DNA from: Peribolospora baueri
Lineage: Eukaryota; Basidiomycota; Peribolosporomycetes; Peribolosporales; Peribolosporaceae
DNA length: 64,000 nucleotides
NCBI GenBank assembly: GCA_029717555.1
Contig: JAMDHS010000021.1
Span: forward strand, 124,001 to 188,000
Direction of reading: 5' to 3'
Made by a program: the position numbers and the translations under genes. Below, piece after piece: positions 1 through 64,000 of the stretch (its first letter is position 1; every line of letters starts with the position of its first letter). The notes below the pieces were generated by a model. It ran no database searches, was not told the DNA's origin, and was given only the letters and a program-made list of their open reading frames with translations.

Positions 1-1131
1 TTATCGAGCGTGGGATGGCGTCGCGGACCTTGGCTCCCGTCCTGGCAACCGTGGCTTATCACAGCGTTTCGATACACCACCAGGCTTCAAAGGTCAAGCC
101 CGCGTCATCCTCCCTACCGTGAACTCTTGTTATGAGTGCTCTCTCGACATGCTCAACAAGCCGACTACCTACCCGATCTGTACTATCGCCAACACTCCTC
201 GACTGCCAGAGCACTGCATCGAGTGGGCGAGCGTGCTCGAGTGGCCAAGAGTTTTCAAGGGTGGGTGGACACATACGCGGTCTTTCTGTTAGAATCCCCG
301 CCATGTTCCCCGTCTCATCGCTATCTTTGAACGGTGCGCTTTCGCTTTCTCCTGGTCGACCGACAGATAAGAAGATGGACACGGACGACCCGGACGACAT
401 CCAGTGGATTTACGACACTGCCCTCGCCCGGGCGAAGGAGTTCAATATCTCCGGCGTCACCTGGCCGCTCACACAGGGAGTGGTTAAGAACATCATCCCT
501 GCCATAGCTAGCACGAACGCCATCATCGCTGGTTAGTATCGTTTCCGCATGCCGTCTCTCCAGGTACAATTTGACTGACGGGAACGTTGGATCCATTTGT
601 TGTCCGCCGATTGCAGCCGCGTGCACGAACGAAGCCTTTAAACTAGCAACCAGTTCGGGGCCTTACGTGGACAATTACATGATGTACATCGGCAACGAAG
701 GGGTCTACACCTATACCTTCCATCACGAGAAGCGGCCTGACTGTCCAGTCTGCGGCGGAGAGTGCATTGACGTGGAGGTGGGGAAGGAGTGGACGCTGGA
801 GAGGCTCATGGAGTGGTTGTTGGAGAGGCCGGATTTGTGAGTGGCCTCGCATCACATCACGCCGCGCTCGCCTATACTAGAGTAGATCGTCGTTAACGCC
901 TTCTCTTCTCCCTCATTTGCTTCGTCCCAAAGCCAAATCAAACGACCCTCCCTCTCCAACGGCGCCAAGCCACTCTACCTCCAGGCGCCACCGCAGCTCG
1001 AAAAGGCAACGCGGTCGAACCTGGAAAAGCCCCTCTCGGAGCTGGCAGAGGAGGGAGACGAGATCTCCGTCACCGACGCCAACCTTCCGTTCACCCTCAG
1101 CCTGCGCATCAAATTTGGGGGAGAGGCGTGA
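1..1131 (+). CDS. UBA3: NEDD8-activating enzyme E1 catalytic subunit UBA3 (3' part)
   Basis: This is the catalytic subunit of the UBA3-ULA1 heterodimer that adenylates NEDD8 and passes it to UBC12, so driving cullin neddylation. The gene enters from the left edge, so the adenylation domain start is missing. Visible in order are the zinc-ligand pair CYEC, the catalytic-cysteine segment [14 protein letters not shown] (Cys codon near 179-181), the conserved [14 protein letters not shown], the [17 protein letters not shown] helix, a second zinc pair CPVCGG, and the C-terminal E2-binding beta-grasp domain beginning [11 protein letters not shown] and ending KFGGEA. My exons are about 84-260, 367-531, 617-836 and 933-1131. 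The intron at 837-932 is needed: reading through 838 stops before the E2-binding domain. The leftmost exon boundary (acceptor at 64 or 83) is uncertain. Confidence 0.93.
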
Positions 1132-1660
1132 GGGCGGGCCGGGTTGGACTGGGACTGGCCTCGAGGGATGTACGATAGCGGAAGTCAGAAAGCGCACGCT
1201 ATGGGCTGCGCACGCTATGGGCCTGTAGAACTTCCCCGCTCGGAGTTGCCTCTGTGTGAAGAGAGGGAAAGCCGAGGATACGTTGTACAATGCGACCTCT
1301 GTGGGCACCCTACAGTCCGGTGTGAAGGACGCGGCCGTTGTTAAGGAGGGCAACTGATCAGCGATGTGGCGCGCTCTTACCCGTCTGATTCATTCCCCTC
1401 CCGTAGATGTCTGGTTTTCTAGTCTCTTGTTGGCTCCTGGGCTGCTGCACGACCATTCCGTGGACAGACGGCGGAATGCCTTAGAGAACGTCCCAAATGT
1501 GGTAGGGCAATTTGCCCCCTCAGACGAGTCAGCTCATTTGTTTGGTGACGGGCGTATTCCTAAGCGGTGTGCGATCGGTCTGCTGATCTGACCGTTTATA
1601 TACGTTTATTTGGGCGGATTCTTTGCATAAAGTCCGGCCGTTCTGGTCGAAAAGCAACCT
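1132..1660. other. Intergenic, UBA3 to tRNA-His
   Basis: This 530-base spacer holds the UBA3 3' region and the upstream region of the tRNA gene. Short reading frames occur on both strands but none has recognisable content or splice continuity. I see no further gene. Confidence 0.5.
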
Positions 1661-1732
1661 GTGGTCATCGATTAGTGGTGAGATCGTTTCGTTGTGGCCG
1701 AAGAGACCTGGGTTCGATTCCCAGTGACCACA
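1661..1732 (+). tRNA. tRNA-His (anticodon GTG)
   Basis: The cloverleaf folds by eye. The 7-bp acceptor pairs GTGGTCA (1661-1667) with TGACCAC (1725-1731), and the D-arm is GATT/GATC. The anticodon stem TTTCG/CGAAG (one G-T pair) encloses the loop TTGTGGC at 1692-1698, giving anticodon GTG at 1694-1696. The T-arm is CTGGG-TTCGATT-CCCAG, with discriminator A at 1732. A T-run at 1734-1739 is a Pol III terminator. There is no intron. The G(-1) of mature tRNA-His is not encoded, as expected for eukaryotes, where Thg1 adds it. Confidence 0.96.
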
Positions 1733-1857
1733 CTTTTTTGTTTTGCATGGCGCGTGTTTCGCCGTGCCCATGCTTATGACGGGACGGGACTTGCATCCGG
1801 AACGGTCGATCACCATACGTTGTCATTCTTGCGTGGATGGAACACGCTTACACGACC

Positions 1858-3882
1858 ATGCCTCCGCGTACAATGTCCTCCCAAGACCGGATCAAGGTCC
1901 TCACCCTCAACTGCTGGTAAGCTCCTGCCCATTTCTCCGCCCATCTCCTGTTCCTTCCACTGCGCGTCTTTCTCTTCGTCTACTCGCGCGAACTCTGCCG
2001 AGAGGAGCCGACGATTGACCGGCGCCAACTTGACCACGCACCAGGGGCCTCAAATACATCGCCGCCCAGCGCCTGCCTCGCCTTCGAGCTATCGGTGATG
2101 AGCTCTCGGTCTCCGACTATGACCTGATTGCGCTGCAGGAGATATGGGTGCACTCTGATTTTGAATACGTTAGGCAGAAGGTCGCCCGGCGGCTGCCGTT
2201 CGCCAAGTTCTACTTCAGGTGAGTCTCGGCGTGAGCTCGCGCGTTAGTCGGGATGTTCTGGATGTTCTTGCCGTGTCCTGCCTCCTGCTAACTCGACGTC
2301 TGCGGCGGTGCGACGCATGTCGGAATGGAATGGACAGCGGCGCTTTCGGCGCCGGTTTGGTCATCTTCTCTCGCTGGCCGATCATCTCGACATCCATGCT
2401 CCCCTATTCTCTCAACGGCATCCCCATAGAGGTGCACACGGGCGATTGGATGGTCGGGAAGGCAGCGGCTTGTGCTGTCATCGACCACCCGATGTTGGGA
2501 GAGGTGGAGGTGATTTCTACTCATGTAAGTGCGCCGAGGCGACTAGAAGCGAACGAAACGAGCGGTTGCCATGCTCATGCACTTTGCCTTATCTAATTCG
2601 TGTCTCTTCCCGTCCATTGTTGCCATTCAGTTCATCGCCGCCGGTGGAGAGACGGGCCCGGAGTACAAGCGAGGGCACCGACTGACACAAGCGTGGGAGC
2701 TGAGCAACCTCGTCCTCTCCGCTGCACAGAAAGGCCGTCACGTCATCTGCGTGAGGAACGCCCCCGCCTTCTCTGTTCCCACACTGAGGTCGTGACCCGT
2801 AGTGCCATGCTGATCCCACCTTCTTTCCCTCTCTCCACTTCCAGATGGGCGACCTTAACTCCACGCCCGCCTCGCTGACCATCGCCCTCCTGCGCTCTCA
2901 CGCCCTTCTCCACGACGCCTTTCTCGCCTCTCACCGGCACCTCTCCCCCACTGCTATCGCCCTTCCCTCTTCCCCCAGTGCGACCGGAAACCCCTTCCCG
3001 AATTCCGCCACCGCCGTCCGCGAACTCGGCGTGACATGTGACTCCCCGCTGAACTCTTGGACGGCGGGCAAGAAGCTGGACGGCCCGGCGTCGAAGGCGG
3101 CTGGGAAGAGATTAGATTACATATTTTGGAGGGGCCCTGAGGAGCGGGTGCCCGTCTCCGCACCCGTGTCTGCGGCGGAGGAAGCGGATGTGGACGCGGG
3201 CGGGGCCATCGTTGACGGTTGGAGGTGGAGGTGGAGGAGCACCGGTGCGGGACGGCTGCGAGCTCAAGCTGCGCGGGTGGTCATGACGGGCAACGTACCT
3301 GGTTTGCCGTTCAGCTTCTCGGATCACTTTGGCGTCGAGGCCGTCTTCTCCGTTGCTATTGACGAGGGAGGAACGGTGGAAGGTACAGCTAGAGCCGGCA
3401 CCCGTGGCGGTCGTCGGTCCACGGATGACTCCACGCGCCGGGGATCCGCCTCCCTCGAAGAGGGCTGGCTATCGGACGAGCCAGGCGTGCCTCCCGCTTC
3501 GCCTACCTTCGCCGCCGAGGTCCTCTCCTCCACGCTCCAAGCCCTGCACACCTATCTCCGTCATTCCTCCCTGACCGCACGGCTGCACCTTTATGCTTTC
3601 TTCTTCGCCCTCTTCCTCGCCATCGGCCTCGCCGTCGCCTCCGCCTTCATCCCTTCCGCGGCTCGAGGCGTCGAGGTGGTCTTTGTAGTATTGGCGGTCG
3701 CGGCGGGATGGGCGGGTACGACGGCTCTGTACAGCACCGTGATTTGGGGACAGTGGGAGAAGAGGGCGGTGAGGGAGAGGATGGACGAAATGAACAGGGA
3801 GGTGGAGAGGATCAAGGACGGCTTGCCCTCGAGCGCCGCGGCAGGCGGAAGTCCTTCTAACCCTGGACGGTTTCGAGATTGA
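1858..3882 (+). CDS. ISC1: Inositol-phosphosphingolipid phospholipase C (neutral sphingomyelinase family)
   Basis: This membrane enzyme hydrolyses inositol-phosphoceramides (and sphingomyelin-like lipids) to ceramide. Exons are 1858-1916, 2045-2218, 2338-2524, 2631-2750 and 2845-3882, giving 525 residues in one continuous frame. The DNase-I-like fold motifs appear in order: LTLNCWGLKY at the N-terminus, the metal-binding glutamate in LIALQEIW, GAFGAGLVIFSRWP, VEVISTHF, MGDLNSTP (Asp/Asn pair) and the C-terminal catalytic SDHFGVEAVF. A low-complexity stretch follows, then two hydrophobic segments near residues 430-490 and a basic tail with a short coiled-coil-like helix. Two C-terminal membrane spans are the known Isc1/nSMase2 arrangement. 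The loop between GDLN and SDH is longer and lower in complexity than I would expect. It is convergent with GOS1. Confidence 0.92.
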
Positions 3883-4115
3883 GGCGAGGGACGTCACCTG
3901 TAATTCAGACCGGTGACATTAGAGGGTACTAGACGGAACCGTCAGTTGTCCCCATCCTTCTCACCGGAAGAAAGCGAAAAGAGGGCATTAAAAGTACATG
4001 TGCTCCAAGTCAACCCATCCTCCCACTTGTCGACGTCGTATTCGGCGTACGTCTATCCAACCGACGCCGCCCGGTGCTCCCATTTCCCTGCCGCCGCGAA
4101 TGACACCATCTCACC

Positions 4116-5230
4116 TCATCGCGAAATCCACCCAAGCAAGGCGATGGTGCAGACGCCAATAACAAGTCCCATGATAATGCTATCCCTCCTCCTCCTACTC
4201 GAGATGAGGCCGATGACGCTGTTGAGCCCTGGCAGTTGGCCGAGAGTGGACTTGATCCGGTTGTTAATGCCGGAGAGCGTCGAGGACTGCAAAGAAAACT
4301 CGTGTCGGGTAGCGTAGGCTTGGCTGGACGCATGTGGAGACGGAGGGCAGGGAGGGGACGAAGGATGACATCGGATGATGAGCGCCAAGTGCGTGCGCCG
4401 CAAGCACACTGACGCACGACTCACTCAAGCACACGATCAATCATCCCATGCGAGTTGTCAATTTGCCCTCGCTCGGAAAGCAGAGCGTCTTGGTCGGAAG
4501 CGTGCGCAGCTTTGTACGCGCTGCAACGGAAGTGAGGAAGCAGGGTACAACAATTAGGAAACGCGGAGAGAAGTCGTCTGGGAAGCTGGACACGACGAAA
4601 GTCGAGCCGAGCTTCCTTCCTTTTTCCAGCCGCACCACTCACTCAATCTCCCCCCTCACGCTTCCAAGCAAATCTTGGCTCTCCAGAGCGTTCCGCAAAT
4701 TATCCCTCGTGCGCCGGAAATCCCGGTTATAGTCTTGAAGCACCTCCCGATGACGTTGTACGGCGTGCATTTGGGAGGTCGAGGGTGGGTTAAAAGGCGA
4801 GTCGAGATGTACGGTCAGAGAACTTAGAACTTGGGAGAGCTGGGTCGTGGTATATTAAGTGGGCGGAGGATGAATGAGAGAATGGGGCGAATCAGGTCGG
4901 CTCGTGGCTGCTGCGCTCCCATTCCTTGGCTATGCTTGTCTAGCCAGGTCGGGAGGCACTAGTGGGCGTTGAATTTCGCCGACTCACCTCTTCCAGCCCC
5001 GTCTCAATCGACTTCTCCACCTTGGCCCTCTCCTCCGCCTCGTCTCCATCCTCCATCGACAATACCGTATGGTCCCCGGTCCGAGTTCGTGAGGAAGACG
5101 AAGGCCGGTTGCGCGCCGCGGCGGCGGAGGCGAGCTTGGAGTAGGCGGTTAGCTGAGCATCAAGAGAAGTTTCAATAGCTCGGGCACGCTTCCGGAGAGC
5201 GTCCCATGGCTCGCGAGACGAAGAAGCCAT
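4116..5230 (-). CDS. GOS1: Golgi SNAP receptor (Qb-SNARE) Gos1/GOSR1
   Basis: This is a v-/Q-SNARE for intra-Golgi and ER-Golgi vesicle fusion. The N-terminus MASSSREPWDALRKRARAIE is the classic Gos1 start, at the ATG on 5228-5230. It is followed by the coiled-coil segment around EVLQDYNRDFRRTRDNLR (near 4680-4760), the SNARE motif with ALLSERGQIDNSHGMIDRVLE and QAYATRHEFSLQSSTLSG, and a single C-terminal anchor IIMGLVIGVCTIALLGWI ending in SR. There are four exons with three introns, near 4940, 4660 and 4420. The order of parts matches the family, and the length (a little over 220 residues) is usual. It is head-to-head with the acyltransferase gene at 5961. Confidence 0.9.
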
Positions 5231-5960
5231 CTTTTCGCTTCTTCCCTACGTCTCGTCGTATCGGGCAGCTCGCGATCTGCTGGTGTAACGAACGGTGACG
5301 GTGGCCCTATCGACACACTTCCGCAGCACCATCAGTCACGTGATAAATTTGGCACGTGCCTCTGTGATAATTGCTGTGGGATCCGTTCTACTGGTCCGAT
5401 CATCCTCGCTTATGTCCGGTATCTATTTTCCCTATTGCTCACCGTCCCACGTCCTTACTTAGGGTAAGGCACGATCCTTAGGGGCGAGCTACGGCCTGAT
5501 GGGTGACACACAGCCCTTCTCTACTTCTCCACCTTTTTGACACGCTCTGTAATGTCCGATATTATATAAGAGGAGTCGCTGGCCGAGCTCCGATGATGGA
5601 AATCTAGGACCTTTTCTCGCATACGCGTCTGGGACGGCATGTGAGCACTTAGTGCATAAATCACGTGATCCAGAAGATGTCCTCGGCGCTCCATGCCTTC
5701 GCATCGTCGTCCGTCTGGATGGAAGATAATGTCCAACATCCATCTCTCCTTGCTCGAACCTTGGCATGGGCGCTTGCCCTCTTTATTAAAACTTCTATAG
5801 AAGGCGGTATTGGTTGTTGCTGCGAAAGTCTTAAACCTTTCGACATTGGTTTGGCCGAAGAGTCCTTTTACGCCCTCAGCGTGCCCCTCCGGTGGTCACA
5901 TCCAACCCATTCCCTCCCCCTTCCGATGGTCTCTACTCTCATTGCCCGACAACGCACATC
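5231..5960. promoter_or_regulatory. Divergent promoter, GOS1 / wax-synthase-like gene
   Basis: These 730 bases separate two start codons on opposite strands, so both promoters must lie here. The stretch is more AT-rich than its surroundings. I see no convincing coding exon and no clear TATA box. Confidence 0.45.
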
Positions 5961-7446
5961 ATGGCCGACAGCTCCAACCGCGACTTTCCAAACCTGCTCC
6001 TATTTTTTCTCCCGATCCCCATTCTCGTCCTTGCACTCACTGGTCCACCATCATCGACCTTGCGCACGTTCATCTACCTCCCCTTCATCCTCGCTTTGTA
6101 CACGCATGCGATCCGTCGTTACTATACCAGCATTCCGACACTCGATATGGCGATTGGGATTTTTGCTGGTTACGGCATTATGAGGTCTGTCCAGCTTCTC
6201 ATGCTATCACGCCCAGAGGAAGAGGACTGGTTGTTGAGCCGGAGCTCAAGTGAACGCAAGAGGGACACAGCGGGTCATCGGAACGGATCAGCGGAAGGCG
6301 ACCCTTCCTCAAGCTTCCACTCGCCACCGTCTCCTCTTCCTGACTGGTCTTGGGACAAGTTCGTCTGGGCGGCGCGGCTCGTCACGAGCATGCGTGGAAC
6401 TGGGTGGAGCTGGGAGTCTATCGGCACGCCCGTGGCTGACAAGTGAGCTTGCTTGCTCCATGTCCAATGGAGCCCTGTCCAGTTCTTTAAATAATCTATA
6501 GATCCACTGGTCCAGGCTCTGACTTTGCTGTTTTTATTCTTCTTCCAGGCGATCTCGAGCTTCTTTCCTCTTCTCCGAAACACTCTTCTTCATCGCCTTC
6601 TATCTCTTCGTCGACGTCCTCACGACCTTCTTCAAAACTCAGCCCTACTTCTCGGGCCTCCTCTTCTTCCCCACGCCCCTCTCCTCTCTCCCCCTCTCCA
6701 AACGCTTCTTCTACACACTCACCAGTGTATTAATGGTGTGGACCTCCATTCACTACGCCTACCTCGCCACCGCCCTGTCCTTCGTCGCATTCAGCACCCT
6801 CCTCCCTGAACGTTTCCGCTCCGATCCGCAAGAGTGGGCGCCCATCATGGAACCTCTATACAAGGCGACAAGCATAAGGAGCTTTTGGAGTCGTGTCTGG
6901 CACACCATGTTTCGCCGCGTCTTCGTCAGCATCGGCTGGCGCGGCGTCGGTAGACCGCTCCTGTCTGCGCTGGGGTACGAGCCGATAATCGACGCCGACG
7001 GAAGACGTGCAGCCAAGACGTGCACATACGAGAGCGAAACACGCAAGGATGTACGGAAGGTCCCGCCGGCATGGCTGGAGCATGCACTTTTCGTCTTCCC
7101 TATCTTCCTTCTCTCCGGCCTCTATCACGCCATAGGGCAGTACACCCTCGCTGAGCCTAGATTGCCGAAGCATCTGGTGCGCTCGGCAACGCTCGCCAAC
7201 ATCGGCTTCTTCGTCTGGCAACCCGTCGGCATCGCACTCGAGTCCGTCTTGCTACCCCTCTTCGGCAAGGGTCTCATCGGTCACCTGGTCCGGAGGCTTT
7301 GGGTGCTCCTTTGGTTGCTCGTTACGGTCGAGCCCGTCGTGGATGGGTGGGTGAAGGCCTATCTGTGGACGTCCGACATTCTACCTTTCAGCGTCGTTCG
7401 TTGGGCCGCCCAAGCGTTGGGAATGCCTATCCAAACTCTCTTTTAA
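5961..7446 (+). CDS. Wax-synthase-domain membrane acyltransferase (MBOAT-like)
   Basis: This multi-pass membrane protein has the fungal wax-synthase fold. Two exons (5961-6442 and 6549-7446) give 459 residues. The first exon has three hydrophobic spans. The second carries SFWSRVWHTMFRRVF, the diagnostic wax-synthase/MBOAT motif, and later FPIFLLSGLYHAIGQY, where the family's active-site histidine lies. Proteins of this family transfer acyl groups to alcohols or sterols, or acetyl groups in secondary metabolism; the acceptor cannot be told from sequence. I start at the ATG on 5961 because the protein then opens with a short polar head and a membrane span. An in-frame ATG at 5892 would add 23 residues. 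Confidence 0.85.
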
Positions 7447-7481
7447 GTAGCTTTATTCCGTGTCCATGACAAGCGCATCCA

Positions 7482-7493
7482 CCCCCCCCCCCC
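7482..7493. repeat. Poly-C run
   Basis: There are twelve consecutive C in the 3' space between two convergent genes. It is a likely site of sequencing or assembly length error. Confidence 0.9.
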
Positions 7494-7728
7494 GGTCTTC
7501 GCATCGGGTTAGCAGTTTGGGCCAAACCTTCAATGTACTTCTAGCTTATTGCACATTCGTTCGCATCTCGTTGGCTGCTCGCATGAGCATCGCACGTCCC
7601 ATTCGTGTAAATATATAATGGATCCTCCCACTATTTGAAGACGTACTCTACAGAAGGAAGCGATCGTCCAAAGCGTTCCGATCCAAACTTGGACTTGTGC
7701 CATCGCTTTCTGGTGAGAAATTTCGGCC

Positions 7729-10700
7729 TCAGAAGATCTCGACTCCCTTTTTGCTGTCCGAGATGGCCACCACCTTAGCTCCGAACTCGAATGGAGAGCC
7801 CTGGAAAGCGAACGGCGGAGATTCGGATACGGATTCGAATTGGTGCTTGGTGAGTTAACGACCGCCTCGATTCGATCGACAAGGACGTCCCAGTCGACGA
7901 TCAGACTCACGTCGTAAGCGACAAAGTCGGCCTTTTCGTCGGCGACGACGCCGTTGGACCCGTTCAATCCGAAGATTTGATCAAAGCTTCCGGGGAGGAG
8001 GGGTAAGCGTATGCGGGATAGAAGGATGAGGCAAGACGTTAGACGGGCTGGACGAGCGCCATCGTGGCAGAAAGAGGGGTTTGTCCTACTTACTTGGATG
8101 AAAGCAGGGCGACCGCTTCTGACTCGCCAAGGAGGCTGTTAGTGTCTCTCGCAGCCCACGCAGCGTCCCAGATGAGATTGCGTGCTTCCCAGTCCTCGGA
8201 GATGCCGATCGCTACAGTGACGCCGGCCTTTGTCAGCGCGGAGATGAGCGTCTCGCCGGTGAGAGGCGGGCCCAAGAGGCTGGTTTAACGGAAGGACGGC
8301 GCGAAATACGAAAATTGCATTAAGCGCACACAGAGACCGAAAGTGTGTTGTCACGTCTAAAGGGAGACCCTCGACACTCACGAGCGCCTTTGGTCCCAAG
8401 ACTGGACGAAGCTGCGAGGGGCAACGATGGCCGAGATACCGGCTTCGGCGATCTTGTGCGCTAGCAAATGGCCCTCAGCGGCACCCTGGAGAAAAATACA
8501 AGCCCATCTGAGCAATCCGTATCAGGTGATATCTTTCCCCTACCGTTCACTTACGAGGAAGACGAGCTTGAGCGTCTTTCCAGTGTGAGCTTCGACGTCC
8601 TTCTTGAGTCTGATCAGCGTCGCCATATGATCTGCCCTGTCGACGGCGACGACAAGAGGCAGCTTGCCCTGTCCGGCCAGGTGGAAATAGTTGGGTCCAT
8701 CCGCACCGTGCCGGTGCTGGCTCTCGGAGAGAAGCAGTCGGCGCAACAGCCCGATTTGGGCCGAGATAGAAGGCGGGTGGTCGGAGTGGCGCAGGGCAAA
8801 GTTGAGAGCGACGGAGTCGGACAGAATTGCGTCGTCATCCAAAGCTAATGGCGCAGATGATCGAGGAGGAAGAGTCGAGCGGCATGAGGCCATGTGGAAT
8901 ACGGCACCTGCCACTGTGCAATGCTGATCCAAGGCTCACCATGCAGGGCGCCAGTCTTGAAAGAGGCCGACACGCCGGAGAACGAGCCGCTCCATTCCGG
9001 AGCGACGATGCCGCGAGTGACACCGGATCTGTATGCGATTCTAAAGGGAAAATGTACGGACGAAGAGAGGGTGTCAGGGCCAATACATCCGGCGAGACGG
9101 GAAGGAGACCTCGCCAGTTACCCACTTCATGTTCTTTCCTCCCCAGAGAAGGCCGTCGGCAGCCTTGACCGTGCCCATCGTGGCGAGACCACCAATCTCT
9201 GGGCTGGGGGCGGGCGCTCCGCCAGCAGAAAAAGGGTCAAATGGTTCTCCGTCGCTCGTCTCCGCTTCGCTGGCTATGTCGGCGAGGCCGAGCGTTGCAC
9301 CGAAGGACGTGAGGCCCGGAAGGATGTAACCACCCCGGAGGTCGATGACGACAGCCTTTTCCAAGGCAGATGGACAGTCACCGACGCAGGAAACGATGCC
9401 ATCTTCCACGACAACGGACAAATCCTCCTCCTTTGAAGAGGCCGAATGCTGCAAACCGGAGGAGCTGAAAATTTTGCCCACATTCTTGAACACCACTCGT
9501 TTGGCGACGGTAGTCTCCGGGACAATCTCGCCATCGAAGCTCTTCGGCACGGCGCTGAAATTACCAGCCAACCCGAGTTCCTTTGCAAAGTCACCCTGCT
9601 TGGGCGCATCGGCAGTGAGGTCGAATCCGGCAGACGGGGTGTGGGCGTCATCCAACTGTGCGATTCCGTCGATCCAGACTTGTTTCGGCTCGGCGCCGAG
9701 ACGGAGCGGGTGCGTATTCCACAACACGAGGTCACCGTCGAAGCCTTCCTTGACGCGGCCCAATCGGTAGCCGAAGCCGAGCGCGTCGGCGGGCGCAATA
9801 GTAACGGCCCTCAGCGCATCTTCTTCGGTCAAGGAAAAGTGGTGGGACTGTCCGGCTTGGTAGAGCAGTCGGCGCGAGTCCAAGACCGGATGATCGGATT
9901 TCTACGGACGATCCGTGGCGGAAAGACGACGAGCAGCGATGAGAAGACCGCCGTCGCAGGGAGAGGCTGAAGCTGAGCTGCCCGACTTACCAAGATGGGA
10001 GTAATGTTCTGCGCCGCAAGCAGAGCAGGAGCAAACTCGCTGCCCCACCACGCCTCACGCTTGTAACGCCCGTTGGTGCTGAACATGGCCACCGCGGGTG
10101 TGCCTCCCCAGACCTTCTTCAACGTGTCCGGGATGCGGAAGGCTTCATGGGCGTGGTGGAAGGCGGCAAGGGGGAACTGAAAGTGAAGAGGAGCGACGAT
10201 GGATAAACCAGGTGATCTTTGGAGAAAGCACAATGTTACTGGCGGCATCTCTGCAGCTCACCTTGAACTCGTTCGTATGCCTTATAAAGTTGTCCAGCTG
10301 CGATTCGGCTGTGATGAGGTAGATGCCGCGCTCTTTATCAACGCTTGGCGAGTCGAGACGGACGGCCAACAAACCGAACACTCACTGTAGCAGTGCGTAT
10401 TGACCTTGACGCGTCCGCGAAGCACGTCGACGAGCGCCTCCCACTTGAAAAGAGCAAAAAGTTCAAAGATCGGGTCAGAAAAGCTAGGACCCACGAGGTG
10501 AGCCCGGTCACCACCGTCTCGCTCACCTGGAAGTCCTCCGGGAACTTATCGGAAAGCTGCTTCCCTTTCTTATGAGCGGAAAGCGCCCGTTCGCAGTACT
10601 CGTCTTGGGCCTGCATAATCTTTCGAGCTTTCTCTGCGTGACAGCGAAAACATCATGCAACCGTCAGCCAATGGGGCGCGTCGCCGTTTGCCGGACTTGT

Positions 10701-11919
10701 GGCTGAGCCGTGCAATGAAACACACCGAAGCTGCTCCTGAAGCTCCAGGCCTCGTCCATCCGGGTCTCGTCGTACACCCGCCGAATGTTCTCTCCGCAAG
10801 CCATCTTGGAAAAGCAAAGGGCGGGTCAGCTCGAGACGTGGGGCCGGAAAGAAGCGAACGGACGGGTCAAAGCACCTTCATATGTCTCCAGGCGCCGGGC
10901 CTGCCGCGAGCGCCGCCAGGGAGAACGAGGGTGGCGGGAGGGTCGATGACCATCGACGAGGGAACCTGAGTGTCCACGGGACGCAGCTTGATGGGAAACG
11001 CTTGGCCGCCGATCTAAAGCATATCGGAGAGTGGTTGACGTACATGAATGATGGAATGGCGGTAGGGCCATCAGTCGGCGGGAGAGGAGCTTACGCACGT
11101 TGTTCGCCGAGCCGGGGAGGACGAGCGAGGTGGTGACGCCGCCAGATACGACGGAGTGCAGGGCAACGTCGTGATAGTTGAAGCCGTCCAAGCTCCGCAG
11201 CTGCAGGTCAATTGTACCATCAGTTCAATCGGCCACGCCTAGGAGACTCGGCCCCGGGTCGGTCGGTCACTGACCTCGGGGAGAATGGGTTTCTTTTCGC
11301 TGTTTCCGTCCTCGGTAGCGCTCAGCAAGGGAAGGGGATACACTCCCAAGTGGGAGTGCAAGTCGACGAGGCCAGGGGTGAGCCAGGCGCCCTGGGCATC
11401 GACCTTTTGCACCTTGACGCCGTCGATGTGGCCGTCTGGGGCGAGGTCAGAGTGGAGCAATTGGCCTACGCGCTTGATGATGCCGCCGTGGACGAAAACG
11501 TCGGTGGACTTGAGAACTTGCTTTCCGTCGTCTGCCCCGGTCCAGATGGTAGCGTTGGTGATGAGAAGGGGCGCGGTGCCGGGCACGAAGCGATCCGAGG
11601 TCTGGCGCTGGTAGAAGTCGTCAGGCATGCCGGGACGGACGACGGCGGCGCTACACTTGGCCAGCTGGTCCTCCCACGCGGCGTCGGCGACCGGAGTGGG
11701 TTCATCGGAGGTGGTGGGATGACAGTGCCACCGGAGGCCGACGAACAAGGTGAGGCAAGCGAGGGCGAGGATGGACCAGGAGCGAAGACGCTTGCGCCTC
11801 TGCGAGCCGTCGGAGGTGTACCATTGCGAGGTAACGGACTGAGGGAAGACGTGGTCTTCCAGGTAGATGGGGCCCTGGCCCTTGTCGTCATGGCTGAAGT
11901 AGCCGGCAAGGGGGGCCAT
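7729..11919 (-). CDS. Membrane-anchored amidohydrolase-family protein
   Basis: This large metal-dependent hydrolase of the amidohydrolase superfamily resembles fungal proteins often labelled 'amidohydrolase / CE9'. The start at 11919 gives MAPLAGYFSHDD; an in-frame ATG at 11967 is possible. A single signal-anchor span SILALACLTLFVGLRW follows a basic cytosolic head, so the catalytic part is probably lumenal or outside. Metal-site motifs appear in order: GLVDLHSHLGV (HxH), VSGGVTTSLVLPGSANN, NTHCY, FHHAHEAFRIP and an Asp/His segment before DSRRLLYQAG. The segment YRLGRVKEGFDGDLVLWNTHP is typical of the fold's C-terminal beta-sandwich. The last exon ends KGVEIF at 7729-7731. There are many introns; I count at least ten exons. 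The substrate is unknown. Confidence 0.85.
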
Positions 11920-12218
11920 GTTGGAAGAGGGGCGGTGGTGGAGAAGAAGAAGGAGGAGGGAAAGCAAGCCAGCGCGCCCGTTCGTCCGCTTCTCCGCACC
12001 TCCTTATCTATCTACCACGTGACCTGGTCGGCCCTCTTCGGCCTTACCTGGTTCGGCCGATCCGAGACCGAGGTTACCGCACACCAACGGCTGGTGCTGA
12101 GGACGTCTCAACTTGATGCCATGCCATGCTCATGTTCCTCTCGCCAGGCGCATCCGATCGTCTAGAATACAAGACAAGCACCGCATTCCGAGCGGAGCCC
12201 ATGCACCGCGCCTCCGCT

Positions 12219-12814
12219 TCACACCAACACGTCCAAGATGCGTCCGGCGTTGTATGCTACATCGAGATCTGGCTCGTAGAGAAACGCAGGAAGATCAAAG
12301 TCTCCCTCATCCCGCGCATGATCCTCTCTGCCGCCGTCGCCCAAGTAAGCGGGAGGCTGCATGGTGCTCCGCAGGACGAGCCACACCGCATCCGCGTTCA
12401 CCTCGGCGAGCTCGAGATAGACCCTGCGCGCGGACAGCTGGATCTCGTCGTCCTGTCGGACGTCGAGGAAAACGCGCAGACGGAGGCACAGCTCCCATGT
12501 CAGCGCGTCCTGTATTGGCACGCGGCTCACCACCGCGCCCAGGGTGCTCAATATGGAGCGGTGGAGGCGGTGGGAGATGGTGTGCCTCGTGCCGCCGCCG
12601 CCTCCAATCCTTCGAGCGCCCTGGGCAACGTGAAACGGGAACGCGGACTTGCGGTCCTTCTCCATCTGAGCGTCGAGCAATCGCCGCAAGCGAGGCCAGG
12701 CATCGTCGATGATGCGCTTCGACACAAAGTCGCCCACGTGCTGGGCCAGGCTCTCTAAGAGGGCGCACGCCTCGGCGACGACGAACGGCTCCTCCTTCCG
12801 CGGCGTAGCGGTCG

Positions 12815-12851
<37 letters not shown>

Positions 12852-15800
12852 TCGCCGAGGACCACCCGCGTCCGGCGCTGCGGAAGAGGCGAGCCGGTTC
12901 ATTATGTACGGCCAGGTGCGATGTACGAGCGGCAGGAGATCGCCTTCCCTGCCAGACAAGGCTAGGACGGGAACGGCGTGAGCGAACAAGGCGAGGACAC
13001 GGGCGCGAAGGAAGGCGGACGGATGACTGAGGAAGGGCAGCGCTTTCTCCAAGATCTCCACGCATACCTGCTGTGCTCGCGTCGGTGGAGGCGCCGGCCG
13101 GTCGTTGTCGACGTCGTCCTTGACGGTCGACGTAGGGTCGGCCTCTGCGATCGCCTCATCGACGCCTTCGAGCGGCCCTTCGAGGTGGGGCAAGTCGTCC
13201 CGCTCGATCTTCTCCGCGTCCTCCCGCGTCGCCCATTCCTCGACCCACGCCTCCAACGAGTCCAAGTCCTCCGACGGCTTGGGAATGTCTCGAGTGACGC
13301 GCGCGAGGAGTTTCGACTCTCTCCGTACCCTCGCCTCGCCGCCATCCGCGTGGTCGGCCATGGTGGCCACGACGGCGTCGAGGACGGCCAGGAGTGTGGA
13401 GCAAAGCTCGTGATAGCCGTGATAGTCGTCCAAGGCGTCAAAGATGTCGTCGACGATGTCGTGAACCATCGGCACCACCTCCTTGCCGACCAGTCGCACG
13501 CACTCGATGAGCACCAGAGGCGCCTCTTTCTCCAAGCGAGCGTTGACCATGAGACGCTGAGAGACGGCGTTGATGACGTAGTCGACGTTGTCGAGCACGA
13601 GGTTGCGCGGCGCCGCGTAGGCGCAAGAGGCGGATATGGACGACAGCGCGCGCTCGGCGGTGGTGCGAAGGAAGAAGGAGGGCGAAGAGAGCTGGGAAAG
13701 GACGGGGTAGAGGGCGTGGATGAGAAGCGGGCGGAAGCCGGAGCCGAGGATGTGCGCACACACGGCAAGCAAGCGAAGACTCAAGGCGGAGGAGACGACG
13801 CGTTGTGAGGTGAATCGGCGCTCGGCGGCCTCCCTCTGTGACGCTCCTGCCGCCGAAGCGACCGCGGTGTTCTGTCGATCGAGAAGCGTGGTGAGCGCGC
13901 TGGGGCCTCTGACATGCTCGACGGCGGTGACCGACGCTTCCTCCTCCTCGTCCTCGCCTGGCCGCTTGGACGAGAAGGCTTGCTGACCGTCGACGAAATC
14001 CTCATCATCCTCGTCCAAGCGAAGCACCTGATCGACGACCTCGCGCGCCAGTCGATGCAGCGCCGTCCTCCGCGCCTTGACGACGCGGGCGTCGTCATCG
14101 CCCGCGTATCCTTCGCCGATCCCATCGGCAAGACCTTGGAGCAAGCGCTCGACGACAAACAAAGCAGAAGCGCCACGTTCGACGTGCCCAGGTCCGCGCA
14201 TGCGACGGGCGACGTCGAGAAAGTGCTGGACAAGGAAGAACGTGCGCTCGGGCTTGACTGCCGGCCGGGACCTCTGGGCGGGCGCGAAGGCGGAGGAAAA
14301 GGAGACGGGCTGACCGCCGGCAGCAGCCCACGCGGCCGTACCGAGGAGTGTGAGCGTGCGAGAGAGTTGTCGTTGCGCGTCGGAAGAGCGCAGGTGGAGA
14401 AGGCGTAATGGCGGGAATGACGCTTCGACGGTCGAAGGATGCGACTCGGGTTCGCCCTGATCCGGGCCCTGGAGGAGCGGGTGGTAGCCGACGCCCAAAG
14501 TGGACCACGCGCGCCGATCCGCGTCCGCTCCACCATGTGCGCCGGGGACGACGACAGCAGGCTCGCCTTGGAGCTCCAAGCACGCCAGCAAGCTCCAGCC
14601 CCATTTTTCCACCCCGCCTTGAGGGCCGAGCGCGTCCAACCCACGGGGCGCGCCGACGAAAACGAGGTCTCCGGAAGGGAGGGCGGGTGAGATGAAGAGG
14701 TCGACAAGACTCTCCATCCGCTTCGCCGCCTCGATCACTTTCTCGTCATCGTGGCGGAACGTCGAGGCGGCGACGCTCTCCATGGCGTCCTTGAGGATGC
14801 GCTCGAGGAGAGGCGCCAGACGTCGTGCCGTCCTCGTCCTCGTCTCGTCGGCGACGAGAGAGCGCGGAACGAAAAAGATGCTCCGCAGGGCCGACCGGGC
14901 GGTATGTTGCACCTCGAGCGACGAGGCATCGGCGGAGAGGAGGAGGAGCCATTCGAGGAGCGTCTGGAGGCCTCTATTCACGTGTTGTGCCGCATCCTGC
15001 TCCAGCTCCTGAGGGCCGGCCTCGTCGACAAAGGCGGACCAGCCGGAGGCGGAAGCAAGGAGGACGTCGCGGGCCGCTTCGGCGAGGGCTCGACGTGCGA
15101 GGGGAGAAGGGTGTGATCGGAGGGGGGCGATGGAGCGCAGAGCGAGCGACACTCTGGGGAGGGTGCTGCGCAGCCAAGAGTAGGTGAGGGGAGGAGCGAA
15201 GGAAGATATCTGGGGCTGTGCGGGCGAAGGCGAAGGCGAGGGCGAAGGCGGGCGTGGGGAAGGCGGAGGGGGCCGCGAGTCGAGCGCCTCGGTCGTCTGC
15301 ATCGCTTGGCACTCACGCCTCTCGACCTCGTCGGCGACGCGTGCCAAATCCTCGAGCTTCTCGATCTTGCCGCCGACATCCGGCGCACCGTGGTCGCGCT
15401 CCTGCTCGATGATGTCGAAAACGACTTGATCGCCGACGGCGTCTCGCACAAGTGAGACGAATACGTCGAGGCCCTTTGTGACGAGCTGGGCGTTGGCCCA
15501 CCCTGCGCCGGAGCTGCTGGGGGGTAGACCGAGCGAGGTGGAGTAGGAGGAGGAGGAGGAAGCGGAGGCTGGTGGAGGGCGGGAGCGATTGAGAAGCACT
15601 CTGCAGAGTGCACTGATGGTGCCGGGCAAGAAGACGGCGAGGAGCTGGGCGTGGGTAAGCGGTTGGGGGTGGGAAGAAGACGAAAAAGAAAGGGAGGGGG
15701 CCGGTTGGAGATAGGTTTCGAAGAGGAGGCGGAGGAGATCGAGGGCGGCGGTGCGGAGGCGGAGGAGGCGTTGGTCGCGCACGACGTCCAAGAGGGCGAC

Positions 15801-16826
15801 GACGGTGTGTCCGAGAGTGGCCCTCGAGGCGAGCGAGGAAATGGCGCGACGGACGAGCTGGGGCGGGGGGTAGATCGGCTTTTCCTTGTCCTTTTCCTTG
15901 TCCTTGGACTCCGACTCGCTCCCCGGCCCGAGCAGATCGTCCAAAGAAGGCAGCGGCGACACGCCATCCCACTCCCACTCCATCCCTCTCTCCTTCTCCC
16001 CCTCGTCAGCCCCTTGAGCGCGCTCGGACCTAGTGCGAAGGAGTTGGAACATAAACTCGACCGCCGCCGCCTTGGTCTCCTCGCTCGTCCCTTCCCCATC
16101 GCCGACGGCGCCTGGCGCTCCTCGAATAGCGATCAGCGCCAACATCCACAACTCCTCCCACACCTCCGGCTGCCCCTCCCCATCGCCCACGAGCCCGGCC
16201 AAGGACGTCCACCACTCCTCCGCCAACACCCCAAGCACGCCGAATACGCCCTCCAACACGCGGTCCGGCAGCCCTAGCCCCGGGCCTAGCCCCAGCGGCG
16301 GTGCCGACGCCGACGCCGACGCCGACTCCGACGCGTCCGCCTGGCGCCCGCGTGCGGGGGCGTTGCGCTGAAGAAGAGCGGAAATGGGAAAAAAGATATA
16401 GTGAATGAGCGAAGGGGTCAAGACGACCTTTCGGGTTCGCGCGGGGAGCGAGTCGAGGGTGCGTCGGAGGGCGGAGAGGTGGGAGAGGAGGGCTGGTAGG
16501 ATGGAAGGGTGGAGGGAGGAGAAGGAGAGGATAGAGACGCAGATGGGCTTGACCTGCAGAGAGGAAAGGAGAACAAATCGACCGGTCGTTCCCCCGCTAG
16601 TCAGCCGACGACTCCGACGCTCCAAGATAAGAGAAGGAAAACAAAAAGAAGGGGAGGAAAGAAGGAAACGCACCTTGGCAAAGACCTGCTTCCTCAGCAC
16701 CTCCCTCGCCATCACCTCCCCGTCCCCGTCTATACCGGCGCCTCCGGGCCTCCTCGCAAAGGGCCCCTCCAGGCCTCCGACTTCGCCGGACGGACGACCT
16801 CCATCACCGCCGAACAAGCTGACCAT
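12219..16826 (-). CDS. TTI1: TTI1, Tel2-interacting protein 1 (TTT complex)
   Basis: This HEAT-repeat scaffold of the Tel2-Tti1-Tti2 complex helps Hsp90 fold and stabilise PIKK kinases (TOR, ATM/Tel1, ATR/Mec1). The frame is open for 1535 codons, but 16554-16673 is almost certainly an intron (GTGCGT donor, TCTGCAG acceptor, 120 bases, in frame). The protein is then about 1495 residues, joining FAK to VKPICVSILSF. Diagnostic C-terminal HEAT segments are LRTTAERALSSISASCAY, DNVDYVINAVSQRLM, APLVLIECVRLVGKEVVP, LPFLSHPSAFLRARVLALFA and VVAEACALLESLAQHVGDFV. Long low-complexity Ser/Pro/Arg linkers, and an alanine run coded by a GCC repeat (12817-12850), swell it beyond the usual 1000-1100 residues. 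Confidence 0.9.
12817..12850. repeat. (GCC)11 trinucleotide repeat inside TTI1
   Basis: A perfect GCC/GGC microsatellite encodes about 11-12 alanines in TTI1. It preserves the frame, so length variants should be tolerated between strains. Confidence 0.9.
16554..16673 (-). other. In-frame, stop-free intron of TTI1
   Basis: The donor AAG|GTGCGT is at 16673 and the acceptor CTGCAG|GTC at 16554, with a pyrimidine-rich tract before the acceptor. Its length is 120 bases with no stop, so retention would insert 40 residues near residue 50. The inserted sequence is rich in Ser/Arg and Phe and does not look like a conserved TTI1 segment, which favours splicing. Confidence 0.75.
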
Positions 16827-17567
16827 GAAAGAATCGTTGGACGCGCGCGCACGGACGGACGGGGACGGACGAGGTGATCGGTCGTCATGCTCAATTCAAC
16901 GACCGGCGGTGATCGAAGGCGACTTTAGTATTATTCAGTGCTGCGGCCCGCTGCTGGACCACCTGCGCACAGACCACCTAAGCCAGCGAGCGGAAACCGT
17001 GGGCCGGTTCGCTCTTCACGAGTCTTCCGCGCGCTTCACTTCTCCCATCTTCATATTCCATAACGCTCCTACACGGACGGCAAAACGTACATGCGTGCGA
17101 AAGCCGAGGAACAGGACAGCGTTCGCGAGCGTGATATTGTCGATTTTTCATGGCGGACGACCTTACGACGGGGCGGCAGCGCCAGTTAAAACAACCAAGG
17201 TGGTCCAAGGTGAGTCCGACGGGGGGACAAGAGATCGGAGGGATCAAGAAAACTACCGCAAATCCTTCAGCCGTTCCAGCGCCGCTCTTTGAGTCTTCCT
17301 TCTCTTCCTGAGCGGTCTTTTGTAAAAAGGCCACGCGCCCCACGCGCCCCTTGGTCGCCTGACTCAAGGGATGGAGGAGCGCATGGGGTAAGGCATCCCG
17401 TGGGGGGACGAGTGGGCATCGTGGACCGATCCGGGCACACTCTGGGGCTCGTCCGACGTGGTCCCACTCTCTTCATACCGTGTCACCGTCGTGCGGACCT
17501 GAGCGAATCCGAGCGTCGAGCGGTCGAATTGAGTGACGCGCGCTGGCGAGTATCGAAACGCTCTCTC
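16827..17567. other. Intergenic, TTI1 promoter and 3' end of DUF6534 gene
   Basis: This space of 741 bases lies between two minus-strand genes. The reading frames present on both strands lack splice logic and family motifs. I see no gene. Confidence 0.5.
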
Positions 17568-18890
17568 TTAGCTCACCTCAACTTGGACTGGTAGCTGACC
17601 ATGCCCGCGGGGAGAAGAGGACGGGATGACGGCGACGTCGTTGTTTTCGCCAGAACGATGATCGGCCTTGGCGATGGCGTCATCGAGCTCAAACTGGGCG
17701 TAGGGGTGAGCACGGGGGATGGAGTGGAGGCCCAGTTCGTCGTCGCCTAGGCGGCCGCCTAGGCGCGGGAGACGCGAGCCGGTGCGGTCGGAGCGATCAT
17801 AGGTACCGGTCATGAGCGAGGGCGCGTTGGAGGCGTCGCGTCCGGAGCGCGAGTTGAGGAGGGCAAGCATCTGAGGTGGGCGGAACGAGGTCAGGCGGCG
17901 TCAGGAGGAGCGTGAGCGGGCGTAGAGACGCACCGAATTGGAGTAGACTGGATGGGAGAGACGAAAGAAAAGAAAGAAAAGGGGTGAGATGGGACGACGA
18001 CGACGACCAGTCGGTCAAGGGCTCACTCTTGGGTAGTAAAAAACTGAGCGTCATGTGGTACGTTGTGGTCTACAAAGCCAAAGGACAAGAAGACGAGTGA
18101 GGGCGACGGACAACGGAAGAGAAATGGAGGACAACGACGCACCTTCCAGACGCAGAGGACGATGGCATCGAGGATCTGGAGGGTGGCGGTGGTCATACCG
18201 GTCTCGACGGTGATCCTTATGAGCCTGGAGAGGATCGAGTCGGTAGCCTTGAAGCCGGTCCTGCTGCTGAAGAGCTTGACGGACATGATGATGCAGATGA
18301 GGACGTCGGCGACGGCGGCGCCGACGAGCCAGATGATGGCGGCGGTGTCGATGCGGGCAAAGGTGGTGAGGGTGGCACCGGCGGCTTCCTGGGTAACAAC
18401 GATGGCGGCGGCGAGCTGGAGGAGGGTCATGGCGATGATGGGCGTGGCGAGGATCCAGCCCCTGGTGGGGCCCATGAGGGCGATGATGCGGGAACAGTAG
18501 AATGCGTGGACGATGTTGGCGATGATGGCGTCGAAGACGGGCGTGGCGACGACGCCGGGTCCGGGAACCGCGATGACGGAGGGGTCGCCGACGGCCAAGA
18601 CGGAGTACCTCCAGCCGGAGGTGGTCATGACGACGAACGATTCGGCGGCGTCGATGAGAAAGAGGAGGAGGACGAGGCCTCGGAGGGTTTTTGGGTCCTT
18701 GGAGAAGTTCTGAAAGTAGAAGTAGCTGGGGGGGAAGAGAAGCGTGAGACGAGGACGAGAGAAGGAGGAGAAGCGAATGAATGGCTGACCTCTGGCAGAC
18801 GAAGATGCCCCAGAAGAAAAAGTTCCAGACGACGCCTAGGAAGGGCGGGCCGACGATCTTGGTGAATTCGACGGGGGGAATGCTGTCCAT
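17568..18890 (-). CDS. DUF6534-type seven-transmembrane protein
   Basis: This integral membrane protein of unknown function belongs to a family greatly expanded in basidiomycetes. Exon 1 (18790-18890) opens MDSIPPVEFTKIVGPPFLG with a first span ending at a Cys-Gln. The next exon (from 18725 down) gives spans in DAAESFVVMTTSGWRYS, a long ANIVHAFYCSRIIAL segment, ILATPIIAMTLLQLAAAIVV, TAAIIWLVGAAVADVLICII, and SRLIRITVETGMTTATLQIL. The family's LTVETG-like signature is clear. Short exons then lead to the typical tail PKIYSNSMLALLNSR, followed by a hydrophilic C-terminus. The final stop at 17568-17570 may instead lie beyond another splice, because GTGAGC sits just before it. A receptor-like role is often supposed but unproven. 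Confidence 0.8.
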
Positions 18891-19162
18891 GTTGACGAAG
18901 CGGTGGGAGGCGACTACGAGAGAGGTGGGAGGGAGGGAAAGAGCGAGGCGACGAGGTGGGGGAGCGTCGAGAAAGTCGACGGGGCGTAGGCGACGTTGGA
19001 CGAAGGTCTTGCGGGCGGGTGGACGCTTTTATGCCGTTGTCGCCGTCGACCTTGACGACGGCGGGCTTCATTGCTTTGGGTCTGTTCTCGTCGTCGTCGT
19101 CGTCGCAGTCGTTCCTTCTTTATTTTAATGCAATATCCATTAATGTATGTTCTATTATTCCA

Positions 19163-19179
19163 ATAACTGGAACAGTTAT
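19163..19179. repeat. Short hairpin, 7-bp stem
   Basis: ATAACTG, a three-base loop GAA, and CAGTTAT form a perfect 7-bp stem in an AT-rich patch. Confidence 0.8.
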
Positions 19180-19664
19180 AGTCAGTCACAGTCGCAGTTG
19201 CAGACTGGCAGGAAGGGGGTGAAGTGGACAGCGCAGGGGAGACGCAGGCTGGGATCGACGGGGGTCTCGCGCTGGCTAGGCTGGGTGAAGGCAAGGAAGT
19301 GAGAAGAAGCAAAGGAAGAAAGAAGAGAAGGAACGAAGCAGGCCCTCGTTCCTCCTCGCAGGCCGTCGAAGTCGAAGGCAGTCGCTGTGCGAGCGAGGGA
19401 GCGGCCAAGCAAGGGGTGCCGCCTGTCCGGTCCGACATACGCAGGGAGATGAACGGGGGAGGGAGAAATAAGTGCCTTGGTGGGACGGAAAGGAAGGGCT
19501 TCCACGATGGCACACGTGGAGCGCAGCCGATCGAATCGAGCGTCGTTCTATAGAAGAGATAGCGGCGGTGCTAGCTGTGTGTTCTACGCCCATCTGCATC
19601 TACCATGCTGACTAGCGTGGGCGTGCAGTGCATCTCACCGTCTGCATCACTTTCCCGCTTTTTA

Positions 19665-19709
19665 TTTTCTTTTCAGGGACGAAAAGAAAAACCGCGCTGC
19701 GCGCAGCGC
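19665..19709. repeat. Paired inverted repeats
   Basis: TTTTCTTTT (19665-19673) and AAAAGAAAA (19682-19690) form a perfect 9-bp inverted repeat with an 8-base loop. Four bases later, GCGCTGCGCGCAGCGC (19694-19709) is a perfect 16-base palindrome. AT-rich DNA follows. The role is unknown. Confidence 0.8.
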
Positions 19710-20497
19710 ACAAATTAGATAAAAGCTCCGCGCCAAATTTAATATTAACGCACGCGTCGTAAAATTTACTTAGTTCGCTAGCTCCGCCGCTGCCGCAGTG
19801 GTGTGCTGTGTGCCCTGCCTCTGTACCTCGTACCTCGTACCTCAGCGCCGTGGAGTACGAGGCGACGTTGGCAGCTAAGGCACCGCCCGCTCTCCATCAT
19901 CGTCCACCTACCATCGCTCCATTTACCGCCGCTCGCTCGCTGGCGTGAGACGGACGGACGGACGGACGAACGGGCTTGTTACAGACCGTCGTCAAGCTTC
20001 GGTACGCAAATTCCGAGCACTGCTCGAATCGCAAGTCAGCACTAGTCTTTGTTGATGCTTCCGACTTCTGCCGTTGTTCCACGAGCTTTCATGCCACCTC
20101 ACTCCGAGTTGTCACAGCTTGTCATTCAAGCTCAGTCCCATCAGTTCTACCGCAGTCCTCTATCATAGTATCTTAGTTCTACCATGGTTCTACCACAGTC
20201 TTCTGAATTAAGTCTTGTTGATTCCAACCACACCTGTCTGTGGCATCCGTGACATGATCACTGCTACCTTTGACATTATCACCGCCGTCGGTGACAGGCT
20301 GGCTCCATGAGGCAAGACCAATCAAGACGCCAAGCCTCGTTTTGCCGTTCGCCCGGCAGGAAACCGCCCGCGTCAGCGCCAGCGGCACCACCACGCCTCG
20401 TGTCCCTCCCTCCCGCCCTCCACCCAGGCAGGCTTCATAAGGCCCCCCTCATCGCCTCGCCCCTCCTTCTCTTCTCCTCACTCTCGCCACTCCCACC

Positions 20498-22785
20498 ATG
20501 TCCAGCCCAGCCTTCCCCCGCCTTAACGCCCTCCGCACCATCATCAACCGCTCCCTAGACGTCTTCGAGCAAGAGCTCGCTAACCTAGGCCTCTCCGAGC
20601 CCGTACCCACCGACCCCGAATCCCATGTGAGCCCGGAGAGAAAGAAAGACAAGACAGGCGAGGCCAGTCAGCTTACCTCGCTTTCCCTTCAGCCGTTTGA
20701 CGACCCGGCGTACCTCCTTCCGCCTCGCCTCTACGAGGCCCGTAGGTTGCTCGTCGCCAGCACCAGCATGCTCAAGTCCATCGTCGACCCCGCATCGGAG
20801 CAGGTCTTTGACATTTGGAATTCGGTCCGTTTTTTTTTGCCACCACTCCCTGACTCGTCTCGTCTTCGTCCTCTCCTCTCACCTTTCTTCTTCTTCCCTT
20901 CCAGATGTCCGACGCCTCCGCCCTCAACGTCGTCGTCCACGCTCGCGTCGCCGATGTCCTCGCAGACAACGACGTCGACCCTCGCCTCGGTCTCCCCGCC
21001 GCCGAGATCGGAGAGCGCACGGGCGTCAACGCCGATAAGCTCGGTGAGCGCCAACGCACCCACATTGTCCGAAAGCACATCCTCATCTTTCCCCTTCCCG
21101 GCCTTCTTCTTCTTCCAGTTCACTTTATTAGGGCACTCGCCACCCAGAATATCTTCACTGAGACCGAGCCCAATGTGGTGAGCCTGCCCTGGCCACCGTC
21201 TTTTCTCTCCCCGGCCCAAGTTCACGCCCCTGCCTTCTCTGTCTCTCTCTGTTTCTCTCTGTCTCTTTCTCTTTCTCTTTCTCTTTCTCTCTCTCTCCAG
21301 TTTGCCAACACGCGGCTCTCCCTCTTCTTGCGCCATGACCAGCCGGTCGCCGCCATGGTTCGCGCCCTGTGCGTGTATGCGCTCCCTTGGCCTTGATCCG
21401 CATCCCTCGCTCATGCCAACCGCTCCTCTGCGCCCGTCCTCAGCACGCTCATGTGCAGCCGTTTCGTCCAAGCTTCTTGGTAAGCCCTCTCCGTCTTGTC
21501 CTTTTCCCCTCCCGAACCCGCTTCTGACCCGATTTCGCACCCAGGGAGACGCTTTCTGACCCAAAGACGGCCCACTCGCACGAGCACGACGACGGCCCCT
21601 TCCGCAAAGCCATGGGCACCAACGGCGGCCTCTATGAATACATGGCTCAGCATCCCACCACGCTCAAGGACTTTGGTGCGTTCCAGCCTCTCGTCCCGTA
21701 CGATATCTTTTCACGCCCTCACCCGTTCGTCGCTCGCCATCGTTTACAGCCTTTGGCCTCAACGCGTGGGGCGCAGCCTCGAACCCGGGCCTCATCAATG
21801 ACTACCCCTGGGAAGAGCTCGGCAAAAAGACCGTCGTTGACATTGGCGGCGGACACGGCACGCTCACCATTCCCCTCATCGAGAAGCACCCCAACCTCAG
21901 CCTCGTCTTGCAGGACCGTCCCGAGGTGTGCGAGAGGGCTAAGGAGGTGAGCCCCATCTTTCGGAACGGAGCGCGACCGACCGAGACCGACACTCGCTCG
22001 TCGCCCCCAGGTCCTCCAAGCAAGTATGCCCGACGCCGTCGAGAGCGGCCGCATCGTCTGTGAGGCGCACGACTTTTTCAAGACGCAGCCCAGAAAGGGT
22101 GACGAATACGTCTACGTCATGCGGTGGTGCATGTGAGCTCATGACACCCGTCCCGTTCCCCCGAAGCGTCCATTCATCTCTCACCTCGCCTCTCCCCGTC
22201 TCGTACAGTCACAACTGGGGCCAGAGGGAGTGTGTGCAGATGTTGCGCGCCGTGCGCGAGAGCATGACCCCTACGTCCAAGTTGATCATTTGCGAGGTCG
22301 TCCTCGACCAGGCTGGCGTCGCTTCTCCTGACATTTCCGTGGAGGAGACCCTCGATCGCGTCGATCGCCTGCCTGGCACTGGCCAGAGCGGCAGGTACGA
22401 GGCTGTGCAGGCGCCTTGGCCTTTGACAAAGAACTTTGGCGAAGCCGGCAAGAGGGTTCGTGTCGTCGCGACTCGGTTCGATCGGCCAGCACGCTAACCT
22501 CTTGTCCTTTCCTTCTATGCCATATTCGTCAGGCCGAGCTCTCCGACGTGCTCATGTTCAACATTGTTCACGGCATGGAGCGCACCAGAGAGCAGTTCGA
22601 GGACCTGGCCGAGCAGTCCGGCCTTGAGGTGAGTGGGGGAGCTCGGCTCGACACACGTGGTATAGAGACGACGGCTGACGCGTTGCGTCGGCCACACCCC
22701 GCAGATCGCCAAGATCTGGCCGGTCCGGGCCGACAAGTGTGGGATCATCGAGTTCAAGGTCAAGAGTGGCGCCAACGGCGCCTGA
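20498..22785 (+). CDS. SAM-dependent O-methyltransferase (COMT-like)
   Basis: This small-molecule O-methyltransferase is of the dimerising plant-COMT/fungal type. At least ten exons are read in one continuous frame. The N-terminal dimerisation part includes SDASALNVVVHARVADVLAD and GLPAAEIGERTGVNADKL, a winged-helix-like segment. NGGLYEYMAQHPTTLKDF and AWGAASNPGLINDYPW precede the SAM-binding glycine loop VVDIGGGHGTLTIPL. The catalytic-base region reads MRWCIHNWG, with the His where the family has LHDW/LHNW. The C-terminus is IIEFKVKSGANGA. A CT-rich microsatellite fills an intron near 21236-21300. Substrates of fungal members are usually phenolics or polyketides. No biosynthetic partner genes are adjacent. 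Confidence 0.88.
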
Positions 22786-23048
22786 CTGCGGGGCCATTGT
22801 CTCTTTTATCATTTTTCTTGTCCGTCGCGAGAGAATGCTTGTGCCTGTGCCTCGACGTCTCGTCAACGATACTCGTTTCTGTATAAGCACGTGTGGATTC
22901 AAGTCTGGAAGAATTATGAGCTGCGCTCCAGTGCTGTACTGTACATGTAGTGCTCTTGCGTAAGCGATCGCAGCGCGTCCTCTCTCTCCCCATGCTCTCG
23001 CCTTGTCGTCATCGCCTTCTGCCTTGCTTGCTTGCTTCCTTGGCCTCG

Positions 23049-24900
23049 TCAAGGCTGGAGGGCAGAGATGTCGGCCGATTTGGCCTCGCCGTCCAACAGC
23101 AGTTCGGCCATTACTTTTCCTGTGCCTGGGCCTGGTGGGCGAGAAATAAGAGGGGGGATGGGATGGGGATGGGGATGGGATGAGCTATTGGAAAGGATGA
23201 CGGGCGAGGAGGGAGGGGGCTTACCGTTGGCTTTGGAGGCCGTAAGGGAAGAGGCGGGAAGGAAGGAAAGAACGGTGAGCGGTGTACGACCATGCCAACG
23301 AAAGAAAGCGATAGACGGTGGACAGCCTCGGACACTCAACTGATCCCCCAGCAAGAATGTCCCGCTGCGATCCACACGCCGTCGACGTCTGCCATTGCCT
23401 TCTCTCCGCCTCCACCCGCTTGTTGTTGTTTCTTCTTGCCGTAGGCGCGACCGATGACGGGATCGCCTCGCGCGCCGATAGGAAGGTAACATGCTTGTTC
23501 TGTTTCCACTTTGGCGCCCGAGGCTGGCGATAGGTGCGTCGGGCTCACTACCGCCGCTTGCTCTACCAGTCGTTGCGTTTTTGAACGGTCTGGCGTCACA
23601 AGCGACGCGCTTTTTGGGAGTGGGGCGTTGTCGCCGCAGCCGCAGATGTAGGCGGTGCTGGTGGGGGTGGTAGTGGTAGTGGTAGTGGTGGAGGGAGAGT
23701 GAGAGTGAGAGGAAAGGAAAAGCAAACGAGCCGCTACGCGCCCGCTCACCCATCAGGCCGGCAATAGATTTCCGGCTCGCCCGCCTTGCTGTCGTACCGT
23801 ATACTCGTGAACAGGCAGTGCGCGCTCAGAGGCCGCGGCGGCCGGACGACGACGGAGTGGGCGCGGTGGCCGTCGATCGTCGACGCTGCCTCCAGCGCCC
23901 GAGTTGGTGCGGGGACGCCGAAGAGCTTGGAGACCAGTGCGCCTGTCCATGGCCCTGCGCACAGCACCACGTCCGTCGCTGGCACCTCGACCACGTCGCC
24001 GTCGCCTCGATCCTCCTGAGAGCGCTTCACCTTGACCGCCTTGAGCGAGCGCCTCCCCGTCTCGTCGGACGACCTCACCAGCGCCTCCGCGCTCCCCACC
24101 ACGAGCTCCACACCGCCCTCGCGCCGGGCATAGTCGAAGAGAAACTCGGTCAGCAAGCCAGGCGTCACCTGCGCCGTGTCCTCGGGAGAGCCGAGCTTGG
24201 ACGCTGCGCGCACGATCGATGCGTCCAGCCAGTCTAGGCCGGGTACGCGCTTGGGACGCGGGGCGGAGGTGTCGCAGGTCACTTGGATCGTCTGTCGGCG
24301 GGACGGCGGGAGAGCGAATGAACAAAATGCCAATCCAATCGCTCCGCTTGGGGAGAAGAGAAAAAGACTCGCCTCGACGGGCCGATAGCCCCACTTGTCC
24401 GCACCGCCAAACTCGTCGGCAAGCCGGCGGTGCTCGTCAAAGCTGAGCCGCGCGAGGCTCGCTGTCGCGGGGCCGTGCCAGTCGCGAGCGAGGAAGCCGC
24501 CGGACTTGCCTGATGCTGCCGCGGCGATACTGACTGGCTCTATGAGGTAGATCTTGGTGAGCGTGTGGGAGAAGGCGGGGTGGCGGGTTAGGTAGAAGCT
24601 GTGGTGGGGAGGAGAGGATGGGGTCGTCAGCGTCAGCGTCAGTTCAGCTCGCGTTCGGCCGACAGGCAGGCATCAATGCTGCGTCGGACCGGCGGGAGGA
24701 CGTCCAAAGATGGAGTGGGTGCCCGCTCGACTCACGCCGTGCTCGCCCCGATGATGCCTCCTCCGACGATCACTGAGCCAAGAGAAGAAGGCAACGGCAA
24801 AACGGATGGACGGGGACGGAACGGTCAGACCACCCGACCTGCCGAGGCGAGCTGCTCTGGCCAACCCACCGATGTGCCGCTGGGGCGAGTTTGGAGCCAT
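23049..24900 (-). CDS. Tda3-like FAD-dependent oxidoreductase (DAO fold)
   Basis: This is a glycine/D-amino-acid-oxidase-fold flavoprotein resembling yeast Tda3, which acts in endosomal trafficking and whose substrate is not established. The start at 24900 gives MAPNSPQRHIVIVGGGIIGA, with the Rossmann GxGxxG split by an intron. Exons are 24870-24900, 24736-24772, 24373-24598, 23750-24291 and then smaller ones. Conserved blocks follow: ASGKSGGFLARDW, YRPVE, TIQVTCD, LLTEFLFDYA, VVLCAGPWTGALVSKLFGVP, EIYCRPDG joined to TAYICGCGDNAPLP, ACYLPIGARGDPVIGR, VWIAAGHSCWGIS and the tail TGKVMAELLLDGEAKSADIS. The intron at 24292-24372 begins with GC, not GT. The gene is divergent from SNU114. Confidence 0.88.
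24292..24372 (-). other. GC-AG intron, in frame, in the Tda3-like gene
   Basis: The exon GTCGAG is followed by GCGAGT, and 81 bases later CGACAG precedes ACGATCCAAG. No GT donor lies close by. The stretch has no stop and is a multiple of three, so retention adds 27 residues. Joining the flanks gives RPVE-TIQVTCD, matching the family's spacing better than the read-through does. Confidence 0.7.
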
Positions 24901-25613
24901 AGCGGATGGGTGAGCAGTGGGAATGGAGTGCGTGAGCCCGGTGGTGGGAGGATGAAGAGGGAGTGAGAGTTTAAGGCCCCAGCGCACGATTACCGCGTCG
25001 CCGACGCCGATCACTTTCATCATGTCATACGTACATGTACGACCGTCGACGGACGTCGACGTCATTCCCCCGTACCTTCCTCCGTCGCTCGCCGGGCCGC
25101 CCTTCTGTTCCCCCAGTGGCCTCCTCTGCTTCGATGCTCATCTTCTCCCAAGCCCACACCCGCTTGCTCATCCGCGAACGCAGACCACACCATACGTACG
25201 TCCCTTCCCCCGTCCCAGGCGAGCCACCGGGAAGTCTTTGTCTGGCCGCGCGACGAGGGAGGGCAGTACGATCTGCTTTCTCGCCAACGGGGGGAGACGC
25301 TATGGACAGATCACCACAACGTTCACTATCGCTTGCGCTGTCACCCGCCCCTCTTAGCATTGGTGACTGGCGACGGTGACGGCGACGGCCGTTGATTGGT
25401 GACCACAGCCGTCTGCCCATTTCAGTCGTTCGAGCCCGCTCAGCCAGCCAGCCATCCGATATATCCGTCCCCGTCCCGCGAACAACACGGCGATCGCTCG
25501 GACATAGGCGGAGATGGAGCCCGCCATCCTCGCTCGTCCCTCATGACGGGTCGATCACTTTCTTCTTCTTCCCCCCCATCCCACTGTCACCGCATCCGCT
25601 CGGGTCTGTCGAG
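24901..25613. promoter_or_regulatory. Divergent promoter, Tda3-like gene / SNU114
   Basis: These 713 bases separate head-to-head start codons. A pyrimidine-rich tract lies just before the SNU114 ATG (about 25560-25590). No clear TATA box or exon is seen. Confidence 0.45.
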
Positions 25614-28600
25614 ATGTCTTTGGAGGATTATGATGAGGTCAGTCAGCACGCTCTCATAAACTCGCACGCGTGTTTGCGTTCGTTCACCAGCCCCAGGCTC
25701 GACCTGCGACGACCCTCCGCGCGCGCATCCATCCGGCTCATTCCCTGACACCTGACCGTCTTCTCCTTCTTCTTTTCTCCTGCCGTCCGCGATCACAGTT
25801 CGGCAACTACATCGGCGCCGCGCTAGAGTCGGAGGAAGAGTCAGACGAGGAGCAGGAGGTGTACCGGCGGCAGCAGCAGGGGTACGGCCAGGAGGAGTCT
25901 TTGGAGGAGCCTTTGGAGGAGCCTTTGGAGGAGCCGGACGAGTATGGCGAGCGGGATCAACAGATGGAGGACGGAGAGGGATATGGGCCCGGAGCGATGA
26001 TGGCTGTTGATGGTGAGTGCGGAGAGCACCGAACGTCGCGTCGCGGTGGAGCGTGTCCGCGCTCAGGGAAGGAGGGGGCCTCAAAACAGCAAGCCGAGCC
26101 TCTGTGCCCTCGCCCCCGGGCCGCGCTGAAGATTTTTGTCTTTCTTTCGTCGCTGCCTTTTGCCGTTCAGCCGAAGGACCGTCCAATGCTGTTGTTCTAC
26201 ACGAAGACAAAAAGTATTACCCGACGGCCGAAGAGACGTACGGACCGGAGGTGGAGACGATCGTGCAAGAGGAGGACGCGCAGCCTCTCTCTCAGCCCAT
26301 CATCGAGCCGGTCAAGGTCAAGAGGTTCGCCGTGCAGGAGAAGGACCTGCCAGAGACGAGGTTTGATCGGACGTGAGTTTCAGTCCTGTTTCTCTGGCGC
26401 CAATTCCGAGAGCGCAGGCTCTGATGCTCCCACCTCACTCCTCCGGACCCGTTCGATTTCCGACTTGCCAGATACATGACCGACATGATGAACTTTCCGG
26501 ACATGGTGCGAAACGTGGCGGTGGTGGGACATTTGCATCACGGCAAGACGTCTCTGATGGACATGCTCGTGTTGGAGACGCACAAGATGATTGATGACAT
26601 TGATCGACCGGTGAGCTCGGCTCTTCTCTCCATCAGAATATGCGTCAATGCTTACGAGCCTGTTCTCTGCTCCACCGCCTTTTACTCCCGCAGCTCCGCT
26701 ACACCGACTCCCATCTCCTCGAACGTGACCGTGGAATTTCCATCAAGAGCCACCCGATGTCCCTGCTCCTCCAGAACACCAAAGGGAAATCCTACCTCGT
26801 CAACGCCGTCGACACGCCTGGCCACACCAATTTTGTGGACGAGGTAGCCGCCGCCGTGCGTCTAGCCGACGGCGTGGTCCTTGTGGTGGACGTGGTGGAA
26901 GGCGTGATGGCGAACACGGAGGCGATCATCCGTTATTGCCTGCAAGAAAAGGTGGCCCTGACGCTCCTCATCAATAAGGTGGACCGTCTCATCCTCGAAC
27001 TCCGCCTCCCTCCCACCGACGCCTATTTCAAGATTCGTCACGTCATCGACGAGGTCAACTCGGTCATCATGAACGTCGACCCGAATACCGACCTGCGGCT
27101 CGGTCCAGAAAAGGGGAACGTCGCCTTTGCGAGCACACAGATGGGCTGGTGCTTCACTTTGGAGAGCTTTGCGCAGCTTTATGCTGATACCTTTGGTGAG
27201 TCATCGCTTTCCCTCTTTCGTAGATACGCCCCGCAGCCCGAGTCTTTCGTCCCTTTTTTGCGAGCGTCTTACGTGCTCCACCCCTCTTTGGACAACCGTA
27301 GGCGGCATCGACGTCCCCTCGCTGGCCGCCCGACTGTGGGGCAACATCTATTACAACTCTGACTCGCGCAAGTTCACGCGCAAGGCCCCCGAATCCGGCT
27401 CTCCGCGCTCCTTTGTGCACTTCATCCTCGAGCCGCTGTACAAACTTTACACCCAGGTCCTCTCTGGCGACTCTGAGAGCCTCAAGAAGACGCTCAACGG
27501 TCTCAACATTCATCTCAACCCCAAGGCGTTCCGGATGGACGTTCGGCCGCTGCTCAAGCTCGTGCTGAACCAATTCTTTGGGCCCAGCACAGGATTGGTG
27601 GACATGCTCGTTCGATGGGTTCCTAGCCCTAAAGAGAATGCGAGGAAAAAAGTGAGCCGAAAGTCTCTCGTTTTCCGCTCCCTTTCTCGCCGTCGATTGA
27701 TCGAACGCTTTTGCTCCCCGCCGTGCTATCTGTCCGGACCGGCCCGCAGATGGAGCACACGTATACTGGCCCGGTGACAGACGCCCTGGCGGCGTCCGTG
27801 GCCTCCTGTGACTCCGAAGGTCCTTTGGTGGTCCATGTCACAAAGCTTTACCCTACCGTCGATGCGCTCAGCTTCCGAGCGTTCGGACGCGTGCTCAGCG
27901 GGACGGTCAGTCGTGGTCAAAAGGTCAGGGTGCTGGGCGAGGGATACTCGCCTGAGGACGAGGAGGATATGGTCGTGGCCACCGTCGACGGGGTTTGGAT
28001 CGATGAAACGAGGTGAGTCGCCTTTTGGCGAGGACGGAGGGGCCGTCAAGTTTCCAAGCTCACGCCGTGCCACGCGGTCAATAACCGACCAGATACGCCG
28101 TCGAGACGGAAGGCGTCCCCGCCGGCAACCTTGTTCTCCTTTCTGGCGTGGAGTCGTCCATCGCCAAAACGGCGACCATCGTCGACGCCTCCCTCCCTCC
28201 GGACGAGCTCAACATCATCCGGCCGATCAAGCACATGACCGAGTCCGTGCTCAAAGTCGCCGTCGAGCCGATGAACCCGTCCGACTTGCCCAAAATGCTC
28301 GAGGGTCTCCGAAGCATCAACAAGAGTTACCCCTTGGCGGTGACCAAGGTGGAGGAGAGTGGAGAGCACATCGTCCTCGGCACCGGTGAGCTCTATCTCG
28401 ACAGCGTACTGCACGACCTCCGCAAGATGTATGCCGAGGTGGAGATCAAAGTGTCCGATCCCGTCGTCAAGTTCTGCGAGACCGTCGTCGAGACGAGCGC
28501 GCTGAAGTGTTATGCGGAGACGCCGAACAAGAAGTGAGCTTTTTTTCGTCTCATGGCGCCGGAACCGCCGTGCTGATGACCGACTTTGTCTGATCTGTAA

Positions 28601-29972
28601 CGACCTATTTTTGCCTGTCTCTTATCTCTTATCTCTTTTTTTTTCCGCCCGCAGAAACAAGCTCACGATGATCGCCGAACCCCTCGAAAGAGGTATAGCG
28701 GAGGACATCGAATCAGGTAGGGTCAACATTCGCATGCCGGCCAAGGAGCTCGGGAAGCACTTTGAGGACAAGTACCAGTGGGACTTGCTCGCCAGTCGGT
28801 CCATTTGGGCCTTTGGCCCGGATGACGCAGGTCCAAACTTGTTGATGGACGATACGCTTCCTAGTGAGGTGGGTTTTAAGGAAAGAAACCGTGAGGAAAA
28901 GGGATTGATCTAGCCGTGTGCCTCTAACGCCGCTTACCCCCTTGTCCGCGTCGGTGTTTGCAGGTGGACAAGAAGCTCCTGTTCAGCGTTCGAGACTCGG
29001 TCAAGCAAGGCTTCCAATGGGCGACGAGGGAAGGCCCGTTGTGTGATGAGCGTGAGTCACCAGCGCGCCGATCACGCTCTCGACGTGTTCGATTTTCTCT
29101 TACGCGATCGCTGGATTTGATTGATTGTCCACGCTCAACTCCAGCGGTACGAAACGTTAAATTCCGAATACTCGACGCCACGCTCGCCCCGGAGCCCATC
29201 TTCCGCGGCGGAGGACAGATCATCCCGACCGCGAGACGAGTTTGCTATTCGTCTTTCTTGATGGTGAGTCGATGCGTGTCGCGGCGTGTCCCGGTGTTTG
29301 TGTCCAAAGTTGTCGCTCACCCAAACTTGGACTGCGGTCGGGGATGGGCAGGCGACGCCTCGACTCATGGAACCCATCTACTACGTGGAGGTCCAAGCGC
29401 CCGCAGACTGTGTCTCGGCTGTGTACACGGTCCTCGCCCGCCGACGCGGGCATGTGACGCAGGACATGCCCAAGGCCGGGTCGCCTTTGTACACCGTCAA
29501 AGCTTACATACCCGTCATGGACGCCAATGGCTTTGAGACAGACCTACGTACCCACACCCAAGGTCAGGCGTTCTGTTTGCAGATGTTCGACCACTGGTCC
29601 GTCGTGCCCGGTGATCCGACCGATACATCTATCAAGTTGAGGCCACTCGAGCCTGCTACGAGCTTGCATCTCGCGAGAGACTTTGTGTGAGCTGCCGTTC
29701 CTTTCCTTCTTGGCTTTCTTCCTTCCTCGTCTCTGTCTTGCCCTCTCGTACCGTTGCCTCTCTCCGTTCGTCCCTTTCGACGAACCCTTCCTCCCGTCTC
29801 ACTCGCGCTGTGACTGACAAAACACACCCGTCTCTCTTGCCCACCGACACACAGCCTCAAGACGCGGCGACGAAAAGGCTTGAGCGACCAGATCGGCGTG
29901 GCCTCGTACCTCGACTCGGACTTTGTCACCGCGCTCAGCGCGAGCGGACAGGCAGATCTTTTGAACTTTTGA
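25614..29972 (+). CDS. SNU114: U5 snRNP GTPase Snu114 (EFTUD2)
   Basis: This EF-2-like GTPase of the U5 snRNP controls Brr2-driven spliceosome activation and disassembly. A 24-base first exon (25614-25637) joins to [14 protein letters not shown]. The acidic head contains a near-tandem EEPL repeat. GTPase motifs are [15 protein letters not shown] (G1, with the Snu114-type LHHGKT), [12 protein letters not shown] (G3) and NKVDRL (G4). Domain II follows with [20 protein letters not shown], then domain III/IV blocks [36 protein letters not shown] and RQGFQ-like [15 protein letters not shown], and domain V with [21 protein letters not shown]. The tail is [20 protein letters not shown]. Roughly ten exons. 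The overall length is usual for the family. Confidence 0.94.
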
Positions 29973-30505
29973 ATCGGGGGGTCGGTCGTCCTCGACGCTC
30001 AAGTTGCTGTCAGATTCCGCTTGTCCAGGAACGTGTAGTGCTACGATACGAGGCTTGCATTGCTATTTCTTTTTACTTACTTGACGACACTCGTATAGGG
30101 GAAGAGAAAACAGAAAGAGGGGAGCGGATAGAGCCCAGAGCTAGTCTGATAGAGAAGAGCAAAGGAAGAAGAGACGAGGAGAGAGAGGAGGACGAAGTGC
30201 GCCGGCTACATGGCGATCAATGATGGTGCAGTGGAGCGAAAAAATGGAAACAGGGGAAGTAGAACGCAAGGAAGGACCGACCGACGCTGAGGAAGCCGAA
30301 CGGTAGATCCGGAAGAGAAGGGAGACGAGAAGAGGAAGGTAGAGAGAGGGTGGGCCAAGAAGAAGTGAGGGTGACCGAAGGCTGAGCTCGGTCGCGAGGA
30401 GTCGCGCGGCCGGCGCACATCTCCGACTCCCCCCCAAACGTTCATGTCCAGGAAGGAGGACAAAGGAAGGATGGACAAAGGAACGAGCCAAACGAGACAC
30501 AAGGC

Positions 30506-30542
<37 letters not shown>

Positions 30543-30571
30543 CGTTCGCTCCGGAGCTCGCCAGCGTCCAT
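29973..30571. other. Convergent 3' space, SNU114 / calnexin
   Basis: About 600 bases between two gene ends. They contain the purine-rich tract near 30100-30370 and the CAGA microsatellite at 30505-30542. I see no gene. Confidence 0.6.
30505..30542. repeat. (CAGA)9 tetranucleotide microsatellite
   Basis: An uninterrupted CAGA/CAGACA tract of 38 bases lies just beyond the calnexin stop codon, in its 3' untranslated side. Confidence 0.95.
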
Positions 30572-33189
30572 CTACTTGCCGCCGCGCTTCTTCAGCTCGG
30601 CATCCTTGCCCTTCGAGTCTGTTGCCGTCGTCTTTGCGGACGAGTCGTCCTGCTTCGACGATACCGGCTCGGCTTTCTTTGCAGACTTGGGGGTAGGCTT
30701 GGAGGAACCGGAGGCGATGAGAGAGAAGAGAACGCCGATCATGCCGACGAGCGTTGCAAACGCGGCTCCCAACGCGACGCCGGTCTCGGGCTTCTCCTTG
30801 AAGGCACCGACGGGATCGTCGACGGCGAGCTTGACGAAACCATCGATGTGGCCCCGGGCAAAGCCCACGGGGTCGACCTTCCAGTCTGGGATCTCGCCAT
30901 CACCGACGTCCTTGGCCTTCGTCGCCTCCTCCCGGTTCTGTTCAATGGGGAGCTTGGCGTGGAAGGTCTCGAGGGCCAATGCCTTGGCTTCCTCGGAGGA
31001 GTGGCCGACGTAAATGTTGTCGAAGAGGATGTCTTCGGACTGCGTTCCGAACAGAAAGGGGCAGCGATCATGATGAGCACAAGATCAGAATTGACCGTGC
31101 CATGCGCTCCCTAGACAAAAGCGACGCTCACCATAGTCCAAATCTCAAATCCGATACCGCCCTATTTTAGTAAAAAGGGTGAGGAGACAGAAAGGTCACC
31201 ATGCGCTCAGGGCCATCGGGTTTCCACATTTAAAACGATCATCCGTGGGGCAAGAAAATATTATATGCTCGCTAAACTCACGATCTTGTTGAAATTAGCA
31301 GGCTGGAGATCCTCGAAGTAGTCCGGGTTGTCGATCTTTCGCGGCTTCCATACGCCCTTGTAAGCGGGGTTGTCGATCATAGGAGCGCTCCACTTGCCCT
31401 TGTAGTTGGGGTTGGCGATCATGGGCCTATGGGTCGGGAGACGAGGGAGAAAAGGAGACAAGAGATCAATCCCGAGATCTGTGACAGCTATGTCGCCCCT
31501 TCCCTGTCACCAATTCTCGAGGAAAAGAGCCTTCAACTTACGGTGACCACTTGCCACACCCAGGCGCTGCCTCGCATTTGGGGTTAGGCACCGACGGTGC
31601 GATCCATTCTCCGTCCTCCTCGTCATCCCACTCCTCTGGCTTGTTAGCCTCCGGGTCAGGGACCGTCGCCGGCTCATCGTCCAACCAACCTTCGGGCTTC
31701 TCCGCGTCTGGATCAGGGATCATGGCGGGCGCATCTTCGTCCCAGTCATCGGGCTGAGTGGAAAAGCGTGAATTGCAAGAGTAAGCAAAAAATCACAATA
31801 GGAATGTCAGGAACAGCTTTCAAAATATATGAGTGGTCCAATAGAAAATGGCTGTTTGCCCACCTTGACGGCCTTGGGGTCCGGAATTCGCGCCTCATCT
31901 ACCCAGTCTGCGGGCTTCTTGTCTTCGGGGTCGTCTTTGAATCACAAAAACATTTTGGGGTAGGGGAAGGGGGTAATATCACCGTCAGCATCGAAGATCA
32001 AACGACATGACCGTTAGTCATAAAATAAATATCTGGGAGCGAGAGGAAAGATTTCGATACAAAAATTCTCCAGGCCGTCGTCCCAAATAAAATCCACCTT
32101 TATGCGCCCCTCTTGCGACACTCACCAATCTCCTTAGGAGGGTTGACCGAAGGGGTGAAGTCCTCAAGGAGGTTTCCAGACTTCTTGAGCTCGTCGTTGA
32201 TCTTGATCTCAAACGTGTTGTCGGGGCTATACGTAATAGCGGGGAAGCGAACGAAGAGCTAGGTCAAAAGCGCGAACAACGAACGCAAGAGTCAAGGGAG
32301 TTGGACTCACTTGACGATGAGAGTGTAAAGACTAGTAGTCTTGGAGATCTTCGGGTTCGGCGGGCCGTTAAGGTGCTTCTCCTCGTACTCTCCCGTCTTC
32401 GGGTTGCGGTGGCGGAAGATGAAATGCACCTTGTTTGTGGAGCCGCACTTGTCAGGGCCAAACATGATCGTGTAGCTGTGTACGCGCGGCGAGCAAGGCA
32501 AGCGGTTGAGCGCCTAGCCCGTCCACATGAGCTCGAACGACAGAAAAAAAGAGGTGAAGCACTCACGGCGTCTTGTCCGAAAACTCCTTAGCTTGAATAC
32601 CGTCCTCGGAGTCCGAGAGAAGCTTGAGGTACGCTCCACCGCAGTCGAGCCCCTTCTGCAGCTTGACTTCGTACTGCACCACGAGGGGCTTGCCGGCGGG
32701 GTCGACGGGAGCTTCAAAGAGGGTCGAAATGGCGTGCTGGGCCGCTTTGGTCTTGGCCACCAAGCCATCGTCGCCCTCGAGGCCTGGGAAGACGGTGGCA
32801 GGTTCGACGCTCCACTGACCGACGTAGGAGAACACCTCGCCGTTGGACTGCTCCTTCGTGGCAGCAGACGGCGTCCACCGCTCGCGCCAGTCGGGGGTAA
32901 ATTGCTCGACGAAGGGGGCCTTAATGGTCGTGGGCTGGAGGTGAAAGTGTAGTTCGGAAAGGGAAAGGAAGCGACGCGCATGCTCAGCTCAGAAAGCTCA
33001 GTAGGCTCCCAACCAACCTTGCTCGAGCCGGGGTAAGGGTCGGGCCTTGTTCCTAGGGCCGGCAATTCGGCGGCCGCACAAAAGGTGGACAGGCACACTC
33101 ACCACAAAAGGTGCCCTCTCGACAGAGGCCTCGACGGCAGTAGCCGCGGCAAGGCCGGCGACGGCGGCAGCAGCGACGGAAGACTTCAT
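30572..33189 (-). CDS. Calnexin (ER lectin chaperone)
   Basis: This membrane-bound ER chaperone binds monoglucosylated N-glycans on folding glycoproteins. The start at 33189 gives a signal peptide [18 protein letters not shown]. The lectin domain follows: [61 protein letters not shown] and [15 protein letters not shown]. The P-domain arm has both repeat types: [12 protein letters not shown] / [12 protein letters not shown] (type 1) and [20 protein letters not shown] (type 2). A membrane span [20 protein letters not shown] is followed by a short Lys-rich cytosolic tail ending ELKKRGGK. At least seven exons; the intron near 31920-32130 is rather long and AT-rich. All parts of the family are present. 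Confidence 0.95.
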
Positions 33190-34078
33190 CGCGTGCGGTG
33201 GTTGGAGTACCTGGGGGCGAGCGAGCGATGTCGAGGTGCGCGAGTGGCAAGGTAAAAAAGAGCGCCTTGCGTTGGGGCGACTTGAGGGGTAGGAAGGGAG
33301 TGGGGAGGCAGCGAAGAGAGTCGGAGTGAGATGGTGGTCGGAAGGAGGATGTCGGTGCCAGCGAATCTCTCCATCGTCCTTCCACTTGCCCCGCCTGCCA
33401 GCGAGTGAGTGCGCGCGCCTGCCGCAGCACCGCATCCACGTGGCACACTCTCGTCCGCTGATCGGGTCGGAAATGGCGCCGAAGATTCGCGAAAGGACGG
33501 GCAAGGCAAGCAAGCAAGCAGGCAAGCAAGGCAAGCAAAGCAAGACAAAGAAGCGGAACGGAGACATAGCGGGGATGGCGTCGTGCGACGGCACTGGGCG
33601 GTGGATGACCGTAAAAGGAGGCGGAGGAGCCCGGCGCGGATGCTGGAGGAGCGTGAGGCGGACTGTGGAGTGTGAGGTCAAAGTTCACTCCAGGCATCAG
33701 ATCATTTTTTCGAGCATGTAGTCGGTGAGGAGACCATACACGTCCTTTGGATTGGCAACGGCGCCCTCTTCCTTCTGCTCCTCCTTGCTACACTCCAGTC
33801 CTGTGGACGCTCGTAAAACGGCGACGAGTCGACGACGTTGTCGCGCCTTAGTCGCCGCGGCCTCTCGTCAGGTGTCCCTCGTGCTTATAATGTGCCTGGC
33901 TCTCAGGGCTACATAGTCCCCGCTTTCTGGGGGCGTAAGCTGTCGTAACGTCAGACATCAGGGCAACCACAGAAGGGCAGGCCACCGGCCAAGCAGTGCG
34001 CACAGCAAAGGGCCATGCTTTGCTCGGCGGCTTGATCTGGAAGCGCAGGCGACATGGTCGACCGCATCCTGCATCTAG
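33190..34078. other. Intergenic, calnexin promoter and EZH2 3' side
   Basis: About 890 bases. A GCAA-type repeat lies near 33503-33545. On the minus strand, short coding-like pieces occur near 34054-33955 (Cys-rich) and 33800-33680 (ending YGLLTDYMLEKMI), but they cannot be joined into a good frame by GT-AG splicing, so no gene is called. Confidence 0.4.
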
Positions 34079-37000
34079 TTACGCCTCGCTCGCGCTCCGA
34101 CTCAGACTCTTGCTCTTTCGCAGCCGGCTCTTCCTCCTCCCCTCCCCTTGCTGGTCCGCCTTCTTCTTCGCGTCGCCCTCAGACGGCGTCCGAGCGAGAA
34201 ATTGAGACTGAGACTGGAACGAAGCTTGGGAAGACGAGCCGCCTTTGCGCCGTCCTTCGTGCGTATAGTTCTCGCCATAGTCGAAGAGCAGCTCCGCCCC
34301 CATGCGGATGTCTTGCATGGAGAAGATGCCGATCCGGTGATCGCCGTTGACGAGCACGACTGTCACATGTGATGCGATACCCCGGTCAGCCAGTTAGCCA
34401 GTCAGCCCGTCGAACGAGCAAGTAAGCGTCCCATCGGCGCGGGACGAGATCGGTTACGAGGAAGTATGGCGGTGTACGATGGAGCGAGCTAAAGATACGC
34501 ACCCTTCGGCTGACAGTTGGCGTGACTTCTCGAATGATTGATCCACCGCATGGCGTTGCCCTTGAAGTAGGCATCGACGCAGTACTCCTCATTGAGCGTG
34601 AACAGGTAGGTGCGCTTCGTGTGGTCATAGATCATCCTAAGGATGACAGAGGACAGTGCGATGCCGGAAAGAATGGAGAGCAACAAAGACGGACGACCAA
34701 TGAGCGTCGGCGCCGAAACTCGAAGAACTAGCAGCGACAACGAGCTCGAAACTCTCACTCACCCTCTCCGCTCTACTTCGTTCGCGCTGACCACCTCGCC
34801 CTTGTACTCCCCGATCAGCTCACCCCGTTTGATGTCCTCTGCAGCGAACAAACCATACCCTTCCACAGCCGACTTGCCTACAAAGACACACTGAAAAGCA
34901 GTGACACCGGAAGATGGGCGAAATGTGTAACGATAGCTTGGCCACCGAGTGCGTTCGCGTTCTGGCATGGAGGAGGAAACAGGCTCGAGTTGACTCACCT
35001 TTGTGCGTCCGCGCTGAATGCATACGTTCCGACACTTGACCTCCGAGCCCAACGGGCCTGATTGTTCAAAGAAACGTACAAGACGCGATGAGTTGATGTC
35101 CCGATAGAAATATCGCCTCTTCCCAGGAGACGCGCTCGAAAGACATACGCACCCCCAGCCCCGCACGATCCGCACAGGTCAGGATCGCACTCGCGGTTGT
35201 CTCGCACGCACGGACAGCTGTCGGATGAACAGGTAGATTTTTTAGAGGAGGCTTGATGGCCTTTTCCATTCGATGAGCGGCAGTTGCAACCTGGGTGTCG
35301 GAGTCGGCCTACCGTGTCAAAATAAACAGCGTCAAAAAGGCGGAGAGAGGTTTCAGCGGCTTGGGGCAACCTCAAACCCGCGCGAAACCTTGGGAAGCTC
35401 GAACACCGCGGGAGACCCACAATCCTTGGCACAATGACAAAACTTCTCGCAGTGCCTCCTCGCCGTGTAGCAGTCGCAGTGCTCGCCTGCGTTCATATCT
35501 GGCCCGCAAGGTTTGCCCGGGTGGTCGCAGGGCCCATATCTATTCGGTTGAAAGATAAAAGGGACGTTGGTTGTAGATGTGGTATAATTACGGCTGAGGT
35601 ACGCAAACGAGGTCGTTTCACGCCCTCGGCCTTGGTGTGAGACTCACTCGTTCGCCTCGCTCGTTTGGTGGTCTACGAAGCGAAAGCGGGATCGATCAAG
35701 GAAATAAAGGCATCAGCAAGACGCTACTCGACATCGAAAGGCGCATATTCCGTTATTCCAAGCGACCCGTTCTTCCGACACTCACTGATAGTCAGCCTCT
35801 GCTTGACCTGCGGCGAATCGACAAGCTTCTTCTCTTCCTTACTTCTCAACAGAGCCGTCTGTCCGCTGCTACCCGACGCGCCAGGCTCATGCAACGCGTC
35901 GATCTTGCGCTTCACTCGGGGAGACATGGTCGGCACCTGGGCTGTGTATTCTAGGTGGACCTGCGTGAGGAACGAACGAATGAACGAGCGACGTGTGGTG
36001 TGGTGTGTAGCGTGAGCTTGACTGAAGGGGCGCTGATACGTGGTTCAAGAACGGAGGGAGGAAACGCTTTCTAACCTCTCGACAAGTCCTACCGCTGCCC
36101 ATCATCTTCGCAAATTTGCATGGCTCAGCAGTCGGGAACACGTTCCGGAACGCGTTGAGCAGCTGACGTTCGTCTTCGGTCCAGCCTTGTGAGGACTGTC
36201 AATGGGAAAGCACCAGATGTGGTGATCATCCGTGAGCGGGGAGCCTTGGTGCGTGCTCTTCCAGGACAATTGGTGCAATTCGCATTACGCACTCTGACAG
36301 CTTCCGCGTCGCCAACCTTGTAACAGTCCGGCCCGCACGGCTCGCCGGTTCTGCGGGGCACGATGGCCGTGCCCTTGACAGGGGGTCTAAAGATCATACC
36401 TGGATGACACGAGAAGGGAAAACAGCGTCCTGAGCGAGCGTGCACGCTTAAGCGCAGTACGACGAGTTGAAACACCAACCGTGAAGACCACAATCGAAAG
36501 CGTAGCACTGCCTACAAAAAAGGTTGGTGAAAGAATCAAGAATGTCCGTGTCTGGCGGTTTGCTGCGAAAGAGACGGCCCACGAGTGCCTTCCGTGTCAG
36601 TGAACACATAACTCTTCGTCAATAAAAGGACGGACAGAACGCTTCGCTCACAGCCAGTAATAGTCATGGAGATGGGAGTCATTGCGTCTGCCCATATCGG
36701 AAAGGTTGGCAGAGCGGGAATTTCAGGGACGCCTTGAAGAAAGGGCCGAAGACCAGCTTTCACCATCCGTCGCCGTGGTCGCCATCGACAAGACTCACCT
36801 CGTCACGATCTCCTCCACCGTGTTGTCAAACACCTGCGACGCGTCAATCTGCTCCGGCGTCAGGCCGTGCTGCTCGATGAGAGTTTGTATGGTCGCAAAT
36901 TCGACAGCGTTCTCTACCATGGGTTTGTAAATGTGGAAAATGGGGAGGGATGGACAACGCGAGTGGGTCAGTAGGGGTTGCTTTCAAGGATACACCTGCA

Positions 37001-37812
37001 TTGAAGCAGAAGAAAGCGTTGCCTCTCGTCCCCGTGCAATCACCATCCGGGTCAACCCTCCTCTCCTCAGCCGTCTCGACCTTCTCAAACATCCTCTCGT
37101 AAAGATCAAGGTCAAAGTTCTTGGCCATGTCCTCGTCGTCAAAGTTAGGTAGCACCTTGAGCACCTTCTCGTCGTCTACCTTGAGGTTACGCGTTGCGGG
37201 AGGACAGTAGGTGTACGTCGGGATGTAAGCTGAGGAGGGGGGGCTCGGTTCAAGGCGGGTGACGATCACCGAGTGGCTGCCGGAGGTGCCTGCAAGAGAG
37301 GAGGAAGCCCTGTCCTTGTCCTTTCCCGAACCCGAGCTGGAGGGTAGCATAGCGGCGGTGGCGGCAGCAGCGGCGGCAGAGGGAGCAGCATAACTAGTGT
37401 ACTGAAGCGTCCTTCTCAAAGTCGAGTCGTACGCTTTCGATCTGCTTCCTACCTGTGCTTCGGGATGGGAGGCGAGTGATTGCCACTGCGCGAGTTGCAC
37501 GGCAGAGAGGTTGGCGATGGACTCGGCCGTCGTCCTGCGCAAGTCCTAAGGCATGCGGGTAGTGGGAGAGAGACGGCACACCTTCCTGAGTCATTATCAA
37601 CTTAGGAACGATGGAGCCGCCCATCCCGTCCCATGAGCGAGGCCAGGACGGAAGGTTGGCTGACATACCTCGCAACGCTCGAGCTTGTCGGCCTTGTGCC
37701 AGCGGAACGCGTCGGTGAGCGTCTGTCTGACCAGCTCGTCCGTCTCGGGGACCTTTTTCTTGCGCACCATCCCGGTGAGGGATCTGCTCCTCCTGCGCCG
37801 TTTCTGGGACAT
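34079..37812 (-). CDS. EZH2: EZH2-type H3K27 methyltransferase (PRC2 catalytic subunit)
   Basis: This is Polycomb Repressive Complex 2 histone H3 lysine-27 methyltransferase. The start at 37812 (MSQKRRRRSRSLTGMVRKKK) is followed by NLKVDDEKVLKVLPNFDDED, matching the EZH2 N-terminal region, a middle linker, then the cysteine-rich CXC/pre-SET: CYAFDCGLHG, GPCDHPGKPCGPDM, CDCYTARRHCEKFCHCAKDC, HPGCNCRSS, CPCVRDNRECDPDLCGSCGAG. The SET domain reads VFVGKSAVEGYGLFAAEDI, GELIGEYKGEVVSANEVERRG, YLFTLNEEYCVDAYFKGNAM, INHSRSHANCQPK, VLVNGDHRIGIFSMQDI and ELLFDYGENY. A basic Ser-rich tail follows. Introns cut nearly every block. One oddity: the NHSxxPNC motif reads NHSRSHANC, one residue longer and without the proline. 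Confidence 0.92.
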
Positions 37813-38490
37813 GAGAAAGACGCCCTTCGAGGGATGCGACGAGCTGGGACGGTGATCGAGTGAGAGGGGATGTCGATGATCGTCGGACAATCAAATGGCG
37901 CTGTTGGCAATTTACGCGCGACGCGACTCCCGATCGACCTTCATCCCTTCGGAGCAAGGCAGACGAGACAGGCACAGACAGACAGACAAACAAACAAGAG
38001 ACGGAGAGCGCATCCAGTCCGACCTACTTCATTCGTCGCCGATAAAGCGAGCAAGCAATAAAGCCAAGAAACACATGATCTCATACGGTACGGAGCGACA
38101 AAGACACAATGATACGACGGATCCCCGACGGCGCGCTCACGGGCAGAGTAGCGAGAGGAGACAGAGAGAAAAAAGAGAAGTACAACCGAGCGAATCCTTC
38201 TCCAGGCGACTCTGGCTCGTTCCGAGACGTATTACGAGAAAGCGTAGATGCGAAAACCGACTTCCTGTCCTCCTTGCTGGACACGAAAGGAGAAAAGGCG
38301 AAAACGATGGGACGTCACAGGCTTTGGAAGAAACGAGATGGTGCAAAGTGGTACTGGTGACCGGTAGGGCCTGCGCCGTCCCCATATGGAGAGAGGAAGA
38401 GGTGAGAAGCATGATGGTTTCATCGGCTGGTGCCCGAACTGACGCACATGGAGAACCGCTGGAGAGCGACGCAATCCGTGCGCCCAGTCC
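37813..38490. other. Intergenic, EZH2 promoter and UBP9 3' side
   Basis: About 680 bases with CAGA/CAAA-type microsatellite near 37974-37997. Plus-strand frames run through it but show only low-complexity, charged residues. I see no gene. Confidence 0.5.
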
Positions 38491-41400
38491 TCAGTGCTCG
38501 TGCTCGTGCTGCTGCTGGACACCCTCCATGGACGGTTGAGCACCGATGTGGACGAGCGGCGGACTCGGCGGGCGTCCTCCGCCCGCGCCGTTGGCTGCAT
38601 GGCCGTTTCCGCCGCCTCTGGTCACAGACCCGAAGCCCAGCTTGCCCAGCCCAGCCCCGCCGCCCTTCTGGCCGTACACCTGACTGAGTTTGCGGGCCGC
38701 CTTGATCTCCTTGCTCCTCCTCTTCGCCTCCTCCTTCTCCAGCCTCTCCCTCTCCTTCTTTTCCTGCTCCTCCGCCTGCTTCCGCGCTCGCACCAGGTCT
38801 TTTTGGTCCTTCTTGCTCAGCGGCGCAACGGGAGGCGGGAAGGGTACGGGCGCAGCGTGCGGGTCGGGAGCCGTACCCGGCTGTGCCCACGGACGGTGAG
38901 GCGTTGGCGCTGCGGGGGAGATAGGCGCCGTGACGGGGGAGGCGTGCATGCCAGCCGTCCGAGTCGGCAAAGATAGGTCTGCAGCCACGATGAATGGTCT
39001 AATGGGACGGATGGTCATCGTCGGCGACGATGACGGGCTTCCCGCGTCTGCGCCCGAGCCGACGACTCGCTGCTGAGCCGTCTTCTCCTCTCGCGCGAAC
39101 GACTGCATCCGCCCCAAATCGCCCGCCTCGGCCTCCTTTGGTCCGCGTCCGCTACCAGCCACAGCGCTCCCGACCCTCTCCTCCCTCGTCGCCGCTGGCG
39201 ACGCAGGCGCGTACGAAGACATGGGGGAGATGGAGGGATGATGGGGCGCCTTCGAAGGCGTCAAACCCGTCAACGCTGCTACGCCGGAGCTGGCTGTCGT
39301 GGCCGAACTGGAGTCGTCCGTGACGAGGTCGCTCGGGTAAGGCGAGTTGCCTCGGCTCGCCGGAGGACTGGCCATTCTGTTGTTCGCAACGCCATGCTGA
39401 TGAAGCGCGTTGCCCGAGCCCGAAGCTTGGCCTATCAAGTTGGACGCCGCCGCGGACGGCGCGTAAGGTCGAGGCGCGACAATCTCGATCTCTCCCTCAG
39501 GACGATCGCAACTGCTCCCAGAGCTGGAACTCGTCAGGATTGTCCCTCCGGAATCGTTATCAGTGCTGGACGAAGGAGCCATCGGCATGGGCGGAGCCGT
39601 CGCGGACGCGGTCTCGCCGATCGCAGTCGAAGGTCGAGACAGACGCCCGTCCTTCTTGTCCTTCTTGTCCTTTCCTTCCTTCTCCTTCTTCCTCGACCCG
39701 AACCACCCGCTCGTACTCCCCTTCTCCTTCTCCTTCTCCTGGTCCCTCTCCTTCTCCTTGCTCCCGCCGGACGGCTTTCCAAACGCGGAGGAATGGTGGC
39801 CAAACGGCTCTGCCGCAACCACCTGGCCGTGGTGGCTCGCTGAACGCGTGCGGTTCCACAAATTGGCCACCTTCAGCGGGCCGTCCACGCTATTGGGCGG
39901 CGGCGGCGGCGGAGCCGATAGTAGCGGGCCGGCGCTACCCGCATCAGGTGTCACGGGCCTCGAGTTTCTGGCAGTCGCAGGCGTCGTCCTGCCGTCTGAC
40001 GAGACAGCCTCTCCAGGCGCGACCGCCGGTGGCGTGCTAGCCTGGCGTTGGTGCGGGTACGGGTGTGGGTTCTGTTGCTGTTGCGATAGCGGAGCCTGCA
40101 AATGACTCTTTGTGACGACAGAGGATCGAGACGAAGAGTGGACGTCGTGCTGTCGCTGTGTAGCAGAGATCTGCTGGGACGTAGCGGTCGCATCGCTCAT
40201 AGGTGATCCAACGGTGCCACCGGCGCTGACGGGTGGCAGAGGACGGGAGACGTAGGCCAGGCCGGGCGTTTGCCCCGGTACAGGTGGCGGTTCGAAGGGC
40301 TCCGATGATCGCGGACGGTTCAGCCCAAGCTTTTCAATGTCCAGTCCGACGGCCTGATAAAAGAGCACGTAGCCTGAGCCAAGCCCCGGCTTATCGCCAA
40401 AGTACTTGGAGAGCTCAGACTCGTCAATGCTCGACACGGTGTCGTCGTCGCAGACTACCCATCGTCCTCGGCATTTGACCAAGGCGATATAGTGCCCGTG
40501 TGTTGGACCGCTGCAGGACAGGAAAAGGACACGACGAAGGCGAAGGGGAGGAGATCAGCACATGGAACAATCCGGTCGAACGCATCGCGTTCACAAAGCA
40601 CCTTCAGAAAAAAAAGGGGCACTCACGATCCGATATGGACGACAACAGCGAACAGTTCATAAAGCCGGTCCGGGTCCTCGGCGTCGTCGGTTGTATTGAA
40701 GAGCCGAAGCTCGAGCGGGAAAGGGACGCGGTAGGCAAGCTTGACGTACCGCTTGAGGTCGTCCTGGTACTTGAAGCGTTTGAGGTGGAGGGCGAGCACC
40801 TGCGGGAGGCGACCAATTTTCATCCTATTCGAAATCGAGCCAAACAAAGGATAAGAAAAAAACACAAAGACGCTTCAGCGCTCTCCGTACTGGCCTCGTG
40901 GCCAAGGCAATCAAAGCAAAGCGCAAAGCAAAGCGTACCTCTTCTCAGCCTCCCTTAGTCCCCCACATCTGTCGCACCAAAACCGATTCTTCGCGAGCAG
41001 CATCTCCTTCTCGCTAAAGCTCCTCAGACAGCTACCCAAGCTGGCGTTCTTCTCAATGTCGACGCTGAGGTCGAGGAAGCTCTCGTCGCGGCGGGTAACG
41101 GTGCGGCAGGAGAGACAGCGGGTCTCATTGGTGAGAGTGCCTTCGAAAAGTTTGTGGATCAGCGTCTTGGGAGGCGGTACGGCGTTTGACATCGAGGTCG
41201 AAGCTTGAGCTGGGGTTGGAGAGGCCGCTGCTGGTGCGGAAGTAGCGGCAGAGACTGGCAAAGGTGGTGGTTTGGAAGGGGCAGGAACGGACATGGCATG
41301 AGCAGAGGTGGAGTGAGGGGGCGGGGTGGCAGGCAAAGCCGAGCTGGCGGCCGATGAGGTGGACGAGCCGTACGACGCGGTGGAAGACAGCGAGGACGAT

Positions 41401-43272
41401 CCGCCGCCCAAGTTGCTCGACGCAGAATCTGCCAAACTTCCCGTGCTCGTCTCCGCGAGACCTTCCCCCGTGGCACCATTACCGTGGTCACCCTGCCGCA
41501 CCTTCTTTCCAGCTTCCTGCATCCCCATCGCCGCCTCTGCCCCCACGGCCCGAGCCGCCTTCGCCCTCCTCTCCTCCAACTCCTCCAAATCCTCCGCAAC
41601 TCTGTTGAGCAGGAAACCCAAAAACTCGTGCGCATCCTGATGCATCGTGCTACGAAACAGCTCGTTCTCACGCTTGAGCTTCTGAACGAACGCGTGAGGG
41701 GCGATGGGCTGCTGAGAGGGCTGCCGAGAAGGGTTGGTGAGTGGGAGGGAGCGAATGAGAGAAAAGAGGTCACGGAGGGTGGTAAAAAGCGTTTCCGTGT
41801 GCACCCGTGCCTGCGCTGCTGGCTGCGTGAGAGTCACGCCGGGAGCGAGACCGGGGGAGTGGCCGTCCTGGCTATCAGCGGCGGAAGGAGCGCTTGCAGA
41901 GGTCTGCGGGACGACCTCTTTGTCGGTGCCCCGCAGTCCATTGGCTGACGCATAGGCGGTAGCGGCTGAATCCGCCGTCCCGTTCTGGTGCGCTATCCTA
42001 TCGCTCCGCACGACCTCGTCCGTCGACGAAGGCCGGCCAGTAGGAGCGCCCTCTGCGACAGTGACGGCTGAACGGGTGGAGACGGGCAACGGCGATGTGG
42101 TCTGAACCGGACTCGTCGATGTGCTCCTTTGCCCCGCCTGAGGCGTCTTGTCGTTCGCACGGTCGACGCCACTTTGTGATCGGCTTTGGAACGACGACGC
42201 CCTCATGGAGCTCAGGCTTGCCCTCCTCTTGTGACTGCCCTCCTTGCCCTGTCCGCCGGCTCCCCAGAAGCCGTTCGTAGCCGACAAGGTGGTCCCGGTG
42301 GCGGTCGTGGGCCGCGTGCCGGCTGATCGACCGGCGCCAGTGCCGTACGTCTTATTCGACCCCATGCTCGTTCGACGACGGAGGGCATTGGCACCACCGG
42401 AAGAAGCGCCGCTGTCTTTGGAGAGTGGCATTGCAAGGGAAGATGGAGAGTTTGTAGAGGCAGCTGTCATGGTCTCATGTGACGGATGGCGGGGGGAACC
42501 GGGGGTGACAAAGCTGTAGCTGCTTGGTGGCGGTGCACCAGAAGCGGGACGAGCGTGAGGCGACGTGCTAGGAGCACTGGTCTTGCGAGAGCGAGCACTG
42601 TGAGGCGGAGGAGCGGGCGAAGGATGGTGTTGTGTCGGCGCGGACGATGTCGTCAACGGCGTCGAACCTTCCGACATGGTCTCCCCGGTGGCGGGCGGCA
42701 AGCTCCAGCATACTTCGCCAGCATGCAAGCCGGGCGCAGAGGCAGGTTGGGGGAAAGGATAGGGGAGATCATATCCGACGAGGGATTCCCGAAATGGGGG
42801 GCAGAAGTAGAGCGCTTGGAGAATTGAGTTGGCGTAGCTGGGCAAGGGAAAGAGGGCATGCGACGAGGTGAGCGATACTCGCGAGACCTGGAGCATAGGA
42901 TCGGGACAAGAGAGGCAAAGCCGGCTTAGGAGTTGCTCTCACCACGTATTACCAAACTGAGAATGAGATTGGGTGCGAGAGATCAAGCAAAGATGAAAGT
43001 GTGAGCGTAGCTGTGAATGGGAACCGAAGCCGAACGTCCCGCCACGGCCCGCCCCATATCCTTGCTCGCCACTGACTCGACTGCAAGGCGACCGATCTGT
43101 CGTTCGCTTCTCACCACCTCAGAGAACGGGACGGGCGACTCACATTCTCCATGCCAAAGAGCCTATCCTCGGGCTGCTCGCTCTTGTTCACCTCGCCATA
43201 GGCTGCCTGTGATCCGCCTTTGGAGGGCGTGCCGGCGTTGCCGCCCACGCCCATCCATCGAAGGAAAGCCAT
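38491..43272 (-). CDS. Ubiquitin carboxyl-terminal hydrolase, UBP9/USP12-46 type
   Basis: This cysteine protease removes ubiquitin from proteins; relatives work with WD40 cofactors. The start at 43272 gives [14 protein letters not shown], as in fungal Ubp9-like proteins. Exon 1 is 43144-43272, exon 2 only 42943-42956 (14 bases), and exon 3 begins at 42837; together they form the Cys box [19 protein letters not shown]. Next come [18 protein letters not shown], the zinc knuckles CLSC and CDRC with [44 protein letters not shown], and the His box [12 protein letters not shown] with [12 protein letters not shown]. Both a large Ser/Thr/Pro-rich insert (near 41200-42700) and a disordered tail of several hundred residues with a Lys/Glu-rich stretch make it far longer than USP12/46. 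Confidence 0.9.
42943..42956 (-). other. 14-base microexon of the UBP9-type gene
   Basis: On the minus strand, CTCAG precedes TTTGGTAATACGTG and GTGAGAG follows. The exon codes FGNT plus the first two bases (TG) of the catalytic cysteine codon; the C comes from the next exon. The frame closes exactly: 129 bases, then 14, then C-TAC-GCC-AAC. Confidence 0.85.
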
Positions 43273-43827
43273 CGTCGCGCTTAACGAATCGGACTGGACG
43301 ACCTGACCGGAGGGAGCGCGACAAGGGGGTGGCGAAGCAGATAGAGAGGGAAGAGGGGGCGTCTCGGTGGATGCGCCTTGGTCGACACTGTACGACGACC
43401 GACTTGTTTCTGTGGTGCAAACTGGATCCGTGCGAGTCGTGCGACCGCTGTCGACCCCGTTCGTCCTCGGCCTCGACCGCGACCTCGACCTCGGCGTCGC
43501 TCGACCTCGCTTGTAGACACTTGAGAGCGGAGCGGTTAGGCAGCGTGGTGCAAGCTAGATGGGCGGAAGTAAAGGTGCGGGAGAGGCAGGCCGGGGCGAG
43601 TGGTGGAGAGGTCGGAAGGGGAAGGGAAGGCAAGGGAGATTGCGTCGGGGCGGACGCGGCAGCCGGGGTTGCCGCAGTAGCGATCGGCAAGTGATCGGGC
43701 TTGTGGCCGCGCCGAGGAGACGGACTGCGGAGGGGGTTGTCCATCCATAGATACCGACATCTCTTCTCTTTCTTCTTCTCTGGACAAGACATCGACACCA
43801 TTTGGACAACAGCAAGCTTCTGCCGTC
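43273..43827. promoter_or_regulatory. Divergent promoter, UBP9-type gene / dehydrogenase
   Basis: 555 bases separate head-to-head ATGs. Frames on both strands are low-complexity (Arg/Gly/Pro). No TATA box or exon is evident. Confidence 0.45.
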
Positions 43828-45401
43828 ATGGCTCTCGCCCACCCCAGCCCGTTCAGGTGAGCCCACGCGCAGCTCCCGGCGCTCGCGGACAAACAACGGC
43901 TCAGCATCTCCCCTCCGCCCCACCCAGCCGCGCAGGCACCCCCCATCCCCAGTGCCAGCTCGGCTGGGTTGGCCTCGGCAACATGGGCCTGCCCATGGCC
44001 ATCAACCTGCAGAAGTCGCTCTCGGAGCGACAGCCCCCGCTCCCCCCGCTCGTCGTGTACAATCGCACGCGGTCCAAGGCCAAGCCTCTCGAAGACATGG
44101 GATGCATCTGCGTCGACTCTCCCGAAGAGGTAGGGGCAAGGTGCGACCTCGTGTTCACTAGCCTGTCCAACGACGCCGTCGCCAGGGAAATATACGCACA
44201 GCTATTCAAGGGCCAGGAGCGTTCTACTGCTGGACATGGGTATGCTGAGAATGCGAGCCTTTACGTCGACACCAGCACGCTCTATCCCACCACTGCCGGT
44301 GAGCCCCAGACCGCGTGATGATATCAGGTCGTGTACGTACGCACAGCAGGCGACCGGTCCTCTCATGCGCGCTATTTCTTGGCTTGCTTTTGCAGGCGAG
44401 CTTGAGAGACTCGCTTCCGCGGTGCCCTACCGACATTTCCTCTCCTGTCCCGTCTTCGGCCCTCCTCCCATGGTATGTGACCAAGCACACCGGCACTCCC
44501 TCGCTTCCGCCCGTCCTTTCTGGCTGACCATCACTTGCCTTTCTATTCAACACAGGCCAGAGAGGCAAAGTTGGTGTGGGCTGTCTCGGGAAGCTATCAC
44601 GCCAAGAAATTTGTTGCCCAGTTTCTCGTACCCGCTATGGGAAGGAAGATCATGGACCTAGGCAGCAACGTGGAGAGAGGTAAGTCGCGCCAGCCTGCAG
44701 CTTGAAGGGGCCCAGCCATATCAAGCCATTCTCGTTTGTCAATTCCTCACACTTTCCTCTCTCACTCGACTCAACTCCTTTCCAATGCAGCGGCTTCTTT
44801 CAAGCTCATTGGTAACGCCATGATCCTCTCCACGATCGAGATGCTGGCTGAGTCCATGACGCTCGCTGACAAGACCGGCGTCGGCGCAGACAAGCTATGT
44901 GAGCGAAAGCGGAAGGGGGAAGACTTGTGCTCTTAGTGTCTATTCGCTCGTGTCGGCGATGACTCAACGTCCATTTGCTCGACCCACCTTCTCTCTTCCC
45001 CCATCGTCTCGTCCTACATGCCCACGATGCGATGTCTCCTTGTCGCCGCAGACGAATGGGTCCGGGAGTTCTTCCCTGCACCTTCAGCCATTGGCTACGG
45101 TAACAAGATTCTGACGAACCAATTTAGCAGCGAGGAAGGCTTTAGCCTTTCGGGCGGCATCAAGGATGCCACGCATATCCGCAAGCTCGCAGAGAGCGTC
45201 GATTGTCCCTTGCCCATTATCGACATTGCCCATCAGCACATGGTCGCCGCCCGCGCCAACGGCGGTTCCAATCTCGATTGGTCGTCCCTCGTCGGCGGAC
45301 AGCGCATCGCCAGCGGACTCAAGCCGTTCACCACCGAGGACTTTCTCCTTCGCCAGCGACCTGACGTCAGCGGCAAGCAGGACGAGGACGAGGCAGCATG
45401 A
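43828..45401 (+). CDS. Beta-hydroxyacid dehydrogenase (HIBADH / 6PGDH-fold)
   Basis: This NAD(P)-dependent dehydrogenase of the 3-hydroxyisobutyrate dehydrogenase family acts on small 3-hydroxy acids; the substrate is unknown. The short first exon MALAHPSPF splices to SRAGTPHPQCQLGWVGLGNM, where GLGNMG is the Rossmann loop. LVVYNRTRSKAKPLEDMG, DLVFTSLSNDAVAREI and LYVDTSTLYPTTAGE follow. VFGPPMAREAKLVWAVSG precedes the helix carrying the catalytic lysine, FKLIGNAMILSTIEM (K...N pattern). The C-terminal part FSLSGGIKDATHIRKLAE and LPIIDIAHQHMVAA matches the family's all-helical domain. About six exons. There is no obvious mitochondrial presequence. It is convergent with ORC1. Confidence 0.88.
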
Positions 45402-45926
45402 CGGGTTGCGGGTGGCATTGTGGTGTGCGATGTGCCGTTTGTCCGTCTACCTCTGGCGAGCCTCTCGGCCATCTAACACATCGGCCACAGGGGAGGGAGA
45501 GGAGTGAGCGAACATACGGAGACGAGTGGCATGCGAGAGTGGATGCTGGACATGCCACGTTCAAGAAGGAAAAGGCGGAGGTTTGAGCATGGAGAAGAGA
45601 CAGGCGATGATGATACGGCGACCTGAAGCCCGCCGCCGACGAGGACGAGCCGTCGAGTCGGGGCGAGCGGTAGATAGGCCCTAGTCGCGGCAGAACACGA
45701 ACGGGGGCTCCCAGCTCCAAATCGAATCGCCCCTTCCATGTCACTCAGTAGAAATACAGCATAAATAAAGCGTAGTGCGGGAACAGCGACCCGTGCTCGT
45801 ACACTTCTTCGCCTCTCGCAGGCGTGCGATGGATGATGACCGACCGATCGTGCACAGCCGATGCGACGCGTACGAGCGTAAATCACGCCGTCTTTGGCTG
45901 CTGGCTGTGACCCCCCACCCGCCGCC
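45402..45926. other. Convergent 3' space, dehydrogenase / ORC1
   Basis: 525 bases between two gene ends. The AATAAA-like run near 45763-45769 could serve as a polyadenylation signal. I see no gene. Confidence 0.5.
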
Positions 45927-48900
45927 TCAAAGCATCTTTTTCCCCCTCTCGTCCGCCTCGAGCGCCAGCCCGACGTCCTCCTCCGACACGCCATACAAGC
46001 TCACCCTAGCCCCATCGCCTGCTCTGCCCGGCTCGGCGAGGACGGCGCGGAGAGCGGTGAGCGAGGCAAGCACGCGCGAGAGGTCGCAAGGTGTCGGGAG
46101 GGGAGTGAGCGCGTGCAGGCGAGAGAGGGACAGGTGAACCGAAACGACCTGTGCGTGACCAAGTTACGCGCGTATCATGCGTCCGAGAAGGGCAGTCGAG
46201 TCAGCGACAGAAGGACAAGACCAGACTGGCAGCGTCCGACAGGACCCACCTCGCCCCATCTTACCCCCTCGCCTGTCCCCTCCTTCCTCATGGCCCTCAT
46301 GATCGCGAGCAACAGCACCTTCTGATGAATGCCCAACTTCGTCAGGTGCGCCACCTTAGTGCTCTTGACCATCTCCGCAAACACTCTCGTAGCGTCCTTG
46401 ATCGTCACCTTCCTCGAAGCCGGCGCGGCCCCGTCCGCCCCGGCCGAGACGAGCTCCACCGCGCGCCGGCACACGTCCAACGCCTTTCGAGCGTCTCCGC
46501 TCACATTGCTCACCCGCTTGGCGACGTACGTGACGGCGACGGGATCGAAGAGTGTCCCAGCCACCTTCTTATCCATCTCCTCGTCTGTCATCTTCGACAT
46601 GACCGTCGATGATATGCCAGCAGAGCCGAAGGAGACCGCTGCGCGGAGACGAGACTGGACGATAGATGCCAGCTGCGAGTCTGTGTATGGTTGGAATGGA
46701 ATGCGCACCATGCCTTTTGCCGAGACCATTCGAAACGAGACGGGTGCGGCGCCCAGCGAAGAGGAGGACAGAAAGGAACAGACAATTATACGTACCTGAT
46801 CGTCAGACGCTCTATCCCCGTGCATTTAAAACGAAAAATGTTCACCATAACGGTCAACCTCTCACTCACCCAATCGGCTCGCAACTTTCTGGTTGAGCAC
46901 CCTCTCGGGCAAGTCCATCGTATTGGCGACGGCTACGACGACGAGACGCGAGTGGGCCAGGTTGGGCCAGTTGAAAAAGTTGTACATGACGTCTTGTTTC
47001 GCCGTCACCAGCTGGTCCAGCTCGTCCATTAGCACGACGCTGGTAGCAGACAATCAATGTGGAAGCAGAGCAGGGAGCAGGGCGCGGAGAGCGGAACGGG
47101 GGTAAGAGAGAGCGCAAGGAGGTCAGTCGATTGTGGCTCGGTCTTTGCATCGAAAGCTAAAACATGACTCCGCCCGCTCACCAAGCGTGCCTACCAGGCC
47201 CCCTCCTCTCAAAGTGCTTCTCCAACAGTCCGAGTGCATGCTTGGGTGTCACCCTGTCTCCACCGCTAAGGCTCTCCCACAATAATGAATAGGCTTGCGC
47301 GGGGTCAGAGACCTTCATGCCGTTGATCTCGACAAAGTTGAACGGGTTGATCTCCTGTGCACGTCCAAAGAAGACGCAGAATACGATTTTCAATCAAGAA
47401 AACAGAGAGATACTGAGAACTGAGAAAGTTAAATGAAGACGTGCGACACACCTGTCGCTCCGCCTTTTCGTGAAGGGCTCGCACTACTTCTCGTACCGTT
47501 GCTGTCTTCCCGGTCCCTGGGACGCCGGAAATATCTATGGCACAGAGCAGGTCAAGGGGCCAGCCTTTGTAGTTAGCAGTGAGACCAGAACCAGCCGCGC
47601 TCCTTCCTTCCGATGCCTCACTCACAAATACAACCCCCTTCGCCCATCTCCACAGCATCCTCTAAATGTGCCATCACCTCCTCGTACTCGTCCTCCCGAC
47701 ACGGTAACGTCTCGGGCGTCGCGCCGACGTGGAGAAGTGCTTTGGCTCGGTCGTGCAAGGAGAGCTTCGTGAGAGAGGTTGAGAGAAGCAGGCGGCGCAT
47801 TGGGAAGGTGACTGTGTTTGTTGCACGTTGCAGGCTGCTAACCAAAAGGGAAGTTTCCAGTCAATGGACATCTAAGTCTCCACGCGGTTGCTCGGCCGTT
47901 CTCAGCGACGAGGAACGATCGTTTCACCTGAAACGTTTTCGAGCCTTGAGCGCTCTCCTGCTTCTCGGCGTCGGCCTGGCCTTGACAGGACTGCTCAAAG
48001 CCGACCTCTTCCTCGTTCCAGGAAGTTTGTTTCTGCCTCGCTTCCGCTTTGAAGGTGTCCTCGGCCCAACACCATCGTCCACGCTGCCTTCCATCTCCGC
48101 TTCGTCCGGTATGTCGTTCTCGCTCGCGAGTCCATCGTCGACGGGGGCTGCTGCAAATTCGTCCTCGCTTTCCTCATCCTCCGAGGAGGATGAGGATGCG
48201 TGTTCGTCCAAGTCAGATTCGCTCAGAGACTCCAGACTGATCTGCACCGTCTTTCGTCTCTTGCTCGGCGTCTCAGGCTCGACGGTGGAGGTGTTTCTCC
48301 CTTTCTGGGGGGACCTCGCCACTACCCCAACGACATCCGGCTTTTCACTCTCCACTGCGTCCTTCAAATCCCACCTTCCACCTTCGATTCCTCTCTTCAG
48401 AGCCTTCTCCCAGTCGAAGACGAACCAGAGGCCCTTCTGATCGTCCACCGCTCTGTTGCACACCAAATCGATAGGAAAATGCTTGCCTTGGTGTCTGATC
48501 GTCCGCCCAGCAAACGTTGCTTGCCTTCGCCTCGCGCTACCTTTGCCGAGAGCCACCCTCTTCGCCTTGCCTTTCCGGCCCAAGTCGCGCTCGGAGACGG
48601 CCGCTTCAAAGGCTTCAGCGGTGGGGAAGACGGTGCATTTTGACAGGATATCGCTGATCGGCACGTTCTCGTAGACGGGACTGTTGGTCTGCGACGGCAT
48701 TCGCTCATCTGTTTCATCAGCTAAAGGAGAAGCGGCAGCCGGGGCGGCCGCCGAATTGGAGTCGACGGTAGCAGGGGAACCTGAGTGCTTAGCGGACTGC
48801 TTCTCCGGTGTGTCAAAGTTGAGGGAGCGCGGGTTGTTCACCACACCGGCCTTCGCTGAATTGCGAGAGCGGCGAGTGGAGATATGCGATACCTTGTGGT

Positions 48901-49451
48901 CGTGGCTGTAGAAGACCTCGTTCTGTCGAGGGCGAAGGGAACAGCGGATAGCGGAAAGTGTCGAGTGGAAGGCGTAGAGTGTCATCGGAGAACGTAAGAG
49001 GAAGTGAGTTGGTGAAAAAACGCAAGCGCAAAGATCTGTGTGTACGCACCTCCACCCATTGCCTTCTCTGTTTGGTCATGAACGACAGCTCGTCTGGTGG
49101 TATCAAAAACCTGATAACTGCCCACCGTTCATTGGCATCTGAGCCGGCCTCCTCCCTGAATCCATACAGCTCCACGATCACCCCGTACCAAGGGTTAATG
49201 CCGGTATCAATAATAATTACGTCTCCTATGCAAAATGTCTCCGTAAGACCATGTTCTCCGTCGGCGGTAGTAGACGAGGAGAAGGGATCGCCGAGCCGGT
49301 GGGGTAGGTCGGAGAGGGCTGCGTGGCGAGCGGAGGCGCCGCGCGTGCGTTGTTTTGGGACGGGGTAGGTGCGGGTGAACGATTTGTAAAAGAGGCGAGA
49401 GGGGAAAGTGGGTACGGTGAAGGGCTCGCCATCAAACTGATTTTGGGCCAT
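45927..49451 (-). CDS. ORC1: Origin recognition complex subunit 1 (BAH + AAA+)
   Basis: This is the largest ORC subunit, an AAA+ ATPase that marks replication origins and helps load MCM. The start chosen at 49451 ([19 protein letters not shown]) heads a 402-base exon with a BAH domain: [22 protein letters not shown], then [15 protein letters not shown] in the next exon. A basic, acidic-patched linker follows. The AAA+ core has Walker A in [18 protein letters not shown], the sensor block [17 protein letters not shown], Walker [21 protein letters not shown], and [23 protein letters not shown]. The lid and winged helix include [29 protein letters not shown] and the C-terminal [20 protein letters not shown]. 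About ten exons. An in-frame upstream ATG at 49523 is possible. Confidence 0.93.
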
Positions 49452-49882
49452 GGCTGATCTGAGAGCTGGCGACGACCTTGGGCATTGCAAGCGAGCTGTC
49501 GGGAGGCCAACTGGAGATGTCATCCAGACGCGCTCATTTACGCGCTTCTTCGCCGACTGCGGCGACCACTAACGACGGCTTGATCGGCACTGCAGTCGTC
49601 GACATTTCAGTGCTCGTCTCGTCTCGTCTTTCTCCTTTCCGCGCTGAAAGCCTACACTGTATCGTCAAAAAAAGACAGCGTATTGCAAACGGCATACAGG
49701 AATTCACACGATGGCTATCACGTTCTGACGACGAAGCAAACCAACAAACTAGCATCCGCCAGAGGGCGACGATAAAGTCAGGCGAGCAAGGGGAGCTCTG
49801 CGGTTCACACAGATTGGCCGAGTTGAGCTTTCTGTAAGTTCATAACACAAACGCACGCATCATTCAGCCTCTAATCACTCCT
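49452..49882. other. Intergenic, ORC1 promoter and CstF-64 3' side
   Basis: 431 bases, tail-to-head on the minus strand. No gene or clear motif is seen. Confidence 0.5.
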
Positions 49883-51686
49883 TCAGATTAGCATGTCCTG
49901 TCGTCCCTGATCAGTACCCACCAGTTGAAGAATGCTTGCTCGTTGATCAGGGGGCAAGTTGTTAATCTGCTCCGGGGTGAGCTGTAGGACTTGCATGAGG
50001 AGTTGCTAGAAAAATCGAGAAGAGAACCAAGACGGGGAAGCGTGAGTACAAGTACGGCCGAACAGCCAGGGCAGCGCGCGTGTTGGTCGGCCAAGCCCTC
50101 TCAAGTAAAGGACATCGATCTCCTACCCTGTGCTGCTCCTGTTGCAACTGCGGCTGATTCTGCGCCGGTGGAGGCTGGGCTTGCGCCTGTGGAGGTGTGC
50201 TAACGTGCTGTGGTGGTGGGGGCGCAAGAGCCGCGCCACCGTATCCCACACCGACCGGCGGAGTGCCGTACCCGGCCACAGCGGCTTGAGGAGGCATAGG
50301 CGGGGGGCCGGGAGGGGCGCCGGGGGCGGCACCTGGGCGGTTACGCGGGTCACGCGGGTCCATGTTGGGTACCGGTGGACGCGGCGCAGCGGCGGCAGGT
50401 CCCGGAGGCGTGGCGTAAGAAGGGGTAGGTCCAGGGCCTGGCTGAGGTGCTGGTGCCGATGTGGCGGCGGAGGCGGAGGCGGCGAGGATTCGCTGCGAGA
50501 TATGAAGAGCAGTCGAGAAGACGAGGAAGCAAGTCGGCATGTGATGATAGAGCTGGTCAATAAGAGCTTCTTATACAATTTCTATCGTCTTCACTAGGAA
50601 AGAGACGAGCCGCACCCACCTGCAGAATAGAAGAATCCACTACGTTCATCATAAGCATGGCCTGAAAGAGCGCGTACGCGAGTTGAGGGTGGGCGCTCAG
50701 CAAAGCTCGCGCCTGCTCAGGTGAGGTCATCACGAGCGACTGAAGGAAAGAGAGCGGAATGAGCGATGACAATTCTCCGAGAAGAACCGTCCAATACACA
50801 TTCAGAAAAAAGGCAGCACATATGTTCTCACCTTCATTTGACTCATGATATCCAACAGCTGATTCGGGGGCATGTTGGCCAACGTATTTGTGATGCTGTC
50901 CGTGGCCTTGACGCCCGGCGGAACGGGGATGCCCATCGGCAAGCCCGGGGGCAACACTCCATGGTCACCTCCTCCACCACCGCCGCCATGTCTGTGCGGC
51001 CCGCCGCCTCCGCGAAAGTCTCCCCGGCCGTCTCTTCGCACATAGTCTCGCGGAGGCGCGTAGTCCGAGTCGATGAACTGGCCCATGGACGTGGTTTTGC
51101 CTTCGTGCAAGGGGTGCGTCTCTGCAAAGTCGATTCGTAGCGGTCGGCCGCCCACGTCGACGTCATTCAAGTTTCGCACCGCTGATGCGGCCGTCTCTGG
51201 GTCTGTATGGAAGGTTAGAAGACAGAAGGCATTGGTTAAGGGCGGAGATGAGGGCGTGCGTGCGAAAAGGCCGCTTTTAGATTCAACAGAGGGACGGAAA
51301 ACCTGCTCACCCAAGAATTCGCAAAACCCATACCCCTTCGGCTTTCCTGAATCTCGATCAAAGACGAGTCTGTATGGACGAGAGGAATCCCTGATGAGTT
51401 CCTTGGCACTACCCGTCGATCCGCCAGGATGGGGCGACTCAAGAAGCTTGTGGCATCCCAACAAGCCTCCAATACACGTCGACGCGAGAGCACTGACCGA
51501 AATCCAGCCACAGGGCCAACCTCGCGAAAGACGTGAATGAGCTGCTCCTCGGACATATCGTAGGGGATATTCCCCACTGAGCACCCAGGAGGGAACCGAG
51601 ACGAGAGGAGACAATTGCCAGAAGAAAAGCGAAAGCGTGGGTGAGTTACCAGTTGCCCCCGATTGCAAAAATGTCCGCTCGCTCAT
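49883..51686 (-). CDS. Cleavage stimulation factor 64 kDa subunit (CstF-64 / Rna15)
   Basis: This pre-mRNA 3'-end processing factor binds the GU-rich downstream element. The start at 51686 (MSERTFLQSGAT) splices into VGNIPYDMSEEQLIHVFREV, the RNP2 strand of an N-terminal RRM. RNP1 is KGYGFCEFL and the RRM ends VGGRPLRIDFAETHP. A Gly/His-rich linker follows, then the CSTF2 hinge that binds CstF-77: LANMPPNQLLDIMSQMK, SPEQARALLSAHPQLAYALF and QAMLMMNVVDSSILQ. A Pro/Ala/Gln-rich region leads to the short C-terminal three-helix domain QVLQLTPEQINNLPPDQRA ending at 49883-49885. All three family parts are present. About six or seven exons. It is head-to-head with PFD1, only 267 bases apart. Confidence 0.93.
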
Positions 51687-51953
51687 CTCTTCTTCCAAAC
51701 GTGCTATTTTCCTCACCGAACACGACCTTGGATCCCCTGGATGCGATGGTCATCCTCGACTTTAGAACGACGGAGCGGAACGAAGATGAGAGGAGAACAG
51801 GAGGATGGAGGAAGACAAAGAGGCGAGCCAGTGGTCGAAGTCGATCGCACGCGAGTTGCTGCGGCACCGAATTTGGACTTCGATCGAGAGCGCCTTGGCA
51901 GCCTGCAGCCGGCGACGACGACGTGGACGATAGCACGTCGCTCGCACACCACC
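51687..51953. promoter_or_regulatory. Compact bidirectional promoter, CstF-64 / PFD1
   Basis: 267 bases between opposed start codons, the tightest divergent pair in the window. There is no clear TATA box. Confidence 0.55.
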
Positions 51954-52681
51954 ATGGCTTCAATTCCAGACGACACTCTTCGGAAGGCACGTTGGGCAAC
52001 CGTCTCAGTCCCAGTTCAAGCTTGTTGCTGAGCCCACTTGCTTACACTGTTCTCCATCTTCCGGTGAACAGGTGCTCCAACAACTCCAGCAGCAGGTGGT
52101 GTCGTCGCAGAAGCAGCTCGTAGGCGTGCGGGCGCAGATGCAGGCCAAGGAAAGGGATAGGCGGCTGACTCAGCTCACGTTGAAAGAGCTCGAGGGGATT
52201 CAGAAGGAAGATAAGGACGTAAAAGTGTACAAGGGTGTGGGCAAGATGTGAGTCTTCCGTTTGCGAGCAGCGCGCTTGTGTGCCTAGGGCATGCAAGGGC
52301 GCCTGTCTCAATTCTGACAGCGTTATTGCATTCTCACTGGATCATCTTCCATTCCGAATTTGCACAACTGCACTGTCTAGGTTCATGCAAGAACAGGCGC
52401 CCTCGATCGTGGCGGAGCTGGAGAAGAAGGAGAAGGAGCTCGCAGACGACTTGAACAACCTGCAAAAGAAGGCAAAGGTAAGGTTTTGGCCCACCAAGCT
52501 TTAATTTACCGTCCCGGTCCGTCAACATAAAATTACAGCGTGTCGTCGACAGTTGTCTTGCCCCCTACTGAACATGTGCTCGTCTCTGTTTCAGTACCTT
52601 GAAAAGGCATTCAACGAAGCCCAAGGCAACCTTCGCGACATCTTCCGTTCCGTCGAGATTCAGCAAGCACAGCGAGCATAA
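51954..52681 (+). CDS. PFD1: Prefoldin subunit 1 (beta-type)
   Basis: This subunit of the hexameric prefoldin co-chaperone passes unfolded actin and tubulin to CCT. Exons 51954-51986, 52072-52247, 52381-52477 and 52595-52681 give 130 residues, exactly in frame. The two-coiled-coil fold shows as LQQLQQQVVSSQKQLVGVRA, the beta-hairpin region VKVYKGVGKMFMQEQ, and EKKEKELADDLNNLQKKAKY. The first intron seems to start with GC (AAG|GCACGT, 51987). The nearest alternative in the same phase uses GTCTCA further on and adds five residues (ARWAT). The length matches the family (about 110-130). Confidence 0.9.
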
Positions 52682-53293
52682 GGCGTTGCGCGAAGCGTAG
52701 CGAGGACTAGGCAGCATAGGAAAGCGTCGGGAGCTCCGATCTTTTGGTCTCGCTTCGGGCATGCTCACAGGCGACCCATAAGGATGGCCGCTATGTACAT
52801 ATACCTTCGCCATCAAGAGATCATCAGGTTGCATGCGCGCGTCTTTGCCTCTTCCTTCCCTCATCCATCATCCGTTCCTTGTCGGTACTGCTGCTCCATC
52901 AGACACAAGCCGCTCAAGGGGAACCTTGTGGCAGGTCCCCAGTGCATAGGAGGACGACAGGCCCACTGCCTTCGTACCGAGTGTCAGGTCAATCAACAGG
53001 CGGCACTGAAAGCGGGCACATGAGCACATTCAGGACCGTGTCAGATTAGGGTTGCGGTTGGTTCCCACGACGGCGCGCCACCGCGGCTGCGGCCGATCTC
53101 CAGGCCGGGCTCAGGATGGCGGCGTCCATGACGACCGACCTTCGTCCGAGATCACTGGAGGCGGTAATCTCTTCCTTCTTCCACCTCCTTCTCCTCCTCA
53201 GATACCTTTGCTCTCCCAACCACCCCGCATTACGATTGTTCCTTTCCTTCTGCCTTTGGTTGCTCCGGTGATTGCAGCTGACCTTTGCGCAAT
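52682..53293. other. Intergenic, PFD1 3' side and ARP3 promoter
   Basis: 612 bases in tandem orientation. A pyrimidine-rich stretch near 53165-53215 lies close to the ARP3 start and could be promoter or 5' leader intron. No coding sequence is seen. Confidence 0.45.
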
Positions 53294-55812
53294 ATGTCTA
53301 AGAGCAATGTGATCGTGCTGTGAGTTGTTTTGACGTGTATGCGGGAACAGCGGAGATACAGTGCCTTTCGGGCACCGACTGACTTTGGCTGTTTCTCTGA
53401 CATCCTACGCGTTCGATCTGGACATGGACATGCAGCGACGTGAGCTGTCTCGTTTGTTGAAATTTCGTCTGCCGTACACCGGGTGGTCTGAACTGACCCT
53501 GTTCCTGTGCTGCTGTCCTGGGCCCTATCTCCGAACAGAATGGCACGGGCTACACGAGTGCGTGTTTTCTGCTTTCTATTGCTAAGTGCGACGATAACTC
53601 ATGTTGTACCCTTTGTTTCGCGCTCGATGGTTTGCCTCACTGCCGTGCCGCTCCGTAGAGATGGGGTGAGCCACGCTTTCCGTTCTCGTCCGAACCATTT
53701 GCGAGATGTTGCTGACCTTGGCGACGGTGAACGCCCCTTTCAGCTTTGCGGGTAACTCCGACCCCTCATTTGTGTTTCCCACCGCCATCGCCACGCGCGA
53801 TGCCTCCGGCGGCTCTTCCACCGTCCGTCCTGGCTCTCGTCCCTCCGTGCCCGGCAAGCCCTCCTCCATGTCCTCTAACCTCGCCTCTAAGCGCGGCATC
53901 GACGACCTCGACTTCTTCATTGGCCACGAGGCACACGCCAACTCTAAGACGTACACTGTCGATTACCCCATCCGGCACGGGCTGATTGAGAACTGGGACT
54001 TGATGGAGCGGTTCTGGGAGCAGTGCATCTTTAAGTACCTCAGGGCGGAGCCAGAAGACCACTATTTCCTGCTGGTGAGTTGGACGTGGCACACGGGTCA
54101 CAGGACGTAGCATGGAATAGGTACCGGGAGAGCTTCGATGCGCGGAGCCGATTGCGAAGGAGTAATCCCCTGCGATGCTTACACCCGTCTTCATCGCCTT
54201 TGGCCCACCCGGTTTCCCTCCAGACCGAACCGCCCCTGAACCCTCCGGAGAACCGAGAAAACACGGCAGAGATCATGTTTGAGTCGTTCAATATCGCCGG
54301 CCTGTACATCGCCGTCCAAGCTGTGCTCGCCCTCGCCGCGTCGTGGTCGAGCAGCAAGGTGGTGGATCGTACACTTACGGGCACAGTAATTGACTCTGGT
54401 GACGGCGTCACCCACGTAATTCCTGTTGTGAGTGGGACATCTATAGGACGTTGGATGGGGCATCAGTTGCTTTGAGCACCAAATGCCTGATCTCTCGACC
54501 TTTGCCGCTTGTCTCCCCTATCACCGATCCCGTCAGGCCGAGGGCTATGTGATCGGATCAGCGATCAAGCACATTCCCATCGCCGGCCGTGATATCACCT
54601 ACTTTGTTCAACAGCTGCTCCGCGAACGAGGCGAAGCGGCCAACATACCCCCGGAGGACTCGCGGAGGGTGGCGGAAAAGATCAAAGAGGATTACAGCTA
54701 CGTCTGTCAGGACATTGTCAAGGAGTTCCGCAAGTACGACGCCGATCCTTACAAGTACTTTGAGCGGTATGAGGGCGAGCATGCCGTCACGGGCCGGGTG
54801 AGTACGAGTGGACGTCCACGGTCGTGGTTTACCTGTGGCATCTGCTGAAACTCCTATACTTTCCCTGCCCGCCGATGCGCAGAAATACACCGTAGACGTC
54901 GGCTACGAGCGTTTCCTCGCGCCAGAGATCTTCTTCAACCCGGAGATTGCCTCGTCGGACTTTTTGACGCCTTTGCCCGAGGTCGTCGACGGTGTGATTC
55001 AGAACTCGCCTATCGACGTTCGAAGAGGACTTTACAAGGTCAGTGTGCGGAGAGGGATGGTGGTGACGGCGCAGGAGGCGTCGCGGAGGCTTCTCGCTCA
55101 CGCGTGAATTTCTGGCTGCCTTTTCCAAACCAAAACGATCTACTTCGTACAGAACATTGTCCTCTCTGGTGGTTCGACGATGTTCACCCATTTCGGACAG
55201 CGGCTGAAGAAGGACCTGAAGGAGATTGTCGACAACCGGCTGGTCGCTAGCGAGGTGGCCAGCGGGGGCGGCATGAAGGTCGGTTGATGCGTTGCGTTTG
55301 CGTCGATGCGATCGACCGGGTTGCGCTGAGTGTGGTGATTTCTTACTCGCTCACAGAGCTCTGGTATCGAAGTCAACGTGATCTCCCACAAGAAGACGCG
55401 GTACGCTGTCTGGTTCGGAGGATCGCTGTTGGGAAGCTTGGTGAGTCTTTGTCTGGTGCCTCCCCTTTTTCGTTGGTCGAACCGGTTTGAAGTGGGCATA
55501 GACGGGTGGATGAATTGGTGGAAAGGACTCGGACTGATTTTGCTTTTTTCGCTTTTCTTCCGCGTTCGGCGACGCACGAACAATAGCCCGAGTTCTACAA
55601 CTTTTGCTACAGCAAGGCGGACTATGAAGAGGTGAGTTGGCGAGCGGGGAGACGGAAAGGGCCGGAATGGAGGGGCCCCGCTGGACCACATGGCTCACTC
55701 GTTCACTCACCCGGCCACCGGCGCGGTATCTCTATCTGTGTCTGTGTCTTTGTCTCTGCGATAGCACGGTCCGTCCATCTGCCGTCGTTACTCCATCTTC
55801 GGAGCCGTCTGA
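53294..55812 (+). CDS. ARP3: Actin-related protein 3 (Arp2/3 complex)
   Basis: This core actin-like subunit of the Arp2/3 complex nucleates branched actin. I read twelve exons: 53294-53319, 53436-53439, 53539-53557, 53659-53665, 53744-54074, 54224-54427, 54537-54797, 54883-55038, 55153-55278, 55357-55440, 55587-55631 and 55765-55812. They sum to 1311 bases and 436 residues, exactly in frame and of family length. The first four exons (26, 4, 19, 7 bases) give [19 protein letters not shown], the phosphate-1 loop of actins, joined to [13 protein letters not shown]. Further blocks are [86 protein letters not shown] and the end [15 protein letters not shown]. Confidence 0.95.
53436..53439 (+). other. 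Proposed 4-base microexon of ARP3
   Basis: Between GCAG and GTGAGC lie only the four bases CGAC. Joined to exon 1 (ending GTGCT) and exon 3 (starting AAT) they give GTG-CTC-GAC-AAT, coding VLDN, as the actin fold requires. CTGAC branch candidates sit at 53397-53401 and 53493-53497. Confidence 0.75.
53659..53665 (+). other. Proposed 7-base microexon of ARP3
   Basis: Between CGTAG and GTGAGC lie AGATGGG. With the A left from the 19-base exon and the C opening exon 5 it gives AAG-ATG-GGC, coding KMG before FAGNSDPSF. Without it the frame is lost. Confidence 0.82.
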
Positions 55813-56803
55813 GCCTTGTATTCCCCCAGTAGACCCTATTCTAAATTCGGTTGACTGCGACGAGATGTCGTTTCCGTGTGAACGCGGGGACGCCCCCTTG
55901 TTTTTTTCTCGTATGACGTGAAGCGCCACTAAAGGCTGATATGATAGCGCCCGACGTCCGGCGCGGTCCGGAAGCGGGGCGGGAGGAAGGAAGGGAGATG
56001 TGGGTGCGAGTATGGAAGGGGACGAAGGTTGGACGTCTAGGGCGAAGAAGAGCGTGAAGGTCGATGTGCGACGACGTGGTCGACGCGACGCCGTTCCTCG
56101 CACAAACACACACACACACACCGTCTCTTTCTTTTCAGAAAGACAGACAACACCTTGCTGGCAAAAGCGACGAAACGAGAAAGGGTGCGCTGCTGTTGCT
56201 TTGCTGGCAATCTCCCTCCCTCCCTACCTCCCTTGAGCTCTGTCTGAGCTGGCCGAAGAAGGATGCTCTCGCTCCATATGCGTATATCCGGGCCGTGTAC
56301 ACGTACCCGTACCCGTACCCAGTAGCTACGACCGTGTTTGCTTCCTCCCCTCCGCCGTCCGTCGACGCTGTGATAGCCTTGCTCGCCCCTCTCGTTCGCT
56401 CTCTCTCCCCGCATCCATCCCCGCGCTCAACCCAACCCCACCCGATGATCCGTTCGTTCGTTCGTTCGTTCCCCCCCATCCCATCCCCGCATCGGGTACG
56501 CCCGCGGGAGGGAAGAAGGACGAGCGAGGGGCGAGGGCGGGTGGACCTGGACCTGGGGCCGTCGAGTAACAGCTCGTTCCGTCGACGGACACGGACACGG
56601 AGACGGACGGAAGGAATGCCCGGCCCGTGGTCGTCGTCGTGGTCGAAGCGTGGACTGGACGTCGTTCGTATCATCGTGTGATTGGAGAGCGGAGGGTGGT
56701 TAGCCGTTGCCGTTGCGGAAGAATCTCAACCCCGCGTCTCGGATGCTCTCTCTGGTGCGGGGTTAGTGTGCGGGGCGATGAACCACAGAGCAAGCAGCAG
56801 GCG

Positions 56804-56835
<32 letters not shown>

Positions 56836-57319
56836 AGCGACAATGACAACAACGACAACGACAACGACACCCTTCTTAATCGCTCCCCGCCTCCCCGTCG
56901 GGCGCTTTCGGATAGATGTGGGCCTCCATCGCACCCACCGGGTGAATGCCAACGGCGCTCTCCGCGGCCAGTTCGTATCCCACGGAGGAATGACGTCCTC
57001 CACAGCCTCTCCGTCCCTCCCCGATTTCTCTTTCCCGCAACCGAAATAGGAACCCGGACAGCCATCCGGCCGGCCACACAGAGACGACACCGTCGAAGAC
57101 GAGCGACGTCGCGTCGTCGTCTGGCATGCAGTCGTCGATCGGCTCGACGACGTCTGTGAAACATATAAGAACCCCTGCCAAACTGGACGGAGGGAGGGCA
57201 GTCCACTCGCTCGCATATAACCTCCTCCTCGTCGTCTCTCATCCTAGCTTCGCTTCCAACCCAACCTCGGCCGCCTCCACTTCCATCGCTCCGAAGAACA
57301 CCAACGCGTATCAGCAGAA
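55813..57319. promoter_or_regulatory. Long ADH upstream region with microsatellites and TATA box
   Basis: 1.5 kb between ARP3 and the alcohol dehydrogenase. Contents are a CA run (56103-56122), CCCGTA repeats (56303-56321), (CGTT)5 at 56451-56470, GAC repeats (56802-56828) and ACAACG repeats (56850-56868). A TATA-like ATATAAG lies at 57163-57169, about 155 bases before the ADH ATG. A long, TATA-bearing upstream region suits a strongly expressed gene. Frames on both strands are repeat-driven and low-complexity. Confidence 0.6.
57163..57169 (+). promoter_or_regulatory. TATA-like box of the alcohol dehydrogenase gene
   Basis: ATATAAG stands in GC-rich surroundings on the coding strand, about 155 bases before the start codon. 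This is a plausible place for a TATA box with a leader of about 100-120 bases. Confidence 0.5.
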
Positions 57320-58925
57320 ATGGCCGCCGCTCAGGAGAAGATTCTCACCGTCCCCAAGGACCACAACGCCGCCATCTTTGACAAGCCGGTGAGCGACCGC
57401 CGTTTTGCCGATGCTTTCTGCTTCTCGTCGCATCGACCCGCTCACGCTCCTCCTCCACATCCAATCGAATTCCATCCCATCCCATCACAGGGCGGTCCCG
57501 TCTCCGTGCGCACCGTGCCCGTCGTCCAGCAGAAGGACCTCAAGGTCGGCGAGGCGCTCGTCAAGGTCCTCTACACCGGCGTGTGCCACACCGACCTCCA
57601 CGCCATGCTGTGCGTCGCCGTCGTGTCGTCCTAGTCGTGTCACGTCATTCGCTCCCATTCACCTGCCCTCTTTCCTCCGTTCACAGCGGCGACTGGCCCC
57701 TGCCGACCAAGCTCCCTCTCGTCGGCGGCCACGAAGGCGCCGGCGTGATCGTGGCCATCAACGACAACACGCCCACGCACCTCAAGATCGGCGACCGCGT
57801 GGGCATCAAGTGGCTCGCTGACTCTTGTCTGCATTGCGAGTTTTGTCGCAAGGGCTTCGAGCCCGTGTGTCCCGAGGCGAAGAACTCGGGCTATACCGTC
57901 GACGGCTCGTTCCGTGAGTGTTCATCGTTGGACCGGACGCGCTTTCTTCTTCGCACTCCACTCATTCCATCCGGCCCTTCCTTCCCCACAGAGCAATTCG
58001 CCGTCTCTTACACGGACCACCTCACCCTCATCCCGGACAACGTGCCCCTCCAGGAGGCCGCACCGGTCCTCTGCGCCGGCGTGACCGTCTACAAGGCCAT
58101 CAAGGAGACCAAGGCCACGCCGGGAGACTGGATCGTCATTCCCGGAGCCGGAGGCGGCTTGGGCCACCTGGCCGTCCAGTACGCGCGCTACGTCGGTCTG
58201 CGAGTCATCGCCGTCGACACGGGCGCCGAAAAGAAAAAACTCACCGAGGAGCTTGGCGCGGAGGCGTGGATCGACTTTAAGGAGACTAAGGATATTGTCA
58301 GCGAGGTTAAAAAGATCGCGGATGGCCTTGGATCCCACTGCGCACTCGTCGCCGCTGCCAGCCCCGGAGCATACGAGCAGGCGCTCGAATACCTCAGGCC
58401 GTTTGGCACGCTCGTCGCCGTCGGCTTGGGCGCCGGCGCGGAGGTCAAAGCGTGAGTCGGACGAGGAGGAGAGTCGGACGGTTAGTCCGGTCACTCGCGC
58501 TCAACCTTTCCATGCCCCTGCCTTTCCGTTTCGACAGCAACGTCTTCTGGACCGTTTTGAGAGGTGTGTTCCCCCTTTTGTCCGCCCCCTCCTCTCGCCG
58601 CCGCTCGCCGCTCACCTGATCTTCTCCCCCGTTGCTTTTACTCTCCCCGCCGCGACCGACCCAAAGGCATTCGCGTCGTCGGCAGCATTGTCGGAAACCG
58701 CCAGGACGCGGTCGAGGCGCTCGACATTGTCTCCAGGGGACACGTCAAGACGTTCTACAAGGTCCTTCCCATGTCCCAGCTGCCCCAGGTCTTTGAGGTC
58801 AGTTCGGCCGTTTTGCTGAGCGCTTAGCCTGGCGCCGGACTGAACCGACTTGCCTCCCTTCCTTCCTCTAGGACATGCACCAAGGAAAGCTCGTCGGCCG
58901 TATCGTCCTGGACAACTGGAAGTGA
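57320..58925 (+). CDS. Zinc alcohol dehydrogenase (ADH1-type)
   Basis: This cytosolic tetrameric-type fungal alcohol dehydrogenase interconverts ethanol and acetaldehyde with NAD. The start MAAAQEKILTVPKDHNAAIF follows a TATA-box promoter. Exons join VLYTGVCHTDLHAM (catalytic zinc Cys and His) to GDWPLPTKLPLVGGHEGAGV (the GHE signature). Structural-zinc cysteines lie in CLHCEFCRKGFEPVC. The NAD loop is IPGAGGGLGHLAVQYARYVG. The end is GRIVLDNWK. Seven or eight short introns, including a very short exon NVFWTVLR. No presequence is visible, so it is cytosolic. The sequence agrees with yeast Adh1 block by block. Confidence 0.95.
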
Positions 58926-60171
58926 TACTCTCCTTTCCTTATTTTCTTTGTTTAGCACGTAGTTAGTTACGCGGGTGACAAATCGAACTTGGAATTTCGG
59001 AAGCCGTTCGACTCGTGTGTGTGTGATCCTACGCTCGTGCGAGGCTCCGCCGACTTGGACCGTTGATGACCACGTCCGTCTCCGATGGGTCTAGCCGTTC
59101 GCGACCATCCGACGAAGCATCTTACTCCCCGCATCTGGCCCCGCTCAGTTAAGAACAAGCACCTTATTAGCGACCTCCCCACAAAATTCCTCTCCCTCGA
59201 TTACCACCCTCCCTGCCGGTTGTGTCGTCTCCCCATGCATGCTGACGCCGGAGCGAGGGGGGCCGGTGGGTGTCACGAAAAATGTCGAGTACTAGAGGGG
59301 TCCGATGGGGAGAGGTGAAGGTTGAGCAACGCAGCGGGGATTGCTTCCAGGGGGATGGATGTGCGTTGCGCCCTCCATCGCCTGCGACGAAATGAACCCC
59401 TCCGCCGCCGCTGCCGGCAGCGTCATCTAGAGAGGAAACCGACCACCATTCGCAGCAGCATCGTCCGCTTGGCCCTCGAGAGCAAGAATCCACCGGCGTT
59501 CCGCAGGCTCGGCCCAGAGAAAAAGCCCCACCAGTGCCCCTCCGCCACCTGTAGCTCCCCCCGCGTCTTTCTTTCTCTTTATCCACTTGCTTGCCCCCTC
59601 CCCGTCTTTTTCTCCCGGTTATACACGTCCTCTCCAGCCTGAATACGCGCCGAGCGTATGGCCCAAAAGCGTCGGTAATCTCTCTGTCGCAGCTGGGATG
59701 GAGTGAGCTCTTGATCTTTCTCCTTCCGCTGTTCTTCTCTTGTAGAGGTCGAATCAAATTGTAGAGGTCGGATTGATTCAACGCCTGCCGGGCGGGCGCG
59801 GCGCGGCGGCGAAGTGACTGACTGGGCGGCAACATGGTGCACACCGCGATCATGCTGTGGTTTAGTTGCCTTCTTTCGAGCCAAACTCCTCACGAGTAGA
59901 GTCTTGTCAAGTCCCCCCCCATCTTACTCACCTTGGGTCTCGTGAGAGGTAGAAGGCGTCGATGACGAGGACGAGGACCGACCGACCGACGGCGTCATCA
60001 CCGGCCGACCCTTCTCCGTCCACGTGGCGAGCCCGGCGCCGATCACGCCAGTCCGTCTTCTTTCTTTCCTCCACCTCGACTCGACTTTCTTTCCGACATC
60101 GACACCGTCTTCAGTCGTCCCGCGTCCCCTCCCCTCCGAACCGAACCGAAACTTTCCCCGTTCGAGACGCC
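58926..60171. other. Intergenic, ADH 3' side and GRX5 promoter
   Basis: 1.25 kb. A minus-strand frame of 228 codons (59167-59853) and another at 59579-59893 have no family content. The second has a charged stretch LTPSQLRQRDYRRFW that could be real but has no support. A near-direct repeat TTGTAGAGGTCG occurs at about 59740-59770. No gene is called. Confidence 0.45.
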
Positions 60172-61317
60172 ATGGCTTCGTTCTTGAGGACCGCTTCGAG
60201 GTCTATCGTGAGTGTCCTCGGCGAGCGTCCTAGGACCGACCCGGATCAGGTGGCGTGTATGAATGTGATCGTTCCTTTACACCACCCTTCTTTCCTTTCC
60301 CTTTCCCCTCGACACAAACACATTTTTTTATACAGCTCATCCCCACCGCCACCGCCGCGGCGCCCAGAAGCTCCTCCCTACCCCTACCCCGCCCCCTCCT
60401 CCACTCGTTCGCGCGGCAGCCCTCGGCGTTTGCTGCTTTGCAGAGGAGGTGGCTGAGTGATGATGCGAGGAAGAAGATTGAGCAGGTGAGAAGTCCGAGC
60501 CCCGTTCTGTCTTTTCATTTTGCCGTGTCACAAGGACGGTTCTTGCTTCGGTGGCCGTCGTCGTCGTCGGTTTTGCCATCCTATCCTCCTCCGTGCTTGC
60601 CCGATGCATGAAACGCTCACAACCAGCGCGTCCATTCCATCAGGCCGTCAAGTCCGACCCCGTGGTCGTCTTCATGAAGGGCACCCCATCCCTCCCTCAG
60701 TGCGGCTTCTCCCGCGCTGTGTGCCAGATCTTGGAGGTGCAGGGCGTGGAACCGTCGAAGATGAAGTGAGTGGAGGCACACTGAGCGTGGGTGGGCGTGT
60801 GCCGTCGAGTCGAGGCTGACGTGACGGACATTGGCACACGCCGTCAACGCCGGCGGACTATCAGGACGTACAATTGCCTGGAGGATCAGGAACTTCGCCA
60901 GGACATCAAGGACTTTTCGTGAGTAGGAGAAGTCGTCGCTCTCTACCATAACATATCCGTGACGAACGAGCTCGACCTCAACGCCGGGCCCTCCCATCGC
61001 TTCGTCCTTCTGGCCACCGCTCGCCACAGCTCATGGCCTACGATCCCCCAGGTCTACATCAACGGAGAGTTTGTCGGCGGCTGCGACATTATGCTTTCCA
61101 GTGAGCAGCCGTGTCCTTTGCCTTTCTCTTCTTGCGGCGTGCCACTCGCCGGTTGACTCGGATCGCTCACATCCATCCCGTGTCCATGTCGCGTCTCTTC
61201 CCCCCACCTAACCTCTCCGCAGTGCACCAGTCCGGCGAGCTGGAAAAGCTCCTGGAAAAGGAGGGCATCGTGCCGCCAGTGTCCCAGGAGGCCTCTTCCG
61301 GTCCCGCCTCCACCTAA
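60172..61317 (+). CDS. GRX5: Mitochondrial monothiol glutaredoxin Grx5
   Basis: This CGFS-type glutaredoxin transfers [2Fe-2S] clusters in mitochondria. The N-terminus [12 protein letters not shown] and the following Ser/Arg/Leu-rich stretch ending [19 protein letters not shown] is a good mitochondrial presequence. The glutaredoxin domain reads [35 protein letters not shown] (active-site CGFS), [18 protein letters not shown], then [21 protein letters not shown] (TIPQVY and GGCD glutathione-binding signatures) and the helix [16 protein letters not shown]. Six exons with GT-AG introns; every junction restores the frame. The C-terminal tail [11 protein letters not shown] is short. Confidence 0.94.
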
Positions 61318-61887
61318 CTTATCCGGCGTGCTCCTGACGTCTTTTGCCTGCCTTGCGATGCGGTGCGCCGTAGTGTGCCTTGGATAGTTGGCGTCGTGCG
61401 CTGCATACAATACATGGAATTGAGAAGAAGAGGAAGGGAGCTCGAACGAACGGTTCGGTTCGGTTCGATAGGAGAGACTGGTGCACTGGGATCGCGGGTC
61501 CTTCACGCCGGTTCAAACGCACTGCCGCGCGACGGACGAGATGCCTTCGTTTCGTTTCGTTTCGTTTCGTTTCGTTTCGTTTCTTTTTTTTTTTTTTTCC
61601 CACAACGCAAGACCGCTTTACCGCCCGTCCGTCTGTCGGTATCTGGGCAACCGAGGGGAGGAAAGTGAACAGAGGGGGGCGCCTCGAGATCCGTCCCGTC
61701 CGTCTCGCATCAGATGCATGCGCTCTTCGTAAACCGCCACCTCTCCCGGCCTGCGAAAAAAAAGCAGGCGAGCTTGACAAGGGAATAAAAAAGTTGTTCG
61801 TTCATGAACCCTGGTCGTATGCGCGATGGCAGACAGAGCAAAGCGAGTTCAGACTTGTTCACGATCTATTCGTACAGTCGACGTCGA
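61318..61887. other. Convergent 3' space, GRX5 / ZIM17
   Basis: 570 bases between two gene ends, with the TTCGT repeat and T-run at 61546-61598 and short GGTTC repeats near 61455-61470. I see no gene. Confidence 0.6.
61546..61598. repeat. (TTCGT)7 pentanucleotide repeat plus T15
   Basis: Seven perfect TTCGT units (61546-61580) are followed by TTC and fifteen T. The tract lies in non-coding 3' space. Confidence 0.95.
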
Positions 61888-62597
61888 TCACTCCGGATCG
61901 TACTCAATCGTCCCTCCCTTGCCGAGCTTGCCCCGTCGGACCCTCTCCCCCTTGGCCTCGACGAGCTGCTCGACGGTGCGAGGCTCGTGGGAGTCTTTGA
62001 ACCAGCCTAGGTGGTCTGCGATTAGGTGGCTGGCGGGCGGAAACGGAGGAAGGATTGGGAATCGGCAAGAGAATAGGAACGGTCAGACGCCGACGTCCCT
62101 CCACCACCCATTCATTCATTCGATCGGCTTGCTCACCGGTTCTTACACCCGGGACACTGGATGATCACGATCCCCATCTCGTAGCTCTTCTTCGCAAACT
62201 CGTGCGTGCTCCTGTGGCCGCACTTGTCCACCGAGCACGTGAATGTCAGCTGCAGGCGTGGTTGGTCTTGGGAGACCGGTTCGGCGGACGCCGCCGCATG
62301 TGCGCCAGAGACGGCGGCGTCCGATGGTGAGGCGCCCGCCTGTGCCTGCGAACCGCCGCCGCCGGCGCTGCTCGAGGAGTAACTCCTCGTGCCTTCCGCA
62401 GCGTCCGGGGAAGGAGAGGTGGCAGAAGCAGCGCCGGCGGCGATTCTGTAAGAAGACAGGCCGTGGGGAAGAGGCGCGAGACGAGCTTCTGGGAAGCGCC
62501 GCCGGGCGACGGACGGGCGTGAGCGGAGGGCGGCGCGGGTGCCGAGGTCGAGATGGCGGGCGAGGCGGGGCGCGAGAAAGGGAAAACGGAGGGACAT
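61888..62597 (-). CDS. ZIM17: Mitochondrial DNL zinc-finger protein Zim17/Hep1/Tim15
   Basis: This partner keeps mitochondrial Hsp70 (Ssc1) soluble during protein import. Exons 62137-62597 and 61888-62029 give 200 residues. The N-terminus MSLRFPFLAPRLARHLDLG with many Arg and no acidic residues is a mitochondrial presequence. A Ser/Ala/Gly-rich spacer follows. The zinc finger has LTFTCSVDKCGHRSTHEFAK, then IVIIQCPGCKNR joined across the intron to HLIADHLGWF, the second half of the family signature (the DNL triplet itself is replaced by DHL). The end is GKGGTIEYDPE. The spacer is longer than in yeast. It is head-to-head with the membrane-protein gene at 63216. Confidence 0.92.
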
Positions 62598-63215
62598 GGT
62601 GGGCAATGAGGGCGACGAGGAGGAAGAGAGACGAAGTGGCGGACCTGGCCTGCCTTTCGTCGCTGCCTCACCGTCTGTCTGTCTTCTTTCTTGTCGTCGA
62701 TCACGGCCGCCGATCGAAAACGCTGACTGGCGGGCGGCGAAGCGCGGCGAGAGGCGGCGGTAAGATAGCGCGTGCTGCGGCAGGCCGAGGCTGGAGGTGT
62801 GGCCGGGGAGGTCGTCTCGAGCTTCTCTCGTCGTCGTCGTGTCGTTCTTCTCGTTCGTTCGTTCGTCCACCGCCGACAGTCGCGCCTCGATTCGCCTCTC
62901 CTTCTCTCCCTCTCCCTTTCTCTCTCCTTCTTCTTCCTTCTTCGCCCCGCCCACCAGCACGTCCATCGTCCCCGTCGCGCACGGACGCCCCAGTGTGGCC
63001 CGCCCACTTGGCCTCGCAGCCGCCGCCGTCCTCCGTCCCATGCGAAGACGACGACCACAGGCCTCGTTCGACCGCGACCAGCTTGGACGGGGACAGTGCA
63101 CTGCTACGAGCGTTGATTGACTTCTTCATCCATCCTTCCCCTCTTGGCCTCACCACCGTCCCCTCCTTTCCTTCCCACCCTCTCTTCCCTCCTTTCTCTC
63201 TCATTCGCCTTCACC
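62598..63215. promoter_or_regulatory. Divergent promoter, ZIM17 / membrane protein
   Basis: 618 bases between opposed ATGs, with CGTT-type repeats near 62850-62868 and a CT-rich tract near 62895-62945. Large frames cross it on both strands but are Arg/Ser-rich shadows without motifs. Confidence 0.45.
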
Positions 63216-64000
63216 ATGGCCGCCTCCTCCTTCGCCCGCAACTCCTCCTCTGCGGGCGCAGGCCTCTCCGGTCGCGCCTCCTACCTCTCACCTCCCTCCG
63301 GCTCCGGACTGCCCTATGATCCCTACGCTCCCACACCCGCCTCTAACGCCCCGGACGGCCGCACTCGGGCGAGCAGCGCAGCTTTTGCATACCACGATCC
63401 CTTCGCCTCCCCTGACCCCCGACACCGAGGAAAGATCAGGCTGCCCATAGCCCCGCCGCCACGCATCCCCACCGACCTCTTCCTCGCGCTCCTCCTCGCC
63501 AAATCCATCCTCGCCAGCGCCATCATCGCAGCCAGGCAGTGGCTCTTTCGCCCCCGCCTCGTCGATCCCCTCTCCGTCACTTGCGCCTCGCTGTGGGTTG
63601 GCGCCGTCGGAATGGCGGTTTGGTATCGTGCGTGGGAGTGGCGGATCGTCAAGGTCAAGGTGTGCTCATGGTCCCGGAACGTCTGCTATCTCATCTGAGC
63701 CACCGACTGACCGCTCTCGAACATGGACCTGCCCCACTCTCCTATCTCTCTCCCTCCTTTCCTTCCCCTCGTCCCCATCACCCAGTGGGACCGCCTCGCG
63801 CCCCTCGCTTGCATCGTCTTTCTCCAATTCCTCTCCTTCTTCCTCGCCCTGTCCGAGCTGAGCGCGCTCAAGGTCGTCATTTTCACTCAGTTCTGCGAGA
63901 TCTGGGCGAACGATCTGGTCAGGAGTGTCAGAGGCAGGGTGGGTGCTTTGGTCTTGACCGCCTCGTCCTCCGTTTTCCCTTACACGCTTGCTCATTTTTC
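63216..64000 (+). CDS. Polytopic membrane protein, 5' part (possibly Msc2/ZnT5-like)
   Basis: This gene runs off the right edge. The first exon opens MAASSFARNSSSAGAGLSG with a Ser/Pro-rich cytosolic head of about 85 residues. Hydrophobic spans follow: IPTDLFLALLLAKSILASAI, DPLSVTCASLWVGAVGMAVW, then after an intron (about 63660-63783) LAPLACIVFLQFLSFFLALS and a segment SALKVVIFTQFCEIWANDLV. Another donor lies at about 63938. I do not recognise the family securely. The layout (long Ser-rich head, closely spaced helices, KVVIFTQF motif) is compatible with a cation-diffusion-facilitator of the Msc2/ZnT5 kind, but nothing seen here proves that. Confidence 0.5.

What the first reader, a model, noticed from the sequence alone, without database searches (positions are those of the whole stretch)
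53294..53750. ARP3 start split into exons of 26, 4, 19 and 7 bases
Seen: only by using the 4-base exon CGAC and the 7-base exon AGATGGG do the splice sites yield the actin phosphate loop (VLDNGTGYTKMG) and a full 1311-base frame. All flanks are AG before and GTGAG/GTGCG after, and introns 1, 2 and 4 carry CTGAC branch candidates. Known: the DNGTG loop is essential in actin-fold proteins. Inference: the spliceosome here must define a 4-base exon, near the lower limit known, so splicing may be stepwise (recursive), with removal of part of the introns first.
Basis: partly seen in the sequence, partly recalled or inferred. Interest (0 to 1): 0.75.

Follow-up and report, generated by a model that had tools for sequence, protein, structure and literature searches.

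The report
Fungal ARP3 gene with micro-exon start
The start of a fungal gene for the actin-related protein Arp3 is chopped into very small coding pieces, one only four letters long, which the cell must join exactly; such micro-exons are already known elsewhere, so this is a well-supported but ordinary example of a known kind.

Summary
Exons of 26, 4, 19 and 7 bases at 53294-53319, 53436-53439, 53539-53557 and 53659-53665, plus eight more, give a 1311-base frame for a 436-residue Arp3. A spliced alignment to an unnamed relative picks exactly these exons; banning exons under 5 or under 8 bases costs much score. Of 19 frame-restoring exons between exons 1 and 3, only CGAC puts Asp before NGTG, as in 107 of 107 readable homologues among 120 listed. 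The four introns are ordinary in length, each with a branch-site candidate. The spliced alignment of the genome's actin gene also starts with exons of 7 and 14 bases. Weak points: no transcript, no relative's DNA, and the acceptor before CGAC is weaker than all 24 comparison acceptors. Four bases is not near the limit: constitutive 4-base (human MPC1) and 1-base (Arabidopsis, Fusarium) exons are published. Strict recursive splicing is not supported (no AG|GT inside introns 1-4); one-at-a-time removal of short introns by intron definition is likely. New member of a known kind, moderate interest.

The parts
53294..53319 (+). ARP3 exon 1 (26 nt), codes MSKSNVIV + CT
53320..53435 (+). intron 1 (116 nt), GTGAGT...CAG, CTGAC branch candidates 35 and 53 nt before the exon; weakest acceptor of the set
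53436..53439 (+). ARP3 exon 2 (4 nt, CGAC), completes Leu9 and supplies Asp10
53440..53538 (+). intron 2 (99 nt), GTGAGC...CAG, CTGAC at 42 nt
53539..53557 (+). ARP3 exon 3 (19 nt), NGTGYT + A
53558..53658 (+). intron 3 (101 nt), GTGCGT...TAG, CTCAC at 19 nt; weakest donor of the set
53659..53665 (+). ARP3 exon 4 (7 nt, AGATGGG), KMG
53666..53743 (+). intron 4 (78 nt), GTGAGC...CAG, CTGAC at 28 nt
53744..54074 (+). ARP3 exon 5 (331 nt), first large exon
54224..54427 (+). ARP3 exon 6 (204 nt)
54537..54797 (+). ARP3 exon 7 (261 nt)
54883..55038 (+). ARP3 exon 8 (156 nt)
55153..55278 (+). ARP3 exon 9 (126 nt)
55357..55440 (+). ARP3 exon 10 (84 nt)
55587..55631 (+). ARP3 exon 11 (45 nt)
55765..55812 (+). 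ARP3 exon 12 (48 nt) with stop codon

Best explanation
This is an intact ARP3 gene of a basidiomycete, probably Exobasidiomycetes-like. Its first 56 coding bases are carried on four constitutive exons of 26, 4, 19 and 7 nt. Each surrounding intron is short and is recognised as a unit (intron definition). The introns are removed one after another, because two spliceosomes are unlikely to sit on both sides of a 4-nt exon at once. Once one neighbour is gone, the micro-exon is part of a longer exon and the other intron is ordinary. From site strength I expect introns 2 and 4 to go first (CGAC joined to exon 3, AGATGGG joined to exon 5), then introns 1 and 3. Shown here: anatomy, reading frame, protein identity, splice-site and branch-site quality, and absence of ratchet sites. 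Inferred: constitutive inclusion, the order of removal, and intron definition in this species.
For: Frame and anatomy. Arp3 identity: best solved-structure match 3dwl_A, Actin-related protein 3, E 1.5e-194, aligned from residue 6 through the loop; Pfam Actin 302 bits; best database relative 85% identical with the nearly identical start MSRSNVIVLDNGTGYTKMGFAGN. The spliced alignment picks exactly these exons: 147, against 118 with exons of at least 5 nt and 95 with exons of at least 8 nt. Only 1 of 19 frame-restoring exons (CGAC) fits with a good donor; for exon 4, 1 of 3. Asp precedes the NGTG-type motif in 107 of 107 readable homologues of the 120 listed. All four introns have a CTNAY branch candidate (comparison introns 18 of 24; random 48-mers 0.197) and normal lengths. 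The spliced alignment of the same genome's actin gene starts with exons of 7, 14, 34 and 32 nt (no shuffle control made). Pairwise site sums for introns 1-4 are 5.2, 13.3, 4.8, 15.9. Published models: PMC4674806 (passages: intron definition plus sequential removal), PMC9929638 (one section: separate lariats from both introns around a 4-bp exon).
Against: No RNA evidence. No DNA of a related fungus could be examined: the two collections scanned hold viral and prokaryote contigs, where none was to be expected, and the genome has no relatives here. The acceptor before CGAC scores -5.7, below all 24 leave-one-out acceptors (lowest -1.7), and the donor of intron 3 scores 0.5, below all 24 donors (lowest 4.1). 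With matrices from 22 introns, 16 of 18 local AGs (itself included) and 3200 of 4136 AGs of the window score at least as high as that acceptor. The pair exon 1 to exon 3 that skips CGAC scores 17.0, higher than intron 1 or intron 2, so skipping may be common. With bare GT/AG a fitting 4-nt exon arises by chance in 66 of 4000 shuffles.
Confidence: 0.82

Rival explanations
1. The 4-nt exon is a weak, regulated exon. It is skipped in part of the transcripts, the frame shifts, and a stop at codon 98 sends the RNA to decay, so inclusion of CGAC sets Arp3 dose.
For: Weak acceptor before CGAC. Skip pairing 17.0 against 5.2 and 13.3. Skipping exon 2 alone gives a stop at codon 98; skipping exon 3 or 4 alone also gives early stops (93, 97).
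Against: The skip intron of 219 nt is longer than all 24 comparison introns (74-149 nt). Loss of any coding exon whose length is not a multiple of three tends to give early stops, so this is no sign of regulation. No conservation data.
Confidence: 0.12
2. An unseen different 5' structure supplies the start of the protein, and CGAC is a chance 4-mer.
For: A fitting 4-nt exon with bare GT/AG arises in 66 of 4000 shuffles and the alignment score is matched in 22 of 300. Poor acceptor. In-frame paths without exon 2 exist (such as MSKSN joined to NGTGYTK, donor score 4.5).
Against: Those paths lack VIVLD or VLD, while Asp is present in 107 of 107 readable homologues. With site strengths counted the chance is 1 of 4000, or 14 of 4000 if any exon length ending in Asp is allowed. 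The search of 52681-53900 found no better structure; the best with exons of at least 5 nt scored 118, with an unrelated first exon and still the 7-nt exon.
Confidence: 0.05
3. Recursive splicing in the strict sense, or a spliceosomal twin intron, removes introns 1 and 2 in nested steps.
For: The two introns are separated by only 4 nt; a steric problem for simultaneous assembly is discussed in PMC4674806 (passages).
Against: No AG|GT ratchet site in introns 1-4. Introns are short. A nested removal would delete CGAC and break the frame.
Confidence: 0.03

Closest known systems
Human MPC1 4-bp constitutive micro-exon (PMC9929638; abstract and one section seen)
   Same: 4 nt, not a multiple of three, constitutive, each intron released separately
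   Different: Animal gene; inclusion depends on strong proximal intron elements that act like exon definition, whereas here introns are short and the acceptor is weak
Arabidopsis APC11 1-nt exon and plant micro-exon clusters (PMC4674806, PMC8831610; passages seen)
   Same: Tiny exons inside conserved coding motifs, missed by annotation, adjacent pairs known (rice 5 and 12 nt), 5' ends mis-annotated
Fungal micro-exons: Fusarium CYP621A 1-nt exon (PMC12940212), Phanerochaete P450 exons down to 6 bp (PMC1184071), Trichoderma Xlr2 (PMC11121469); passages seen
   Same: Fungi, micro-exons inside conserved motifs
   Different: Other genes; Xlr2 is alternative, not constitutive; a run of four exons of 26 nt or less was not met in the passages read
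Arp3 of S. pombe and cow (3dwl, 1k8k; species recalled)
   Same: Protein family and phosphate-binding loop
   Different: Exon structure not compared here

Membership tests
Arp3 (actin-related protein 3) | Best match to Arp3 rather than actin across the whole length | tested here: met
   Solved structures: Arp3 chains 650 and 604 bits, best actin 260 bits, among the 60 shown of 159
Arp3 (actin-related protein 3) | Actin domain and first phosphate loop DNGTG-x-T-K | tested here: met
   Pfam Actin residues 3-430; loop aligned to 3dwl_A
Constitutive micro-exon | Internal exon of about 30 nt or less with canonical splice sites and branch sites on both introns | tested here: met
   4, 19 and 7 nt; GT/AG and CTNAY in all four introns; acceptor of intron 1 and donor of intron 3 weak
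Constitutive micro-exon | Included in nearly all mature mRNA | not testable with these tools
   No transcripts of this fungus held; inferred from reading frame only
Constitutive micro-exon | Conserved exon position in relatives | tested here: inconclusive
   No relative's DNA found in the two collections open to search; protein conserved; predicted starts at MGFAGN in 3 homologues hint at trouble at the same place
Recursive splicing | AG|GT ratchet site inside an intron | tested here: not met
   No AGGT in introns 1-4
Spliceosomal twin intron (stwintron) | Inner intron interrupts a splice site of the outer one and no exon is left (definition recalled) | tested here: not met
   CGAC must stay for the frame
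Animal neural micro-exon programme (SRRM3/4, eMIC) | Regulator with SRRM_C domain in the genome | tested here: inconclusive
   PF15230 no match, but no control genome rang either

The most novel reading that the evidence does not exclude
The alternating weak-strong-weak-strong intron strengths (5.2, 13.3, 4.8, 15.9) encode a fixed order of removal that makes a 4-nt and a 7-nt exon spliceable by pure intron definition. The weak acceptor before CGAC makes the frame-shifting exon a throttle on Arp3 output.
Probability: 0.12. Interest if true: 0.6.

Novelty: new member of a known kind. Interest (0 to 1): 0.33.

Why it matters
Tiny exons in a core cytoskeleton gene are easy to miss: 13 of the 120 listed Arp3 homologues lack the complete loop motif (4359 hits in all). 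Three of the 13 are named NCBI entries; most of the rest are unnamed predictions from assembled contigs, for which exon-by-exon calling is another cause. A run of four exons of 26 nt or less in a short-intron fungus is a compact test bed for how intron definition copes with exons too small for two spliceosomes. A 2024 paper calls the identification of micro-exons in fungi relatively limited (PMC11121469, passages).

Tried and rejected
Relatives' DNA: protein-guided scans of viral contigs (6 pattern matches, none confirmed) and prokaryote genome contigs (37 pattern matches, none confirmed) gave no relative. The window's genome has no held relatives and gives no file, and the tools' cap for metagenome scans was 0, so exon positions could not be compared between species.

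Longer exons: allowing only exons of at least 5 (or 7), 8, 12 or 20 nt gave scores 118, 95, 93, 85 against 147. Rejected. The aligner asked only for A, not ATG, as first base; the ARP3 path starts at ATG all the same.

Exon 1 joined straight to exon 3 from an earlier donor (exon 1 ending at 53308 or 53314): in frame but lacks VIVLD or VLD. Rejected because Asp is invariant in the readable homologues.

Strict recursive splicing: no AG|GT in introns 1-4. Rejected.

SRRM_C and U1 RNA searches of the genome were silent, and their controls were silent too, so they prove nothing. FF-domain hits exist (Prp40 as a possible owner is recalled) but were not followed.

The middle part of the Arp2 alignment was badly posed (reference longer than the DNA given). 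Its introns, and the Arp2 intron in that stretch, were left out of the training set. The Arp2 start was also aligned to a second reference (P0244, one residue longer); that path starts at AAC, one codon before the ATG, because the aligner asks only for A. The P0241 version was used.

Papers: ten library searches. One search (microexons, fungi, spliceosom, basidiomycet) found none, and (Arp3, microexon) found two papers whose listed titles and abstracts are unrelated. Seven papers were opened, none in full. In one of them, PMC8022950, the only mention of micro-exons is a read-mapping setting. Absence in print is claimed only for these searches; subscription journals are mostly missing.

Full report
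What is there. The window is part of a 22.1-Mb, 178-contig genome. Joining 53294-53319, 53436-53439, 53539-53557, 53659-53665 and 53744-54074 with seven further exons up to 55812 gives a 1311-nt frame with one stop at the end, coding 436 residues that begin [37 protein letters not shown]. The protein is Arp3: best solved-structure match 3dwl_A (Actin-related protein 3), E 1.5e-194, 650 bits, against 260 bits for the best actin chain shown; Pfam Actin, 302 bits; 85% identity to an unnamed protein and 81-82% to Ceraceosorus, Malassezia and Tilletia proteins. Of the Arp2 matches listed the first is from Tilletiopsis and the fourth from Tilletiaria, with a Marasmius protein third. So the host is a basidiomycete, probably Exobasidiomycetes-like (inference; class of these genera recalled).

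Is the exon structure forced? I aligned the first 37 residues of the relative P0001 without gaps to 52681-53900 (end of the upstream gene into exon 5), allowing any GT-AG introns of 40-400 nt at a fixed cost of 10 each. Allowing only exons of 5 nt or more drops it to 118, with an unrelated upstream first exon and still the 7-nt exon; 8 nt or more drops it to 95. Between exon 1 and exon 3 there are 19 single exons that restore the frame, 5 of them without stops. Only CGAC ends in Asp, directly before NGTG, and only CGAC has a good donor (7.3; the other donors score -1.9 or lower). Between exons 3 and 5 there are 3, and only AGATGGG gives KMG without a stop. Asp stands at this place in 107 of 107 homologues in which the motif can be read; the other 13 of the 120 listed lack the complete motif.

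Chance. With 53180-53741 shuffled (dinucleotides kept), 0 of 300 reach the observed score. With only introns 1 and 2 and exon 2 shuffled, 22 of 300 do; with introns 3 and 4 and exon 4 shuffled, 2 of 300. So the 4-nt exon alone is not very improbable under bare GT/AG. Asking for a Leu-Asp 4-nt exon, 66 of 4000 shuffles have one with bare GT/AG and 1 of 4000 with sites at least as good as the real ones; for any frame-restoring exon ending in Asp with such sites it is 14 of 4000. For exon 4 it is 0 of 4000 with or without site strength. The acceptor threshold is lax because the real acceptor is weak; the donor carries most of this.

Splice sites. Searches use matrices from 22 introns (actin, Arp2, introns 5-11 of this ARP3); searches use 24 (two more from the Arp1-like gene). 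This is a small set from four related genes. Introns 1-4 are 116, 99, 101 and 78 nt (comparison 74-149). All four have CTNAY about 15-60 nt before the acceptor (comparison 18 of 24; random 48-mers 0.197). Donors score 10.9, 7.3, 0.5, 8.0 and acceptors -5.7, 6.0, 4.3, 7.9. The acceptor before CGAC and the donor after exon 3 are weaker than every leave-one-out comparison site, with either pseudocount. Among the 18 AGs at 53180-53800, 16 (itself included) score at least as high as the acceptor before CGAC. Intron sums are 5.2, 13.3, 4.8, 15.9, and the two weak ones lie below the comparison minimum of 8.1; with the heavier pseudocount they are 8.7 and 6.8 against a minimum of 8.8. A direct exon 1 to exon 3 join scores 17.0 but needs a 219-nt intron, longer than any of the 24. 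This is the main evidence against simple constitutive inclusion, and I report it as such.

Setting. The actin gene of the same genome (L009; its long exon matches actins) aligns with a start of exons of 7, 14, 34, 32 and 63 nt, all with GTGAG donors; I made no shuffle control for it. Arp2 starts with 39 and 43 nt. An Arp1-like gene (L011; label from memory, not tested) has a 65-nt second exon and a 57-nt first exon if the ATG that I chose by eye is right. Counted from the Asp of the loop, the introns lie at -1, 0, 7, 9 (Arp3), -8, -4, 8, 18 (actin), 4, 19 (Arp2) and 1, 23 (Arp1-like), and none of these coincide. So the short 5' exons look like separate intron gains crowded at the start of each gene rather than one inherited structure (inference from four genes of one genome). 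The other actin-family loci were not classified.

Mechanism. No intron among 1-4 contains AG|GT, so the ratchet form of recursive splicing has no substrate. Each intron can be recognised end to end. After one neighbour is removed, CGAC sits in a 30-nt (with exon 1) or 23-nt (with exon 3) exon. Removing introns 2 and 4 first is what the site strengths favour. Sequential removal around a 1-nt exon by intron definition is the model in PMC4674806 (passages read), which also cites a potato 9-nt exon whose second intron goes first. For human MPC1, lariats of both introns were seen, and shortening the 4-bp exon to 2, 1 or 0 bp did not stop splicing (PMC9929638, abstract and one section read).

Consequences of failure. 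Losing exon 2, 3 or 4 alone shifts the frame with stops at codons 98, 93 or 97. Retaining intron 1, 2, 3 or 4 stops at codons 10, 17, 50 and 20. Skipping exons 2-4 together (30 nt) keeps the frame, as far as exon 6 where this test ended, but deletes the loop. That this Asp touches the nucleotide's metal ion in actin-fold proteins is recalled, not tested.

Compared with what is known. Micro-exons of 1-15 nt are found in thousands in plants, are often missed, and some are adjacent (5 and 12 nt in rice; PMC8831610, passages). Fungal cases are a 1-nt exon in Fusarium CYP621A with RNA support (PMC12940212, passages), P450 exons down to 6 bp in Phanerochaete (PMC1184071, passages) and Trichoderma Xlr2 (PMC11121469, abstract and passages, which also says that fungal micro-exons are little characterised). 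The present case is a new member: new gene as far as the ten searches show, four exons of 26 nt or less in a row, conserved motif. Nothing in it needs a new mechanism.

Noticed in passing
L009 (G000:C100:39400-42600, minus strand), exons at 913-919, 1054-1067, 1196-1229, 1329-1360 of the reverse complement: The spliced alignment of the actin gene of the same genome also begins with micro-exons (7 and 14 nt, then 34 and 32 nt).
   Followed up: partly
Arp3 homologues P0011, P0012, P0013, P0036, P0057, P0058, P0060, P0061, P0065, P0067, P0083, P0114, P0119: 13 of 120 listed Arp3 homologues lack the complete phosphate-loop motif. Three start at MGFAGN, the ATG that lies inside exon 4 here (Microstroma, Naganishia cerealis and an unnamed one), which may mean missed small exons; seven start at (M/V)FPT and are unnamed contig predictions. 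P0107 (Wallemia) has the motif but lacks FAGN after KMG.
   Followed up: partly
53420-53431: A tandem GGACATGGACAT lies just before the GCAG that ends intron 1 and makes the stretch before the 4-nt exon purine-rich.
   Followed up: no
51800-52681: Upstream + strand gene with a Prefoldin_2 match (27.0 bits, just under the cut-off of 27.6); by reading, its stop is at 52681, 612 bases before the ARP3 start.
   Followed up: partly
57382-58455: Zinc-type alcohol dehydrogenase exon on the + strand downstream.
   Followed up: no
50802-51749 and 46175-46825: Minus-strand open frames with a CSTF2 hinge match and with a Cdc6/ORC-like ATPase lid match.
   Followed up: no
Arp3, actin, Arp2 and the Arp1-like gene of the genome: Intron positions around the first phosphate loop differ in all four paralogues examined, pointing to repeated intron gain at the 5' ends.
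   Followed up: partly
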